Of a stretch of DNA of 64,000 nt, positions 1 through 64,000 are shown one piece after another. This DNA comes from Lentinus brumalis (Eukaryota; Basidiomycota; Agaricomycetes; Polyporales; Polyporaceae), in NCBI GenBank assembly GCA_001792895.1, contig MARA01000030.1, positions 248,001 through 312,000 on the forward strand. The letters are read 5' to 3'. Below the pieces are notes generated by a model that worked only from the letters and a program-made list of their open reading frames with translations, was not told the DNA's origin and ran no database searches. The stretch's first letter is position 1. Each line of letters begins with the position of its first letter. The translations under genes were made by a program, and so were the position numbers.

Positions 1-872
1 TCCGCCTGCACAGTATATCCTCGGCGGGACAGAGAGATTGAGAGACTGGGTCGGTGGTGACATGATGGGGAATGGCATGCAAGGCGCGATGAAGCAGGTC
101 ATATAAGCAGTGGCGAACTCAATCAGTGATACAGCCAGCCCAGGTGCGAGTGACAACAAGCGATGTCAGAGCGATGCAGCAGGATGGAGCCTTCAGATCT
201 GCCGGCAGCTGCGGTCACAACGTGTTCCATGCTGTCTTGTTTAGGTCATTGAGTAGCTCGACATCGAGGTATAGAGAAATGTTTGCTGGATTTTGTGACC
301 TTCTTGGATGAGGCACAACACCCTACTGATGAACAAGAACACTGAACGTTGAACGTTGAACTTGAATAGGTACCTGCGAGCTTTTGACAGCGCTATGTCT
401 TTCGCATTTCGCAAAACTTGCTAAGCACGTCGGTATTCGGTACGGGTTACGCTTTCAAGCTCAAGTCGCATCGGTGAGAAGCAGTAGAAGCCAGCCTGAT
501 ATGCAGGAACGACGAGGAGTGGCAAGACGATGAGGTGCTAATAGCGGAGTTCGAATGATTTGTTACGTTCCTTTCCATTCGGCAATCTCCGGAGGCAGGT
601 GTCTATGATAATGAACCAGTACTTACTGCACGGCTGTTCGAGCCAACCTTCACCTCACTCGACGCAGCTACCGTAATACGACGTTCGTTCCATTCCCAGA
701 AATTCAAGACTGTATCCAAAGGTCAAAGATCGCCGAACATTCGCAACTTAAGTACCTGGATTCGATCATGATCATACGGTGAGTCGAGAAAGCCTAACCA
801 TCCCATGCAAGTGCTAATCGTACGTACAGAAACTGGATTCACTTATTCCGTCGCTGCCTTCAGCGTGCACGC
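1..872. other. Gene-free left edge
   Basis: No supported gene is seen. The only open frame above 60 codons (126-311) lacks splice support, domain features and a paralogue elsewhere in the window. The segment lies downstream of the glyoxal oxidase stop at 873 and probably holds its 3' UTR and terminator; no clear polyadenylation signal was picked out. Confidence 0.5.
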
Positions 873-2761
873 TTATTCGAGGGTCGGAGGGGCATTTCCG
901 CTACCCATCATGACCCAAGCACCCTCGCTAGTAACATCGTCCACCGTCAAGAAGACCGTCGCTGGTCCCGGCGGGTAGACACGCCCGTTTGGAGGCGTCA
1001 CGAAGGTGAGAGACTTGCCATCAGGAGATATGTTTGCATCCATAAACACGAGACGCGCCCCTGCGTGGAACCCGTGCGTCGAGAAACCGAGATCCATGAG
1101 TGCCACTGGGCAGTCATCGTCAGCGTGGCTTTCCCGGTAACAACGTCTGAACGTCCACTCGTACCTTGGACTTTTGCGTCCGGATGTTTCAGCGAGGTCG
1201 GGAGGGAGATGGGAACGGTGAAGCTCTTGTTGAACGCCAGCTTCTCTGGCATGCTCACGATCCGCGGACGTGGGACGGACATGAAGGGCGGGTCAAGCGT
1301 CTGGATGCGGAACTCGCTCGGGAACTTGATCCCTGTCCCAACGACCGTGCCATTGTTTGGATTGCTCCCCCGATGAGGAAGTTCCCCTGAGGTGTGAGCG
1401 TGGCGGACGAGTGGTAGAGCCGCGCGATCCCGGACGAGGGCATTCCCCGGTTGCTGATGCGCTGCCCGAGCGGCGCGTCGGGAGTGTAGATGGATGGGAC
1501 GAGAACAGCGTGGTCCGAGTTCGAGTTCCCGATCGTGTCTTGCACGCTGTTGTAGCCCGCGAAGCCGGTCCCGGCACCGTTCGTGATGAGGATCTGGCCG
1601 TTCGGGATGTGGAGGAGCTCGTGCATAGTACGGCCCTCGATCATGTGTTCGACCTCCCAGCCCTTCGCGATGCCTTCTGGGGTGACCGTGATGCGGGAGC
1701 ACTGCGTGGTTGCAGGGATCTGGGAAGTGAGGTTGCCCGGCTGGATAGTGTCGTCAATGATCGTACCGCCGCAGACGAGAACTTCCGGTGTGAAGTCTGG
1801 TGGCGATAGAGGAAGCAGGATGACAGACCCGTCGATGGGGTTCGTGACGCGGACACCGTTGGGAAGGTCCGGGAGGATGGTCTCGGTGTTCGCCTCGACG
1901 TCGTAGATGATCGTCTGGTTGTTCGCGATCATGAAGACCTTCCCATCGGGCAACGCAATCAGGCTGTCATTGTTCACATCATAAACTTCGTGCTTTCCAC
2001 AGAGAAGTCGGAGAAGTACGCACCGCGGGAAGAGGTTGGCGGGGAGCGCACGTTCCAGGAACGCGGACGGACGGACGCTCTCCTCCTTGCGCGGGAAGAA
2101 CTCAAAGCTATTCTCGGGATCGACGTTGTAGAACACAGCCTCGAAGTGCATGCCTCCTGCGATCAGCAGGCTGCCGTCGAAGATGCGAGTCGCGGAGGGG
2201 TACCACCGCTTCGTCAAGAGGACCAGGTTCGGGTCCTCAAAAAGAGTGCAGCCCTCGCCTGTAGGAGACGAGCACGGTCCGAACAGACGGATGGCCTGGT
2301 TGCCTGGCTTGATGATGGGGTTCCCTGGGAACCCTGTCTGGTCGCCGCCAATGCTGGCCTTCGGACCGTTGCACAGATTTGTCAGTGCTTGAGGAGCTGA
2401 TGCAAGAATGTCTGCAACGCACCATGGTTCCGTTGCTCAGCAGCGCGCCGCCTGCGCAGAACGAGTTGGTGACGACGTCGATAGCGGTGACGGTGCTCGT
2501 CTCGAGGTTCCAGAGCGCACCCCACGCGGAGTGTCCGTTGATCTGCAGCGGGTCGTCCGAGGCGCGGTCGAAGAAGAGAGCCAGCGTGGGCGAGACGACG
2601 ATGGACTCGAGTGCGACAATTCCCGAGGTCTCGTTCTTGGTGTCAAACGTCCATCCGGGAGCTCGAGGACGGGCCCGGTTCGGAGCGGGGAAGGGATTTG
2701 CTCCCGCAAACCTCGCGAGAGGTGCCAAGAGCGACAGAACCACGAACAAGGTGTAAGCCAT
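873..2761 (-). pseudogene. Glyoxal oxidase copy 1 (AA5_1 copper radical oxidase), single-base frameshift
   Basis: This gene resembles white-rot glyoxal oxidase, a secreted enzyme that oxidises aldehydes to acids and makes H2O2 for peroxidases. Inferred exons are 2761-2423, 2358-2024, 1963-1165 and 1105-873, with introns of 59-64 bp at the same places as copies 2 and 3. An N-terminal signal peptide is followed by SFCAGG (radical-site Cys), KRWYPS (Tyr), ARLYHSS (Tyr-His) and THGFH near the C-terminus (last Cu ligand). The exon lengths sum to 1706 bp, one short of a multiple of three. The frame breaks just after GNFLIGG, where 1361-1376 reads attgctcccccgatga and copies 2 and 3 have one more base. 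The break would remove the third Cu ligand. It could be a true pseudogene or an assembly indel in a C run. Confidence 0.85.
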
Positions 2762-2817
2762 AGCAGGTTGTCGTCGCTCGGCGTACGCAGCCTCGTGAAC
2801 TGCTGAGGAATAGCAGC

Positions 2818-2826
2818 AATATATAG
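2818..2826 (-). promoter_or_regulatory. TATA-like element of glyoxal oxidase copy 1
   Basis: On the minus strand the sequence reads TATATATT about 57-65 bp upstream of the ATG at 2761. The other two glyoxal oxidase genes have TATAT motifs at a comparable distance, which supports a core-promoter role. Confidence 0.45.
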
Positions 2827-3696
2827 GCCTCGTCGGCTTCATCACCAGCCGTGAACCTGCTCCATCGTGGGTCCGTGTGCTATATCGTGATGGGAAGTAG
2901 TACTTACCAAGACTCTCGAAGCCTTGCAAGCCGGCATGCCGCCACCCTCTTCGATGCGCAGATTTTAGGCTACTGCAGGACGAGCGAGTCCCGACTGCCA
3001 CCGTGTGCCAAGACGAGTGCGGAGACCGTCATAGGGCGCTCAGGTGGTCCCGCAGGACGGACACGCTCCAGGCACCGTGAGACGCTAAGGTGCGTCCTCT
3101 GAACTCGAGTAGGCGCAGATGCGCCCCCGCTGGGAGATCGAAGTCTCTGAAGTTCGTATGGTGTACGATTGCCTCCAAGGAAGGCAATGGATTCATCGGA
3201 ACGATGGGATTTGGTGAACCAGTCCAACTCTGAAGGGACTTGGTACGGCAGCAGCCGCGATGTCTGGACGGCGCATCCACGCCGAGCCCGCCATTGCACC
3301 CGCTGACCACATAGGCTGTTTTTACGCCAATAATCCGGTTGGGAAGCTCTCGGAGGGTGTAGTCTCAAAGTCGGAGCCGTCGCCCGCCATACAAGTCTGC
3401 CGTGAGCAGACTGCCGTGAGCAGACTGCCGTGCACTACAAAACACTACGTCAAAGTCCGAGACGGAAAACTACTACATGCGCTAGTAAGGCTGAGAGACA
3501 GGCACAGAGCAGAGATGGGAGACCGAGCCCGCGGGCTACCGTAGGACAGAAGAAGTCACTCAAGTCGTCAGGACATAAAGTATGGCGCCATCAAGGTCAT
3601 CCACAGGGACAATATCGAGCAAAATAAATAATCATGTAGACGCATCCACGAGTGGACGACGCCGCGACCGACTGCGCCAGTCAAGCATGCAGACCA
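2827..3696. other. Intergenic, glyoxal oxidase 1 to membrane protein A
   Basis: No gene is supported. It contains the upstream region of glyoxal oxidase 1 and the downstream region of membrane gene A. A small direct repeat of a 14-bp unit (CTGCCGTGAGCAGA), two full copies plus a partial third, sits at 3397-3432. Confidence 0.45.
3397..3432. repeat. Short tandem repeat, 14-bp unit x2.6
   Basis: The unit CTGCCGTGAGCAGA occurs at 3397-3410 and 3411-3424, followed by a partial copy to 3432. It lies in the gap downstream of membrane gene A and has no evident function. Confidence 0.8.
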
Positions 3697-5424
3697 CTAC
3701 GCCTGTGGATCCCCGGCGTGTGACTGCGAGTCCCCGCCCGATGGTACGGGCGTCCCAGCGCGACATTCGCTATACTGCGGCGGGAGCTCGATGACAGGAA
3801 TAGGAGGCGGCCCGACGCTGTCTTCGATGTCGGTGTGGAGGATGAACTGCGCTGGAGCGTGTTGGCCGGGCGGGGTCAAGACACCAGCTTCAGCGGCCTT
3901 GCGGCGCGCGCTGATGTCGACGTCTGAACGCATGCCAGTACTACCCGCGTAGGCGACTGGTGGTGCGGGAGCACCGCCGTACTGCGAGGAGCTGCCATGG
4001 CTCGACCCATACGCAGACATAGCTCCGTATTGGTGTCCCTGGTAAGATTCGGAGTAGACGGATGTCGGAGGCATGAACTCGGGGAATTGCGACGTGTTGG
4101 CAGAGGTAGGCGGGGGCGGGGAGTAACTGCCAAGAGTCGTCGCGCCATCCGCGCTCAGTGACCGGCCGTGCAAGAACGGAGCGGCTGAGGTCGGCGAGCC
4201 GATTTCCCGCATGTTCTGAGGTGTGTCCGAATCGCCCTTCGTAAGGTCCACCTCGGGGTGCTGGAATTTACGCCCCAAGACCTTGACGCCCCCACTACGG
4301 CGCCGGCGCCGGCAATACCAGATGAAGGCGCAGACGAGGAGAACCGCGACTGCTACCACCGGCGCGACGATATCGGCGATGGGAGGGCCCGTTTTCCGCG
4401 ACCCGGATGGGGAAGCAGAAGCGGTACCTGTCTGTGTACTTGTCGAGGTCGTCGAGGTGGCCACCAATGAGGGAGGGTTGCTTGTTGAAGCAGGGGAACT
4501 GGTGCCGACGCATGACGAATCTTCGGAGTGCTCGACAGTTGTGAGGCTTGTTGTCCCTCCTTGTCGACCCAAAGAATCAGTCATGAAGAAGAGGAGCTCC
4601 GTGCCGGCAGCAACATCTACGAGCCAGGTGAAGCTCTTCGAGCCGTTGGGCGGGTTAAGGACAAAGGTAGAACCGCCCGGTATTACACCCTGCACAAGGA
4701 GCTTATGAGCGTGCGTTCGATGAGCAGAGCGGGGAACCGACCGTAATCTGTATGGGTTGTGTTGCTTGGCCGTAATCTTGAAACACATATTGTCTGAAAG
4801 CCGAGTCCTGTCAATTATCCATTCATCCTGGAGAAGGCATTGATCTCACTCGCACTGACGGAGAGCTCCATCCGCTATGAACGTAAAGTCAATCTCTGAG
4901 GAATGGTAATGTTGACGAAGGCATGGCACATGGACGCTGAGGGACTTACTGGGAGATGGCTCGCACGCTGCGCCTGTCTTGGAGTCACCCACTGTGATCA
5001 AGGGCGAAACACCCCCGGATGCGAACCCAGTGGAGTCGGACATGATAAGGACCGTTTGGTTACCCGCTTTCAGCGGCATTTTCCTAGTGAAAGTTCCCTT
5101 GTTGTTACTGAAGGAGTTGTCAGGGATGTCGACGCTCGACTGAGGAGTGTACGACTACACGGGATTGAACTAGAGACCACGCAGGCGCAGAATGACAAGA
5201 CGTACCGGAAGTATGGTGAGCCGGAAGGGCGGGAAACCCCCTAGGCGGGAAGAGTCACATCATAGAGAATGATATAGTTGAGAGACAGAGGTACCTGTCC
5301 ATGAGACTTGGAAATCATCGCACTGCGTTGCGTCGCTGTAACTTGTAAAAGTGAAGTTTGCTGCGCATATTTGAAGAAGACAGTGGAGGCACAAAATGAG
5401 CCTCAAGCGTTGGATGATGCACAT
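3697..5424 (-). CDS. Membrane family copy A: secreted beta-rich ectodomain, S/T stalk, one TM, PPxY tail
   Basis: Function is unknown. Six exons (5424-5295, 5240-5206, 5154-4950, 4895-4850, 4793-4742, 4689-3697) give 486 aa in frame. The start chosen is the ATG that directly precedes a hydrophobic signal peptide (MCIIQRLRLILCLHCLLQ), followed by the family start NFTFTSYSDATQCDDF. The ectodomain has two repeats of a beta-sandwich-like pattern (GGVSPLITVG and GGSTFVLNPP). An S/T/P-rich stalk follows, then a TM near residues 260-281 (VAPVVAVAVLLVCAFIWY) with an RRRRR stop-transfer. The cytosolic tail of about 200 aa is Gly/Ser/Tyr/Pro-rich and ends near ELPPQYSE, a PPxY motif. The 35-, 46- and 52-bp microexons are identical in size in all four copies. 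A mucin-like cell-surface sensor is a guess, not shown. Confidence 0.8.
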
Positions 5425-6875
5425 CGGCGGGACACTGGGATGCGGCGGAACAGCAGAAGGCAAGAGTGACCGCTGAACGGCTCGGGAGAGAGGGTGAAGA
5501 TGATGCTATAAAGGCCACGCCGAAGAGCGCGCGCAACTTGAAGAGACACGGCACGGCAGGACAGCGTACCCTAGAGTGATGGGAAGATGGCGCCGCCGAT
5601 AGAGGTATGATGGATCATGATAGAAGTGTACACTTCCGCCTCGCAAGTGTGTGGGCGTATGTGAACCGACGACTGAGTCGTTCACATGAGGCTGCATGCT
5701 ACGAAGGACCGCAACATGCGCCCAATGCAAGACGCCGACATCACCAACTTGAACCTGTTCAGTTATAAGTCTGTAGTATGTCGTTATTGACGTTCTGCGT
5801 AACGCGCCATTCAGCAGGCTCGAATATATCTAAATGCGATCCTGGGTATGGGGGCCATGCGACATCCTCTGCCAGCGGTAGGCGGTGATTCGAAGAGTCT
5901 CCTCTTGTCTCGGCGTCGGCGCTATCCTCGTTCTGTGACTTCCTCGCGCCCATCTGAGAGCCCGCCCACAATTACAGGGAATATCAACGCACCGGTAACA
6001 AGGTACGAGCTGAGATAGATGGGGTTTCGTCCAGTCGCGTCACCTTCAATGCTTCTCGGCGGTAATCCGTTCTGGGGACCTCAAAACATCAAAGCGGGCT
6101 TATGCTGAAAGGTTAAGAGGCTTTGTCGAGAACGTACTACATCCATATACTACTTGCTTGCCGCCAACAAACCGCTGTCCATCCGCGTATAGCCAAGAAC
6201 TTGAAACCGAGTTCGCATGATCCAAGCAGCCCCGTGGCGGCCCCGCACTGGCCACGATGCAGCGCCCTGTCACATGAGTGTATCGCGACGAAGGCTTGGA
6301 GGTCCCTGTACCAACAATAGGTCAGTATGTAGCGAGAGCCACGCGAAGAACTGTACTGCAATGCGCCACGCCAGCATAGCGACAGATACGTACCGAAGCC
6401 TGCTCTTTGTCTATCCGACTATTGTTCACTGAGTTCCATACAGCCGCCAGGTTCGTCTGAGACACGATGTCGATGTGAGGCGGTCGTGAACCAGTGGCTT
6501 TCGAAAGCACAATAACGAGCGTCGGGTAACTTACGAGACTTGACTCAGTACTTCCTCTCGCCCGCGGCGAGCGACTTTGGAGTTTAGGGCCGGTCTTGCA
6601 GGCTCTGCGGATTAGCGCGAAATACATACTGTGCTCATGTTCGAGGCTCGCAGTCGCCCTCGATGGATCATTGTCTTCGCACGTCAATCCAATAGTAGCC
6701 GCAGGAGGGCTACCAGTATGGGACGGTTGAAGGTTACATCGTCAGGACATTAAATATCATCAGAGTCATTCACAGCCTCACAGGTCACGGTGCAAACAGA
6801 GCAGAGGGGGATAGCAGTGATCGGACATCAGACGAGTGAGCCATAACTAAGGACGGTAGCGGAGGACGCAGTGCA
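5425..6875. other. Upstream region of copy A; part of the tandem unit
   Basis: No gene is supported. The region holds the conserved upstream block of copy A (5586-5666). Sequence around 6230-6400 resembles that around 9470-9640 upstream of copy B, so the duplication unit includes more than 1 kb of upstream DNA. Open frames here are short and not conserved between units. Confidence 0.5.
5586..5666 (-). promoter_or_regulatory. Conserved upstream block, membrane gene A
   Basis: An approximately 80-bp block beginning gatggcgccgcc and ending gtgggcgtatgtgaac (plus-strand reading) lies about 160-240 bp upstream of the ATG. Recognisable counterparts precede copies B, C and D at similar distances. 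Conservation exceeds that of the surrounding spacer, which suggests a shared control element. Confidence 0.55.
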
Positions 6876-8622
6876 CTACACATGTGTCGAAGAGAGGTCG
6901 CCGGCGGGCGGTTGCGAATCTGTGGCGGATGGTGCAGTCGTCCCGGCATGACGCTCGCTGTACTGCGGTGGGAGTTCGACCACCTCGCGGACCGGCGGAG
7001 GCGGAACGCTGTCTGCGATATCGGTGTGGAGGATAAAGTGCGCGGGAGCTTGGTGGCCGGGCGGGGTCAACACACCAGCCTCGGCGGCCTTGCGGCGCGC
7101 CCCGCCGTCGCTGTCTGCGCTTCCAACACTGGCGTAGGGTACTGCTGGTCCCGGAGCACCGCCGTACTGCGAGGAACCGCCATGACTCGACCCGTATGCG
7201 GACATAGCTCCGTACGGATATCCATGCCCTGGATCGGAGTATACGGATGTCGGATGTTGTGGGAACTCAGGGAACTGTGATGATGTCGCAGAGGTGGGCA
7301 GGCGCGGAGAGTAACTGCTGAGGGTCACCGCGCCATCCGTGCTCGGTGACCGGCCGTGGAGGAAAGCAACGGTCGAAGTCGGCGACACGGCTTCCCGCAT
7401 GTGCTGAGGTGCGTCTGAGTCGCCCTTCGCGAGGTCCACCTCTGGCTGTTCGGACTTGCGCCCGAGAACCCTCACGCCCCTGTTGCGGCGGCGGCGGCGA
7501 TACCAAAAGATGGCGCCGATGAGGAGTGCCGTGACTGCTACCACCGGCGCGACGATAGCGGCGACGAGAGTGCCCGTCTTGATGCGCGATGCGGACGCCG
7601 CGGACGCAGAAACAGTACTCGTTTGCGTACTCGTGGAGGTAGGCGGGTTGGTAGCGGAAGCGGGTGATCCGATATGGATACATGAGTCGTCCCCGGTCTG
7701 CAGGACAGTGTGGACACTCTCGGTGCCTCCCTGACGGTTGTCGGCGTCAGTCAGAAAGAAGAGTATCTGCGTGTTGGCAGCGACATCTGCTGTCCAGTTG
7801 TACGTATATGCACCATGCCCTGTGTTCAGGACGAAAGTAGAGCCACCAGGCACTACGCCCTGCAGAGAAGTGAGTAAGTGCTCGGTACCCATCCGCTGAG
7901 GGGCTGATTTGAGATACCGACAGTGATCTGTACGGGCTGCTTGACATCTGAGTCCCATGTGAATTCGACATTACTGAAACAGAAATGCAATTAGGTACAT
8001 ATATAGCTTCCTCGTGCATTCCTCGACTCACCTACACTCAGCAAGAGGGGTTAATATGTCGAAATTGAAGTCATTCTCTAGCAATCAATATCGGATGATG
8101 AGCGGCGTGCTTAAAGATACGAAGATTGGAGGACGTACTAGGAACACCCTTGAGGTCGCATGCCAAGTGCTTCACCGAGTTACCCACTGTGATCAGGGGC
8201 GACACACCTCCCGAACCGAATCCAGTGGAGTCGGACATGACAATCACCGTTTGGTTGCCTGCTCGTAGTCGCATCGGTGTGGTGTAAGACCCATGGTTGT
8301 TGCTGAAGGCACTGGAGGGGATAGGAACATCGATCTTGGTTTCGAAGGACTGCTAGCGCATGAGTTAGGGAACTCTGAGCGGAGACCTCGCTACAAACCG
8401 GAAGAATTGTGAGCGTGAAAGGTGGCGTGCCCCCTAGTACGCGAGAAAATATCAGCGAATATGACCACGAGATGCAGTACGAAAGGATGCAGTACCTGTC
8501 CACGAGACGTCGAGGTCGTCACACTCCGTTACCTCGCCGTAGGTAAATGTGAAGTTGGCCGCGCACGCCTGAATGAACCCAAGACAGACCAGGAAAACGA
8601 GTCCAAAGAGGCGGATCGACAT
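6876..8622 (-). CDS. Membrane family copy B
   Basis: This is a paralogue of copy A and function is unknown. Six exons (8622-8496, 8433-8399, 8352-8139, 8077-8032, 7973-7922, 7859-6876) sum to 1458 bp, giving 485 aa. A signal peptide MSIRLFGLVFLVCLGF leads into ANFTFTYGEVTECDD. Downstream come STGFGSGGVSPLITVGNS, the GGSTFVLNT repeat, a Thr/Ser stalk, a TM (VAPVVAVTALLIGAIFWY) and RRRRR. The long tail has GSSHGGSSQYGG repeats and the conserved ELPPQYSE (PPxY) segment before the C-terminus. Microexon sizes match copy A exactly. This is the cleanest intact copy of the three tandem genes. The PPxY motif is known to bind WW domains such as those of Rsp5/Nedd4 ubiquitin ligases; a role here is inference. 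Confidence 0.82.
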
Positions 8623-10125
8623 CGGGAGAACCGAAGGACGGAGGAAGACAGAGGTGGAAACCGATGCTCTGTGGACAGCTCGAGCTCACGGACAAATGGG
8701 GGTGGGACTCTGTGGAACTATAAGAACGGCACAGAGAGGCGCGTAAAAGAGGCTCTACACGCAAGAGGATGGCGCTGCCGAGGGCGGTATGGTGTATGTC
8801 ATGATGCGAGCTTTTGCGTATGCACACCTGCCTAAGGAGTCTGTGGGCGTATGTGAACTCCTCCTACACACGTCGCGCCACGAGGAACCGCAATCTGCGC
8901 CCGAGGGTCGAGATCAGGGACTCGAGGACCTCTCGAGTCTCGATACGACATGGGAGAGATATGAGGTTGAAGATTGTAGCCTTCGGTGTTCTCCATCGGG
9001 GTCGAAAGGGTCGAGGATGTTCTTCCTCTGCGGATTATCGGAGGCAATGACTCGAAGAGCCATTCACTTGTTGCCTGCCAGAACTAGTGAGTATCAGCGC
9101 TACGCTCGTCTGGCGCACACGTGTGAGCCCGCCCATAGACACTGCGTGGATGTATCGTGAACGTACCGGCGAGAATTAGTTAGAGATGAGGTGCCCGCCC
9201 GGGCCCGGGGTTGACGGCATTGATGTGTCTCGGCGATGCTGTCCCTAATCTTTAGTACACGTTCTGACGGGAGGTGGGACAACCTACAAGCTGGCATCCT
9301 CTGGTCGTAAGGCAAAAGAGTGGATCAGCAACTCGCCCGTAAGCGTGACCATCAGCGGACGTACTCACCGACAGGATCGAAAGATCAGTGAGGGTACGCT
9401 CCTGTCCATCTGAATCAGCGGGTCCATCGATTGTGCGACTTGTCTGTTCAACGAAGTCGAGTTCTCATGATGCAAGCAGCCTCACAATAGCCACATGGCA
9501 GCGCCCTAACCACATGAGCGCATCACGACGACGACATAGCACTTCCGGGTTTCCTGCGTGTTGAACAATAGATAGGTCAGCATGTAGCGATGTGCCCTGT
9601 GGATTGCTGTGATACATGAACAGATACGTACATGTTCGTCCTCGACCGCCACGAGTTTCACCGACCGCCCGGTGTTCGAGGTACTTACGACGTGGGGGCA
9701 GTGAGGCGGGGAGGCAGTTCCGATCCGCCTTCGTTCCGTAACGTGACTCTTCAAGTTGAGGGCCGTCGTTCTGCGTCCGGCTGCGCAACTGCCACAGGAA
9801 CCGTAAAGGAGGGTTGTATAGTCCAAGAACACTTGACAGGAAGACACGGAGCGACGGACACTTCTCGTGCTGGGTTTTCAAGTTGCGTCCCGCAATGAGG
9901 CAAAGTCCGAAACGGTGTGATACTGAGTACATGAGCTGGCAAGGCAGGGAGGCTGACGCGGGAGACTCGAATAGCCGAGCAGTGACAGACTAATACATCG
10001 ACAGAGCGTAACGTAACAGCAGAGTGTCCAATTATATCACAAGTTCGGCAGGAGCAGAGTGAATGGCCATGTGGACGACCATCAGACGAGCGGGCAAAGA
10101 CTGCGGTAAAGAAGGACGCCGACCT
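8623..10125. other. Upstream region of copy B; part of the tandem unit
   Basis: No gene is supported. It holds the conserved upstream block of copy B (8768-8858) and spacer similar to that upstream of A and C, for example the shared string agcccgcccatagacac near 9126 and 12364. Confidence 0.5.
8768..8858 (-). promoter_or_regulatory. Conserved upstream block, membrane gene B
   Basis: This is the counterpart of 5586-5666, again from gatggcgctgccgagggcgg to gtgggcgtatgtgaac in plus-strand reading, 146-236 bp upstream of the ATG of copy B. Confidence 0.55.
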
Positions 10126-11856
10126 CTATGGCTGTGGGGAAGACGCATCGCCGGGAGGAGGTGAGTGCGCACCTGAGCCAGACGCTAGAGGCGGCGCAGG
10201 GCGTTCGCTATATTGCGGCGGGAGTTCGACCACCTCTGCTACCGTCGGAGGCGGCGAAATGGTGTCTTCAATGTCGGTATGAAGGATGAATTGCGCAGGA
10301 GGATGGTTGCCAGGCGGTGTCAACATACCAGCCTCAGCAGCCTTGCGGCGCGCCCCGCTACGACTATCTGTGCGCCGGCCAGAACCACTCGCGTAGCCGG
10401 CAGACGATCCTGAAGCCCCGCTGTATTGCGAGGAGCCGCCATGACTTGACCCGTACGCAGACATGGCTCCGTATTGATTCCCCTGGGTAGAGTCGGAATA
10501 GACGGAGTCTGGGGACAGGCATTCAGTGAAATGCGAGTTCGCAGTGGGGGAACGCGTGGGAAGTAACTGCCATGAGTCGCCGGGTCATCTACGCTCGGCG
10601 ACCGGCCGTGTAGGAGAGGGACCGCTGAGGATGACGACCCGACTTCCCGCATGCGCGGAGGGGCTTCCTCGTCGCCCATGGCAAGGTCTATTTCTGGCCG
10701 TGGGGGCCGCCCAAGGACCCTGACTCCGGTATTACGACGGAGGCGACGATACCAAAGGAAAGCAGCGATAATCACCGCCGTCACCGCGACTACCGGAACG
10801 ACGACAGCCGCGACGAGAGGGCCCGTTTTCAAAGTCGATGTAGACGAGGAACCAGAGAGATTGCCTGTCTGTGTGCCGGTGGACGTGGAGTAGGGCGGGC
10901 TGACAGCGATAGTGGGCGAGCTGCTGTCCAGACATTGTGTGTTCGCGGACTGCCCGACAGTCAAGACACTGGTGGTCCCTCCCTGTCGATTTGCGGAATC
11001 AGTCATCAAGAAGAGGAGCTGCGTTCCGGCAGCAACATTGACGACCCAAGTGAAGTTCTTTGAGCCTGTGGGTGGGTTGAGGACAAAGGTGGAGCCGCCG
11101 ACTACTACGCCCTGCAGACAAAGTGAGTACATAGACGCTGAGGATCTGCTGGGAGACAGACCGTGATCGTCACCGGCTGGGTCGCGTTATCGTATTCTTT
11201 GAACATGAAGTTACTGGGAAACAAGTCCAATTAAATATGCAAGCTCCATGGTGTCTCTAGCTGGGACCACACACTCGCACTGGGTGAGCGCATCGCTCGC
11301 GACGAACACGAAGTGATTCTCTAATATATGATACCGATTTGAAAAATGACAAACGTACATGAAGACTGAATGAACGTACTGGTAGTATCATTTATGTCAC
11401 ACGCCGGGCCCTGCGAGTTGCCCACCGTGATCAGGGGCGAGACTCCTCCAGAACCGAATCCAGTGGCGTCGGACATGACAACGACTGTCTTTTTACCCGA
11501 TTTGAGTGGAACGGACGTCGTATAAGATCCACGGTTGTTGCTGAAGTATTTGGGGGATATGTCCAAGTCGATCTTAGCTTGAAATTCCTGAAAGCGGCTC
11601 GACTAGCAGGAATGCGAGTGATGATCGACGGTACTCACCGGAACAAAGGTCAGCCTGAAAGGTGGGGTACCCCCTTGTCGGAATGATTTCAACATGGAGC
11701 GACGATAAGGGACAGGTTGCAACGCATACCTGTCCACGACACATCGAAGTCGTCACACTCTGTTGCTGCTCCGTAGGTGAACGTGAAGTTGCCCGAGCAT
11801 GCCTGAATGAACCCCAGACAGATTGCGAAAAGGAGTGCGGAGCGTCGGGTCGACAT
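10126..11856 (-). pseudogene. Membrane family copy C, single-base frameshift in the cytosolic tail
   Basis: This is a third tandem paralogue with the same exon plan: 11856-11730, 11673-11639, 11587-11380, 11320-11275, 11213-11162, then a last exon from 11111. The signal peptide (MSTRRSALLFAICLGF), ectodomain, stalk, TM (VVVPVVAVTAVIIAAFLWY) and RRLRR are intact. The last exon changes frame near 10545-10550 (plus-strand gcagtggggg). Before the break the reading is SYFPRVP; after it the family sequence resumes in another frame as TANSHFTEC and continues through MSAYGSSHGGSSQY and ELPPQYSE to a stop at 10126. Read literally, the product has an unrelated tail of about 80 residues and loses PPxY. 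The change lies in a G run, so an assembly indel is possible. Confidence 0.75.
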
Positions 11857-12916
11857 GGGAACGGAGGAGGGCAAACGAGCGATGGTAGGCGGACACCGCG
11901 GAGACGACTCGGGCTCACTGGCAAAGTCGAGATAGGACTATAAAGACCGCACGCAGAAGCGCGTACAAGGGTCTCTGCACCGCACAGCGAGCGAACACAA
12001 GGGAAGAGGGGACGATGGCGCTGTCGAGGGCGGTATGATGTATATCATGATGGGATCGTGTGAAGGCACTTTCGCCTCGCGAGTTTGTGGGCGTATGTAA
12101 ACTTGCAGCGGAGTTGTTCACACGATGCGCGTCACGGTAAATAGCAAATCTTGCTGAAGAGGCCGACAGGGCCACTCGTGTAGCATGTCGCTGTTGCCGA
12201 GAGCACAGACGATATGGAGGGGAAGCCTTGACCGTCCTCCGCGGCGCCATAGCTTGTGACATCGACACCGTCTGAACTTGTTGGAGGCACTGGTTCGAAG
12301 AGTCCCCTGTTGCCTGAGCGTCGGCGCTACGCCCGTTCTTCGACTTTCTGTGCGCATACTTGAGAGCCCGCCCATAGACACAGGTCAGACGAACGCACCG
12401 ATGACACAAGGCGTTGCCAAAGATGCAGCTCTCGGCCGGCATCGACCGCGTCAGAATCGGTCTGGGCGGGACTTTCCGTACTTCCAACAACCACGGTCCA
12501 CGGGAGGTGGTATAGACGCTTAGTACTTATCGTCTGACTGGAAGATGTAAGAGTGCGTCAGCCACTCGCCCTTCAGGATGACCATCGACCGGGTGACGTA
12601 CCTGCTCGGGTCTGAGTGGTGTGTATGAGTTGAAAGCCTTGTGAAGATCACCGGACGTCGAGCTACCAGATAGAAGCGCTGTCATCAGACAGACTGCTGC
12701 AATGCGGGGAATGTCGGCCTTCACCCCGAACAACGGTGAGCACTGAAGAGCGTATATGCACATCATCATAGGTGCACAGAATGAGCCTTACAAAAGCCAA
12801 TGATGCGCGGTTACGCAAAAGAAACCTGCTGAACGTCGCATTCTCTCAGTAGCGTACAGCATCAGGAAACGGACCTCTCTGGATCTCGAGCCAACTCCCT
12901 CGAAGACTTTCTTCAA
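11857..12916. other. Upstream region of copy C and 3' flank of glyoxal oxidase 2
   Basis: No gene is supported. It contains the conserved upstream block of copy C (12014-12102) and spacer shared with the other tandem units. Confidence 0.5.
12014..12102 (-). promoter_or_regulatory. Conserved upstream block, membrane gene C
   Basis: This is the counterpart of 5586-5666 and 8768-8858, 158-246 bp upstream of the ATG at 11856. It ends gtgggcgtatgtaaac in plus-strand reading. Confidence 0.55.
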
Positions 12917-14745
12917 TCAATCATGAGTCGGAGGAGCACTTCCGCTTCCCATCATAACCCACGCGCCCTCGCTGCTGACACCGTCCACCGTCAAGAAGAT
13001 ACTCGCGGGACCGGGAGGATAGACACGGCCATTCGGCGGGGTGACGAATGTGAGAGACTTGCCGTCGCGGGCGACGGTCGCGTCCATGAACACCAGGCGG
13101 GCGCCCATATGGAAACCATGGGTCGAGAAACCGAGGTCCATGAGCGAAACTGGACAGAACAGGACGTGAGTTCAGAACCACGCGGATGTAGTTCGCAGTA
13201 CGTACCCTGAACCTTGGTACCGCGCTTACTCAGCGTACCCGGGAGCGAGATAGGCACGGTGACGCGCTCCCCAAATTTCAACTTCGCAGGCGTGCTGAGA
13301 ATGCGGGGGCGCTGCATGGACATGTATGGCGGGTTGAGCGTCTGCACTCGGAACTCGGCGGGGAACTTGACGTCCTGTGGGCCAACTCTGGTGCTGTTGT
13401 TCGGGTTGCTTCCCGCGATGAGGAAGTTGCCCTGAGGGGTGAGGGTGATAGTTGAGTGGTACATGCGTGCAATGCCCGAGCTAGGCATGCCTTCGTTGCT
13501 GATGCGCTGACCGAGCGACGCGTCTGGAGTGTAGATCGACGGAATAAGGGCCGGGTGATCAGCGTTGGACTCGTTGACGGTATCCGGCAGAGCGTCGAAG
13601 CCAGAAAACCCGGTCTGTGCGCCGTTGGATATGAGGACCTGGCCGTTAGGGAGGTGGACTAGTTCGTGCAAGATGCGGCCCTCGATCATCTGCTCGACCT
13701 GCCAGCCTTTCGCGATACCTTCAGCCGTGAGTGTGATGCGGGAGCACTGCGACGACGCAGGGTGCTGAGAGGAGAAGTTGACCGGTTGGATTCGGTCGTC
13801 TATCTGAGATCCGCCGCAGACGAGAACTTCGGGAGTGTAGTCGGGAGGGGACAGTGGCAAGAGGATGGCAGAGCCGTCGGTGGGCACCGTGACGCGGACA
13901 CCGTTGGGGATGTCCGGCAGGACGGTCTCGGTGTTAGCTTCGACGTCGTAGATGATTGACTGGTTGTTCGCAACCATGAAGACAGTTCCATCCGGAAGCG
14001 CGAAGATTCTAGGAGACAGTCAGTCTCTTCCGCGCTGACACGCTCTAATGGACATGCCTTGGGAACAAGTTGGCGGGTAGGGAACGCTCCAGGAACGGCG
14101 AAGGACGAACGAATTCTTCTTTGCGAGGGAAGAACTCAAAGCTGGTTTCGGGGTCAATGTCGTAGAAGAGCGATCCGACGTGTGAGCCACCAGCGATCAG
14201 CAGACTGCCGTCGAAGATACGTATCGACGACGGGTACCACCGATTGACTAGCAGGTGCAGACCGGGGTCCTCGTATACCGTGCAGCCTTCTCCAGTACGA
14301 GACAAGCACGGACCGAAGAGACGAATTCCCTGGATTCCAGGCTCGATGGCTGGGTTGCCATCGTACCCAGTCGGGTCGCCGCCGACGTTCACCTGTATGT
14401 CTTGAGTCAACATATGATATGCACTTAGGACGACGCGGGACAGACCATTGTACCGTTACTCAGGAATGCTCCACCGGCGCACCAGGAGTTGGTGACGACG
14501 TCGAGTGCGGTCACAGCATCTGTTTCGAGGTTCCATAGAGCGCCCCACGCGGAGTGTCCGTTGATCTGAAGCGGATCGTCGGATGCGCGATCGAAGAAGA
14601 GAGCGAGAGTGGGAGAGACGATGACAGATTCGATGACAATGATTCCAGACGACTGATTCTTGAGGGTGAAGGTCCACCCAGGCGAAGGAGGAGCGGCACT
14701 GGCGAGGGACGTGAAGAGGATAACCAGGGCTACCAGGGATCTCAT
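12917..14745 (-). CDS. Glyoxal oxidase copy 2 (AA5_1 copper radical oxidase)
   Basis: This is a secreted H2O2-producing aldehyde oxidase of the glyoxal oxidase type. Exons 14745-14446, 14392-14058, 14008-13206 and 13149-12917 sum to 1671 bp, giving 556 aa, close to the roughly 560 aa of known fungal enzymes. It has a signal peptide [17 protein letters not shown], the radical-site Cys in NSWCAGG, NRWYPSS (Tyr), RMYHSTI (Tyr-His) and [10 protein letters not shown] (His). The second intron (14057-14009) starts GCATGT and ends CTAG, so it is a GC-AG intron at the position where copies 1 and 3 have GT-AG. No disabling change was seen. It lies next to the tandem membrane-protein genes on the same strand; co-regulation is possible but not shown. 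Confidence 0.9.
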
Positions 14746-14807
14746 GGTCGTCGCGACTCAAGAGGACGATGTCCTTGGAGTGCAGTCACCGAGGTCCGAA
14801 AAGCATA

Positions 14808-14819
14808 TGCATATATGCT
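14808..14819 (-). promoter_or_regulatory. TATA-like element of glyoxal oxidase copy 2
   Basis: GCATATATGC on the minus strand lies about 65-75 bp upstream of the ATG at 14745, matching the spacing of TATA-like motifs in the other two glyoxal oxidase genes. Confidence 0.4.
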
Positions 14820-15858
14820 GTTGAGGAGGGTAGGCGTCAGCAATGTTGCGAGCTCTGATTCGACGACACTGTACGCACATGGGCCACCCTGCGCCTCCAA
14901 TGAGGGAAGAGTACTACGACTGAAATGCTATGACGGGCTTCCATCCGATCAAGCACCGACCGGCGTGCTATGGGGGTCGAAGTGCGTCCCTGGTTCACAG
15001 GAGCAGTTGCTCTATAGCCAGTTTCGGCGCCCGTGAGGGATGCTGGTGCTGCAAAACTCGATCATCGACTAATACCAGGGAGAAATTCAGCAGTTCATGA
15101 TGTTGCCCATCGGGAGATGAAAAATCGTCGGGCTGCCGCAGAAACAGTGGCTACGCCTTAGGACTATCGCCAGCAGAAGAAACCTCTCCTGGAGTGCTGC
15201 TAGCGGTTGTCAATACCTTGGCATTCTCATGGACAAGCACCGCAGTAAGCACGTACCGGGTGTATAGCATATAGAGAGAAGGCTGCGTGATCAGCCTAAC
15301 TGGCAGATTAACGCTACTGGCTATAGGACAGAATGAGCTGACATCCCACCGCAGCCGCGAATGCGCCTGATCATGGGGCTCTAAGCTATTGCTGCATGCC
15401 AGTCACCATCGCGCCAAGACTGTGCTGACTGGCCAACAGACACCGGTGAGGGAAAGTGCGATAGCTTCGTGGTGGTAGAAGGCAAGCGCAAGGTTCGGAA
15501 GACGCCCGTTGTCTTCGTTTGCGATGGCTTTCCAGCGTCTAAACTTTCTCTCGTAGGTAGTCGTAGATACGTCATCCGCCCGTACTCAGCTGCATGAAAG
15601 AGCAGCGGGAGCCTAGAATGTCTGCAGTTTACTTACTATCTGACCTTGCATGCAGACAATCGCATAAGCTAGAACAACTGACCAAGACTAGACTTATACG
15701 TATACGAGCCATACGCGCAGCAATACAAGAAGAACATTGCGGAGAATGTCAGGGAAGTATGTATCTCAGACAAGTGGACTCATTGTGGAAGTGGAAGCTG
15801 AAAAGAAGGTGATACAGTAGCAAACGGACTTGCGACCAGTTCCTCGCGAGCAACAATA
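14820..15858. other. Divergent intergenic region
   Basis: No gene is supported between the start of glyoxal oxidase 2 (minus) and the glycosylase-like gene (plus). Short open frames at 15381-15575 and 15594-15812 show no domain features. Confidence 0.45.
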
Positions 15859-17232
15859 ATGCCGACAGTGCGACTCACACGGAGACCACGAAAAGTCATC
15901 ACGGACCTTTCGAGCCCCCGCGAAGCAGCGAAGAACGGAAGCCAGCGCCGACTCCGTCGAGAGCATCCACGACAACGCGGAGGATGACCCCCTAGTGTCG
16001 CTGCTCGACTTCACCGATCTCGACACACAATCCGCCATCTCTGCACGTTTCTCCGAAATTGCCGAGACTCTATTACAGCACTATCGCATCGAAATCACCA
16101 CATCCTCCACGGTCGAGCAGCTCGAGCTCCTGGAGATCGAGTTCTACCTATACAAGCCCGGCTGCCACGAAGATCCATTCACGCACGGCAGCGTCGAGCA
16201 GTGCCAGGCAGGGCAGTGGTGAGTGCCCTCATCCTCTCATAGTAGTGACACGGACACTCAATCAAGACGTACGATGTGCATCGCAGGTACTTCCACCGCC
16301 CGCCTTCACGCTCGAACGAACTCGGGACACCAACTGCGTTCGCATCCGGCTACCGTGGCGGAACGCGCAAGGGCCTCGACATCACGATCGGCCACCCCGC
16401 GCCCGCCGTAACGTCAAAGTACTTCTCAGCAGGCAATTCAGCGGACGGTCCGGCCTCCTCCCCGTCCAAGTCGACGAGTACTAGCACGCTCCGTGGCGGG
16501 ATCCTCCTGCGCTCCATCCGTCGTCAGAGCGACAACACGGTGATCTCAGGCCCCTCCCTGCTGGTAGACGAGATCCTGCGCCTCAGCGGCGCGTCCAAGA
16601 TCCCCGACCTCATCGCAGACGTCTGGCAAAACGACATCTCCGCCTTCCCATCCTCCTCCGCTTCCCCATCGTCTTCCGCACCCCGCCGCTCCACCATGCG
16701 CCTCGTCCGCGTGTCTCCAGCTCCCCGGGCCCCAAGCGCACCAGAAGCCAGTCTGCGCATATACCGCTCCCCGCGCATCGGCCTCGACCTCTCGCACTCC
16801 TCCATCTCGACCACCAACCTCCGCACGCACCCGCGCGTCCTCTTCCTCGGCCAGCCCTACCGCTTCTTCGCGCACCCGCACTTCCTCACCGCGAACGGCC
16901 GCGGGCAGACCTTCCTCGGGGTGTACGACGCGCTGGACGCCGCGGGCGCGCACGCGGTGTACTCGCTCGAGATGTGGCGGGCGATCGAGACGGCCACGCG
17001 GTGGAAGTTCCTCACCGTGAAGAACTGCTTTGCGGAGTATCGGACGGGGGTGGAGGGTGCGTATGAGGACTATGGGAAGCCGCTCGAGGAGGTGCTGGGG
17101 CAGTGGGTGGGGAGGAAGGGCGTGAGCGGGTCGATGACGGGGTGGCTGAGGATGATGGGGACGTTGCGCAGGTTCTTGAGCACCGCAGAGAAAGCGACTG
17201 TGGTCGCAGAGGGGCAAGGGAGCGAGCACTAG
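15859..17232 (+). CDS. 3-methyladenine DNA glycosylase (AAG/MPG)-like protein
   Basis: The second exon (16287-17232) carries segments that line up in order with the AAG/MPG base-excision repair family: GLDITIG, GGILLRSIRR, VISGPSLLVDEIL, YRSPRIGLDLS and PYRFFAHP. The family removes alkylated purines from DNA; activity here is inferred from motifs only. The first exon ends at 16218 and joins as QAGQ-W-YFHRP across an intron 16219-16286. The start is uncertain. The ATG at 15859 (MPTVRLTRRPRKV) is in a different frame from SVESIHDNAEDDPLVSLLDF just downstream, and one extra base around 15936-15940 (aacggaag) would reconcile them. If that base is real, translation would start elsewhere. Fungal homologues are often annotated only as hypothetical. 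Confidence 0.6.
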
Positions 17233-17400
17233 AACATTTGCGGTCCCCGTTCCTTCTTCCTTGAGTTCTCTCATCGGACATCGTTGTGTTGCATTCCTTC
17301 TTGTATTAAGTTTGCTCTAACCCCAGCACGCTCTTACATCCACACACACACACATGTCCATGTGCCAGTGCACTACTTACTCGTGTCATGATTCATAATG

Positions 17401-19873
17401 TCATGATAAGTACCGCCCGACCTTCCGGAACCACACCTTCACGCGCTTGCCCTGCGCTTCGTCCGCAGCGTCGCGCTTTTCGCGCTCCTCCGCCTCCTCC
17501 TCGCGGATGCGCACGCCGTCCCCTGGTCCCCACACGGCGTCCGTGTCGAGGTCGACCTCCATGAGCGGCACCATGTGCTGCGTCTTCTTCAGCCAGAACC
17601 GCTCCCACAGCCAGTACCCGATGTAGCACGCGATGTACACCGCGAGCCCGATGTACGTCGCCACCACGTTCTGAAAAGCGGTCAGCCTGGAGTCGAATGA
17701 AGGGAGAAGAGCGGAAGCGAAAACAGAAACGGATACGCACCCTCGCGCTGAACGGCTGCTGGACCACCGACGCGTACCCCTGCGCGGCGAACATCGCCAC
17801 GGTGAGCACGATCGTGATGAGCGGGAGGACGGGGAAGATGGGCTGCGTGTAGGGCAGGTCGGCGGTCGAGCGACCCTGCGCCTTCCACGCGGCGCGGAAG
17901 CGGAGCGAGATGAGGCCGATCGTGCCCCACACGAGGAGCGACGAAATGCCGGTGAGGTTGAGGAGCCAGGTGAAGACGACGCCTTCGCCCCAGATCGTCG
18001 TGAGGAAGGTCACGAAGGAGACGGCGAGGGAGAGGCTATGGGGAGCGCCGACGGGTTAGTGGACGCTGGAGGAGTGCCAAGTGGGCACGGAGGAGGAGGG
18101 AGACGTACAGGAGTGAGGGAACGGGGACGCCGCGGCGGTTGACCCAGCCGAAGATGCGCGGGGCCTGGCCGGCGCGCGCGAGGGCGAGGAGCATGCGGCT
18201 GCTCGCGAAGAAACATGAGTTCGTTGCCGACAAGACGGCCGTGAGTAGCACGGCGTTGACGACATGGACAGCAGCGCCGAAGCCGGCACGCTGGAAGACG
18301 ACCGTAAGGGGTGACGCAGCGACGCTCGAGTCTGCAGAGCATCAGTACGAGGGAGCGGGGACCGCAGAATACTACTGAGCTCACCAGAGGCAGCGTTGAG
18401 CAAGGTCGGGTCTTGCCAGTTGATGTTGAGACCGATCGTAAGCATCGTAAGGATGTAGAAGACGACAATGCGGAAGAAGGTCGCGCGGACAGCGCGGGGG
18501 ACAGCCTTGTGCGGGCACGCGCTCTCGCCGGCAGCGAGAGAGACGAGCTCGACGCCGCCGTACGAGTAGAACGCGTAGACGAAGGTCTGTGCGAACGCGC
18601 TGAAGCCGCCGATGAACGCTTGTCCATTTTGGAAGTTGGAGAGGCCCTGTGCGGCGCGTTGGGCGTAAGGTTGGCGGAGGGGTAGAGGGGTAGAGGGCGC
18701 GAAGGGGACGTACCGGGCCAGGATGGTTGTGCACACCTCCCCAGTCGTAGATGAGGCCGACGAAGATGAAGACGATGATCATGACGACCTTGATCATGGC
18801 GAACCAGTATTCGGACTCGCCTATCAAGAGATGAATGCTGTGCAGTGAAGTGCTGGCAACACATTGACGTACCGTAGACGCGGACGTGGATGAGCTGCAT
18901 GAGGAATATGGGCGTGATGATGATGAGAGCCCATTGCCACGTCGCGATCCTCGAGTCCCAGTACTGCGAAGGGTTTCAGTCAGTGAAGCGCGACGGGAGC
19001 GATGAGCATGAACTAACCTGTAGGATTACCGCGGCTGCCGTAAGCTCACTAGCTAAAGGGAAGAAGTGGTGGTTAAACGTGGGAGAGTAGGCGACATGAG
19101 CATGTGAACTTACGTATGGACAGGGCCCTGCAAGGCCGGCGATTACCGACATCAGCAAGGTTGCGTCTAATTGTAGACGAGACGTTTGCACACTAACCAT
19201 TGAAGCCAATAGTTCCATCCTGTCTACAAGTTAGAGACAGAAACAGCTGCTCCCGAGCGCAAAGCGTACGCACCAACGGTGAATCCTAATGCAGGTGAGA
19301 AGAACCTCGAACCGTATGTTGCGAATGATCCGGACACTGGGATCCACGCAGCCATCTCTCCCTAGCGTACGCGTCTTAGACCCCTGCGAGATAGAAGCAA
19401 GCTAGCAAAAGACTCACAAGGATATGACGACACCGTAGCAGTAAACGCCGACGGTGAAGTAGGAGAGCAGCGCACCGGCGGGACCTGCAACAGCGATTGC
19501 CTGCCGGCATTCAGTATCGTGTGATCGGGGTTAACAAGGGCTAACTGACCGAGCCCGCACTCAAGAAGATTCCTGTGCCGATGGTTCCGCCGACAGCTTC
19601 ACGGCCACGAAGAGCAGTTCAGAAGACCGAGGGTTATCAGATAGTAGGTAGCAGGAAGCGCTCACCAATCATGGTAAGATGGCGGCTCTCCATGGCACGT
19701 TTGGTCTCGTTCTGCGCGCTGGCATTGCCCATGAGAACGCGCTTCCAAAGAGGAAGGGTCTTCGCGTCATGGTCGATGGATCCCTTCTCGATAACATCTG
19801 CGGGGACCTTCTCCTTCGCCTCGTCGGTGGAGGCCCAGGACGGGGTCCGCGACTCTGGGAGGGACGGGGCCAT
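17401..19873 (-). CDS. Amino-acid permease (YAT/APC superfamily)
   Basis: This is a multi-intron plasma-membrane amino-acid transporter. The N-terminal exon (19873-19666) encodes a hydrophilic cytosolic tail (MAPSLPESRTPSWAS through LPLWKRVLMGNASAQNETK and SRHLTMI). It splices to AVGGTIGTGIFLSAGS, the hallmark TM1 substrate-binding loop of the family. Later exons encode VELVSLAAGES, further TM segments, RAGQAPRIFGWVNRRGVPVP, and a final TM-rich exon with the cytosolic end VWFRKVGRYLS and a stop at 17401. Many introns of 50-60 bp interrupt it and I did not fix every junction. The start was chosen because it precedes the typical charged tail; upstream codons in the same frame are low complexity. 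It is divergently arranged with the Zn2Cys6 gene at 20224, about 350 bp apart. Confidence 0.85.
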
Positions 19874-20059
19874 GCTGGCTGGCTGAGGCCGTGGTCGTGA
19901 TGGCGGGTGAGAGCAAGAGGCAGAGGCTGGGGCTCCCTCCCCGACGCAATTTGCGCGCCTCTTCCATAACGCGATGGAGTCAAATCGAGAAATTGCCAGC
20001 GACCAACTTTTACGCAGGCGCCCTCTCGCCCCCCGGCCCGCCAGCCAAGCCACCCGCCG

Positions 20060-22806
20060 GTCGATCGTCTCCGATTGCACATCGGAGATTCGGCGCGGAC
20101 GGCGCGCGAGATAACGCAGGATCTAATCTAATCGCGGAGACACTGCGCATGCCCAAGTCTGAGCTTAGCTTCAGCTTTCTTTCCGTCTCTTCTCCGTCTA
20201 CCCCGCATCGTCTCGCAGGTATCATGAAGGACGGCAAGCAACGTGCGAAGCATGATACCGCCGTTCCATCAGGCCGTGGAACATACGCAAAGCAGGCCTG
20301 CAGCCACTGCAGGAAACGGTGAGCAGCGCCATACCCGCGTCCGTCGTTCCCACTCACGCCCAGCCATCGACGAAGCAAATCCAAGTGTGATGGGCGGACA
20401 CCGGTCTGTGGGCCGTGCGAGAAGGCGGGTCGTGCATCAGAGGTGCGTGGTGTGCTTGCATATCCATATCCTCCTCTCATGCCCCTTGCTCCTGTCCTGT
20501 CTCGTTCGCTCGGTTTCTCATCTCATACTGCTGGCTTGACTCTGAACTCTCGCTCTCTGCTCGCGTCCTCTGCTTCACTCTCTGTCTCTCTCAGTGCACC
20601 TGGGGCAAGGAAACAGCAAAGAAAGCCCGCACACAACAGCACTTCGAGTCTCTCGAGAACTACATCCGCGCCCTCGAGGCAAAGGTCAAAGATCTCCAGG
20701 CAGACCTCGAGAATTGCCGCCGGAATCACGGCGGACCCTCTCCTCCTGCTTCGTCCGACCTCGCCCGAGACCCCTCCCTACCACGGCCGGACTCCGTAGA
20801 AGTCGAAATCTCTACCGATGGCGGCAACACCTCCTCCTCCAACAGCGACTCCGACATAGACACCCTCATCTCCCCGACGAAACACCTCCTGGTACGTCGC
20901 TGTCCCGTTCCTGTGTCTATTTTCAGATGTCTCGCCTTTCGCTTGTCTCCGATTTCCGTCACAACATACGCAAGGTGGGCTGCGGTGTCGCCCGTCTCCC
21001 TGTCCATGTCCCGCATCGCCATCCTACCCCACATGCGCGCCCTCTGTACACGCTTCTTACCCCACATCACGCGTGCACTCTCACTGCGCTCGAGGACTGT
21101 GAGGCCTCGGTGAGTCGAGGCAGACACATTCTCGGATTAGCATCGCCCACATTGGTCACCTGGGGATGATACCGGGCGCCAATGCACTGGTCGCAGTGGG
21201 TTAATTGACGACGCACGCAGCTACTCCTCCACGGCAGGCATCCCAGCGCTTTGAGAGGCACGCCAAAGGGCGACTCGCCGCGCGAGCGTACCTTTCGGCC
21301 AGCTTTCAGGCTGCAAGGTAACATCTCCGCCGATCGCGCTCTCAAATAGGGCAAAATGTATCCTTGCGCGGCGTAGATCTGTCGCCTCGAAACGCTGGTA
21401 TGCCTGTCGTGCTAGTTCATGACCATCGATTCGATGCGGCTGCAATCGTCTTTTGATAATTGTGCACACTCGCCGGCCTAGCCCAGGCGCGTTGTCCCGT
21501 TTGTTCCCGCTTTATAACCATTTCTGACGGCATCAGTTCGCACCTTCGGGGTCGACCTCACGCTTGACGTAGAGGGTTGTTGTGGTGCTGCATACGCTCT
21601 GCGATGCTCGCTGCACTCGCGAGCACTGTCGCGTTGTGGCTATCCAGAGCGACGTTCGGACACACGTTCATAGTGTTTGCGACGTCCTCGTACGATGTCA
21701 TGAACCGCCCGTCTGCATGACGGGTGTGACCGCGAGCAGAGTCTGGTACCCCGCATTGGCACCGCTTGCGCATCCTCGCGGGAGAAGGGTCTTGGTCAGT
21801 CGAGGCTGGCAAGGCATTGCCGGCGACTCGCTGGAGGACAGCGGACGTGCAGGGAGGTCATGCTTTGCGCCGCTCGGGCAGCGCTAGAAGGCCCTATCTG
21901 GTTCGTTGGTTTCGGTTGCTCATGCGTTTCCACACAGTTGCAAGACACCGACCTCGAATTCCACGGCCCGACGTCTGTGTGGCGATTAGGCGCACAGCGA
22001 TCCTCACCAGCCACGACCGACGCAAAAGGCTCTGCATCACCGGAACCGTCTCACGCCGCACCGTCCTCAACATACTTCGACTGGGCGCGCTACCTGCCCC
22101 ACGAGGTCCCTCTCACTCGCGCGGAACATGACCGAATACTGGACATCCTGCTCAAGTTCTGCCAGTGCTGGAGCCTGCGGATCGTCCCCGAACTCTTCCT
22201 GCGCGACATGCACCGTGCGCTGAGCCTTCCACCGGGCGCCCCGCTCCCGAGGGCCGCACACTACAGTCCGATGCTCCACAACTCTGCGCTCGCACTCGCG
22301 ACGGCGTTCACGGACGACCCTGCTGTGAAGGACATCCGGTGCAGACGCATGTTCGCGTCGAAGGCGAAGAGCTACATCGAGGGGGATGCGCAGAAGCCGA
22401 CGATCGCGCTCGTCACGGGGCTGGGGACGCTCGCGCTCTTCCACTCGACGTGCGGCGAGCAGAGCTTGGGATATCTGTACTTTGGTACGTCGGCGCGCTG
22501 GATGTCTCCGATCGCTTGCTGACTCCGTCGCAGGTATGGCTGGTCGCGTCAGCCAAGCTCGTAAGTGTGGAGATCCCGTCGTTGTTGACATCAGCTAAGC
22601 TTCTCTCCAGTCGGGCTGAAGACAGACTGCTCGTCGTGGGTCAAGTCCGGGCTGATCACGGAGGCGGACATGTACGACCGCAACTGGGCGTACTGGTCGA
22701 TCTACTCGCAGGACATCCTGTGGTCGCTGTACGTCGGGCGCGAGTGCTCGCTCGTCCCGCACAAGAAGGACCGCCAGTTCCCGGTGCCGTCGTGCGGACG
22801 TTCGCA
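20060..22806 (+). repeat. Segmental duplication, left copy (truncated transcription factor)
   Basis: This block matches 28840-31612 almost throughout, including introns and about 165 bp of 5' flank. Near its right end it lacks the 73 bp corresponding to 31523-31595, keeps about 16 more matching bases, then becomes unrelated. The copies differ more in the large intron than in exons. Confidence 0.9.
20069..20087. promoter_or_regulatory. Everted CGG repeat upstream of Zn2Cys6 copy 1
   Basis: CTCCGAT-N5-ATCGGAG is a perfect 7+7 palindrome about 140 bp upstream of the ATG, read as CCG-N9-CGG. Zn2Cys6 dimers typically bind paired CGG triplets. The core CCGAT-N5-ATCGG is kept upstream of copy 2 at 28850-28864, so autoregulation is a reasonable hypothesis. 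Confidence 0.4.
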
Positions 22807-23323
22807 GCTTGCTGGTACGAGGCGCGTCGCTGTCGTAGCTACCGAATATATTTCGTGCGCGCGCAGGCGGCCGGTAGCCTCGTGGCGCACCGCCACACTC
22901 GCAACCCCGGGGCATCGCGAGATACCGTCAGAGGATCTTCCAGATCGATCACTTGACTCTGAGCACAACGGGGGGCGTATACCACACGGGGGACGACGGG
23001 GGGCGTATACCACACGGGGGGCGTATACCACACGGGGGACGACGGGGGACGAGGGGACGATGGGGTTCTCTCTGGATGGGCTGGCACTCTGGACTCGGGC
23101 TCTCGAGGGAGGGAGACGGTCGCATTTCTTCTATGGACTACAGGAGCTACGCTACAAAAGCTACATACGCTACCGCAGCTCCCACCCACATACCGCGCAG
23201 AAATGCTCTTCATGGTGGCACGCACACGGGCGCCTATGCCCTCGACCAGCGCGATGTCCTCGTCCTGACCTCCTCCGCCCGTCCTCCATGTCCCCTATCC
23301 GAATTGTGTGCGAGATTGTGTAA
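20224..23323 (+). pseudogene. Zn2Cys6 transcription factor copy 1, truncated with foreign C-terminus
   Basis: Exons 20224-20318, 20376-20442, 20595-20891, 21938-22484, 22534-22560 and 22611-23323 read as one frame of 581 aa. The zinc cluster (CSHC through SKC and PVCGPC to SEC), the coiled coil (QQHFESLENYIRALEAK) and the first part of the fungal-specific middle homology region match copy 2. After RQFPVP the frame leaves the family, because 73 bp are missing relative to copy 2 and the rest of the duplication is absent. About 190 residues of unrelated, repeat-containing sequence follow, including a minisatellite reading GGRIPHGGRRGAYTTRG. The product would keep DNA-binding and dimerisation regions but lose the C-terminal activation half. 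It is a decayed copy or possibly a dominant-negative regulator; expression is unknown. Confidence 0.8.
22974..23060 (+). repeat. GC-rich minisatellite
   Basis: Three copies of a GGGGGGCGTATACCACAC-type unit are separated by GGGGGACGAC-like spacers. It lies in the unrelated tail of the truncated regulator and begins about 170 bp past the duplication breakpoint. Confidence 0.8.
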
Positions 23324-26300
23324 AGGCATCCCACCGAATATCTTGCGCAGAGAGAAGACCCGCTAAGTAACCCGCCATGCCCTCGGCTGCACGATACTAT
23401 CTGGTACCGTGCATGAGGACAGCTGGGGCAAATATATACTCACGAAACACCTGTCTGCTATCTCTGGTGTTTGAACGACATTCGGGTCTCGCTTCTGCTT
23501 TGTGAGGACACTAACTGGAATCTTCGTGAAGAGAGATGCAGGATTTCGGGGAGGAAGCTCACGTCTCAACTTCAGCTACCCCCGCGACCTGTATCGCTTA
23601 CAGGTCTTCGCAGGCTCTCCGCCGCAGTGCGTCCACCGTGGCCATCGTGTCGGCGAGTGCTATCGCTGCTTTGGGCACTGGATCATTGGGAAAACTCAGC
23701 GTGGAAAGAAGACACACCGGGGATCTTGACCCTCCCGTCTTTCCATCTCTCCGCTTGCCTGGAAGCCTTCAGCGTTCTGATAATCGTCGCATGCGCCAGG
23801 ACGACTGGAGGACATCATCAGCTTTGACCGGGAAGACCTGAGCACTGCGATGGACTCACCAGACTATCAGATACACTGTTCCAGCCTCCAGGTCCCAACC
23901 ACATCCAAGATACTAAGCAGCACACATCAAAAGCTCTGAGCTGGCGGCGAGGGAGACTCTGATGACAGCGGGATTCTTGATCTGAGGAGATGAAGGCTAC
24001 CGCAGAACATGTTGCCGGTCGGACTGCAGTCATCGACAGACAGGGCTGCGACAGGACGGGGACGGTGGTGGGAAGGGTGAGGGAAGACCGAGCGGCTCGC
24101 TGGCTCCCTGGACCGACTGAGTCTAGGCTCCGTGCCGCGGGCATCTCGGCGGCTCCCAGGCGGACGAAGTTGAATGATCGTGCAGCCGAGTGCAAGCGAT
24201 CCGAGCTGACGGTTACTAGCCACTGCCATCACATTGTATGCATGCCCGCTCAAAGATATTCCGACTCCGTTATACCAGCCCTCTTGTTACGAGAGCTCAG
24301 AAGAAGGCCGATAGTAATGTGAGGCCCGAGGGCATTCAAACACATCCAGTTTGCGGTCAAAGCCTCATGCTTCAGCCCTCACTGTATATTCAACTCTTAG
24401 TTCAAGAGCGACTTGGCATCAATTACGTGTATGTCCCCGGATCACATCATGTCTCGGTACTGGGACATGAGAACTACAATGATGTGACTTGCGATGTCTC
24501 CAGGAAATGGGAGTCCCCGAGGAGCCCTATGAAAGTGCAGTGTAGCTCTGCAGTATACATATTAGCCTGCTGGTTGTACCCCAGGTGCCAAGGAAATGAG
24601 AGCTGTATGGCATTGAGGAGTAACCACTGAGAATACCAGCCATGTCGCCCGGAGCTTAGACTGCTCACAGCGCTCAATAACCCTTGATGCCGCGTGGTTG
24701 TGGCATCATTCGCTTGGGCACTGCCCTCAATTTGTGTCACAGATTCAGGAGACTACCCTCCTCTAGTTTACTGTCGCTCTCATGCCGCAGAAGTATTCAT
24801 GAGTGTAGCATGCATGCATACTCAGTTGGAATGCTTCGGGGATGTTTTCTTAGGATGATAGATTAATGGGCAGCTGGCTACTGAATGGGCAAAATCTGCA
24901 GCAAGGCACGGGGGAATCAGTGCTTTTCGGTAACAAATACAGCAAGACAGCAGTACGGACCGGGTACGTATATTGGGATGGGAAATTCACAAGGTCCGCA
25001 TCATAACAAGACCACTGAGCGCGCTCAGACTCGGAGGCCGCCAGGCATGCATTAGACCTTGGCCAATGCCTGGAAGCAGCAATTCTCGAGCCTCAAAAAA
25101 GTAGACTACCATTGATGTGTGCTCTGTGGTCATGAGCCATATACAGACTGAGCCGGGGCATTGACAATGTCTAGGGAGCCCTAACGGTCATGCCAGAATG
25201 TATTGCTGGAGTTGAATGAGATCGATATCTATGCATAGACCTACTGCCTGAGCTTCCAAAAACAATCAAATTATAACGCACACACTACAGAAGAATTTCA
25301 GGAAGTGTTCGTGTCCGGGAGGGCAGCCGTAATTGCGGGAAGACAGGATGCGAGCCGGAGCGCGACAGCCACAGATCGGCGCCTACGCGCTGACACGCTC
25401 ACGTGCAGGAAACACCGGACGCGTTTCCTCCTCTCCCAGTCATGACTCACGCGTCGAACGCAATGGAGGGGGAGCCAATAATATTCAGCAGTGTATGGTA
25501 CGTTATACAGGCTATTGTGATGCTCCGGGAGCGCGACTCAAGGCTAGAACTGACTTCCCGGAGTTACAGCTCTAGTCACCACATCCTGCCTACGCTCCGG
25601 CCACGGAGGAAGTCCAGTCAACGCCCGTTGGCAGTAGCAGAGCTTTACACCACACATGTACAAACGTCACGCCGGTTTTCTTTCCCAACTGTGAGAAGTA
25701 CCGGGCAGAACACGCGCAACAGCGTGGATGTGCTCCTCCGTCCCCGTCGCACAGAATCCTCCGCCGTAATTGCAACACGGACGCGATTCTCGCCTATCAG
25801 CCGCCCAATTAGCCAAGCGAGTCTGGCCCAAACGACGCCCAAGAGCAGGTGCTCAATCAGCCCTGGAAACGTCGTATTTGCAGGATACGGTGGGGACCCG
25901 TGTCCTCGTCCGAGTCCCACCCGCCGCTCGCTCCGAGCCATGCCGTCGTCCTCATGACGTGGCAGGTCCTGCCGCTGTTTGTTTGGCTGCTGTACGGCTC
26001 GGAGATTGCGGCTCTTTTGTGCTCCGCATGGCTATAAGAACCTGTCGACTTCGACCAATGTCCGACACGGAGTTCCTCTCCCCTGCCTCATCATCCTCCG
26101 GACCTCGTATCTCCACTCGTCGTCGCCGTCACTTACCACGTTGAGCATCACGCTCTCAACGCTCTCGACGGTCTCAACGCTGGTTGCCCGCACCCCGCTG
26201 CTTCGCTCTCGGGGTGCTGGATTGACCGATCGACACTCCGATCACCGGCCCCATACTCGAGCTCGTTTCGTCGATTGGGTACGTCGATTCAGTAGTATTT

Positions 26301-28839
26301 TACACATCCTGTGCTGACTAGTACTGGTTCTATAGACCGTATTGTGAGGCGGCGGCCCTGGAGGCACCGCGGGCTGCTTGCAGCTTCGGATATCCGTCAC
26401 GGTCCGAACCCAGGTGCGTATTCCACGCTCCGGCGTCCTCCTCCTCGTACTCACTCACAAGTCTTTCCCAGCATGTCGTGCGACCGACGTCACCAGGCAC
26501 GCGGCCCACCCTTGCCAAACTATGCTACTAACTAATCTCGATACAGAACAGATGCGACCTCGCACTCCTGCCACCGAAGGAACGAGATATATTGCCGTGA
26601 GTAACGTACATTTCTGTCTGCGTCACAGCCGTGCTCACACATCCACCGCAAGCAGCCAGCAAGGTGCTCGTGCATCGCTCGGACTCCACCGCCGGGACGT
26701 TCCCGCGTTCGAGTGCGCATGTCCGTATACTATCACGTCCCCGGTCATTCCTGCCTCTCACCGGCTGACTCGCCGTCCCACAGCGTACAACCGACGCGCC
26801 CCGATACCGCCTCGCCGCTGTCCGTCCCGCTGTGCGGTCTGAAGCACGCGCCCGTCCGTGTTGTGCGACAGAGCCGGCATCGAAGGTGGACGCTTGGTGC
26901 GCAAGATCCCGGCACTGCGACGGCGGCTTGTCATGCTCGTCGGTGAGTCCGAGTCCTGTCTTGGTTTGCCAGCCGGCGCGACTGACTTCGTCCGTCCCAG
27001 GAGCCGTCCCAGGGCCGAGCCTCACGTCGTCAGAACGCCGCCGTACTAGTGCAAGTGTGCGGCCCAGCTCAGAGGTACGGCCGATCCGGCACCGCGTCGC
27101 AGCCCTAACTGACGCAGCTTGCGTGCCTCGCAGCCCGTTCACGCATCTGGTACGCAGCATCATGCTCTCTCATGCCCGACCGAATGCTGACTTGCACCCG
27201 GTCGGACAGCGTCGGCTGCAGGACACGGGGCGGGCGAGTCGTCTCCCGCTGGCCGTGCCGTAACTGACACGCCGCCTCGGGGTCTTGCCTGCAGACCGAC
27301 CGAACCGCTCCGCTCCGAGCAGGAACAGCCTGCCCATCATACCGTGCGCCTCACACCCGGTAAGTCAGTAACGTCCCCTCCTGGCTGCGCGACATGCCGT
27401 GCTGATGCTTGCCCGTGTTAGTACGCTGCAGCTACAGCTACGAAGCCCGCCCGTGCGCGGAGGCGGCACTTGCGTGAGTCTCCCTCTTGTATGCTGGCGT
27501 CGGACCTGGCTGCATGGCGAGGAGGTGCGCCGACGACGTGCCCCGAGTGCGTGTCCCCGTCCTGTCGGCATGCAGTCGTCAGTCGGGTCCATCAGAGCGG
27601 GCTGTCTCCGCGAGACTTACCGGAGTCGCGGGTGTCCCGGTCGGTGCCTGGCGAGGTGCCGTCCCCGCGGCGGTCCCTCCTCGAGCTCTTCGGACGTCCG
27701 AACGTGCGCTCGAACACCGAACCGGCGTGAGTGGTAGCTGGTGAGTGTGGTCGGTCGGACGGCCTTGCATAGCGCGGGTACTGTCGTGGAGCGGTCATGC
27801 ACCAACCCGGGCGTCCGCGACGAGAGCGAGTCGGTTCACTGGCCAGGGCGTGGGGACGCCTTTTGAGCGATCTTCAGGCGGTGTTCGAGCGTGCGGCGGC
27901 GTGCAGTCGATGGAGGCGTGCTACGCCTTTCTGTGGACGTCGTGTGAGCGCAGACGAACGAACTGGCGGAGATACATACCGTGCGTTCGGGGCACGACGT
28001 GCATGTGAGTTGTCGTTTCCTGTACCGGCCCTTGCCCGATATCCTGCCGTCGCTTCTCTTCTTCACATGCCCGTGAGTAGACCGCAGATTGGATGGCGTT
28101 GGGAGCGAGCCGGGGGCAGATCTGTGCGGTCTCCGGGCATGACGTTGACGTCGACCGGGGAGCGACGCACGCTGTTCCCGGGAGCTGCATGCGCGTACGA
28201 CGCGTCTGGAGATGCGTACGAGCGCGGAAACGGCTGTATGGCCAGTCGGTGCGGGACGAGGTGTAGTGTGTGCCACGAAGCGCACCTTGCGTCGAACCTC
28301 TTGCTGCGAGAGAGGCGACTCGGAGCACGGGGGAGGCGAGGATTGTCTTGGAGAGGACGTGCTACGGGTCGTGCGGCCTCGGGGGCACCGGGGAACTGTG
28401 GCTGTTTGGTCGACGTACCTCGTGTGCGCTCCCGGGAAGACGCGTCATTGTGCGCGCATAGATGGCGGCGGGTGCAGACGAGCGAGACGGGATGCGGGCT
28501 TGCCTGCCTGCGACGACGCTGACAGCATACACAGGAGAGAAGACGCGGAGGGAACGGTGGCACGAAGATTGAATGCATTCAAGGCTTACTACACGGTGTG
28601 TATCCAACATCTGCGTCCCTTCGCCTCCATTCTGACGGCGGACGCAGGCAGCGTCGCACTCCGGATGCACGGCGGAGCATACTTGGAAGAGCAGCGGAGG
28701 GCGAGGACGGGACAGGCTGGTGCAGTAGAGGGCCGTGAGAGGAGACGGACAGAGGAGGCGAGTGTGCTTGCAGAGGGCGGCGTGGACAGTCGTAGTGCGA
28801 GCGGGCGTGCTGGAAGGCGGCGTCCGGCCGACGCGCGAG
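23324..28839. other. 5.5-kb segment between the transcription factor copies, no assignable gene
   Basis: Nothing here has recognisable domains. The left part (23.4-25.3 kb) is comparatively AT-richer and featureless. The right part (about 25.3-28.8 kb) is GC-rich, has long overlapping open frames on both strands, and shows many spaced GTGAGT/GTAAGT-like donors followed within 40-80 bp by CAG or TAG acceptors, for example 26940-26999 and 27360-27420. A TATAAG string lies near 26033. This could be a multi-exon non-coding transcript or a decayed gene; no reading frame is favoured. Confidence 0.35.
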
Positions 28840-31612
28840 TCGATCGTGTCCGATTACGCATCGGCGATTCGGCGCGGGGTGGGATCTAATCTTATCGCAG
28901 AGAGACTGCGCGTGCCCAAGTCTGAGCTTAGCTTGTCTTTCTTTCCGCCTCTTCTCCGTCTACCCCGCATCGTCTCGCAGGTATCATGAAGGACGGCAAG
29001 CAACGTGCGAAGCATGATACCGCCGTTCCATCAGGCCGTGGAACTTACGCAAAGCAGGCCTGCAGCCACTGCAGGAAACGGTGAGCAGCGCCATACCCGC
29101 GTCCTTCGTTCCCACTCACGCCCAGCCATCGACGAAGCAAATCCAAGTGTGATGGGCGGACACCCGTCTGTGGGCCGTGCGAGAAGGCGGGTCGTGCATC
29201 AGAGGTGCGTTGTCTGCTTGGATATCCATATCCTCCTCTCATGCCCCTTGCTCCTGTCCTGTCTCGTTCGCTCGGTTTCTCATCTCATACTGCTGGCTTG
29301 ACTCTGAACTCTCGCTCTCTGCTCGCGTCCTCTGCTTTGCTCTCTGTCTCTCTCAGTGCACCTGGGGCAAGGAAACCGCAAAGAAAGCCCGCACACAACA
29401 GCACTTCGAGTCTCTCGAGAACTACATCCGCGCCCTCGAGGCAAAGGTCAAAGATCTCCAGGCAGACCTCGAGAATTGCCGCCGGAATCACGGCGGACCC
29501 TCTCCTCCTGCTTCGTCCGACCTCGCCCGAGACCCCTCCCTGCCACGGCCGGACTCCGTAGAAGTCGAAATCTCCACCGATGGCGGCAATACCTCCTCTT
29601 CCAACAGCGACTCAGACATCGACACCCTCATCTCCCCGACGAAACATCTCCTGGTACGTTTCTGTTCCGTCCCGTTTCTGCTTCAAGTCTTCTGTTTCTT
29701 TCTCTCTCATCGCTTGTCTCCGATCTCCGTCGTGGGCTGCGGTGTCGCCTGTGTCCCTGTTACGCATCGCGGCCTACCCCACACGCAATGCTTCTTACCC
29801 CACATCACGCGCGCACTCTCACTGCGCTCGAGGGTTGTGAGGCCTCGGTGAGTCGAGGCAGACACACTCTCGGATTAGCATCGCCCACATTGGTCACCTG
29901 GGGATGATATCGGGCGCCAATCCACTCGCAGTGGGTTAACTGACGACGCACGCAGCTGCTCCTACACGACAGGCATCATAGCGCTTTGAGAGGCCCGCCA
30001 AAGGGCAACTCGCCGCGCGAGCGTACCTTTCGGCCAGCTTTCAGGCTGCAAGGTAACATCTCGGCCGATCGCGCTCTCAAACAGGGCAAAATGTATCCTT
30101 GCGCGGCGTAGATCTGTCGCCTCGAAACGCTGGTATGCCTGTCGTGCTAGTTCATGACCATCGATTCGATGCGGCTGCAATCGTCTTTTGAGAATTGTGC
30201 ACACTCGCCGGCCTAGCCCAGGCGCGTTGTCCCGTTTGTTCCCGCCTTATAACCATTTCTGACGGCATCAGTTCGCACCTTCGGGATCGACCTCACGCTT
30301 GTAGAGGGTTGTTGTAGTGCTGCATACGCTCTGCGATACTCGCTGCACTCGCGAGCACTGCCGCGTTGTGGCTATCCAGAGCGACGGTCGGACACACGTT
30401 CATAGTGTTTGCGACGTCCTCGTACGATGTAATGAACCGCCCGTCTGCATGACGGGTGTGACCGCGAGCAGAGTCTGGTACCCCGCATTGGCACCGCTTG
30501 CGCACCCTCGCGGGAGAAGGGCCTCGGTCTGTCGAGGCTGGCGAGGCATAGCCGGCGAATCGCTGGAGGATAGCGGACGTGCAGGGAGGTCATGCTTTAC
30601 GCCGCTCGGGCAGCGCTAGAAGGCCCTATCTGGTTCGTTGGTTCCGGTTGCTCATGCGTTTCCACACAGTTGCAAGACACCGACCTCGAATTCCACGGCC
30701 CGACGTCTGTGTGGCGATTAGGCGCACAGCGATCCTCACCAGCCACGACCGACGCAAAAGGCTCTGCATCACCGGAACCGTCTCACGCCGCACCGTCCTC
30801 AACATACTTCGACTGGGCGCGCTACCTGCCCCACGAGGTCCCTCTCACTCGCGCGGAACATGACCGAATACTGGACATCCTGCTCAAGTTCTGCCAGTGC
30901 TGGAGCCTGCGGATCGTCCCCGAACTCTTCCTGCGCGACATGCACCGTGCGCTGAGCCTTCCACCGGGCGCCCCGCTCCCGAGGGCCGCACACTACAGTC
31001 CGATGCTCCACAACTCTGCGCTCGCACTCGCGACGGCGTTCACGGACGACCCTGCTGTGAAGGACATCCGGTGCAGACGCATGTTCGCGTCGAAGGCGAA
31101 GAGCTACATCGAGGGGGATGCGCAGAAGCCGACGATCGCGCTCGTCACGGGGCTGGGGACGCTCGCGCTCTTCCACTCGACGTGCGGCGAGCAGAGCTTG
31201 GGATATCTGTACTTTGGTACGTCGGCGCGCTGGATTTCTCCGATCGCTTGCTGACTCTGGCGCAGGTATGGCTGGTCGCGTCAGTCAAGCTCGTAAGTGT
31301 GGAGATCCCGTCGTTGTTGACAACAGCTAAGCTTCCCTCCAGTCGGGCTGAAGACGGACTGCTCGTCGTGGGTCAAGTCCGGGCTGATCACGGAGGCGGA
31401 CATGTACGACCGCAACTGGGCGTACTGGTCGATCTACTCGCAGGACATCCTGTGGTCGCTGTACGTCGGGCGCGAGTGCTCCCTCGTCCCGCACAAGAAG
31501 GACCGCCAGTTCCCGGTGCCGTACATCGGGAGCGAGATCGACAACAACGCGTGGTACTGGGCGCCGAGCAAGATGCCGCCGCAGCCGAGCTTTATCGTGC
31601 GGACGTTCGCGG
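28840..31612 (+). repeat. Segmental duplication, right copy (within the intact transcription factor)
   Basis: This is the counterpart of 20060-22806. The match starts about 145 bp upstream of the ATG and stops inside exon 6 of the intact gene. The right copy continues into a normal C-terminal half, so it is the likely parental copy. Confidence 0.9.
28850..28864. promoter_or_regulatory. Everted CGG repeat upstream of Zn2Cys6 copy 2
   Basis: CCGAT-N5-ATCGG lies about 120 bp upstream of the ATG at 28986 and retains the CCG-N9-CGG arrangement seen upstream of copy 1 although the central bases differ. Confidence 0.4.
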
Positions 31613-33119
31613 CGAGTTGCGACTTGATGGTTATCTCGAGGCGGATCTTCGACTTCTTGTGGGTCGTCTCGCGTATTCGTCATCCGCGTGGGCTAATACT
31701 ATCGACAGGAACGGCCTCGGGACTGGGTCAAAGCGAGAAGGAGCGTTGCAGATCGTCAGCGAATTAGAGTAAGCGGCCACTACGCTACTTCTCTCGCGCG
31801 CTGCTGACGTGCTACAGTATCCAACTGAACAATTGGAAGGACTCCCTGGCGCCCGAGGTCGACCTGACTGCTGCGAGCCGACCGAACGCTCTCCCACACC
31901 GCCTCATGCTGCACCTCGCATACTGGTGGACGCTCCTCCTCCTCCACCGACCATTCTACCGTCGGACAAAGTCAGCTGGGTCGGGCCCGGAGATCGACCA
32001 CGTCAAGGTGAGGACGTCTACTGCTCCCGTTGATCGACGGAGGCTGACTGATAGACATAGCTGTGCAACCGGGCGAGCGACAACATCATGCTGCTGCTCG
32101 GCATCTGGCACGAGAAGTACACCCTCCGGTACCTGCCTATCACGCTCATGCAGGTCATCTACTGCGCGGGGACGTCCTTCATTCTCTCCGCGGTTCAGGC
32201 GACGTCCGGGCCGCGGCTCGGCCGGGTTGCACTCACGACTGCGCTCTCCCAGGCCGAGCAGTGCATCCGGTACCTGCTCATTGCCGGGAAGTCGTTCGAG
32301 TGTGCGAACGAGGTCGCGAATATCCTGTCCAATCTGCTGCACGAACAGCTCCGACCTCGTCTGCTCATGCGTACACTGGAGCCGAAGGACATCTTGCCTC
32401 GATCCACCAGCCAGGAGGGCCAGCCCAAGGTTGAGTACTCGCATTACCCCGGCGTTGCAGGCCCCAGCAACGGCGTGTCGTCCTCCGAAGCTGCAGCAGA
32501 CGCACAGTCGCTCGCCACTACGATCACCAACCTTGACGCCCTCCACGACCAGTGCCGTTACACTCTCATCGGCTCCGGCTCCTACTCGCCAGACTGGAAC
32601 CCTCGCGAGGGTGTGACAGTCTATCCCATGTCTCAACAAGCGTCGACATCTACTTCCTCCCCCGGCCCCGTCTACAACCCACACACCTTCCCGCTGAGCT
32701 CGGATGGACTGTCACGCATACCTGAGGACGTCGATATGGAGTTCGGGCTGGGCGGGATGGACATGAGCATGTTGTCCGGCCAGCCGCTCTCGAACCGGCC
32801 ATACATGTCGTTTGGCCTGCCGGAGTTCGCGATCGCCCCGGGCACGGGGTATCCCGACGTCGACGTGCCGCCGTTCAACCCGAACCCGCCGCACATGCAC
32901 CAACAACAGCAGCGGCAGGTCTCGGGTTCGTCGCAGGTCCAGCCGCAGGTGCAGGCACAGGCGCGGGCGCAGGGGCAGAGCGCGTCGATGCACCTCGACT
33001 TCTCCGCGGACGAGCTGGCCATGATGGACCAGATCATGCGGCAGCAGTTCAACCAGCAGGGGATGACCGTCAACTACGGGATGCAGGGGCAGCAGCCCCG
33101 GTTCGACCCGCTGCAGTAG
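28986..33119 (+). CDS. Zn2Cys6 fungal transcription factor, full length
   Basis: This is a nuclear DNA-binding regulator; targets are unknown. Nine exons (28986-29080, 29138-29204, 29357-29653, 30670-31216, 31266-31292, 31343-31658, 31709-31768, 31818-32007, 32061-33119) sum to 2658 bp, giving 885 aa. The zinc cluster has Cys 26, 29, 36, 43, 46 and 55 (CX2CX6CX6CX2CX8C), followed by a coiled coil at about 65-95. The fungal-specific middle homology region shows FHGPTSVWRL, RNWAYWSIYSQD, LYVGRECSLVP and MLHLAYWWTLLLLHRPFY. The C-terminus is Gln/Pro/Met-rich (MHQQQQRQ), as in activation domains. Intron 3 is 1016 bp, far above the local norm of about 55 bp. The exons are in frame throughout. Confidence 0.88.
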
Positions 33120-33549
33120 CAAGCAGTGGAGTAGTTCGGGGGTGCCCAGGCGGTCTCGGTGCGCTTGTGCTTACTGTGTTGTTGTCCATGCTCTTCTCTT
33201 TCATCCGTCTCCCTGGGCCTGGGACACCATTCCGCGAACCCTAATAGTTGCAAAATGTCGGCGTGTACGTAGCGTATGTACCTGGTGGAATGGTGGTTGT
33301 ATAGCAGACGTGTATCCCTTAGTGTAGATTATAATCTCGTCGTCGGTTTAAATCGCGATTTCGCATGTTCAGCTTGTTGAGGAACAGGAGCAGGAGTAGG
33401 AGCAGGAGGACGTTTTTCTTGGCACGGGCGGTATAGAGCGGCGGCGGCGGAGCCCGAGGCATCATAAAAGAGAGATAGTTGTCGTACTATGAATAAAAAG
33501 TTGGCGCAGCTATGGATACAGTACAATGGGAAATCGACCGCGTCTTGCC
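33120..33549. other. Convergent 3' spacer
   Basis: This is shared downstream DNA of the transcription factor (plus) and glyoxal oxidase 3 (minus). No gene is seen. Confidence 0.6.
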
Positions 33550-35401
33550 TTACTCGAGGGTCGGCGGGGAGTTCCCGCTGCCCATCATCACCCATGCACC
33601 CTCACTGGTAACGTCGTTGACGGTCAGGAAGACTGTTGCCGGACCTGGGGGGTAGACCTTGCCGTTCGGGGGAGTGACGAACGTGAGCGATTTGCGGTCT
33701 GGCGAGATGGTCGCGTCCATGAAGACAAGGCGCGCACTGGAGTGGAAGGCGTGGCTCGAGAACCCAAGGTCCATCAACGCGACTAGTTCGATCGCACGAA
33801 CAGATCAGCACCGTGCACGACATACGACCACAGGGATGCAGTACTTACCTTGCACCTTCGCCCCCGGACGAGCCAGGGAGTTCGGAAGCGAGATGGGCAC
33901 GGTCACCCGCTTGCCAAACGCAAGCTTCTTGGGCACGTTCAGCAGCTTCGGCCTCTCCACAAACACGAACGGCGGGTCGAGCGTCTGCACCCTGAATTCG
34001 CTCGGGAACGTCACGTTCGCGCCGACGACCGTCATCGCGTTCGGGTTGCTCCCCGCGACGAGGAAATTGCCCTGCGGGGTCAGCGTGACACTCGAGTGGT
34101 ACAGCCGCGCGATGCCCGAGCTCGGCATGCCCGCGTTGCTGATGCGCCGCCCGAGCGGGGCGGTCGGGGTGTAGAGCGAGGGCACGAGCACGGGGTGGTC
34201 CGCGTTCGAGTTCCCGATCGGGTCCTGCACGGTCGCGATCGCCGCGAAGCCGGACTGGCCGCCGTTGGCGATGAGCACCTGGCCGTTCGGGACGTGCACG
34301 AGCTCGGGCATCGTGCGCGCCTCGAGCATGTGCTCGACCTCCCAGCCCTTCGCGATGCCCTCGGGCGTGAGGGTGATGCGGGAGCACTGCGAGGTCGCGG
34401 GCGTTTGGGAGGAGAGGAGGGAGGGGTCGATGGGGTCCGTCTGCGTCCCGCCGCAGACGAGCACTTCGGGGGTGTAGGCGGGCGGGGAGAGCGGGAGGAG
34501 GATCGCGGAGCCGTCGATGGGGTTCGTGACGCGGACGTTGTTCGGGATGTCGGGGAGGATCGTCTCGGTGTTGGTCTCGATGTCGTAGATGATGGACTGG
34601 TTGTTTGCGACCATAAACACGCGCCCGTCAGGGAGTGCGAATGCACTGCAAGGACGCCAGTCAGCTTGCCAAGTGGATGTGAGAACGGATGTACGCACCG
34701 CGGGAACAGGTTCGCCGGGAGACTCCTCTCGAGGAAAGCCGACGGACGCACCGTGTCCTCCTTGGGCGGGAAGAACTCGAAGCTGTTCTCCGGGTCGATG
34801 TTGTAGAACGCGGCGTTGACGTGCGTGCCGCCGATGATCATGAGGCTGCCGTCGAAGATACGGATAGAAGACGGGTACCAGCGCTTCGCGAGCAAGTGCA
34901 GCGTCGCCGGGTCCTCGAAGAGCGTGCAGCCCTCCCCGGTCGGAGATGCGCAAGGCTCGAAGATACGGATGGCCTGGTTTCCAGGATGGATGGCGGGGTT
35001 GCCCGGGAAGCCGCGGGGGTCACCTCCGAGACTGGCCTACATAGACGACTCAGTTAGCAATAGAGTCGGGCGATCGACGGACGCACCATGGTGCCGTTAC
35101 TGAGCAGCGCCCCACTCGCACAGAACGAGTTGGTCAGGACGTCGAGCGGCTGGACGGTGCTCGTCTCCAGGTTCCACAGCGCGCCCCATGCGGAGTGGCC
35201 GTTGATCTGCAGCGGGTCGTCCGAGGCGCGGTCGAACATAACGACGAGACTCGGCGAGACGACGATAGCCTCGAGCGCGACGATACCGGAAGTCACGTTC
35301 TTCAGGTCGAACCGCCATTGCGGCGCCTCGGGGGCCGAAGGCGCTGCATATGTGATGGTGGCGAGGAGGATGGGGAGCAGAGAGAGAAGGGACCACTTCA
35401 T
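33550..35401 (-). CDS. Glyoxal oxidase copy 3 (AA5_1 copper radical oxidase)
   Basis: This is an intact secreted copper radical oxidase. Exons 35401-35087, 35036-34699, 34645-33849 and 33782-33550 sum to 1683 bp, giving 560 aa. It has a signal peptide [19 protein letters not shown], Cys94 in NSFCASG and Tyr159 in KRWYPSS, which should form the Tyr-Cys radical cofactor, then ARLYHSSV (Tyr-His) and [10 protein letters not shown] (His) as Cu ligands. The sequence is close to the white-rot peroxidase-coupled enzyme, for example [17 protein letters not shown]-like loops absent, and the C-terminus [12 protein letters not shown]. Introns are 50-66 bp and all GT-AG. It is strongly GC-biased (third positions mostly C/G), more so than copies 1 and 2, which suggests higher expression or an older resident copy. 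Confidence 0.92.
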
Positions 35402-35470
35402 CTTGTCGACGGAGCTTGACCTTGTCTGAGTGGAGCGACCAGGCCGAGGGTCAGGAAACATGGGCCAGGG

Positions 35471-35478
35471 CTTATATA
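35471..35478 (-). promoter_or_regulatory. TATA-like element of glyoxal oxidase copy 3
   Basis: TATATAAG on the minus strand lies about 70-77 bp upstream of the ATG at 35401. Confidence 0.5.
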
Positions 35479-36330
35479 GCCAGTGTCGATCTAGGACGGC
35501 GGTCTTGCGGCCGACGATGCTCCTGGGCGTGAGCTCCCGACCATGGCGGTGTGAGAGCAGGGATTCATCGGCACGATGCCGGGACCTGGGTTGCGTCAAG
35601 GGATGAGGGACCGCGAGCGACGGTGTTGAGAACGTGCTTGGCAAGTACGGTCCCGTTCCCATATTCGTGTCCGCGGGGAGGTATGATGGGTCGCTGCGAA
35701 CGTAGGCGTGGTAAGCGCAGCCCAGCTTCGGAACTCGATGAGAGCCAGTTCTAATGTGAACTCGGGCGCATGCAAACAAGTCGGCCTGACGTTGCACCCG
35801 GTGTCAAGTCCTACTCTGTTGCGGATCAACCGCTTGGACGCACGAGTTTGTATGCGTGGAACTTGCAGGACCGTTGGATTGCATGAGAAAAGCCACGGAA
35901 GCTTCACAAGCGCTACGTGAGTGCCAGCTGAAGTGAGTTGGGACCGTGCTGGTCAGGGATAGAGCGATACTTACCAGTTCATATGAGCCTAGGCAGGTCG
36001 GACATACCCTTAAGAGCAACTACAGCGACCAGAGACCACTGCCGAACGGCACCCACATAACTCGCAGAGAGGAAATTCAAAGTCAACGCATGTACGCATC
36101 TTACTGGATAAGTTCCTCCGTGTCGTCTGCAGCCTCATGAGATGTTCCGAGCGTGTTGGTCATTTAGATGATCGAAATCAAGCAACGACATGCGGCCCGG
36201 GCCAGAATAGACGTTCAGCGAGTATACAAGAATAGGCATGATCACTCAGCGGCTCGTTTTAACCTTGAAGAACCGCCCTCGCACGGCGTGGCACCTACAT
36301 ACACCTCTATAACCCCCGGCAAAGCCTGCA
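35479..36330. other. Intergenic, glyoxal oxidase 3 to FAH copy 1
   Basis: No gene is supported. From about 36165 the sequence belongs to the FAH duplication block. Confidence 0.5.
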
Positions 36331-37859
36331 TCAGAGCTTCGCCTTCTCGTTCCCGCGCTCTTCGACCACCGGGTTGACGAGCGTGCCGATACCGTTCCCG
36401 ATCCAGACGGTCACGTCGTCGCCGTCCTTGAGGAACTGCGGCGGCTTCTTGACGAAGCCGACGCCCTTGGGCGTGCCGGTCATGATGATGGACCCCGGGA
36501 GAAGCGTCGTGCCCTGCGAGAGGAAGGCGATAGTCTGACGGACGTTGAAAATTTGGTCGCTGAGTGTATCCAGCAGGTCAACGATCGAGAGCGAGCGGCG
36601 GAAAGACAGGGTGCTCACGCTGTGGTTCCGTCCTGGAGGACCTTGCCGTTGACTGTGGTCTTCAGCGGGACTCTCTGAGGGTCAGGGATGGCATGGGCGG
36701 CAACGAGGCAGGGGCCGATTGGCGTCGTATTGTCTAAGGTAGATGGTCAGGACATCACCGAAAAGGTTCAGTCAGAACAAGAATGCATATGGGTTCATCT
36801 CCCAGTGATGAATCGGTGACCGCTACCCTACACAAGTGGATTTTGACCACTGGTGTAGAGGCCATCTCGCACAGGTCGTAGCCACCGTGGAAAGAAACGT
36901 GACGGGAGGGTGTCTGTTAGGACTTACCGTAGCCCTTGGAGAAGTTCCACTGCGAGACCGCCATTTGGTGGTATCGGAACGAGATCTGCATCGGGTGTCA
37001 GGAACATGAACGAAGTTGACATGCAAGGGCCATACATCATTTCCAGCAGTGTAGGCAAGAACGTAGTCCAGCGCGTCGGCCTCAGACACGTTCTTCGCGG
37101 CCTTGCCAATGACAACGGTCAACTCGACCTCGTAGTCGGGCAGGTGCTTCTCCACAGGTTGCACGTGCTTCGGAATATTAATGGGGACGTCCGGACCAAT
37201 GAGGGAGTTGACGGGCTTGTAGAAGAGGACGGGGTACGTGGGCTTGGCCAGGTTTGCCTCCGCCTTCGAGGACGCGCATCGGTCAAGAAGGCGCGTAAAA
37301 GGGAACGTACGTGTTACTCACTGCGTGGTCGGCGTAATTGAGACCCAAGCAGCGCACAAGGCCAACCTCCTCACGCGACAGAGGTGCGAGGAGCTCCTTC
37401 ACCGTCAGGACGTTCTTCGTGACCTGAGATCTGGGGTCGAGCGCAGAGCCGACAATCTCGTACGCCTTGATGGGCTTCTTCTGGTGAAACGCGAGTCCGA
37501 CTGTCGTGCAGATAAGCCTACACGCGCAAGTACGACGCAAGACGAGAGACGCACCGTCAAGCTTGGGGTCTACAGGTTCACCGATGTGTACCTGCGCCGT
37601 CTCCGCGGCTACGAAACGGATGAGGCGTGTCCATTGCTGCGCTCACTGTCAATGCTGCGGTGCTCGCTGTGCACGGCGACGAGCTCACCGTCCTGATTGG
37701 CGACATGGTGGTAGGAGGGAGAGGTGGGAAACGCTGGTCATGGTGCGGCGGCCGTCGAGGCGAGTGCGCAAGAGATTCCCACTTGTGCAAACGGATGTGC
37801 GCGGGGAGCCGGCGGTCCGCGGCGCGGACCTCCCGCGGTCCCGTGACTAAAACGCGCGA
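36165..37859 (-). repeat. FAH segmental duplication, left copy
   Basis: This matches 44903-46610 across the whole gene plus about 165 bp downstream and 150 bp upstream. Coding differences are few; intron 4 and the 5' flank differ more. Confidence 0.9.
36331..37706 (-). CDS. Fumarylacetoacetate hydrolase family protein, copy 1
   Basis: Members of this family hydrolyse or decarboxylate acylpyruvates and related diketo acids, often in aromatic catabolism. Seven exons (37706-37689, 37636-37555, 37500-37322, 37263-37036, 36985-36928, 36733-36619, 36559-36331) sum to 909 bp, giving 302 aa. The first exon is only six codons (MSPIRT); it was chosen because the next exon has no in-frame ATG and the splice gives QWTRLIRFVAAETAQVH, the usual fungal N-terminus. 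Metal ligands are visible as E138 and E140 (DYEVELTVVIG) and D169 (AGNDISFRYHQ). The C-terminal core has GSIIMTGTPKGVGF. The length fits FAHD1-like fungal enzymes. The substrate cannot be read from sequence. Confidence 0.88.
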
Positions 37860-39730
37860 CGCGACACGGACGTCGACGCTGCTCGCGACGGACCTCCTCG
37901 TCGTCGCTCGACCGTGACGGCAGCTCCACACGATCGCCTGCTGCTCTGTCCCCGTCCGTGCACGCAGCAGCCTCGAGTCCGCCCCCGCCAACACAGCCCA
38001 CCTTCAAGTTCGCCTCACGCAGCCCGCCCCTGCGCCGGATCTCGCCTCGCATGCGGCGGCACACGCGGACGCCATTCCTGTTGCAGCGCGAATGTTTGTC
38101 TTATGGGCACCTACAGCAGGCAGAGCGAGTACCGCTGCATCTCCGCTACTGTGCGCCCTCCCGGTAAGTCTGTGTATGCGCTTTGGATTGCTCGCTGACG
38201 TCTGCTCTACTGTTACAGTGTACTCTACTCCCCCTTCCGGTATCGGTCCTCATCACGCTCTAGTGCGGCCTCTGGCTCCTGCCCTCCCACCACGGCCTCC
38301 TCCTGCCCAGATCCTCCGCAAGCCGTTAGCTGGCGGGTGTCACGCGGTGCACTCCTTCTCGCAGCCCCGCCAGCTGGCGTGACACCGCGCTGAACTCGCG
38401 CAGAAACACGTCCGCCGCTGCTGTCGCATTTGCGCCGCCGAGACGACATGAAGCGAGATGGCACGGCCAGATCTCGAGCTCCCGCAGACAGTCTGAGTCT
38501 CGAAGACTCCGCCAGGCCACAACTCAGCGTATGTACGTCATTCTGACATGTCTCGATATCCCCACTGAATAATCAAACAGCTCGCCGGACTCGGGAGCAC
38601 TGCACCGCTGCCATGCGCCGCAACATGAACGTAGTACGTTCCCGACGCATTCCCAGTAATAGGTGCCCCGTCTTCTCCGCGGGCAACATCTCAGCGTGCG
38701 CGCTCCCTGGAGAAGCCTGCAGCTGGAGGCCGAGAACATCATCTTTGCCCGTGCAAGCGGACGCGCTCTCGTAGACAGCATATGGCGCCAGCCGGCGTAT
38801 ACACATCAAGGCAACTCGCCGGAGCCGGGGATGCGAATCAGCACCCGGGCGCACGAAGAATGCTTCGTACGTCAACTGCGCTCTTCTGTCGTTCCTCACT
38901 GACATTGCCTCCTCTCAGGTACGGATAGACCTCGGCCAGCGGTGACGAAAGTCTAGCCTGTGGAAGAGCTTTTGGCGTTGTTGGGCCAAGGACATACCGC
39001 ATGCCGTCGAGAAATGACCGGGAGCTAGAAAGCGTGCAAGTCGAAAGCGCGGCATGAAGCCAGCCGCGGTCTCGATGCCCGGGAGCAAGTCGAGCTCAAG
39101 GGTCTCGTCAAGCCCACGGAAACGCAGAATCGACTGCCACGAGCCTCCACCGTGTCATACTGCTCGTTCGAACGGCGGGAACAGTCACGAGTTGAGGAAA
39201 CCGCACGGGCTTGCCGCTCGACGCGAACATCCCCGACACGGACTCGGCCCACGACAGAAGGTACGTGACACTCACATCTCAGGTGCGTTGTATTGGTACA
39301 CGGCGAGAGGGCGGAAGAGAGCAGCGGGCGAGTGGAGAGGAGGTCGTGCACGAGAGAGGGAGGAGAGTTAAGACAAACACGGACAAACGCGCACCGAGCT
39401 CCCTCGCTTGCTGTGGTGCCCTCGCGTCTCGACTATTCGCGCTAACCTCCTCGCTTAGATGCCCTCGCGTCCTCTGACGCTCTCGGCTTCGAGATTCGCA
39501 CACCAGCAAGCCGGGTTGCGGGCTGAACCAGCCTCGGAGGGCCGTCCGGATGCACGGCACGCTCCACCTCTTCGACCGCTCCCCTCCACCGGTTCTTGGT
39601 CCGAGGCGACCGTCCGGAAGCAGCACTCGCGCCTGCGCACGGCACGACGTCCTGCGTTTCGACAAAGACGGCCTTGGGGACCGTGAACGAGAGCTGACAT
39701 GTATCGTAGCGTGGCAATCAAGATGTTTAC
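37860..39730. other. Intergenic, no assignable gene
   Basis: Several open frames overlap on both strands but none has splice-consistent or domain support. A plausible intron-like span (GTAAGT near 38164 to TTACAG near 38218) is seen without a convincing coding frame. GGTGTCACGC and GCGTGACACC near 38336-38390 form a 10-bp inverted repeat. Confidence 0.4.
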
Positions 39731-40636
39731 CTAGAGCCCCAAGAATGCCTCCCGCACGCCAGACACGACCACACTGCCCCTCTCCAGTGCCCGTCCAAGA
39801 TCGTCGTCCAACGGCAGGGAGCCCCCGGGAGCAGAATCGTCTTGCATCACATATCGCGACGTCTGCACGCCGTTCAGCCGGTTTCGGAATCGACGGACGC
39901 GGCCCGTGTTGATGTCCCGACGCTGACCGATGCGCGGAAGCGGCTCCGACGTACCTGCGTCGCTGTCGGGCTTGGCGACACGGCGACGCTTCGCAGGCGG
40001 CGGGGCGGACGAGTCGGACGGGCTCGCAGCACGCGCAGGCGGCGTCTTGCAGCGGATGACCACGTCGAGGTTCGTCGCGAACGTGGCGAACGTACCGACG
40101 ACCCACGCTGCGTCAGACGGCGGCGGCGTGTGCGGACGGCGCGCAGGCAGGGGAGTGTTCGGGAGGACGCTCTGCGGGTCGCGCCGTGCGTTGTCCAGGT
40201 CCTCTTGCGTCGCATCGCGCCACCGCAGCGTCCCGGAGTTCCACAGGTCGAGCAGCTCCTGCATGGGAGTCAGACCGCCGGGGATCCGGCACAGCTCGCC
40301 GAAGAGGATGTGCTTCGGCCACCCTTCGAGCATCTTCTTCTCGCCGCAGACGATGCGCTCGACGAAGCCGTCGTGCCCCCACTGCATCGCAACGCTCTCC
40401 TTCCCGGCCGACTTGGCTGCTCGGGCGACGGACGGACGATGAGCGGGCTGCGTGCGAAGGGGGAATGCCACCTGGGACTCACCAAGACCTCGGACAATCT
40501 TCTTGCGCAGTTTCTTGCGCACGCGGTCTCGCGGTTCGGAGTGGACGTCTTCGTCGCTGCTGTCCAAATCTGAGCTCGGGCTGGCGGAGGGTGGGTAGGA
40601 GGGCTGAGGAACGTCTGCGGAGCACGCTGACGACAT
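39731..40636 (-). CDS. Basidiomycete-type protein of unknown function
   Basis: A single open exon encodes 301 aa. The N-terminus is acidic and Ser-rich (SSDLDSSDEDVHSEPRD), followed by a basic patch (RVRKKLRKKIVRG). A folded-looking centre reads WPKHILFGELCRIPGG, then ELLDLWNSGTLRWRDATQED and VVGTFATFATNLDVVIRC. A second basic stretch (AKRRRVAKP, nuclear-signal-like) follows, and the end is DDDLGRALERGSVVVSGVRE. I do not recognise a named domain. The composition change between disordered ends and a conserved-looking centre, and a clean 906-bp frame, argue for a real gene. Nuclear location is inference from the basic patches. Confidence 0.6.
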   Translation of the reverse strand: MSSACSADVPQPSYPPSASPSSDLDSSDEDVHSEPRDRVRKKLRKKIVRGLGESQVAFPLRTQPAHRPSVARAAKSAGKESVAMQWGHDGFVERIVCGEKKMLEGWPKHILFGELCRIPGGLTPMQELLDLWNSGTLRWRDATQEDLDNARRDPQSVLPNTPLPARRPHTPPPSDAAWVVGTFATFATNLDVVIRCKTPPARAASPSDSSAPPPAKRRRVAKPDSDAGTSEPLPRIGQRRDINTGRVRRFRNRLNGVQTSRYVMQDDSAPGGSLPLDDDLGRALERGSVVVSGVREAFLGL

Positions 40637-43600
40637 GCGGGACAGAGTGGACGATGGGAGACGGTCAGAGTCGTCGGGTCGCGGGGACGTTCTCCTCAGA
40701 TGGCGCTACGACGGCGTCGAAGCTTGTTACGAACGACGCTGCAAGAAGCCTCGCCATCGCGCTCCGTGCGTATCACTCGCTTCGTCATGCACATAGATGC
40801 ATCTCGGTAAGCTTCTAGCTCACCTGGAATCTGGATCAGGTGAATGTCCGACTCAGAGACTCGCGTGCGAGGTAAGTCTTGTACTTACTACTGGCGGCGG
40901 TTCGACGCAGTCATCGATAACTCGAACTACTTATTTGTCACGCTTATCCCGGACTCCCTGCATGTCGGCAAGCCTAATCGAGGTATGGCTCGTATTTCAG
41001 GTTTCAGTAAGGTGGACAATATTCATGGTAGGTCTCGACAACTGGGTATGCTGTAAGTACCGTCGTTTTACATGTATCTGTCTCTCCTCCAGCGCGCCCT
41101 CAGATCCTGTCCTCTGCCCACTTCCCACTTGCAGCCATCGCGTCAGGTGTGCCAGGTGTGTCATGTCGTGCAAGAGACGAGCCCTGCTCGCCTGCTCTGT
41201 TCAGGAAACGAGTTTTGGCTCCCCGCACTCAGGCTGCTGTTGATCGCCAGATGAGCGACTCCGCGTATTTCACAATTTACGGCTGATATTGACCCGGAGT
41301 TAGGTGTGCGCTGTGCGTAGCTGACTAGCACGGCGGCAAGGGTATCATGCGTGTCCTACATATGAGGCCCCGTCGGTACAATGACCCCCGTTCGGAAATG
41401 CAAGGGTCGTGCGTCCGTGAGGAAGCGAGCCCTGCGAACGTCGGAACCGTGTACGTCGTTCGGAAGCGGTGTCGCCGTACCGCTTGCAAGCTGCTAACCT
41501 CGGCCACATGTTGTTACCCTGAAAGTAATCAGTGCTCTCTGAGCCTCAGAATCTCAGCGCGCCCTCCGAGTCAGTGTCGGGCCACTTTACTGTCCACATA
41601 CGAAGTCGCCCATGTACTCTAGTACTAGGTACTGTACTCGCAGAAATATATTTTCTTCTCCTCAACGAGCCTGCTTCGAGGACATTACGTGTGTTTGTCT
41701 CCACCTCGTCCTGTAGGCTCTTTGGAACTTCATATCCGACCGCTCCCACGGCCGCGGCCTTGGCTCAGATTCTTATGTCACCGTTGCAAGGACGACCATA
41801 TTGGCAATCAGGGATATACCTGACCGGCTGAGCCATGGAACATGGGAAGATGGCCACACAAGAGATGTGATCTCGTGCGTCCATTGCGGCGGTGGAGATT
41901 GGTCGTTAGGCTGGTGCATATCACACAGCAAATATCGCTTCTCTTTGCTGCAAGCGTTGAATTGGCAGCCCATCGGAAATTACTCCTTAGTAGTCAAACT
42001 GGAAGCTTGAACGGCGGCTCGATTAGGGTGGTTAAATCATACCACCGCCGTATCCGAATGCTCGGAAGTCTTCTCAGCTCATGTCCGTGTTCATGTCTCG
42101 CAGCAATATGCCAGAGATAAATCAAATCAGGCTCAGGAAACAGAATTACGAGATGTCTCAGGGAGCTGGAACAATTCCGAAGTCGTATCCCCCACTTCCT
42201 GCAAGCGAGCACCGGCACAGCACTGCTCATTCTGCTTGAAGCGACAGAACTATCCTAAATATGGTACTTCTGTGTGCACGGAGAAACTTGCGCAATGACA
42301 TCAAGCAGGTGCGAGCGGAGCCAACCTGGGCCGGCGCGCAACTGTAAAGCAGGCCGTATTGTTGGCTCACTGTCCAATAATTACTGCTCACACAGAATAT
42401 ACGTACTCCATAAATCACGCCAAAGGCTTGTCCCTTGAAGAGACACGCAAGTGTTCGGCGAGGTCCGCATGAGAGCAATCCCAACGCGTTCATGACCCCT
42501 TGATAGCTAATACAGACCTCGCACCAATATCAGCTCACGGCCAGGCTATCAAGGGATTCGTTGCTCACTTGGTAGTGAGTCTAAGGCGTCCGCTGCCCGG
42601 GGAATGAATGCGGCGGCAGCTCAACATGGTGCGAGGACATCATGCAGTCGGATCGTCGTGCCATTGCCTTGGTTGATCATAGAAGTGCGACGCAAACGCA
42701 CCTAGCCCTTGGCGGCGACTCCGTCGACGAGCCCGAGCTACCGGCACGAGTACAGGCAAGCGCAAGCGCATAGAGATCGCTTGACCCGCCGTGACAGTTG
42801 AGAGCGCCGTGGGGTCTGTCAGATGTCGAGGCAATGCCTCTTGCGATCCCAGCGATTTCAGATCCAATTCCCCGCGTATTGTGAGTCTGCGACACATCCT
42901 CCGCCGTCGAACTTGAAGTCACCTCCTCACTTGTAGTGATGTCTTGTGCACTCCAGTCGGTCTCTCTGTAGGGTACGCACCAGTGAAGATGAACGTGCCA
43001 GCCTTTGTTTCGGCCTGGACGAGGAACCAACATCTCTAGAGATGTAACAAGATGCAAGAGGTTAGCGCATCATCACGGCACACAAGGAGCAACCGTCGCT
43101 TCCAGTTCCGAATTGGCAACTTACTTACATACCTCGGAAGTGCGGTCCCAAGGCGGAAACTCGCTAGACCGTCCTCCGATCGTCCTCTCCAGATCCCTTC
43201 GCGCTTCACACACGCTCGGATCGCCGTCCTCGCAGGTCTCATTCTGATGAGCACACTGCAAGTGCGTGCCGTTTCGTCGAATCCTCAGCGCTGCTCAGCA
43301 CAGCAGAGGACTTACACCCGTCGCAATACCCCAGATGCCCACGGAGGGTCGACCACGAAGCCGGGCTCATTCTGCAAGGCGAGAGAGAGGGATGCCAATT
43401 GGCAATCACCCTAGCGTGAAACAAGAGTCGCACGAAGCATCGGTACTCACGACAAGCGTCGCTTACTCGCAACGACCCTTTTTCTGCGCTTCAGCAATGA
43501 CAATGCGTTTCGCTCGTCCGGTGCTCAGGATACGGCATAACGAAGCTTGCGAGAGCGCACCTGCGTAAGCAGGTCGGACGTAATGCCGTCCGTGAACGCC

Positions 43601-44902
43601 GTGCCGGATTCAGGTATAAAGCCTGGCTCCTTGAAGTGAGAGCTCGTCAGTACTCTCCCCCACTTCCTTTCGTCTCGACCACCGTCCGCACCTTCTGCTT
43701 CCACCCGATACTTTTCTTGTCATCATCGTTGTCATCGTCGGCGGCGTCGGCGGCGGCGGCAGCCATCTCACCGTTAGAGCTCGCTCCTCATGCTACTCGC
43801 ATGTCCTCGTGATCGAGGGTGACCGACGAGGCGACAGAGTCAGCAGGCGGGGCGTGGCCTGCACACTCTACTCAGGTGAGCGGCAGGACTTTGTGTGTAC
43901 ATGTCCCTGCCTTACTGACTCGTTCCGCTGACTGCAGACAGAGCTCTCGTTAGCATGTGCTGAGCCCGACAAATGGTAAGTTTCCCGACCTTCTCTCTGT
44001 GCGGCCTTGTGCTGATGGATGTCGCGCTGTCACAGCCGCTTCCTCGACCGAGCGATGAGACAGACACCTGGCATACTGAGGTACTAACCTGGTCGGAGAG
44101 GACCGGACGGTACGTAGATATTGTGGCGTTGAGGTAGAAGCACGTCGTAGCATTCAGTAGTAATTACTGTCCTTGTATGTAACCCTACCGCGAGCAATTC
44201 AATCGCGATGCGTGGTGCGAGGAGCCTGTTGAGCTGTGAGCGGGACTGCAGAATAGCAGCGTGGAGCGAGGAGCGTTGCGGGGAAAGTTTAACCAGACTA
44301 CGTACTGTGAGGTCCCAGGAGCTGTCGGACGTTTATACTTGTGCGCATAGTCGGTATGGCACGCCGCCAGAGATATGCTGAGTACTACATGACGAGGTGA
44401 GCACGTCTTCACATCTGAGACAATGCCGCGGTCACTTACTCGACGCCTCGCAACGCACCACGACTGCAGAGGTTGGAGTCGCTCCTCGCCCAGTCGACGC
44501 CGTCAAGCCTGTTGCTCTGGAGTGTGTCCGAGTGAGTCGCAGTTGCCTCGGCCCAACCCTTCTGAACTGCACGTTGCGCCGTTCGCCGGTGTTCGGTGCC
44601 AGCACTCGGCCGCGTGCAGGTCTTCGTTGCGACCTACATCCTCAAGTTCTTTGCACTGGAGGCCGTCCACCCACAAATCATGAAATGCATGTATTGTGTG
44701 TAGCTATCAGAATACACGGGTAGATAACCACGACTGCACGTACCTCAAACTCACGCTGCGAACATGCGACCCCAGCTCCTCGACCGCGACCGCGAGTGTG
44801 AAGTGACCCCGACAACGCCGTCTCTCAACAAGCCGTCCCGTCGCGCTCGGTGCCACGCCGTGCTGCAATCCACCGTCCCAGGCAAAGACCTCCGAGCACC
44901 TG
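40637..44902. other. 4.3-kb gene desert
   Basis: No gene is supported on either strand. Short open frames (for example minus 42677-43057) have no start context, splice continuation or domain features. A TATAAA string near 43613 is followed by pyrimidine-rich sequence and a GTGAGC donor near 43876, but no coding frame follows. It may hold decayed genes or non-coding transcripts. Confidence 0.4.
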
Positions 44903-46610
44903 TAGATGATCAAATTCAAGCAACGACATGCGGCCAGAATAGACGTTCAGCGAGTATACAAGAATAGGCATGATCACTCAGCGGCTCGTTTTAACCTTGA
45001 ATAACCGCCCTCGCACGGCGTGGCACCTACATACACCTCTATAACCCCCGGCAAAGCCTGCATCAGAGCTTCGCCTTCTCGTTCCCGCGCTCCTCGACCA
45101 CCGGGTTGACGAGCGTGCCGATACCGTTCCCGATCCAGACGGTCACGTCGTCGCCGTCCTTGAGGAACTGCGGCGGCTTCTTGACGAAGCCGACGCCCTT
45201 GGGGGTGCCCGTCATTATGATGGACCCCGGGAGAAGCGTCGTGCCCTGCGAGAGGAAGGCGATAGTCTGACGGACGTTGAAAATTTGGTCGCTGAGTGTT
45301 TACAGCAGGTCAGCGATCGAGAGCGAGCGGCGGAAAGACAGGGTGCTCACGCTGTGGTTCCGTCCTGGAGGACCTTGCCGTTGACTGTGGTCTTCAGCGG
45401 GACCCTCTGAGGGTCAGGGATGGCATGGGCGGCAACGAGACAGGGGCCGATTGGCGTCGTATTGTCTAAGGTAGATGGTCAGGACATCACCGAAAAGCTT
45501 CAGTCAGAACAAAAATGCATATGGCTTCATCTCCCAATGATGGATCGGTGACCGCTACCCTACACAAGTGGATTGTGACCACTGGTGTAGAGGTCATCTC
45601 ACACAGGTCGTAGCCACCGTAGAAAGAAACGTGACGAGAGGGTGTCTGATAGGACGGAAGTATGCTTACCGTAGCCCTTGGAGAAGTTCCACTGCGAGAC
45701 AGCCATTTGGTGGTACCGGAACGAAATCTGCGCCGCAACATCAGCACTCGCACCGAGGAGTAATAAGACAAGCAACATACATCGTTTCCAGCAGTGTATG
45801 CAATAACATAGTCCAGCGCGTCGGCCTCAGACACGTTCTTTGCGGCCTTGCCAATGACAACGGTCAACTCGACCTCGTAGTCGGGCAGGTGCTTCTCCAC
45901 AGGTTGCACGTGCTTGGGAATAGTGATGGGGACGTCGGGACCGATGAGGGAGTTGACGGGCTTGTAAAAGAGGACGGGGTACGTGGGCTTGGCCAGGTTT
46001 GCCTCCGCCTTCGAGGACGCGCATCGGTCAAGAACGCGCGTGAACGGGATCATACGTGTTACTCACTGCGTGGTCGGCGTAATTCAGACCCAAGCAGCGC
46101 ATAAGGCCAACCTCCTCGCGCGACAGAGGTGCGAGGAGCTCCTTCACCGTCAGGACGTTCGTCGTGACCTGAGATCTGGGGTCGAGCGCAGAGCCGACAA
46201 TCTCATACGCCTTGATGGGCTTCTTCTGGTGAAACGCGAGTCCGACTGTCGTGCAGATAAGCCCACACGCGCAAGTAAGACGCAAGGCGGAGGACGCAAG
46301 GCGGAGGACGCACCGTCAAGCTTCGAGTCTACAGGTTCACCGATGTGTACCTGCGCCGTCTCCGCGGCTACGAAACGGATGAGGCGTGTCCACTGCTGCG
46401 CTCACTGTCAATGCTGCGGTGCTCGCTGTGCACGGCGACGAGCTCACCGTCCTGATTGGCGACATGGTGGTAGGAGGGAGAGGTGGGAAATGTTGGCCAT
46501 GGTGCGGCGGCCGTAGTGTCGAGCAAGCGATTCCCACTGCAAGCGGATGTGCGCGGGGAGCCGGCGGTCCGCGGTGCGGTTATCCCGCGGTCCCGTGATC
46601 AAAACGCGCG
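44903..46610 (-). repeat. FAH segmental duplication, right copy
   Basis: This is the counterpart of 36165-37859, in the same orientation about 8.7 kb away. A 14-bp tandem duplication in intron 2 (gacgcaaggcggag twice, near 46279-46307) is private to this copy. Confidence 0.9.
45063..46465 (-). CDS. Fumarylacetoacetate hydrolase family protein, copy 2
   Basis: Exons 46465-46448, 46395-46314, 46245-46067, 46008-45781, 45727-45670, 45465-45351 and 45291-45063 have exactly the same lengths as copy 1 (18, 82, 179, 228, 58, 115 and 229 bp), giving 302 aa. The metal-binding EVEL and AGND motifs and the GTPKGVGF core are kept. No disabling change was found, so both copies should be functional. Amino-acid differences are minor, for example VDSKLD for VDPKLD. 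The near identity over introns shows a recent duplication. Confidence 0.87.
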
Positions 46611-46809
46611 AGTCGCGCTGCCTTTTTACGTAAGTGGCGGAATCTGAACATGGCTTGAGTGGCGTTGTACTTTACACTGCCCACGACGTCTGCGACGACC
46701 TCGACCCCTCTTTCTGCGCCCTCGGCGACACATCTTCCAGGCCCTAGCGGCTGCTCTACGCTGCGCACCTTCATGGACTGATCTTGCTGCCGCCACGACA
46801 CCCGAAGCC
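46611..46809. other. Divergent promoter region, FAH copy 2 and cdc14
   Basis: This short spacer separates the FAH copy 2 start (minus, 46465) and the cdc14 start (plus, 46810). The duplication with the left FAH block ends at about 46610, so FAH copy 2 has acquired a different upstream context from copy 1. Confidence 0.5.
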
Positions 46810-49317
46810 ATGGATTCGAGCTCAATCCCCAACACTGCGCCTATGCATGATATCCTACAAGATGCCCTAGACGATGTACGAGGAAGCAATGCTTTGAAGA
46901 AGGAGGGTGCTTATAGACCATAGCTGGTTTCTACAAGAACATCTACCGTGACCAAAGGAGAGGCCCTGGTGGCGATTGAACACGTACTCGCGGAGACGTC
47001 TGACCCCAGGGCGGAGGGACTGCCCCGCTACTTCAACGCGCTGCAGGATACCTTCCAATGCAATGGTGCGTGAAGCGACTCTTTGAGACTGCCTCCGACA
47101 CTAATGTGCGGCGTATAGTATCATCTCGGATCATCGCATGGACGTCTGCCACAACTACGCTCTTGGAGAGATCGTTGAGCAAGGCTTCGACCGATCGTGA
47201 GTACGAGTATTCGGTGGATACGACCCCCAAGAAGCGGTGGCATGAGATCACAGAGAATATCTTGACCGCGTTCGCCGACGTGGCTGAGGAAGCGGGATAT
47301 GACTTTGTCCCAGACGGCGTCTCAGAATATGTGACCATTCAGTCTGAGCGTGATCGGACGTATACTGCAGTTCCATCTACGGTCACCCAACTTCGTTGAC
47401 TGCAGGCAGCCAACATAAGCGTTACCTTCTGTTATATGTCGGCAGGGTTCGAACTTCTTGGGCGAAATGTCAGATGAGGTCGAGAATTTAGTGATGATCT
47501 CCTGCCGCCTTTTGGGGTGTTGCCCGCGCCGCTGATTACGCTCGCCTCAGACTGATAGAAGACAAAGACTGTCAGAAGTCTGAAGTCATTACTTTTGCTT
47601 CCCAGCTCGCACAGGGGATGGCTATCATTCAGGGAGTCGCGCTTGTCCATAACGCCAGCAAGCAATTCCTTGGTCGCAGGTATCCCCTCGAGGCATGTAT
47701 GTCACAACCTGGGTGATACGGTGTACTGACACGAAACAGGTTCTACTCACTCTCCTCATGGCGTCCCGCCATCTGAACCCCCCGTCCGCTAGCACCCCGG
47801 CGTCACCCAGCGCAGGTGCATCCCCGACTTCGATTGCGACCACCACCTCGAAACCTCCCGAGATTCCTCTGGCATCCATTGTCATAGACACCCTCCTGTG
47901 CATCTTGGTCGACTCGATACCGGCGCTCCGAGTCTTCGAAGACCTGAACGGCGTCCAGATAGTCGTCAAGATTCTCAAGCGAGCAGGAACACCTCGCGAA
48001 GTCAGGTTAGTCGAGTGCGCCCCTTCGTGTGCTCACGCTGATTCTGTTCAGGATGAAATGCTTGGAGTTCCTCTACTTTTACCTCCTCGACGAGAATGCT
48101 CCACCTGAGACTGCCAGCGCTGCCAGCGAGGCCGTTCTTTCCGCTCCTGATGCCACTCCAGAGCGCACTCCCTCGTCCGTCCATCGATCGCACCTCTCCG
48201 CCCCTGATGTCACTCCCGCGCGCACTCCCTCACCATCTCATCTTTCTCATCTCTCGGTTCCTGCGGTATCTCCATCTGGCTACTCTACAAGTCCCTCGTC
48301 GCGTTCCTCGTCAAGCTCTTCTGCATTCTCAGTGCTCTCTACCTCCACAACCGGCACCTCAGCGTCTCTACATGATTCTTCTGCCTCAGTCAATTCTGAG
48401 CCTTCCAAGCTCGCTCCCAAGACGATTATACCAGGTTTTGTCCCCAGCCAACGCAACGTAACGCCCCCGACGGGCGGACCGGGCGCTCTCGGCCGCGGTC
48501 AGCCCCGCTCGCTGCTTATGCTCAGGAGAGAAATCGACTATGTCCCGCTCAGTCCGAAGAAGCCTCAGATCTCGCACCTCGGGCGCGGTCCAAGCGGGCT
48601 CCGGGAGCGCAGCAACCTCGTGCCGAGGGTGCGCGGGACGTGCTGTCGTCCGAGGACACTGAGGGCGAGGAGTCCGCGAAGAGCACGAGTACGCGTCCTG
48701 CAAGGCCGCGCGTCGGCACGGGCATGGGCTCGCATTCGCGCGGGCTGTCTGTGTCGTCCATCTCGTCTGCTTCGTCTCCGTCCTCACCAATTCGGAGCGA
48801 CAGTCCGGCGAGGCCGCGCCTTAGCACGCATTCGCGCGGGCTGTCGGTGTCCACTCTTTCGTCTGCTTCGACCACATCCTCTCCATCTCGGAGCGACACC
48901 CCGGCGAGGTCGCGCGGCGGCACGAGCTCGCACTCGCGCGGGCTCTCGGTATCCTCCATCACAAACGCGTCCTCCACATGCTCGACCCCGTCCCGCAGCG
49001 ACGCGTCTCAGACGCCGAGCCGCGACAAGGCGAAGGCCAGGATCCCGGAGCTGCAGTCGTCGTCGCCGTCGTCGTTCGAGACCCCGAAGGCGTCGTCGAA
49101 GATGCATCGGCGCACGCAGAGCCTCGCGGACTTTGCCTTGTCCGAGTCGCCGTCTTCGGGGCTGTCTGGCCCGCGGAGCGCGAGCACGCCGACGGGGGCG
49201 CCAGTGGTGAAGCGGGGGCCGAGGACGATGCAGGAGAAGAAGGAGATCCTGGGGACGATGCTGGGGAATGTGGATGCGCTGGTGGAGGGCGTGAAGAAGG
49301 CGGGGTGTGGGGGTTGA
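46810..49317 (+). CDS. Cdc14-like septation initiation network component
   Basis: This is a homologue of the SIN scaffold Cdc14 of fission yeast, which partners Sid1 kinase and controls septation; it is unrelated to Cdc14 phosphatase. Exons are 46810-46875, 46924-47065, 47119-47196, 47559-47692, 47740-48005 and 48052-49317. Visible family blocks are LQDALDDLVS, YFNALQDTFQCNVSSR, QGMAIIQGVALVHNASKQFL, RRYPLEVLLTLLMASRHL, IPALRVFEDLNGVQIVVKIL and KCLEFLYFYLLDE. After a long Ser-rich region comes MHRRTQSLADFAL and the conserved end EKKEILGTMLGNVDALVEGV. Intron 47693-47739 is GC-AG. Intron 47197-47558 is unusually long. The last exon needs one frame change between about 48560 and 48640 to join SPKKPQISHLG to VLSSEDTEGEES; this is an indel error or a lesion in low-complexity sequence. 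Confidence 0.82.
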
Positions 49318-50513
49318 GTTGAAGTCCTGGACTTCGAATGGGAGCGTTGAAGGTGAAGGAGAGATGTGTGGCCCACTGCCAGTGGGTATCGTTGTGCTGT
49401 GTGCAGTATGGACTCTGAGATCGTTAGTCGTTGCATTATGTTCTTCTCTCTGCTATCGTATTGTTGCAATGCTATCGGTTGTTATGTTGACTCGTCATCC
49501 GAAGCTTAGCTATACTGGGCGCAGACAGCGTCGACACGCTAGCGCTTACAGGTCCTCCCTAGTTTTTTCCGCCCATCATCCTCGCTAATCGAACTCATCT
49601 GTGACACTACTAGTAGTACAGACCACACACGGCTGCTCTTGCTTTGCAGTATTCAACTTCGCTCCGTATGACGACATGAGACATGGACGTCTCCCGCATC
49701 GCGTTCGGTCAGGTGTGGCTAGTCGACGATAAGGCACGGCGGTGGCATTCGGACGGTCCACATGGAGACCGCGCAGGTGCGTGTGCATGTGTTCGTCGCA
49801 GGCTGATGCAAAGCTAGCAACTCACCGTTCTCGAAGTTTGAGTACCGGGGTCGTCGTGAAGATAAATGGCGTCTTACTTGTCGCCTGCATGCGACACCGC
49901 CGGGTCGCGATTTTGCCATCCAGCTGGTGTCTCGATGGTGAGCACGGCGCATTTGTTTCTATATACTCAGTAATTGCACTGGGCTATGATTCATGGTGGC
50001 CGGCCGGCTATGTTACCGTACAAGGTCGATTGCGATCTTATGCTCTTTGCACAATACAGTACTGCACTGTGCGCATGTGCGTTGTTGCGCTGTCGTCAGC
50101 GGGTTTACGAATGAGTGCACATAGCTGGAGTATGGAAGATGTCGGCTCGTATAGCATGCTGACCAGTTCTACGCAGCACGCTATACATGTGGACCATCTG
50201 CCAAGTGTCTGCTCGTGGTCTTCGCGCTAGAAGGGAGGAGCCGCACGTACTGGTACCGCCATGCATCATCCGTCGTCGTCACGCGGCCCTTCTCCCGTAA
50301 CTTCATCTTCGCGATCGCGGGGCCGAAGTTGCGGCCTGTCTTCGCGGAGGTATATAGGTCACCAGGCTGTGGATAGGCTCTGTGTGCACTTCGCCGCCTG
50401 CTCTAGCAACGCGGCTACGTTCTCCGACACGACCTTCCTATCAAGAACTCTCGACTGATCCTACTGTTGACTTATCTCGTACATAGACGACATCGATACT
50501 CCTTCCTGGGAGG
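49318..50513. other. Upstream region of GH43 copy 1
   Basis: No gene is supported. The right end (about 50240-50513) resembles 60650-60913 upstream of GH43 copy 2, including the shared string gcggaggtatataggtcacca, so the promoter was duplicated with the gene. Confidence 0.5.
50351..50356 (+). promoter_or_regulatory. TATA box of GH43 copy 1
   Basis: TATATA lies within a segment shared with the second GH43 promoter, about 160 bp upstream of the ATG at 50514. Confidence 0.5.
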
Positions 50514-50793
50514 ATGCATCTCAATCTGTGGCTCTTCGTGAGCTTCCTCCTCGCGGCGACATCCCTCGCCTCGCCAGCTGTCAACAGCACAGCGTACTCC
50601 AGACGGGCAACCTACAATAACCGTGCGTCTTACTCTCTGTTCTCCCCCACTTCGACACCCCGCTCCATCCGGTGTGGCGCTCGAGTACAGTACAGTCTCG
50701 CCCATTGCTTTATTCGCTGACCCCATCCTTTGCGCTCCGCAGCGATCAAACCTGGAGGAGGTGCCGATCCCTGGGTCCTCAAGTTTGGAGACT

Positions 50794-50799
50794 CCTACT
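50794..50799 (+). repeat. Target site duplication, left
   Basis: CCTACT immediately precedes the left inverted repeat and is repeated at 58331-58336. The uninterrupted paralogue at 61150-61180 has a single CCTACT followed by ACCTGCTC. Confidence 0.9.
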
Positions 50800-50865
50800 T
50801 ATGGACGGCGGGAAGGTCGTGGATGATTTTCGCGCAAGTGCAAGCGCCAAGTCACAGCCACACCC
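50800..50865 (+). repeat. Left terminal inverted repeat
   Basis: 66 bp match 58265-58330 in reverse complement without mismatch. Weaker similarity continues inward for roughly another 150 bp (for example CATTCATGTGTC here against CATTCACGTGTC on the other arm). Confidence 0.95.
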
Positions 50866-51179
50866 GCGGGCCGCGACCCGGTTCGTGCGCCACCCCTCCT
50901 CGTCTCTCTCCTCCCTTGTCGTCGTTCCGAGAAGTTTGGTCTCAGAACGTCCACACCATTCATGTGTCCTCTGTAAGTGCAGTCATGGCATCTGAATTGG
51001 TAAGTGACGGCCAATTGGTCGCCGCTATGTTACGAGAATTCGGACTCCGATCATAAATGCGTATATAAGTCTCGCGCGCGGGCCCGCCACCAACATCGCA
51101 ACCCTTTGCACTACACATCCTACCGCCACAGCGACCAGCTCTTGTATTTTGGAACTCGCATCCCCCCTACTTGGTAGAC

Positions 51180-52799
51180 ATGGTGGACCCAACTGGGAAT
51201 AATCAATGGTACAACGGCGCAGGTGAGTTCACCCGGGTCCCGCAACCATCAGTAGTTCTGAATATTGCTCACCTCTTCCACCTCAGAACCACCGGAAGAG
51301 GAGCTTGTCAAGGAGCTCCACCAGTATGCCAAAGAACGCCTCCCGTTGGAGAGCCGTCTCAAGCGGCTGAAGAAGAAGTTTGAGTACAATATTCAGTAGG
51401 TTCTAACCACACCGTTGCACGAGCACTACTTAACTGACGGTGGTTTTACCTAGGTTGACGAAGCTCAAAGCACTCAACAAGAAGTACAACATACCATCTG
51501 TCCGAAAGCCTCCCCCGTATGAAGTCGCAACGAGCATCGTATGTGAGAGGGCCGGCCGTGACCTTCATCGCCGGAACGGCCCATATGATGTAGTACAGAA
51601 GTTGGCCGTTGATGGCATTCACATCCCTCGGTGAGTACCACCTCCTGTGAGTGCATGACATGGCTGACAGGCTCTCAGAGACACTGTCCGCAAAGTCATG
51701 CGGGAGAACGATCCGATTGGGTTCCAGATACGGAACCCGAAGGACCGCAGCCGCGGCATTCCTCGTGTCCCCTTGACCTCTCCCGGCCGCATGTACGAGA
51801 TCAACTGTGATGGTCACGAGAAGTTTGGTCCATTGGCTTTACGGATGGGCGGGGTTGGGTTCGATATCTACGGTATGCGTGAGAAGGCTTCAGGAACGCT
51901 GCGCTTGTTGGTTACCATTCCGAATGCACGGTATGACGTCGCAATTGGGCATGTGTACCTCGACTACGTAGAGGCTCACGGTGGTGAGTTCGCTCCTTCT
52001 CTTTCTTTGTGCCTGTGCTGATAGAACATCACAGAACTATCCTGTCAGATGACCTGTGACGGTGGCAATGAGACTGGGTACCTCCAGGCGCTCCATGTTG
52101 CTCTGCGGTATGGTTTTATTCGATGCACCACTCTCTAACAACACTCACAATCCTGCAGGAGAGCATTTGCACCTGATCTGGACGAGTCAGTTCACAAGCC
52201 CTTTGTGGCCGTCAAGAGTGTCCATAACGTTGCGATCGAAAACATATGGGCACGCTGGACCAAGAGCGATGGCCAAAACCTACGCACAATCATCATGGAA
52301 GGTCAACGAAATGGTCTCTTTGACCACACGAACCCCGTCCATGTGTACGTCACTAGTAACTGTGGTTCCCATTCATACAAACTCACATTGAGTGCGTTTC
52401 AGCAATCTCTTTCAATGGCTTTGGCCGAAGATTGTGCAGGTCGTCCTGGATAAGTTCCGGGAGTATTGGAACTGTCATCGCGTGCGTGGACAGAAGAAGA
52501 AACTCATGCCTTCGGGTGGCTCACCGAATGACATGTACCTGAACCCTGAGGCATACGGACTCGAGGACTTCGGTATCCCTGTCACTGATCTAGCACTAGT
52601 CAACCGCCTCCGTGACGAACTCCCAGTACCGCGCGAAGAGGCCCTCCGCTTCGTTGATGATGAGTTCAATGCGGCGGCTCAAGAAGCCTATACCGAGATT
52701 GGTTCACCTGCTCTGGAGGCCGAGACAGGTTGGGACACGTTCAGCCGTATGGGTGCGGTGCTCCAGAGGATGTACGATGATCAGGAGGTTGTCGAGTAG
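51180..52799 (+). CDS. DDE/integrase-core transposase of the 7.5-kb element
   Basis: This likely catalyses excision and integration of the element. Seven exons (51180-51222, 51287-51395, 51454-51630, 51679-51983, 52035-52107, 52159-52344, 52403-52799) sum to 1290 bp, giving 429 aa. The N-terminal half is helical and basic (RLKRLKKKF, LTKLKALNKKY), followed by a helix-turn-helix-like VVQKLAVDGIHIPRDTVRKV. The catalytic triad is read as D154 (INCDGHEKFG), D220 (MTCDGGNET) and E263 (VHNVAIENIWARW), matching integrase-core proteins common in mushroom genomes. The C-terminus carries HRVRGQKKKLMPSGGSPNDMY, typical of the same group. All introns are GT-AG and the frame is open. Catalytic activity is inferred. 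Confidence 0.88.
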
Positions 52800-53469
52800 T
52801 TGTTTAATCGTACTACTGGTTGCCCTTTGTAGCCGCACATACCCTTAGACCCATAGCATGTTAATGGAACCCGGTGTGGACTGCCACTGTTCGACTTCGT
52901 TTCTCAGCTCTCAAGGCTTGATTCTTGTCTCTAATTCTTGTTTGTCTCCCAGTCTTGTCTCTCTCTCGACTCACCCCCTCATATATAAGTTCTAACCAGT
53001 AAGTCTAAGCAAGACGCGATCACGAGGGTGCGTAAAGGTGAGTGGTGTAAAGATTGAATTATTTACGAATCCCACTGTATGTAGATACCGTGTTATCTGT
53101 ACAGTATGTGTCCTGGAGGTCTAGAGTAGGTGTAGAAATTGATTTGGAGGGGATATGTATCATACGAGGAGAGGGACGGGAGATTTGTGGGTCTTGAGTT
53201 GGGCTCGGGATGACGCAAAGTGCTGATTAGTAGTTGCTCGCCGTACTACACTCAGAATACATTGCGTGCATCGGGAACCCTGGACGTCGTTGGTGGGGGG
53301 CCATGGGGCTGACGTCGAGGAGGTGGGTGCTGAATGAGTCAGCACAACTGAGAGCGACAGCGATAGCAGTAAGTATACACACGTGCACATCAATGGGAAA
53401 GGTAATGATATAGGGACCCAGAACATGGTAATACAGTAATAGTACAAAGACAGCTCAAATCACCATAGC
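52800..53469. other. Convergent spacer inside the transposon
   Basis: This is the 3' region shared by the transposase and the alpha-kinase gene. No gene is seen. Confidence 0.6.
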
Positions 53470-56103
53470 TCAGCCATCCTGAGGCCCCGCTGGTGGACCA
53501 GCGCGCTGAGCTCCTTCTGGCTCAGACTCAGACTCTGAGTCCTCGGGGGCAGTGAACAAGGGCTCGCTGGTACCCTGGGTACGGGGCCGAGCACGAGACA
53601 CCTGAGGGTGGAGTTGAGCCGGGAGGGACAGCTCGGGCAGCTCAAGCTCATTGCACGCCTTGTGGCAGCGGTGGTCCTTGACGAAACTAGCAATCCCTTC
53701 TAGCCCGTGGTCGCCAATCCCAGACTCGCTAGGATGGGTATCAGCTGGCAGCTATATTTGTATTGCGCGAGAATCATGAAAACTCACCCTTCCGGTGTAT
53801 GAGTCATGACATCAAACAGGATATCTCCGTATTCCATATGGGGACCGGGGAGTCGACCTGCGGAACCTGCAAGTGTTGATATGGTTAGAGCCTCAATGAG
53901 TGAACACAAGGTGACGTTAACATACTTTGCAGATCCGCGAAAACAATAGTGTGCTTGCTCCATTCATAAGCAAAGTGAACAAATGCGCCCACCGTTGCAT
54001 GCTTTTTATCGGAATGGCTTGGATGTACTAAGGTGCCGCTCCATCGTGTGACACTCTTCGGACGTCTTGGCTCGAGCAGCCAGACAATTGCCGCATCGGG
54101 ATCCTCTGTTGAGATCTCCTCCCATTGCTCAGCAGAAATGCCAGATGCAGCAGACGGGCCCTCGGTGCCGACAATCTCTCGAGCAAGATAGCACGAAGAG
54201 AATGCAAATGCTGTCACGAGTAAGTCAGACATAGATCAATTGAAGGAGGGCGGTCAGGAACACAAACATTCACTTATCTCCGCATCTGCGCTCTTGGCTT
54301 GGTCGCCAAAGATATCATAGAAGAACTTGCCGAGAGTCAGCCGCCGCGCCTCGAGGTCAAGGAAATCAGCGTTCTCCTTCCAGGTAACTCTCTCTGGGCC
54401 GTTGCCGATCTCAAAGAAGCGCTTCGCGACATATGACTCAACCGCATCACCATCACCGAGCGAGGCCTACAGGTAGTACTTCAAGTTAGTCATGTGCCCA
54501 ACCGGACGCGAAGTTGGACTGACCAGGAAGACCTTCTTTGTCTTGCCCATGCTGTCTGCAGTATCAGCAATACGACCGGCACGGGGGCTGGAAACTTCTG
54601 TGGCTTCCCAGGTCACCGTGATCTTGCCGCTGATGGTGTCCGCCTTAATTGTTGCAAGCTCAAATTGCACATCCTGGAGCCTCGTGTGCGAAGAAACAAA
54701 TCGCCCGTACGGACTGGCTGAGCCTCCGGCAGATGGACGCCACGCAGACCCAGGGACAAAGGTTGACTTGAGAGGCATATGAGCTGCCCCGACCAATCAG
54801 CGATAGTGCCCACCATATACCATAAGTGTGACGTACTTTTCGACTTCTTGGCTGAAACAACAGACACATGTGAGCCAGTGCGCTTGCGTGAAGCTCCTGA
54901 ACCTCTGCCCGCTGGTTTCGCTGAGGGTGGGGCCTGACAGCCAGTGCGGGACTCAAACTGCAGCATTACATCTGGATAAGTAAGGTTGATACTAGATTAT
55001 AACGCTTACGTACCTTGTCGACGTCGATCAATAGTTCGAGCATCATGTACTGGCCTTTGTTGTGCTTCATTGAAGCCCGCGGCTTCCCGAAGTAGTAGTC
55101 CCGGTGCAGCAGACAGTCATGAGCGTCGTAAAAGGCTCCGACTGTTCCATGCTCCGTGTTGCGCTCCGGGATGATGTTCCCAGCCCAACGGAGGGTCACG
55201 AACTCCCTAGAGAATTTATGCCGTGAGCTATATGATCATCTCACCACAAGTTGTATGTGAAATCTTACGGAGTCAGGCTCGAGGATGCCATGCTGTCCCA
55301 TGTCTTGTTCCAAGTGTCTAAACACTCAGTGATGACGTCTGATAGAGGGCGGTTGTCAGCACAGGCATGCATTTGACTACAGTACAGATATACTAACCAT
55401 CAATGAGCGCGTCCGCTGGCCAGGTGCGCATCAATTCACCCATCGTGATCGTGAGTTCCTTGCCTCCAGCAGAGAAGCGGGGGTTGAAGTAGACCTGGAT
55501 ATAACGTGTGCTCGAACAGTTGGTCGAGTTTGAGAACTGCGGTGGTTTGGGAGCCGCAGCCCCAGGCCGAATTGGACTGCCAGAAAGCCCAGAAGCGAGT
55601 GAGGGTACAGGGAGTGCAGCTGTTTGTGCTGCCTGGGTGGAACGACCAAACAGACGGGACTGCGAGGCAACCGCACGGGTAGCATGCATGTCTTGTGCCA
55701 CCTGTTCCAGTGTCCCCTCACGGTTGCGGCCTGCAAGACAACCGTAGTCAGTAACCAGAGACATGTCTGCTACACAGAGTAATGAAAACGCACGCAGAGT
55801 ACGGCATCGGCCGCACAAATCATCGACGAACAGTTTCCCATATGCACCGCAGTCCTGACAGTGTGGCCAGGACTTCGGCATAGTGTCAGTACCAAGGATG
55901 CTCTCGACAATATCAGATTGGCTTACCAGAACCTGTTCGGCATGATCGAGCCGCCCTGCAGCCTCATCTTCCTGCACAGTTAAGCAACGGGCACAAAGCC
56001 CAGGAAGGGTCTTGTTAATGAAGTCGCCCCCACAACCATTGTCACCGTCGCATCGTGTAGTTGTGTGAGGCCTTGTTGCGGCAGGACCAGCAAGATCCGC
56101 CAT
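53470..56103 (-). CDS. Alpha-type protein kinase with cysteine-rich N-terminus, transposon cargo
   Basis: This is an atypical serine/threonine kinase of the MHCK/eEF2K class. Ten exons (56103-55794, 55730-55398, 55338-55269, 55206-55014, 54957-54837, 54783-54524, 54466-54274, 54210-53926, 53866-53788, 53728-53470) sum to 2103 bp, giving 700 aa. Residues 1-103 hold paired CxxC-type clusters (CDGDNGCGG, CARC, CQDCG, CGRCR) likely to bind zinc. The kinase domain runs from about 380 to 650: ESYVAKRFF (ATP-site Lys), VGAFVHFAYEWS, IVFADLQS, ESGIGDHGLEGI (Gly-rich loop) and DHRCHKAC, the zinc module typical of alpha-kinases. An acidic tail follows (EDSESESEPEG). It has no signal peptide or TM. It is entirely inside the transposon, so it moves with it; whether it aids transposition or acts on the host is unknown. 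Confidence 0.88.
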
Positions 56104-56527
56104 GATAGGATGAGCACACGGCGGCAGAGAACAGGAGAGGGAGGGGCAGTGGACAGACGGTCGGAGCGGGATGAAGTGAGGACCGGGAAGGATTCCGGGC
56201 TGCTTATATAGCAGGCAGGATGGTTAGCTCCCCAGCATTCGAACCAAAAAGCGAGCGGCACTTACCGAGTGCCGGCCTTTGTAGGTCTTTGTGCTTGTGC
56301 CAATGCCATGGCCAACAATGGCGGACAATGCGCGGCTGGCGCCTAGCGGAGCTTAGGGCTCCGCGTCTCGTGCTCGAAGCTTTCCCGAGATGTTGAACCT
56401 ACCAGCAGAGGACTTCCTCGCACGTCTTCAGGTCTTAATAACCTGTCCGGACAGCAGGACGACGGTCTGACACGGACGATGAGCAAATGTAAGCAGTACA
56501 AACAGAATAAAAGACGTACTGCGTTCA

Positions 56528-56552
56528 GGAACCACTCGTGCTGAGTGGTTCC
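56528..56552. repeat. Hairpin, 10-bp perfect stem
   Basis: GGAACCACTC, a 5-nt loop, then GAGTGGTTCC. It lies about 430 bp upstream of the alpha-kinase ATG. Confidence 0.75.
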
Positions 56553-57466
56553 ATACCTGACTGTGTTTGCGGTCACCACGTTTGAGGTCACAACGCAGAG
56601 CATCATGTTGGGTGCATGTTCATATGCATGTATCGGAGTATGGTTCGGGGGGTACGCAAGACATCCCAGCTCGTCCGAGCTCAGCATCTGCACGCTAAGG
56701 GCATAAGCATAGAACATGGACAGCGGACACTGAGGGACAAGCCTGTCGGGTAGACGGGGTGAGTCTCACACTCAGGAGATGTCGAGTAAGCCAAATGTGC
56801 TGTATAGATGCAAGCGAATACAACCACTCCTACACTACTCATCGTACAGGTAGTCATGACGCACTTGCCCATCCCGACGCCATGCCTGCCCGTGCACACA
56901 GCACATCATATTGAGTGTGATCGCACAGCAGACCATGCACGCGATGGCCGCATGCGCCTTCTCCACATTATCGTGCAGGAAGATTGCTCACCGACGCGCA
57001 GACAGTGACACCTATGCGCCGCCCATGCACGCGCGAGTCCCTCTCCCAGCCTTCCATTGCAAGAGGACATGTCTGTATGCATTGAGGTACTGTATCAGCG
57101 ACATCTTGGACCAACAGCGCCCTCTGACACCCGGCACCCAAGCACGAGTTCACAGGCGGCGACAGACTTGTGCAAACATAGATAATAGGACATACCTTTG
57201 CACCAATATAAAGCGACCCAACGTGCGAGAGTGGCAAGGGAGACAGAGACGAGAGGCTTGCACGCAAAACGGGACACCCGACGAACGAGCCGAAAGTGTA
57301 CTAAAAAAGGGGATTGTTCAGTAGCCGAACAATTCCTATATAAGGAACAGAACTGGGACATATACTTTATGAGGAGGGAAGCAAAGCAGCTCTGGCCAGC
57401 AATTTGAAGAGCGTGCCAGGTGAAGAGCAAGGCGGCAAGGTCAATGGAGAGCGCATCGGCGGATGG

Positions 57467-57516
57467 CAAGACTGTGTCGACACACGTCATAGTATGACGT
57501 GCGTCGACACAGTCTT
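57467..57516. repeat. Near-perfect 50-bp palindrome
   Basis: CAAGACTGTGTCGACACACG and its near-perfect reverse complement meet at a short centre (CATAGTATG). Arms are about 24 bp with one mismatch. It could be a folded end of a small nested element or a replication/regulatory structure. Confidence 0.8.
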
Positions 57517-57724
57517 GTTAGACAGGGGTGGTATAAGCGGGTGCAGAACTCCTAGGAAACAAAGAGGGGTCGCTGGCACGTAGAGACTGACCGAGCATGC
57601 TGATCTCGACGTTCTGGGCAATGCTGCTGCCGCGGTCATCACATACGTGAGCGACGTTCCTATCGTTGTGCACTGTATTAGATGAATACTTGATAGAGAG
57701 AGAGGAAGCGAGACGAGATGAGAC

Positions 57725-57780
57725 GTGCTACCATGATTGGCGCAGTGTGCTAGAGGCGCACTGCGCCAAATATGGTACCA
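57725..57780. repeat. Long hairpin with GGCGCAGTG stem
   Basis: Left arm taccatgattggcgcagtgt and right arm gcgcactgcgccaaatatgg pair with few mismatches around a short loop. Confidence 0.7.
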
Positions 57781-58163
57781 TGATAACGCGCTCATGGCGC
57801 GAATAAAGGAAGGAAGGAAGGGGGGGGAAGAAGTCATACGGCACAACGTGGGCGCAGGATGCGCTAGCAACTTGAACAACTCCTCCATGCTGAACTTTAC
57901 CCGGGGGCAGTGACCGGGACGGGGGTCTGAAGACGGGGGCAAGGAAGTAAACTTACTAGTTCTGTACAACCGTGGCACCAACCCCACATGACCTTTTCGC
58001 GCGAACCCTTGTAATGGAGTCTTGCAGGCGCGATACAAAAGGCCTGATGCTGGCGTATACTCCGCGGCGAATGAGGTTCCCAGAAAGTAAGTTATGATGA
58101 GTACAGCGAACACAAGAGACACGTGAATGCTGAGCTCGCTGCGGGAGATTGAGGGAGCACAAG

Positions 58164-58230
58164 AGGAGAGGACGAGGACGAGGACGAGGACGAGGAGAGA
58201 AGAGGACGACCGACGAGGACGAGGACAAGT
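58164..58230 (+). repeat. GAGGAC repeat tract
   Basis: Consecutive GAGGAC/GAGGACGAC units lie just inside the right terminal repeat. The left arm has only a CTCCTCGTCTCTCTCC counterpart, so the tract has expanded on one side. Confidence 0.75.
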
Positions 58231-58264
58231 GGCGGCGCGCGCACGGACCGGCTCGCGGCTCGCG

Positions 58265-58330
58265 GGGTGTGGCTGTGACTTGGCGCTTGCACTTGCGCGA
58301 AAATCATCCACGACCTTCCCGCCGTCCATA
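58265..58330 (-). repeat. Right terminal inverted repeat
   Basis: This is the reverse complement of 50800-50865 over 66 bp, ending gccgtccata at the GH43 junction. Confidence 0.95.
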
Positions 58331-58336
58331 CCTACT
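58331..58336 (+). repeat. Target site duplication, right
   Basis: CCTACT follows the right inverted repeat and continues into ACCTGCTCTAC, the GH43 exon. Confidence 0.9.
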
Positions 58337-59473
58337 ACCTGCTCTACACGACCGGAGGAAACGTTCAGGTCACACGTTCCAGCAATCTCGCCCAGTGGGC
58401 TCAGACGGGCACCGTCGTGTACCAGCCACCGTCAGGGTACACAGACGTGTGGGCCCCGGAGCTGCACTACATCAACGGCCGGTTCTACATCTATGTCGCG
58501 ATGGCGCAGAATGGCGACAATGCGTCGCACCGGATGTATGTCCTCCAGGGCACTAGCACGACCGACCCTCTGCAGCCGTTCAACGTGAGCTTGCGCATGC
58601 ATCGCTCGAGATTTGCGAGCATATCTGACTATGCGCAACGTAGTTGGTCGGCCAAATCACCTCGTCAGATAACAACTGGGCTATCGACGGCACTGTCCTT
58701 GTTGTAAGACCTCATTGTCGCTCTATGATGCTGCGTAGTGATATCATCATGCGTTGCAGTACCAGAACGACCCTAGCAGACTGTAAGCATGCTTCCGTCC
58801 TCTTTGTCGTCAGCGCTGACGTTCGTCTGGAATAGCTACTTCATCTGGTCCGGATGGGCAGACTCTTCTCACCAGACCACGCAGAACCTCTATATCGCAC
58901 GCATGAGCTCCCCGACGCAGATCTCTGGCGCGCGTGTTCTGCTTCACGAGCCTACGCCCTCTTGGCAGCAGAGCGGCGGGCAGGCCATCAACGAGGGCCC
59001 CGAGATCCTCGTCAACAACGGCCGCACATTCCTCGTTTACTGTGAGCGGCTCCGCCTTCTTCATTTGTGCCCACTGTCCTAACGTAGGTCGCATAGCCGC
59101 CGCCGGCTCCTGGACTTCCGCATATTGTCTCGCCTTCATGGGTATCGACGGAGGCGCTGACCCGCGTACGTCTGCCTCGCGCCTGAACTCCTCTTGTGCT
59201 GATTTCGTCCCGGCAGTCGTCCGCAGCAATTGGTGGGTCCTCGACGACCGTCCGGTCATGTCGAGCTCCAGCGTCGCGTTCGGGCCCGGGCACGCCTCGT
59301 TCCCGTACGACCGCAATGGCGTGCCATATGTCGTCTATCATGCTGACGCTGCAGCGGACGGCGGCTGGAACGGGCGTACGATCCGCACGCAGTCGTTTGG
59401 CTGGAACGCGGACAGCTCTCCTGCGTTTCCGAGCCCTGCGGGCTTTGACACTGCGTTCCCGCTCCCTGCGTGA

Positions 59474-60913
59474 GGTCGAACTGTTCGTCTTGGTACGCAC
59501 CTGTGCGAGAATTCTCAATGTATTGTATGTGTTGTTTCACCTTATTTGAGAGTTCGACTGGAAACCTGGGCCGCTGGCTCGCTTGCATGTCAATGCAGGG
59601 AGTCCAAACATCGACTACGTACGACTGTTTGCGCGCTGCTCAAGTAAGTACTGCGGGAGGAGGAGCGGTGGTGCTTGTGCGCCCGAGAGGGAGTTTGGGC
59701 GCTAGTATGTGACCATGGCGTCGCTGGGCGTCTTCCGAATTGTGCTCTTGTCTTCTACCACAACGATGCTCCCTCGCTTTCCCTCACTGGTGCCTCTCGG
59801 CTACTCAGGACGGTCTTCAAAAATGTATTGAAATTCTGAAGGTGCTGCTTTTTAGCCTCATGACGTGGAGCCTTTTCGACTCCGCGGGCTACAACTCGTT
59901 CCGTCCCAAACACTGCTAATCAACCGTGCGTCGTCGTAGGTTGTGTGTGTGTAGATTTACTTACAACCGTCAGTTCGCTTATTATTGTGAATCGAAAGTC
60001 ATCGAACCCACCACTACGATCGCGCGGCTCTTGCTTCACACTAGGTGCGCGTGCACGTGTTCCTCGATGCAGAGCTGCTTGGTCTCGAATTTCGAGCGGC
60101 AGGGAAGCTTCTGGTGGGTCGGCGTCAGACCTCAGAGTCCATGGCCGTGTGCTACTTCCGTGAATTGCGGCTCGTGCAACTGCATGCGGAACCGCGGGGT
60201 ACCGAAATGGCCATCGTGGCGTCTCCGTGCCTCAGACTCACATGTACAGGAAGTTGCATGATCACGATTTTGACTGCTTGACGTGTGGACCGCGATGCAG
60301 TTGCTGCGACCTGGATGACTGTGATGTGCGCGGAGGCGATGCGGAAGGTGGAGAAATGTCCGCTGTCTCAAGCACGATGGAAGTTGTTGATCATAACCTT
60401 CAGTACAGAATGTTTCCCCCGCATCGGAATATGCTTGCGGACAGCCATTGACCGGCTAAGAAGGTAGATTGCGATCATAGGCCCCGTTGCTCGATGTAAT
60501 CAGAATGGTCGTCAGCGGACCATCAAACTGCTTGCGCCTTGGCACCGTCGGGACATGGGCGACGTTTAACTGTTCAGCATAAGTGATGGACCAATCCTAC
60601 GCAGCACACCATCCAGGGTCATTTGCCTTGGTCGGGTCCTCGCGCTAGAAGGGGCAAGCCGCAATGCATGTACGGCCATGCATCATCCATCGTCATCACG
60701 CGCCGTATTAGCTTCGTGTTCGCGATTGCGAGCCCGAAACTGCGGCCTGTCTGCGCGGAGGTATATAGGTCACCATGCTGTCCCTGAACTCTGTGAGTAC
60801 CCCATCGCCTGCCAGCAACGCATTTACACCGCCTTCCTACAGCGAGCCATTGATCTTGAATCGTTGACCTGGTCTCCAAGTCATTGACGTCATCGGCATT
60901 CCTTTCTGTAACG
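59474..60913. other. Intergenic between the GH43 copies
   Basis: No gene is supported. From about 60650 the sequence resembles the promoter of GH43 copy 1. Confidence 0.5.
60762..60767 (+). promoter_or_regulatory. TATA box of GH43 copy 2
   Basis: TATATA lies in the same context as at 50351 (ggaggtatataggtcacca), about 150 bp upstream of the ATG at 60914. Confidence 0.5.
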
Positions 60914-62325
60914 ATGCATTTCAATCTCTGGCTCTTCGTGAGCTTCCTCCTCACGGCGAAAGCCCTCGCATCGCCAACTGTCAACAGCACAACCTGCTCC
61001 CGACGGGCAACCTACAACAACCGTGCGTGTTTGCTCTCATCGATATTGTCTTCCCCACCTCGACACCGCCATGCTTCATCTTCAAATGCTGACCCCATCC
61101 TCCGCGCTCCGCAGCGATCAAGCCTGAAGGAGGCGCAGATCCCTGGGTCCTCAAGTACGAAGACTCCTACTACCTGCTCTACTCGACCGGAGACAACGTC
61201 CAGGTCACAAGGTCGACTAACCTCGCGCAATGGGCTCAGACGGGCACCGTCGTGTACCAACCCCCGTCAGGGTACACGGACGTATGGGCCCCGGAGCTGC
61301 ACTACATCAACGGCCAATTCTACATCTAGGTCGCGATGGCGCAGAACGGCGACAACGCGTCACACCGGATGTATGTCCTCCAGGGGACTAGCACGACGGA
61401 CCCTCTGCAGCCGTTCAACGTGAGTGTACTACAATATTCCATCGCTCGAGATTTGCGAGCATAGCTGACAGTGCGTAACGCAGTTGGTCGGCCAGATCAT
61501 CTCATCCGATAACAACTGGGCCATCGACGGTACCGTCCTTGTTGTAAGTCTCGTTCTCAGCTATGCCGCTCCCAGTTGTCTTACCATGCATTGCAGTACC
61601 AGAACGACCCTAGCAGACTGTAAGCATGATTTACACCTCTTTGTCGTCCGCGCTGCCGCTGACGTTTCTCTGTAATAGCTACTTCATCTGGTCCGGCTGG
61701 GCAGACTCTTCTCACCAGACGACGCAGAATCTCTACATCGCACCCATGAGCTCCCCGATGCAGATCTCTGGCGCGCGTGTTCTGCTTCACGAGCCGACGC
61801 CCTCTTGGCAGCAGAGCGGCGGACAGGCCATCAATGAGGGCCCCGAGATCCTCGTCAACAACGGCCGCACCTTCCTCATCTACTGTGAGTAGCTCTGCCC
61901 TTCTCCATGTGTGTCTCTTATGCTCACGTACGACGCGTAGCCGCTGCCGCCTCATGGACTTCTGCATACTGCCTCGCCTTTATGGGTATCGACGGGGGTG
62001 CTGACCCACGTAGGTCCCTATTTGCGTGACCTCCCTCGCGGTGTACTATACTCATCTCGTTCACGCAGTCGTCCGGAGCAACTAGTGGGTCCTCGACGAC
62101 CACCCGGTCATGTCGAGCTCCAGCGTCTCGTTCGGACCCGGGCACGCGTCGTTCCCATACGACCGCAACGGCGTGCCGTACATCGCGTACCACGCCGACA
62201 CCACGCCGGACGGCGGCTGGGACGGGCGCACGATCCGCACGCAGTCGTTCGGCTGGAACGCGGACGGCTCGCCTGCGTTCCCGAGCCCTATGGGCTTCGA
62301 CACAGCGTTCCTGCTCCCTGCGTGA
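60914..62325 (+). pseudogene. GH43 copy 2 with two in-frame TAG codons
   Basis: This is a paralogue of the split GH43 gene. Exons 60914-61022, 61115-61419, 61484-61543, 61597-61619, 61679-61884, 61941-62009 and 62069-62325 have the same lengths as those of copy 1, including a 23-bp microexon. Signal peptide and the motifs ADPWVL, DVWAPELH, WAIDGTVL and INEGPEIL are kept. Two nonsense codons are present: TAG at 61327-61329 replaces the Tyr of FYIYVAM, and TAG at 62083-62085 replaces the first Trp of NWWVLDD. The first stop would leave about 106 residues, before most of the beta-propeller. Splice sites are all intact, so inactivation looks recent. Confidence 0.88.
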
Positions 62326-63159
62326 GGGGGATCTGTCGTTGACACTGGTTTTGTCAAAGAGTGTACCGCGTATGAGAGGAAGTATTCCACGCGCTCACGT
62401 CGCGTGTGTGGGCGGTGTGCGGCAGTTGCACTGCACGCGAATTCTGTTAGCTTGAACAAACTCCTGAGCCCTTCGCACCGTGCCGACTTGTCAAGCCTTT
62501 CGGAGCAAGCCACCCGATTCGACGTTCATGCGAATGAGCTGGGGAACTGCCACCAAGACGCAGTCAAGCAGTTGTTCCGCGAGGAGAATCAGATTTTTGG
62601 CAGCTTGTGCCCTGTATAAGTAATCGGTGCGTTCGTCTTCCCTATGATTGCAACACATGCTCTCAGGGGAATGGGAGAAAGTCGCGAATCAGAGTAACGC
62701 CGACGCTCAGACAACAGGAAGATCCTCCAGAGGGCATCCAGGACATGGAGCGGATCATCTGTCCCTAGCCCCGGACAGTCACGTATTCAAAAGCTCGAGT
62801 CCATCCGCTGAATAGCGTGTTACACGATACGGCGAAAGCGATATGTCCGAGACAGTCTTTCCATCTCTTCCTACACGATCGGCCCTCGAAGTCGAGATAT
62901 GTTGTCGTCTTGGACGGCGCATGTGGCGGTTCATCGTGCCATGCTCGTGTGAACCACTCAGTAACGAGTTCACATACGCCCACAGACTCGTGAGGTAGAG
63001 TGCGTTTCCATCATGATCCTTATACCGCGCTCGGCGGCGTCATCTTCTGGATCTTCCCTTGCTGCTCTCCCCGGTTGCGCCGAGTCTCTTTCGTGCACTC
63101 AGCCTTCCCCTTGCCTTCCCTCGTCTTCTCCTGTCCCTCCGCATTCCTCCCTTCCGTCG
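62326..63159. other. Upstream region of membrane gene D
   Basis: No gene is supported. It contains the inverted counterpart of the spacer and upstream block found before copies A-C, for example the string gccgacgctcag near 62699 (the reverse complement is present near 12318). Confidence 0.5.
62968..63044 (+). promoter_or_regulatory. Conserved upstream block, membrane gene D
   Basis: It starts gttcacatacgcccacagac and ends cggcggcgtcatc, the reverse complement of the block upstream of A-C, 116-192 bp before the ATG. It includes ATCATGATCCTTATACCGC, matching the middle of the other copies. Confidence 0.55.
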
Positions 63160-64000
63160 ATGCGAATGCTACACTACGGGCTTCTCGTGTCTCTCAGCTA
63201 TCTTCTTCAAGCGTGTGTGGCCAACTTTACTTTCACAAGTCAAAGTGAGGCAACAGAATGTAATGACTTCCAAGTCTCGTGGACAGGTACTCCTTTATCT
63301 GTATCCTATCGTTCCCTATAGCTTAACTCTTTTATTACAGGGGGTACCCTGCCCTTCCAACTCACCATAGTCCAGGTACGTCTTAGGGATTGCGCTTACA
63401 TGGTCTCTACTTCGTATTCATTCGCGTGTAGGTGTTCGGCGGTACAACCAACCTAAACATCCCCGACATTTTCTACACTAACAACAATGGGTCTTTCACA
63501 ACACCAGTGGAACTGAGAGCGGGCAAGGAGATGGTCGTAATCATGTCCGACTCTACAGGATTTGGTTCGGGAGGGGTTTCGCCCGTGATAAAAGTGGGAA
63601 ACGCCGACAAGACAAAGCCACAAGCGTGCGCTGATGGCAACCCTGCTGATTTCGGTACGTTCATCAGTACTCATGTGTCATGTCCTCGCCAACTCTCCCG
63701 TTATTCAGAAAATGACTTCATCTTCACCACGAATGAAACCATTTCTCAATGCAAGTGAGGTCGATGACTACCTCAGGATGCGTGGATTCTCTGACTGGAC
63801 TCGTTTACCAGAGAGTTCACGTTCGAGAATTATGATGGCTCGACGCAGCCCGTACAGATTACGGTCGGCTTCCACGCACACTTCAGCGATTGTATACTTA
63901 CCCCCCTGCAGGGTGTGATACCTGACGGCAAGAGGGAGGCGCTAATATAATTGCAGACCGGAGGTACCAAAAGTGCAGTAAGCCAGTTTCCGGGGACCCC
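63160..64000 (+). CDS. Membrane family copy D (partial, runs off the window)
   Basis: Exons 63160-63286, 63341-63375, 63432-63654, 63709-63754, 63812-63863 and one starting at 63912 reproduce the copy A-C plan, with identical 127-, 35-, 46- and 52-bp exons. The signal peptide MRMLHYGLLVSLSYLLQACV precedes NFTFTSQSEATECNDF, and STGFGSGGVSP and GSTQPVQIT follow. After the last acceptor GVIPDG is read and then a stop (taa near 63949) unless a further splice occurs; the other copies read GVIPGGSTFVLN here. The rest lies outside the window, so whether this copy is intact is open. Confidence 0.75.

Follow-up and report, generated by a model that had tools for sequence, protein, structure and literature searches.

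Few accounts are known to us of protein kinases retained by eukaryotic DNA transposons, and the locus described here raises the question of whether an α-kinase gene lying inside such a transposon in Lentinus brumalis belongs to the element or was caught up in it by accident. The window, i.e. the whole stretch of 64,000 nucleotides that was analysed, covers positions 248001–312000 of one contig (C61) of a 53.4-Mb assembly in 136 contigs. Within it, a 7,531-bp insertion at 50800–58330 breaks a gene for a glycosyl hydrolase of family 43 (GH43; PF04616, 1.1e-19), one of the tandem GH43 genes that occupy ~50500–62336 with ~80% DNA identity. The insertion is delimited by the following features.

50794–50799, unstranded: left copy of the target-site duplication CCTACT, read from the sequence and present as a single copy in the paralogue at 61166–61171
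50800–50865, + strand: left terminal inverted repeat, starting TATGGACGG, 66/66 against the right repeat
58265–58330, - strand: right terminal inverted repeat, ending CCGTCCATA, 66/66 against the left repeat
58331–58336, unstranded: right copy of the target-site duplication CCTACT, read from the sequence
61166–61171, unstranded: equivalent of the empty site, CCTACT occurring once in the GH43 paralogue that lacks the insertion (60589–62336), located by alignment of the flanks

The outermost bases of the terminal repeats are TATGG..CCATA and, as read from the alignment, imperfect similarity continues past the perfect 66 bp to ~92 bp (~50891 on the left) with one 1-bp gap; the 66-mer has at least two matches in the assembly. 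Once joined, the two flanks match the tandem paralogue in one alignment that spans the junction, with 80% identity over 1,822 columns. An earlier note on this DNA had pointed to the perfect repeats, the duplication and the paralogue as an empty site, and all three observations were confirmed. The repeats, CCTACT on both sides and the single CCTACT in the aligned paralogue show that the element truly inserted here and that its ends are intact; that these match perfectly suggests a recent event.

Two genes converge on each other in the interior, with 670 bp between them, and are accompanied by one conspicuous noncoding feature.

51180–52799, + strand: transposase gene, seven exons, 429 residues (gene model; PF24764; invariant columns; fold of a homologue)
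53470–56103, - strand: α-kinase gene, ten exons, 700 residues (gene model; PF02816; homologue columns; fold of a homologue)
57464–57520, unstranded: near-perfect noncoding palindrome with 28-bp arms and a 1-bp centre, conserved in a related element on contig C43 and more weakly in one on C24

The splice sites of both genes are those of sequence-based gene models, and neither model contains a stop. The transposase (modelled exons 51180-51222, 51287-51395, 51454-51630, 51679-51983, 52035-52107, 52159-52344 and 52403-52799) matches the PF24764 integrase core (2.3e-7), with putative DDE residues D154, D220 and E263 in columns that are invariant in the homologue alignment, and a homologue from D. 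nitida, 70% identical to it, has an integrase/TnsB-like fold. It has no HHCC motif, just two cysteines preceding D154. The kinase (modelled exons 56103-55794, 55730-55398, 55338-55269, 55206-55014, 54957-54837, 54783-54524, 54466-54274, 54210-53926, 53866-53788 and 53728-53470) matches PF02816 with 9.1e-23 and 81.7 bits (cut-off 21.3) and has the lysine, glutamate, aspartate, glutamine and aspartate expected of the family (K444, E540, D586, Q588 and D607) and an HxCxxxC zinc site at 634–640, features that place it in the α-kinase family; the columns matching its key residues are invariant in 22 homologues. Eight cysteines fall within residues 18–100, and the protein combines its C-terminal α-kinase with two putative zinc sites and a basic linker, RKR..KK; a ubiquitin-like domain is predicted in the structure model of a kinase homologue. 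The suggestion that the interior holds two intact spliced genes, an integrase-core transposase and an α-kinase protein, thus stands, with the nuance that the ~2.1 kb arm beside the kinase (56104–58264) has merely scattered open reading frames of at most 280 residues. This arm is barely alignable to the C43 relative except at its end and at the palindrome.

Besides the ends, the palindrome is the standout conserved noncoding block between the C61 and C43 elements. Its relatives lie near 275447–275493 on C43, near 870010–870054 on C24, at C97:8075-8165 and at C58:15318-15408; the copies on C97 and C58 do not differ across their 91 bp, the C97 sequence lengthens the arms to ~40 bp, and both of these contigs also carry PF24764 matches. 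A second, imperfect palindrome (57726–57780; 25-bp arms, 5-bp loop) is located in the same noncoding arm and is not among the palindromes of C43.

The characters that set the classification are the ends, duplication and gene order described for IS3EU transposons. Where it deals with rust IS3EU elements, the account of Kojima (2025; PMC12730594) gives 6-bp duplications, terminal repeats longer than 30 bp and TAYGG..CCRTA ends, and the IS3EU passages of PMC10045372 give for IS3EU/GingerRoot an integrase-type DDE transposase lacking HHCC, TA..TA ends and usually 6-bp duplications. The present element has TATGG..CCATA ends, perfect 66-bp repeats, the 6-bp duplication CCTACT and a transposase of this type, judged by the PF24764 match, the putative D154/D220/E263 triad and the integrase/TnsB fold hits. 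Duplications in related families of the same genome are 5 bp in two cases and 9 bp in one. Such variation (6, 5 and 9 bp) is what favours assigning the transposase to a separate superfamily, an integrase-core lineage of its own that merely resembles IS3EU, but the TAYGG..CCRTA ends, the repeats longer than 30 bp, the 6-bp duplication and the oppositely oriented α-kinase fit the relevant passages of PMC12730594, and we consider a separate superfamily quite improbable. Membership of IS3EU is very probable. No Tet_JBP match was found within 20 kb of any of ten kinase loci in the genome, which separates the element from the TET-bearing IS3EU families. Our overall reading, in which we have good confidence, is of a complete, probably recent cut-and-paste transposon of IS3EU type in a TET-free two-gene form, with the kinase as a proposed accessory.

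Loci elsewhere in the source genome were collected by searches with both proteins and the two families, followed by inspection of selected stretches. At least ten α-kinase loci were obtained (C61, C43, C24, C49, C76, C86, C65 and three on C82), at five of which (C61, C43, C24, C49 and C76) a related transposase converges on the kinase within a few kilobases. Inverted repeats enclose four of these five pairs; none were found around the C76 pair in the stretch examined. Two members of the pairs score just below the Pfam thresholds (C49 kinase piece, 20.6 bits with a cut-off of 21.3; C76 transposase, 24.5 with a cut-off of 26). Counted from the transposase side, a kinase is present at five of the six loci of this wider group, and at the sixth (C66) none was recognised in the 1.2 kb up to the contig end.

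A search for further copies of the terminal repeat, as the earlier note had suggested, gave C43 as the sole other locus with repeats of the C61 type, and this locus too encloses a kinase. Its 103-bp repeat pair (seven mismatches, 7.5 kb apart) is homologous to the C61 ends; the right end reads TATGG and the outermost bases of the left end are lost. The kinase model there contains one in-frame stop, as does the transposase model at C49. The C24 pair has a 51-bp ungapped repeat block with seven mismatches near TA..TA ends and a 9-bp direct repeat, CCTGCACGG, outside, while C49 has an 85-bp repeat pair (TACCG..CGGTA) with 5-bp CCACG outside. Inverted repeats thus surround the pairs at C43, C24 and C49. 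Duplication length differs between families, being 6 bp for C61, 5 bp for two C49-type insertions and 9 bp for C24. The second C49-type insertion is a 703-bp copy (C82:1602163-1602865) with CCATT duplicated on both sides; a 2.2-kb copy at C109:66135-68325 has C24-type ends, of which the right one is incomplete. Both short copies are too small for the two genes, which suggests that the ends move in trans. Since each full-length family found is represented by one copy, transposition is something that we infer from structure.

These loci bear directly on accidental capture, i.e. that in this lineage an ordinary integrase-core transposon acquired a kinase gene from neighbouring host DNA. Some kinases do stand without a transposase, as such a reading would allow (the earlier note had counted a kinase at a conserved syntenic position without the transposase against its proposal): none was seen in the 14 kb examined at C86, including 8.9 kb downstream, or in 2.2–2.5 kb downstream of the C65 and one of the C82 kinases. 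These, however, are distant relatives of the element's kinase, and against capture stand the convergent pairs at four other loci of the same genome, three of them with surrounding inverted repeats. Three equal-scoring α-kinase matches with 17-kb spacing on C82 (1388018, 1405066 and 1422120) suggest tandem duplication, with a similar match at C65:436919; low-complexity repeats follow one of the C82 kinases and the C65 kinase.

The genome's stronger matches to PF24764, 56 at the exon level or ~30 loci by manual grouping, look like another integrase lineage; none adjoins a detected α-kinase hit, and at four of the loci (C49:1370-1380 kb, C104, C82:292-302 kb and C53) no kinase was found in the DNA examined. 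Four weak Tet_JBP matches, all below the Pfam cut-off, lie within 10 kb of PF24764 matches (C104:593006 and 594909; C44:605665 and 612733; C13:1038585 and 1031194; C1:174505 and 182944), compared with ~0.3 expected from 29 and 30 loci; no ends were found at the C104 locus. This other lineage may be TET-associated.

Outside the source genome, similarity-limited lists of 51 transposase and 46 kinase homologues have 15 species in common, all of which we take from their names to be mushroom-forming or related fungi. Eight same-contig pairs occur in seven of the 15, whereas independent placement of the genes, in genomes assumed to be 35 Mb in size, would give ~0.84. No same-contig pair was seen in the other eight species with both hits, and a missing pair means little here, the lists being limited by similarity. 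Locus tags are consecutive in T. versicolor (4881/4882) and M. crinis-equi (003811/003812); these are two of the four species with serial-looking tags in both lists, the tags of G. sinense and M. kentingensis not being adjacent. In G. leucocontextum both genes lie on one contig of 12,993 bp. Pairs in seven other species are again difficult to reconcile with capture in a single lineage.

The histories of the two genes were compared over 12 pairs (C61, C43, C24, C49 and eight from other species; C76 was left out). Transposase and kinase distances are correlated with a Mantel r of 0.952 (P 5e-5, the lowest value attainable with 20,000 permutations), or 0.94 when C49 is removed, and five of nine splits are common to the two trees (permutation P 5e-5); relatedness inflates both tests. 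Four of the shared splits have support of 99–100 in the transposase tree and 96–100 in the kinase tree, and support for the fifth is low (59 and 49). The well supported splits group C24 with Ganoderma leucocontextum, one Epithele copy with the other, C61 with C43, and the latter two with Daedaleopsis. Every transposase split with support of at least 99, four in all, recurs in the kinase tree; the four that are absent from it have support of 35–55, and one kinase-tree split, Gloeophyllum with Mycena haematopus (99), is missing from the weakly resolved transposase tree. The two C24 genes are 66% and 49% identical to those of G. leucocontextum but 50% and 37% identical to the copies in their own genome, and that both C24 genes side with Ganoderma is accounted for most simply if the two were inherited or transferred together. 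This shared history, the C24 case included, leaves accidental capture scarcely credible. The kinase appears to be a regular component of the element, which is almost certainly a kinase-bearing transposon; the proposal that the kinase is a bona fide element gene was upheld by the repeated convergent pairs, the same-contig pairs of other species and the matching histories.

What the kinase does for its carrier is a separate matter. Differences between the C61 and C43 copies show an excess at third codon positions (54/30/216 in the transposase and 187/138/418 in the kinase), with amino-acid identities of 83% and 62%, respectively; comparison of these sequences shows that both genes are under constraint, the kinase more weakly. 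Constraint and low copy number are also compatible with a kinase kept for the benefit of the fungus, or as a self-protecting or killing device favouring carriers, with the transposon mainly a vehicle. Pairs at differing loci, their patchy distribution across species, the broken host gene at C61 and the short copies, which show that the ends themselves move, make this improbable, and the matched histories together with the constraint argue that the kinase serves the element.

In the mechanism that we propose, the DDE transposase would move the element by cut-and-paste, cutting at the TA..TA ends and inserting at staggered target cuts 6 bp apart. The kinase, an accessory protein retained because the element itself profits from it, would act in the nucleus by phosphorylating the transposase or host chromatin and silencing factors, thereby permitting or regulating transposition, much as TET/JBP enzymes have been suggested to relieve other fungal transposons of silencing. 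It would be brought to DNA or chromatin; the N-terminal zinc sites, the RKR..KK stretch, which could be a nuclear signal, and the predicted ubiquitin-like domain suggest recruitment of this kind. We put forward this nuclear accessory role, read from sequence features, tentatively, at slightly less than even chances. The kinase might instead be core machinery required for the reaction itself. It accompanies transposases that are only remotely related within a single genome (for C49, 29–32% identity to the other three; for C76, 22–26%) and is also reported in TET-bearing IS3EU elements in the corresponding part of PMC12730594, but it does not appear in the IS3EU account in the main text of PMC10045372 (0 occurrences), and the short copies carry no information on a need in trans. 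Core machinery is on balance unlikely, and an accessory role is preferred.

More broadly, and with a little under even confidence, an ancient α-kinase may be the second component of IS3EU-type elements in mushrooms, rusts and truffles, inherited with the transposase, so that their movement would be controlled by phosphorylation and much of the basidiomycete α-kinase expansion would be cargo. An α-kinase family is described as ‘highly expanded in the rusts’ in the pertinent passage of PMC4469406, and PF02816 is listed in a tabulated comparison of rust domains in PMC5295586. If the rust genes sit in such elements, their expansion reflects mobile-element cargo and not host signalling. With its empty-site paralogue, the complete copy described here offers a clean start for excision tests with and without the kinase.

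The earlier note had taken the combination of transposase and α-kinase to be undescribed, which did not hold: the TET/JBP section of Kojima (2025; PMC12730594) reports oppositely oriented α-kinases in TET/JBP-bearing IS3EU, so that the combination is not new and its kind is already known. That paper treats the α-kinase in one passage, in which its status as a passenger or otherwise is left open. Searches of one open-access library yielded no description of the TET-free mushroom form, of its breadth or of the co-evolution. The TET-bearing IS3EU elements of rust fungi and Tuber indicum are alike in the opposite orientation of transposase and α-kinase, stated there for all TET-bearing families, and the rust families in their ends, repeat length and duplication; they differ in placing a TET/JBP gene between the two, where the present element has 670 bp of intergenic DNA and no Tet_JBP. 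IS3EU/GingerRoot as outlined in PMC10045372 is alike in its transposase, ends and duplication, with the kinase unmentioned in that outline. Kyakuja-Dileera-Zisupton (KDZ) and Plavaka elements with TET/JBP genes are likewise basidiomycete DNA transposons with an accessory enzyme gene, but the duplications given in the relevant part of PMC12730594 are 8-bp for Zisupton and 2-3-bp for Plavaka, the ends of which also differ; KDZ membership was rejected on the 6-bp duplication, the 8-bp length being that stated for Zisupton. From α-kinases of the MHCK A, TRPM7 and eEF2K class, the element's kinase differs in being transposon-borne and in having putative zinc sites, a predicted ubiquitin-like domain and a basic linker in front of the catalytic domain.
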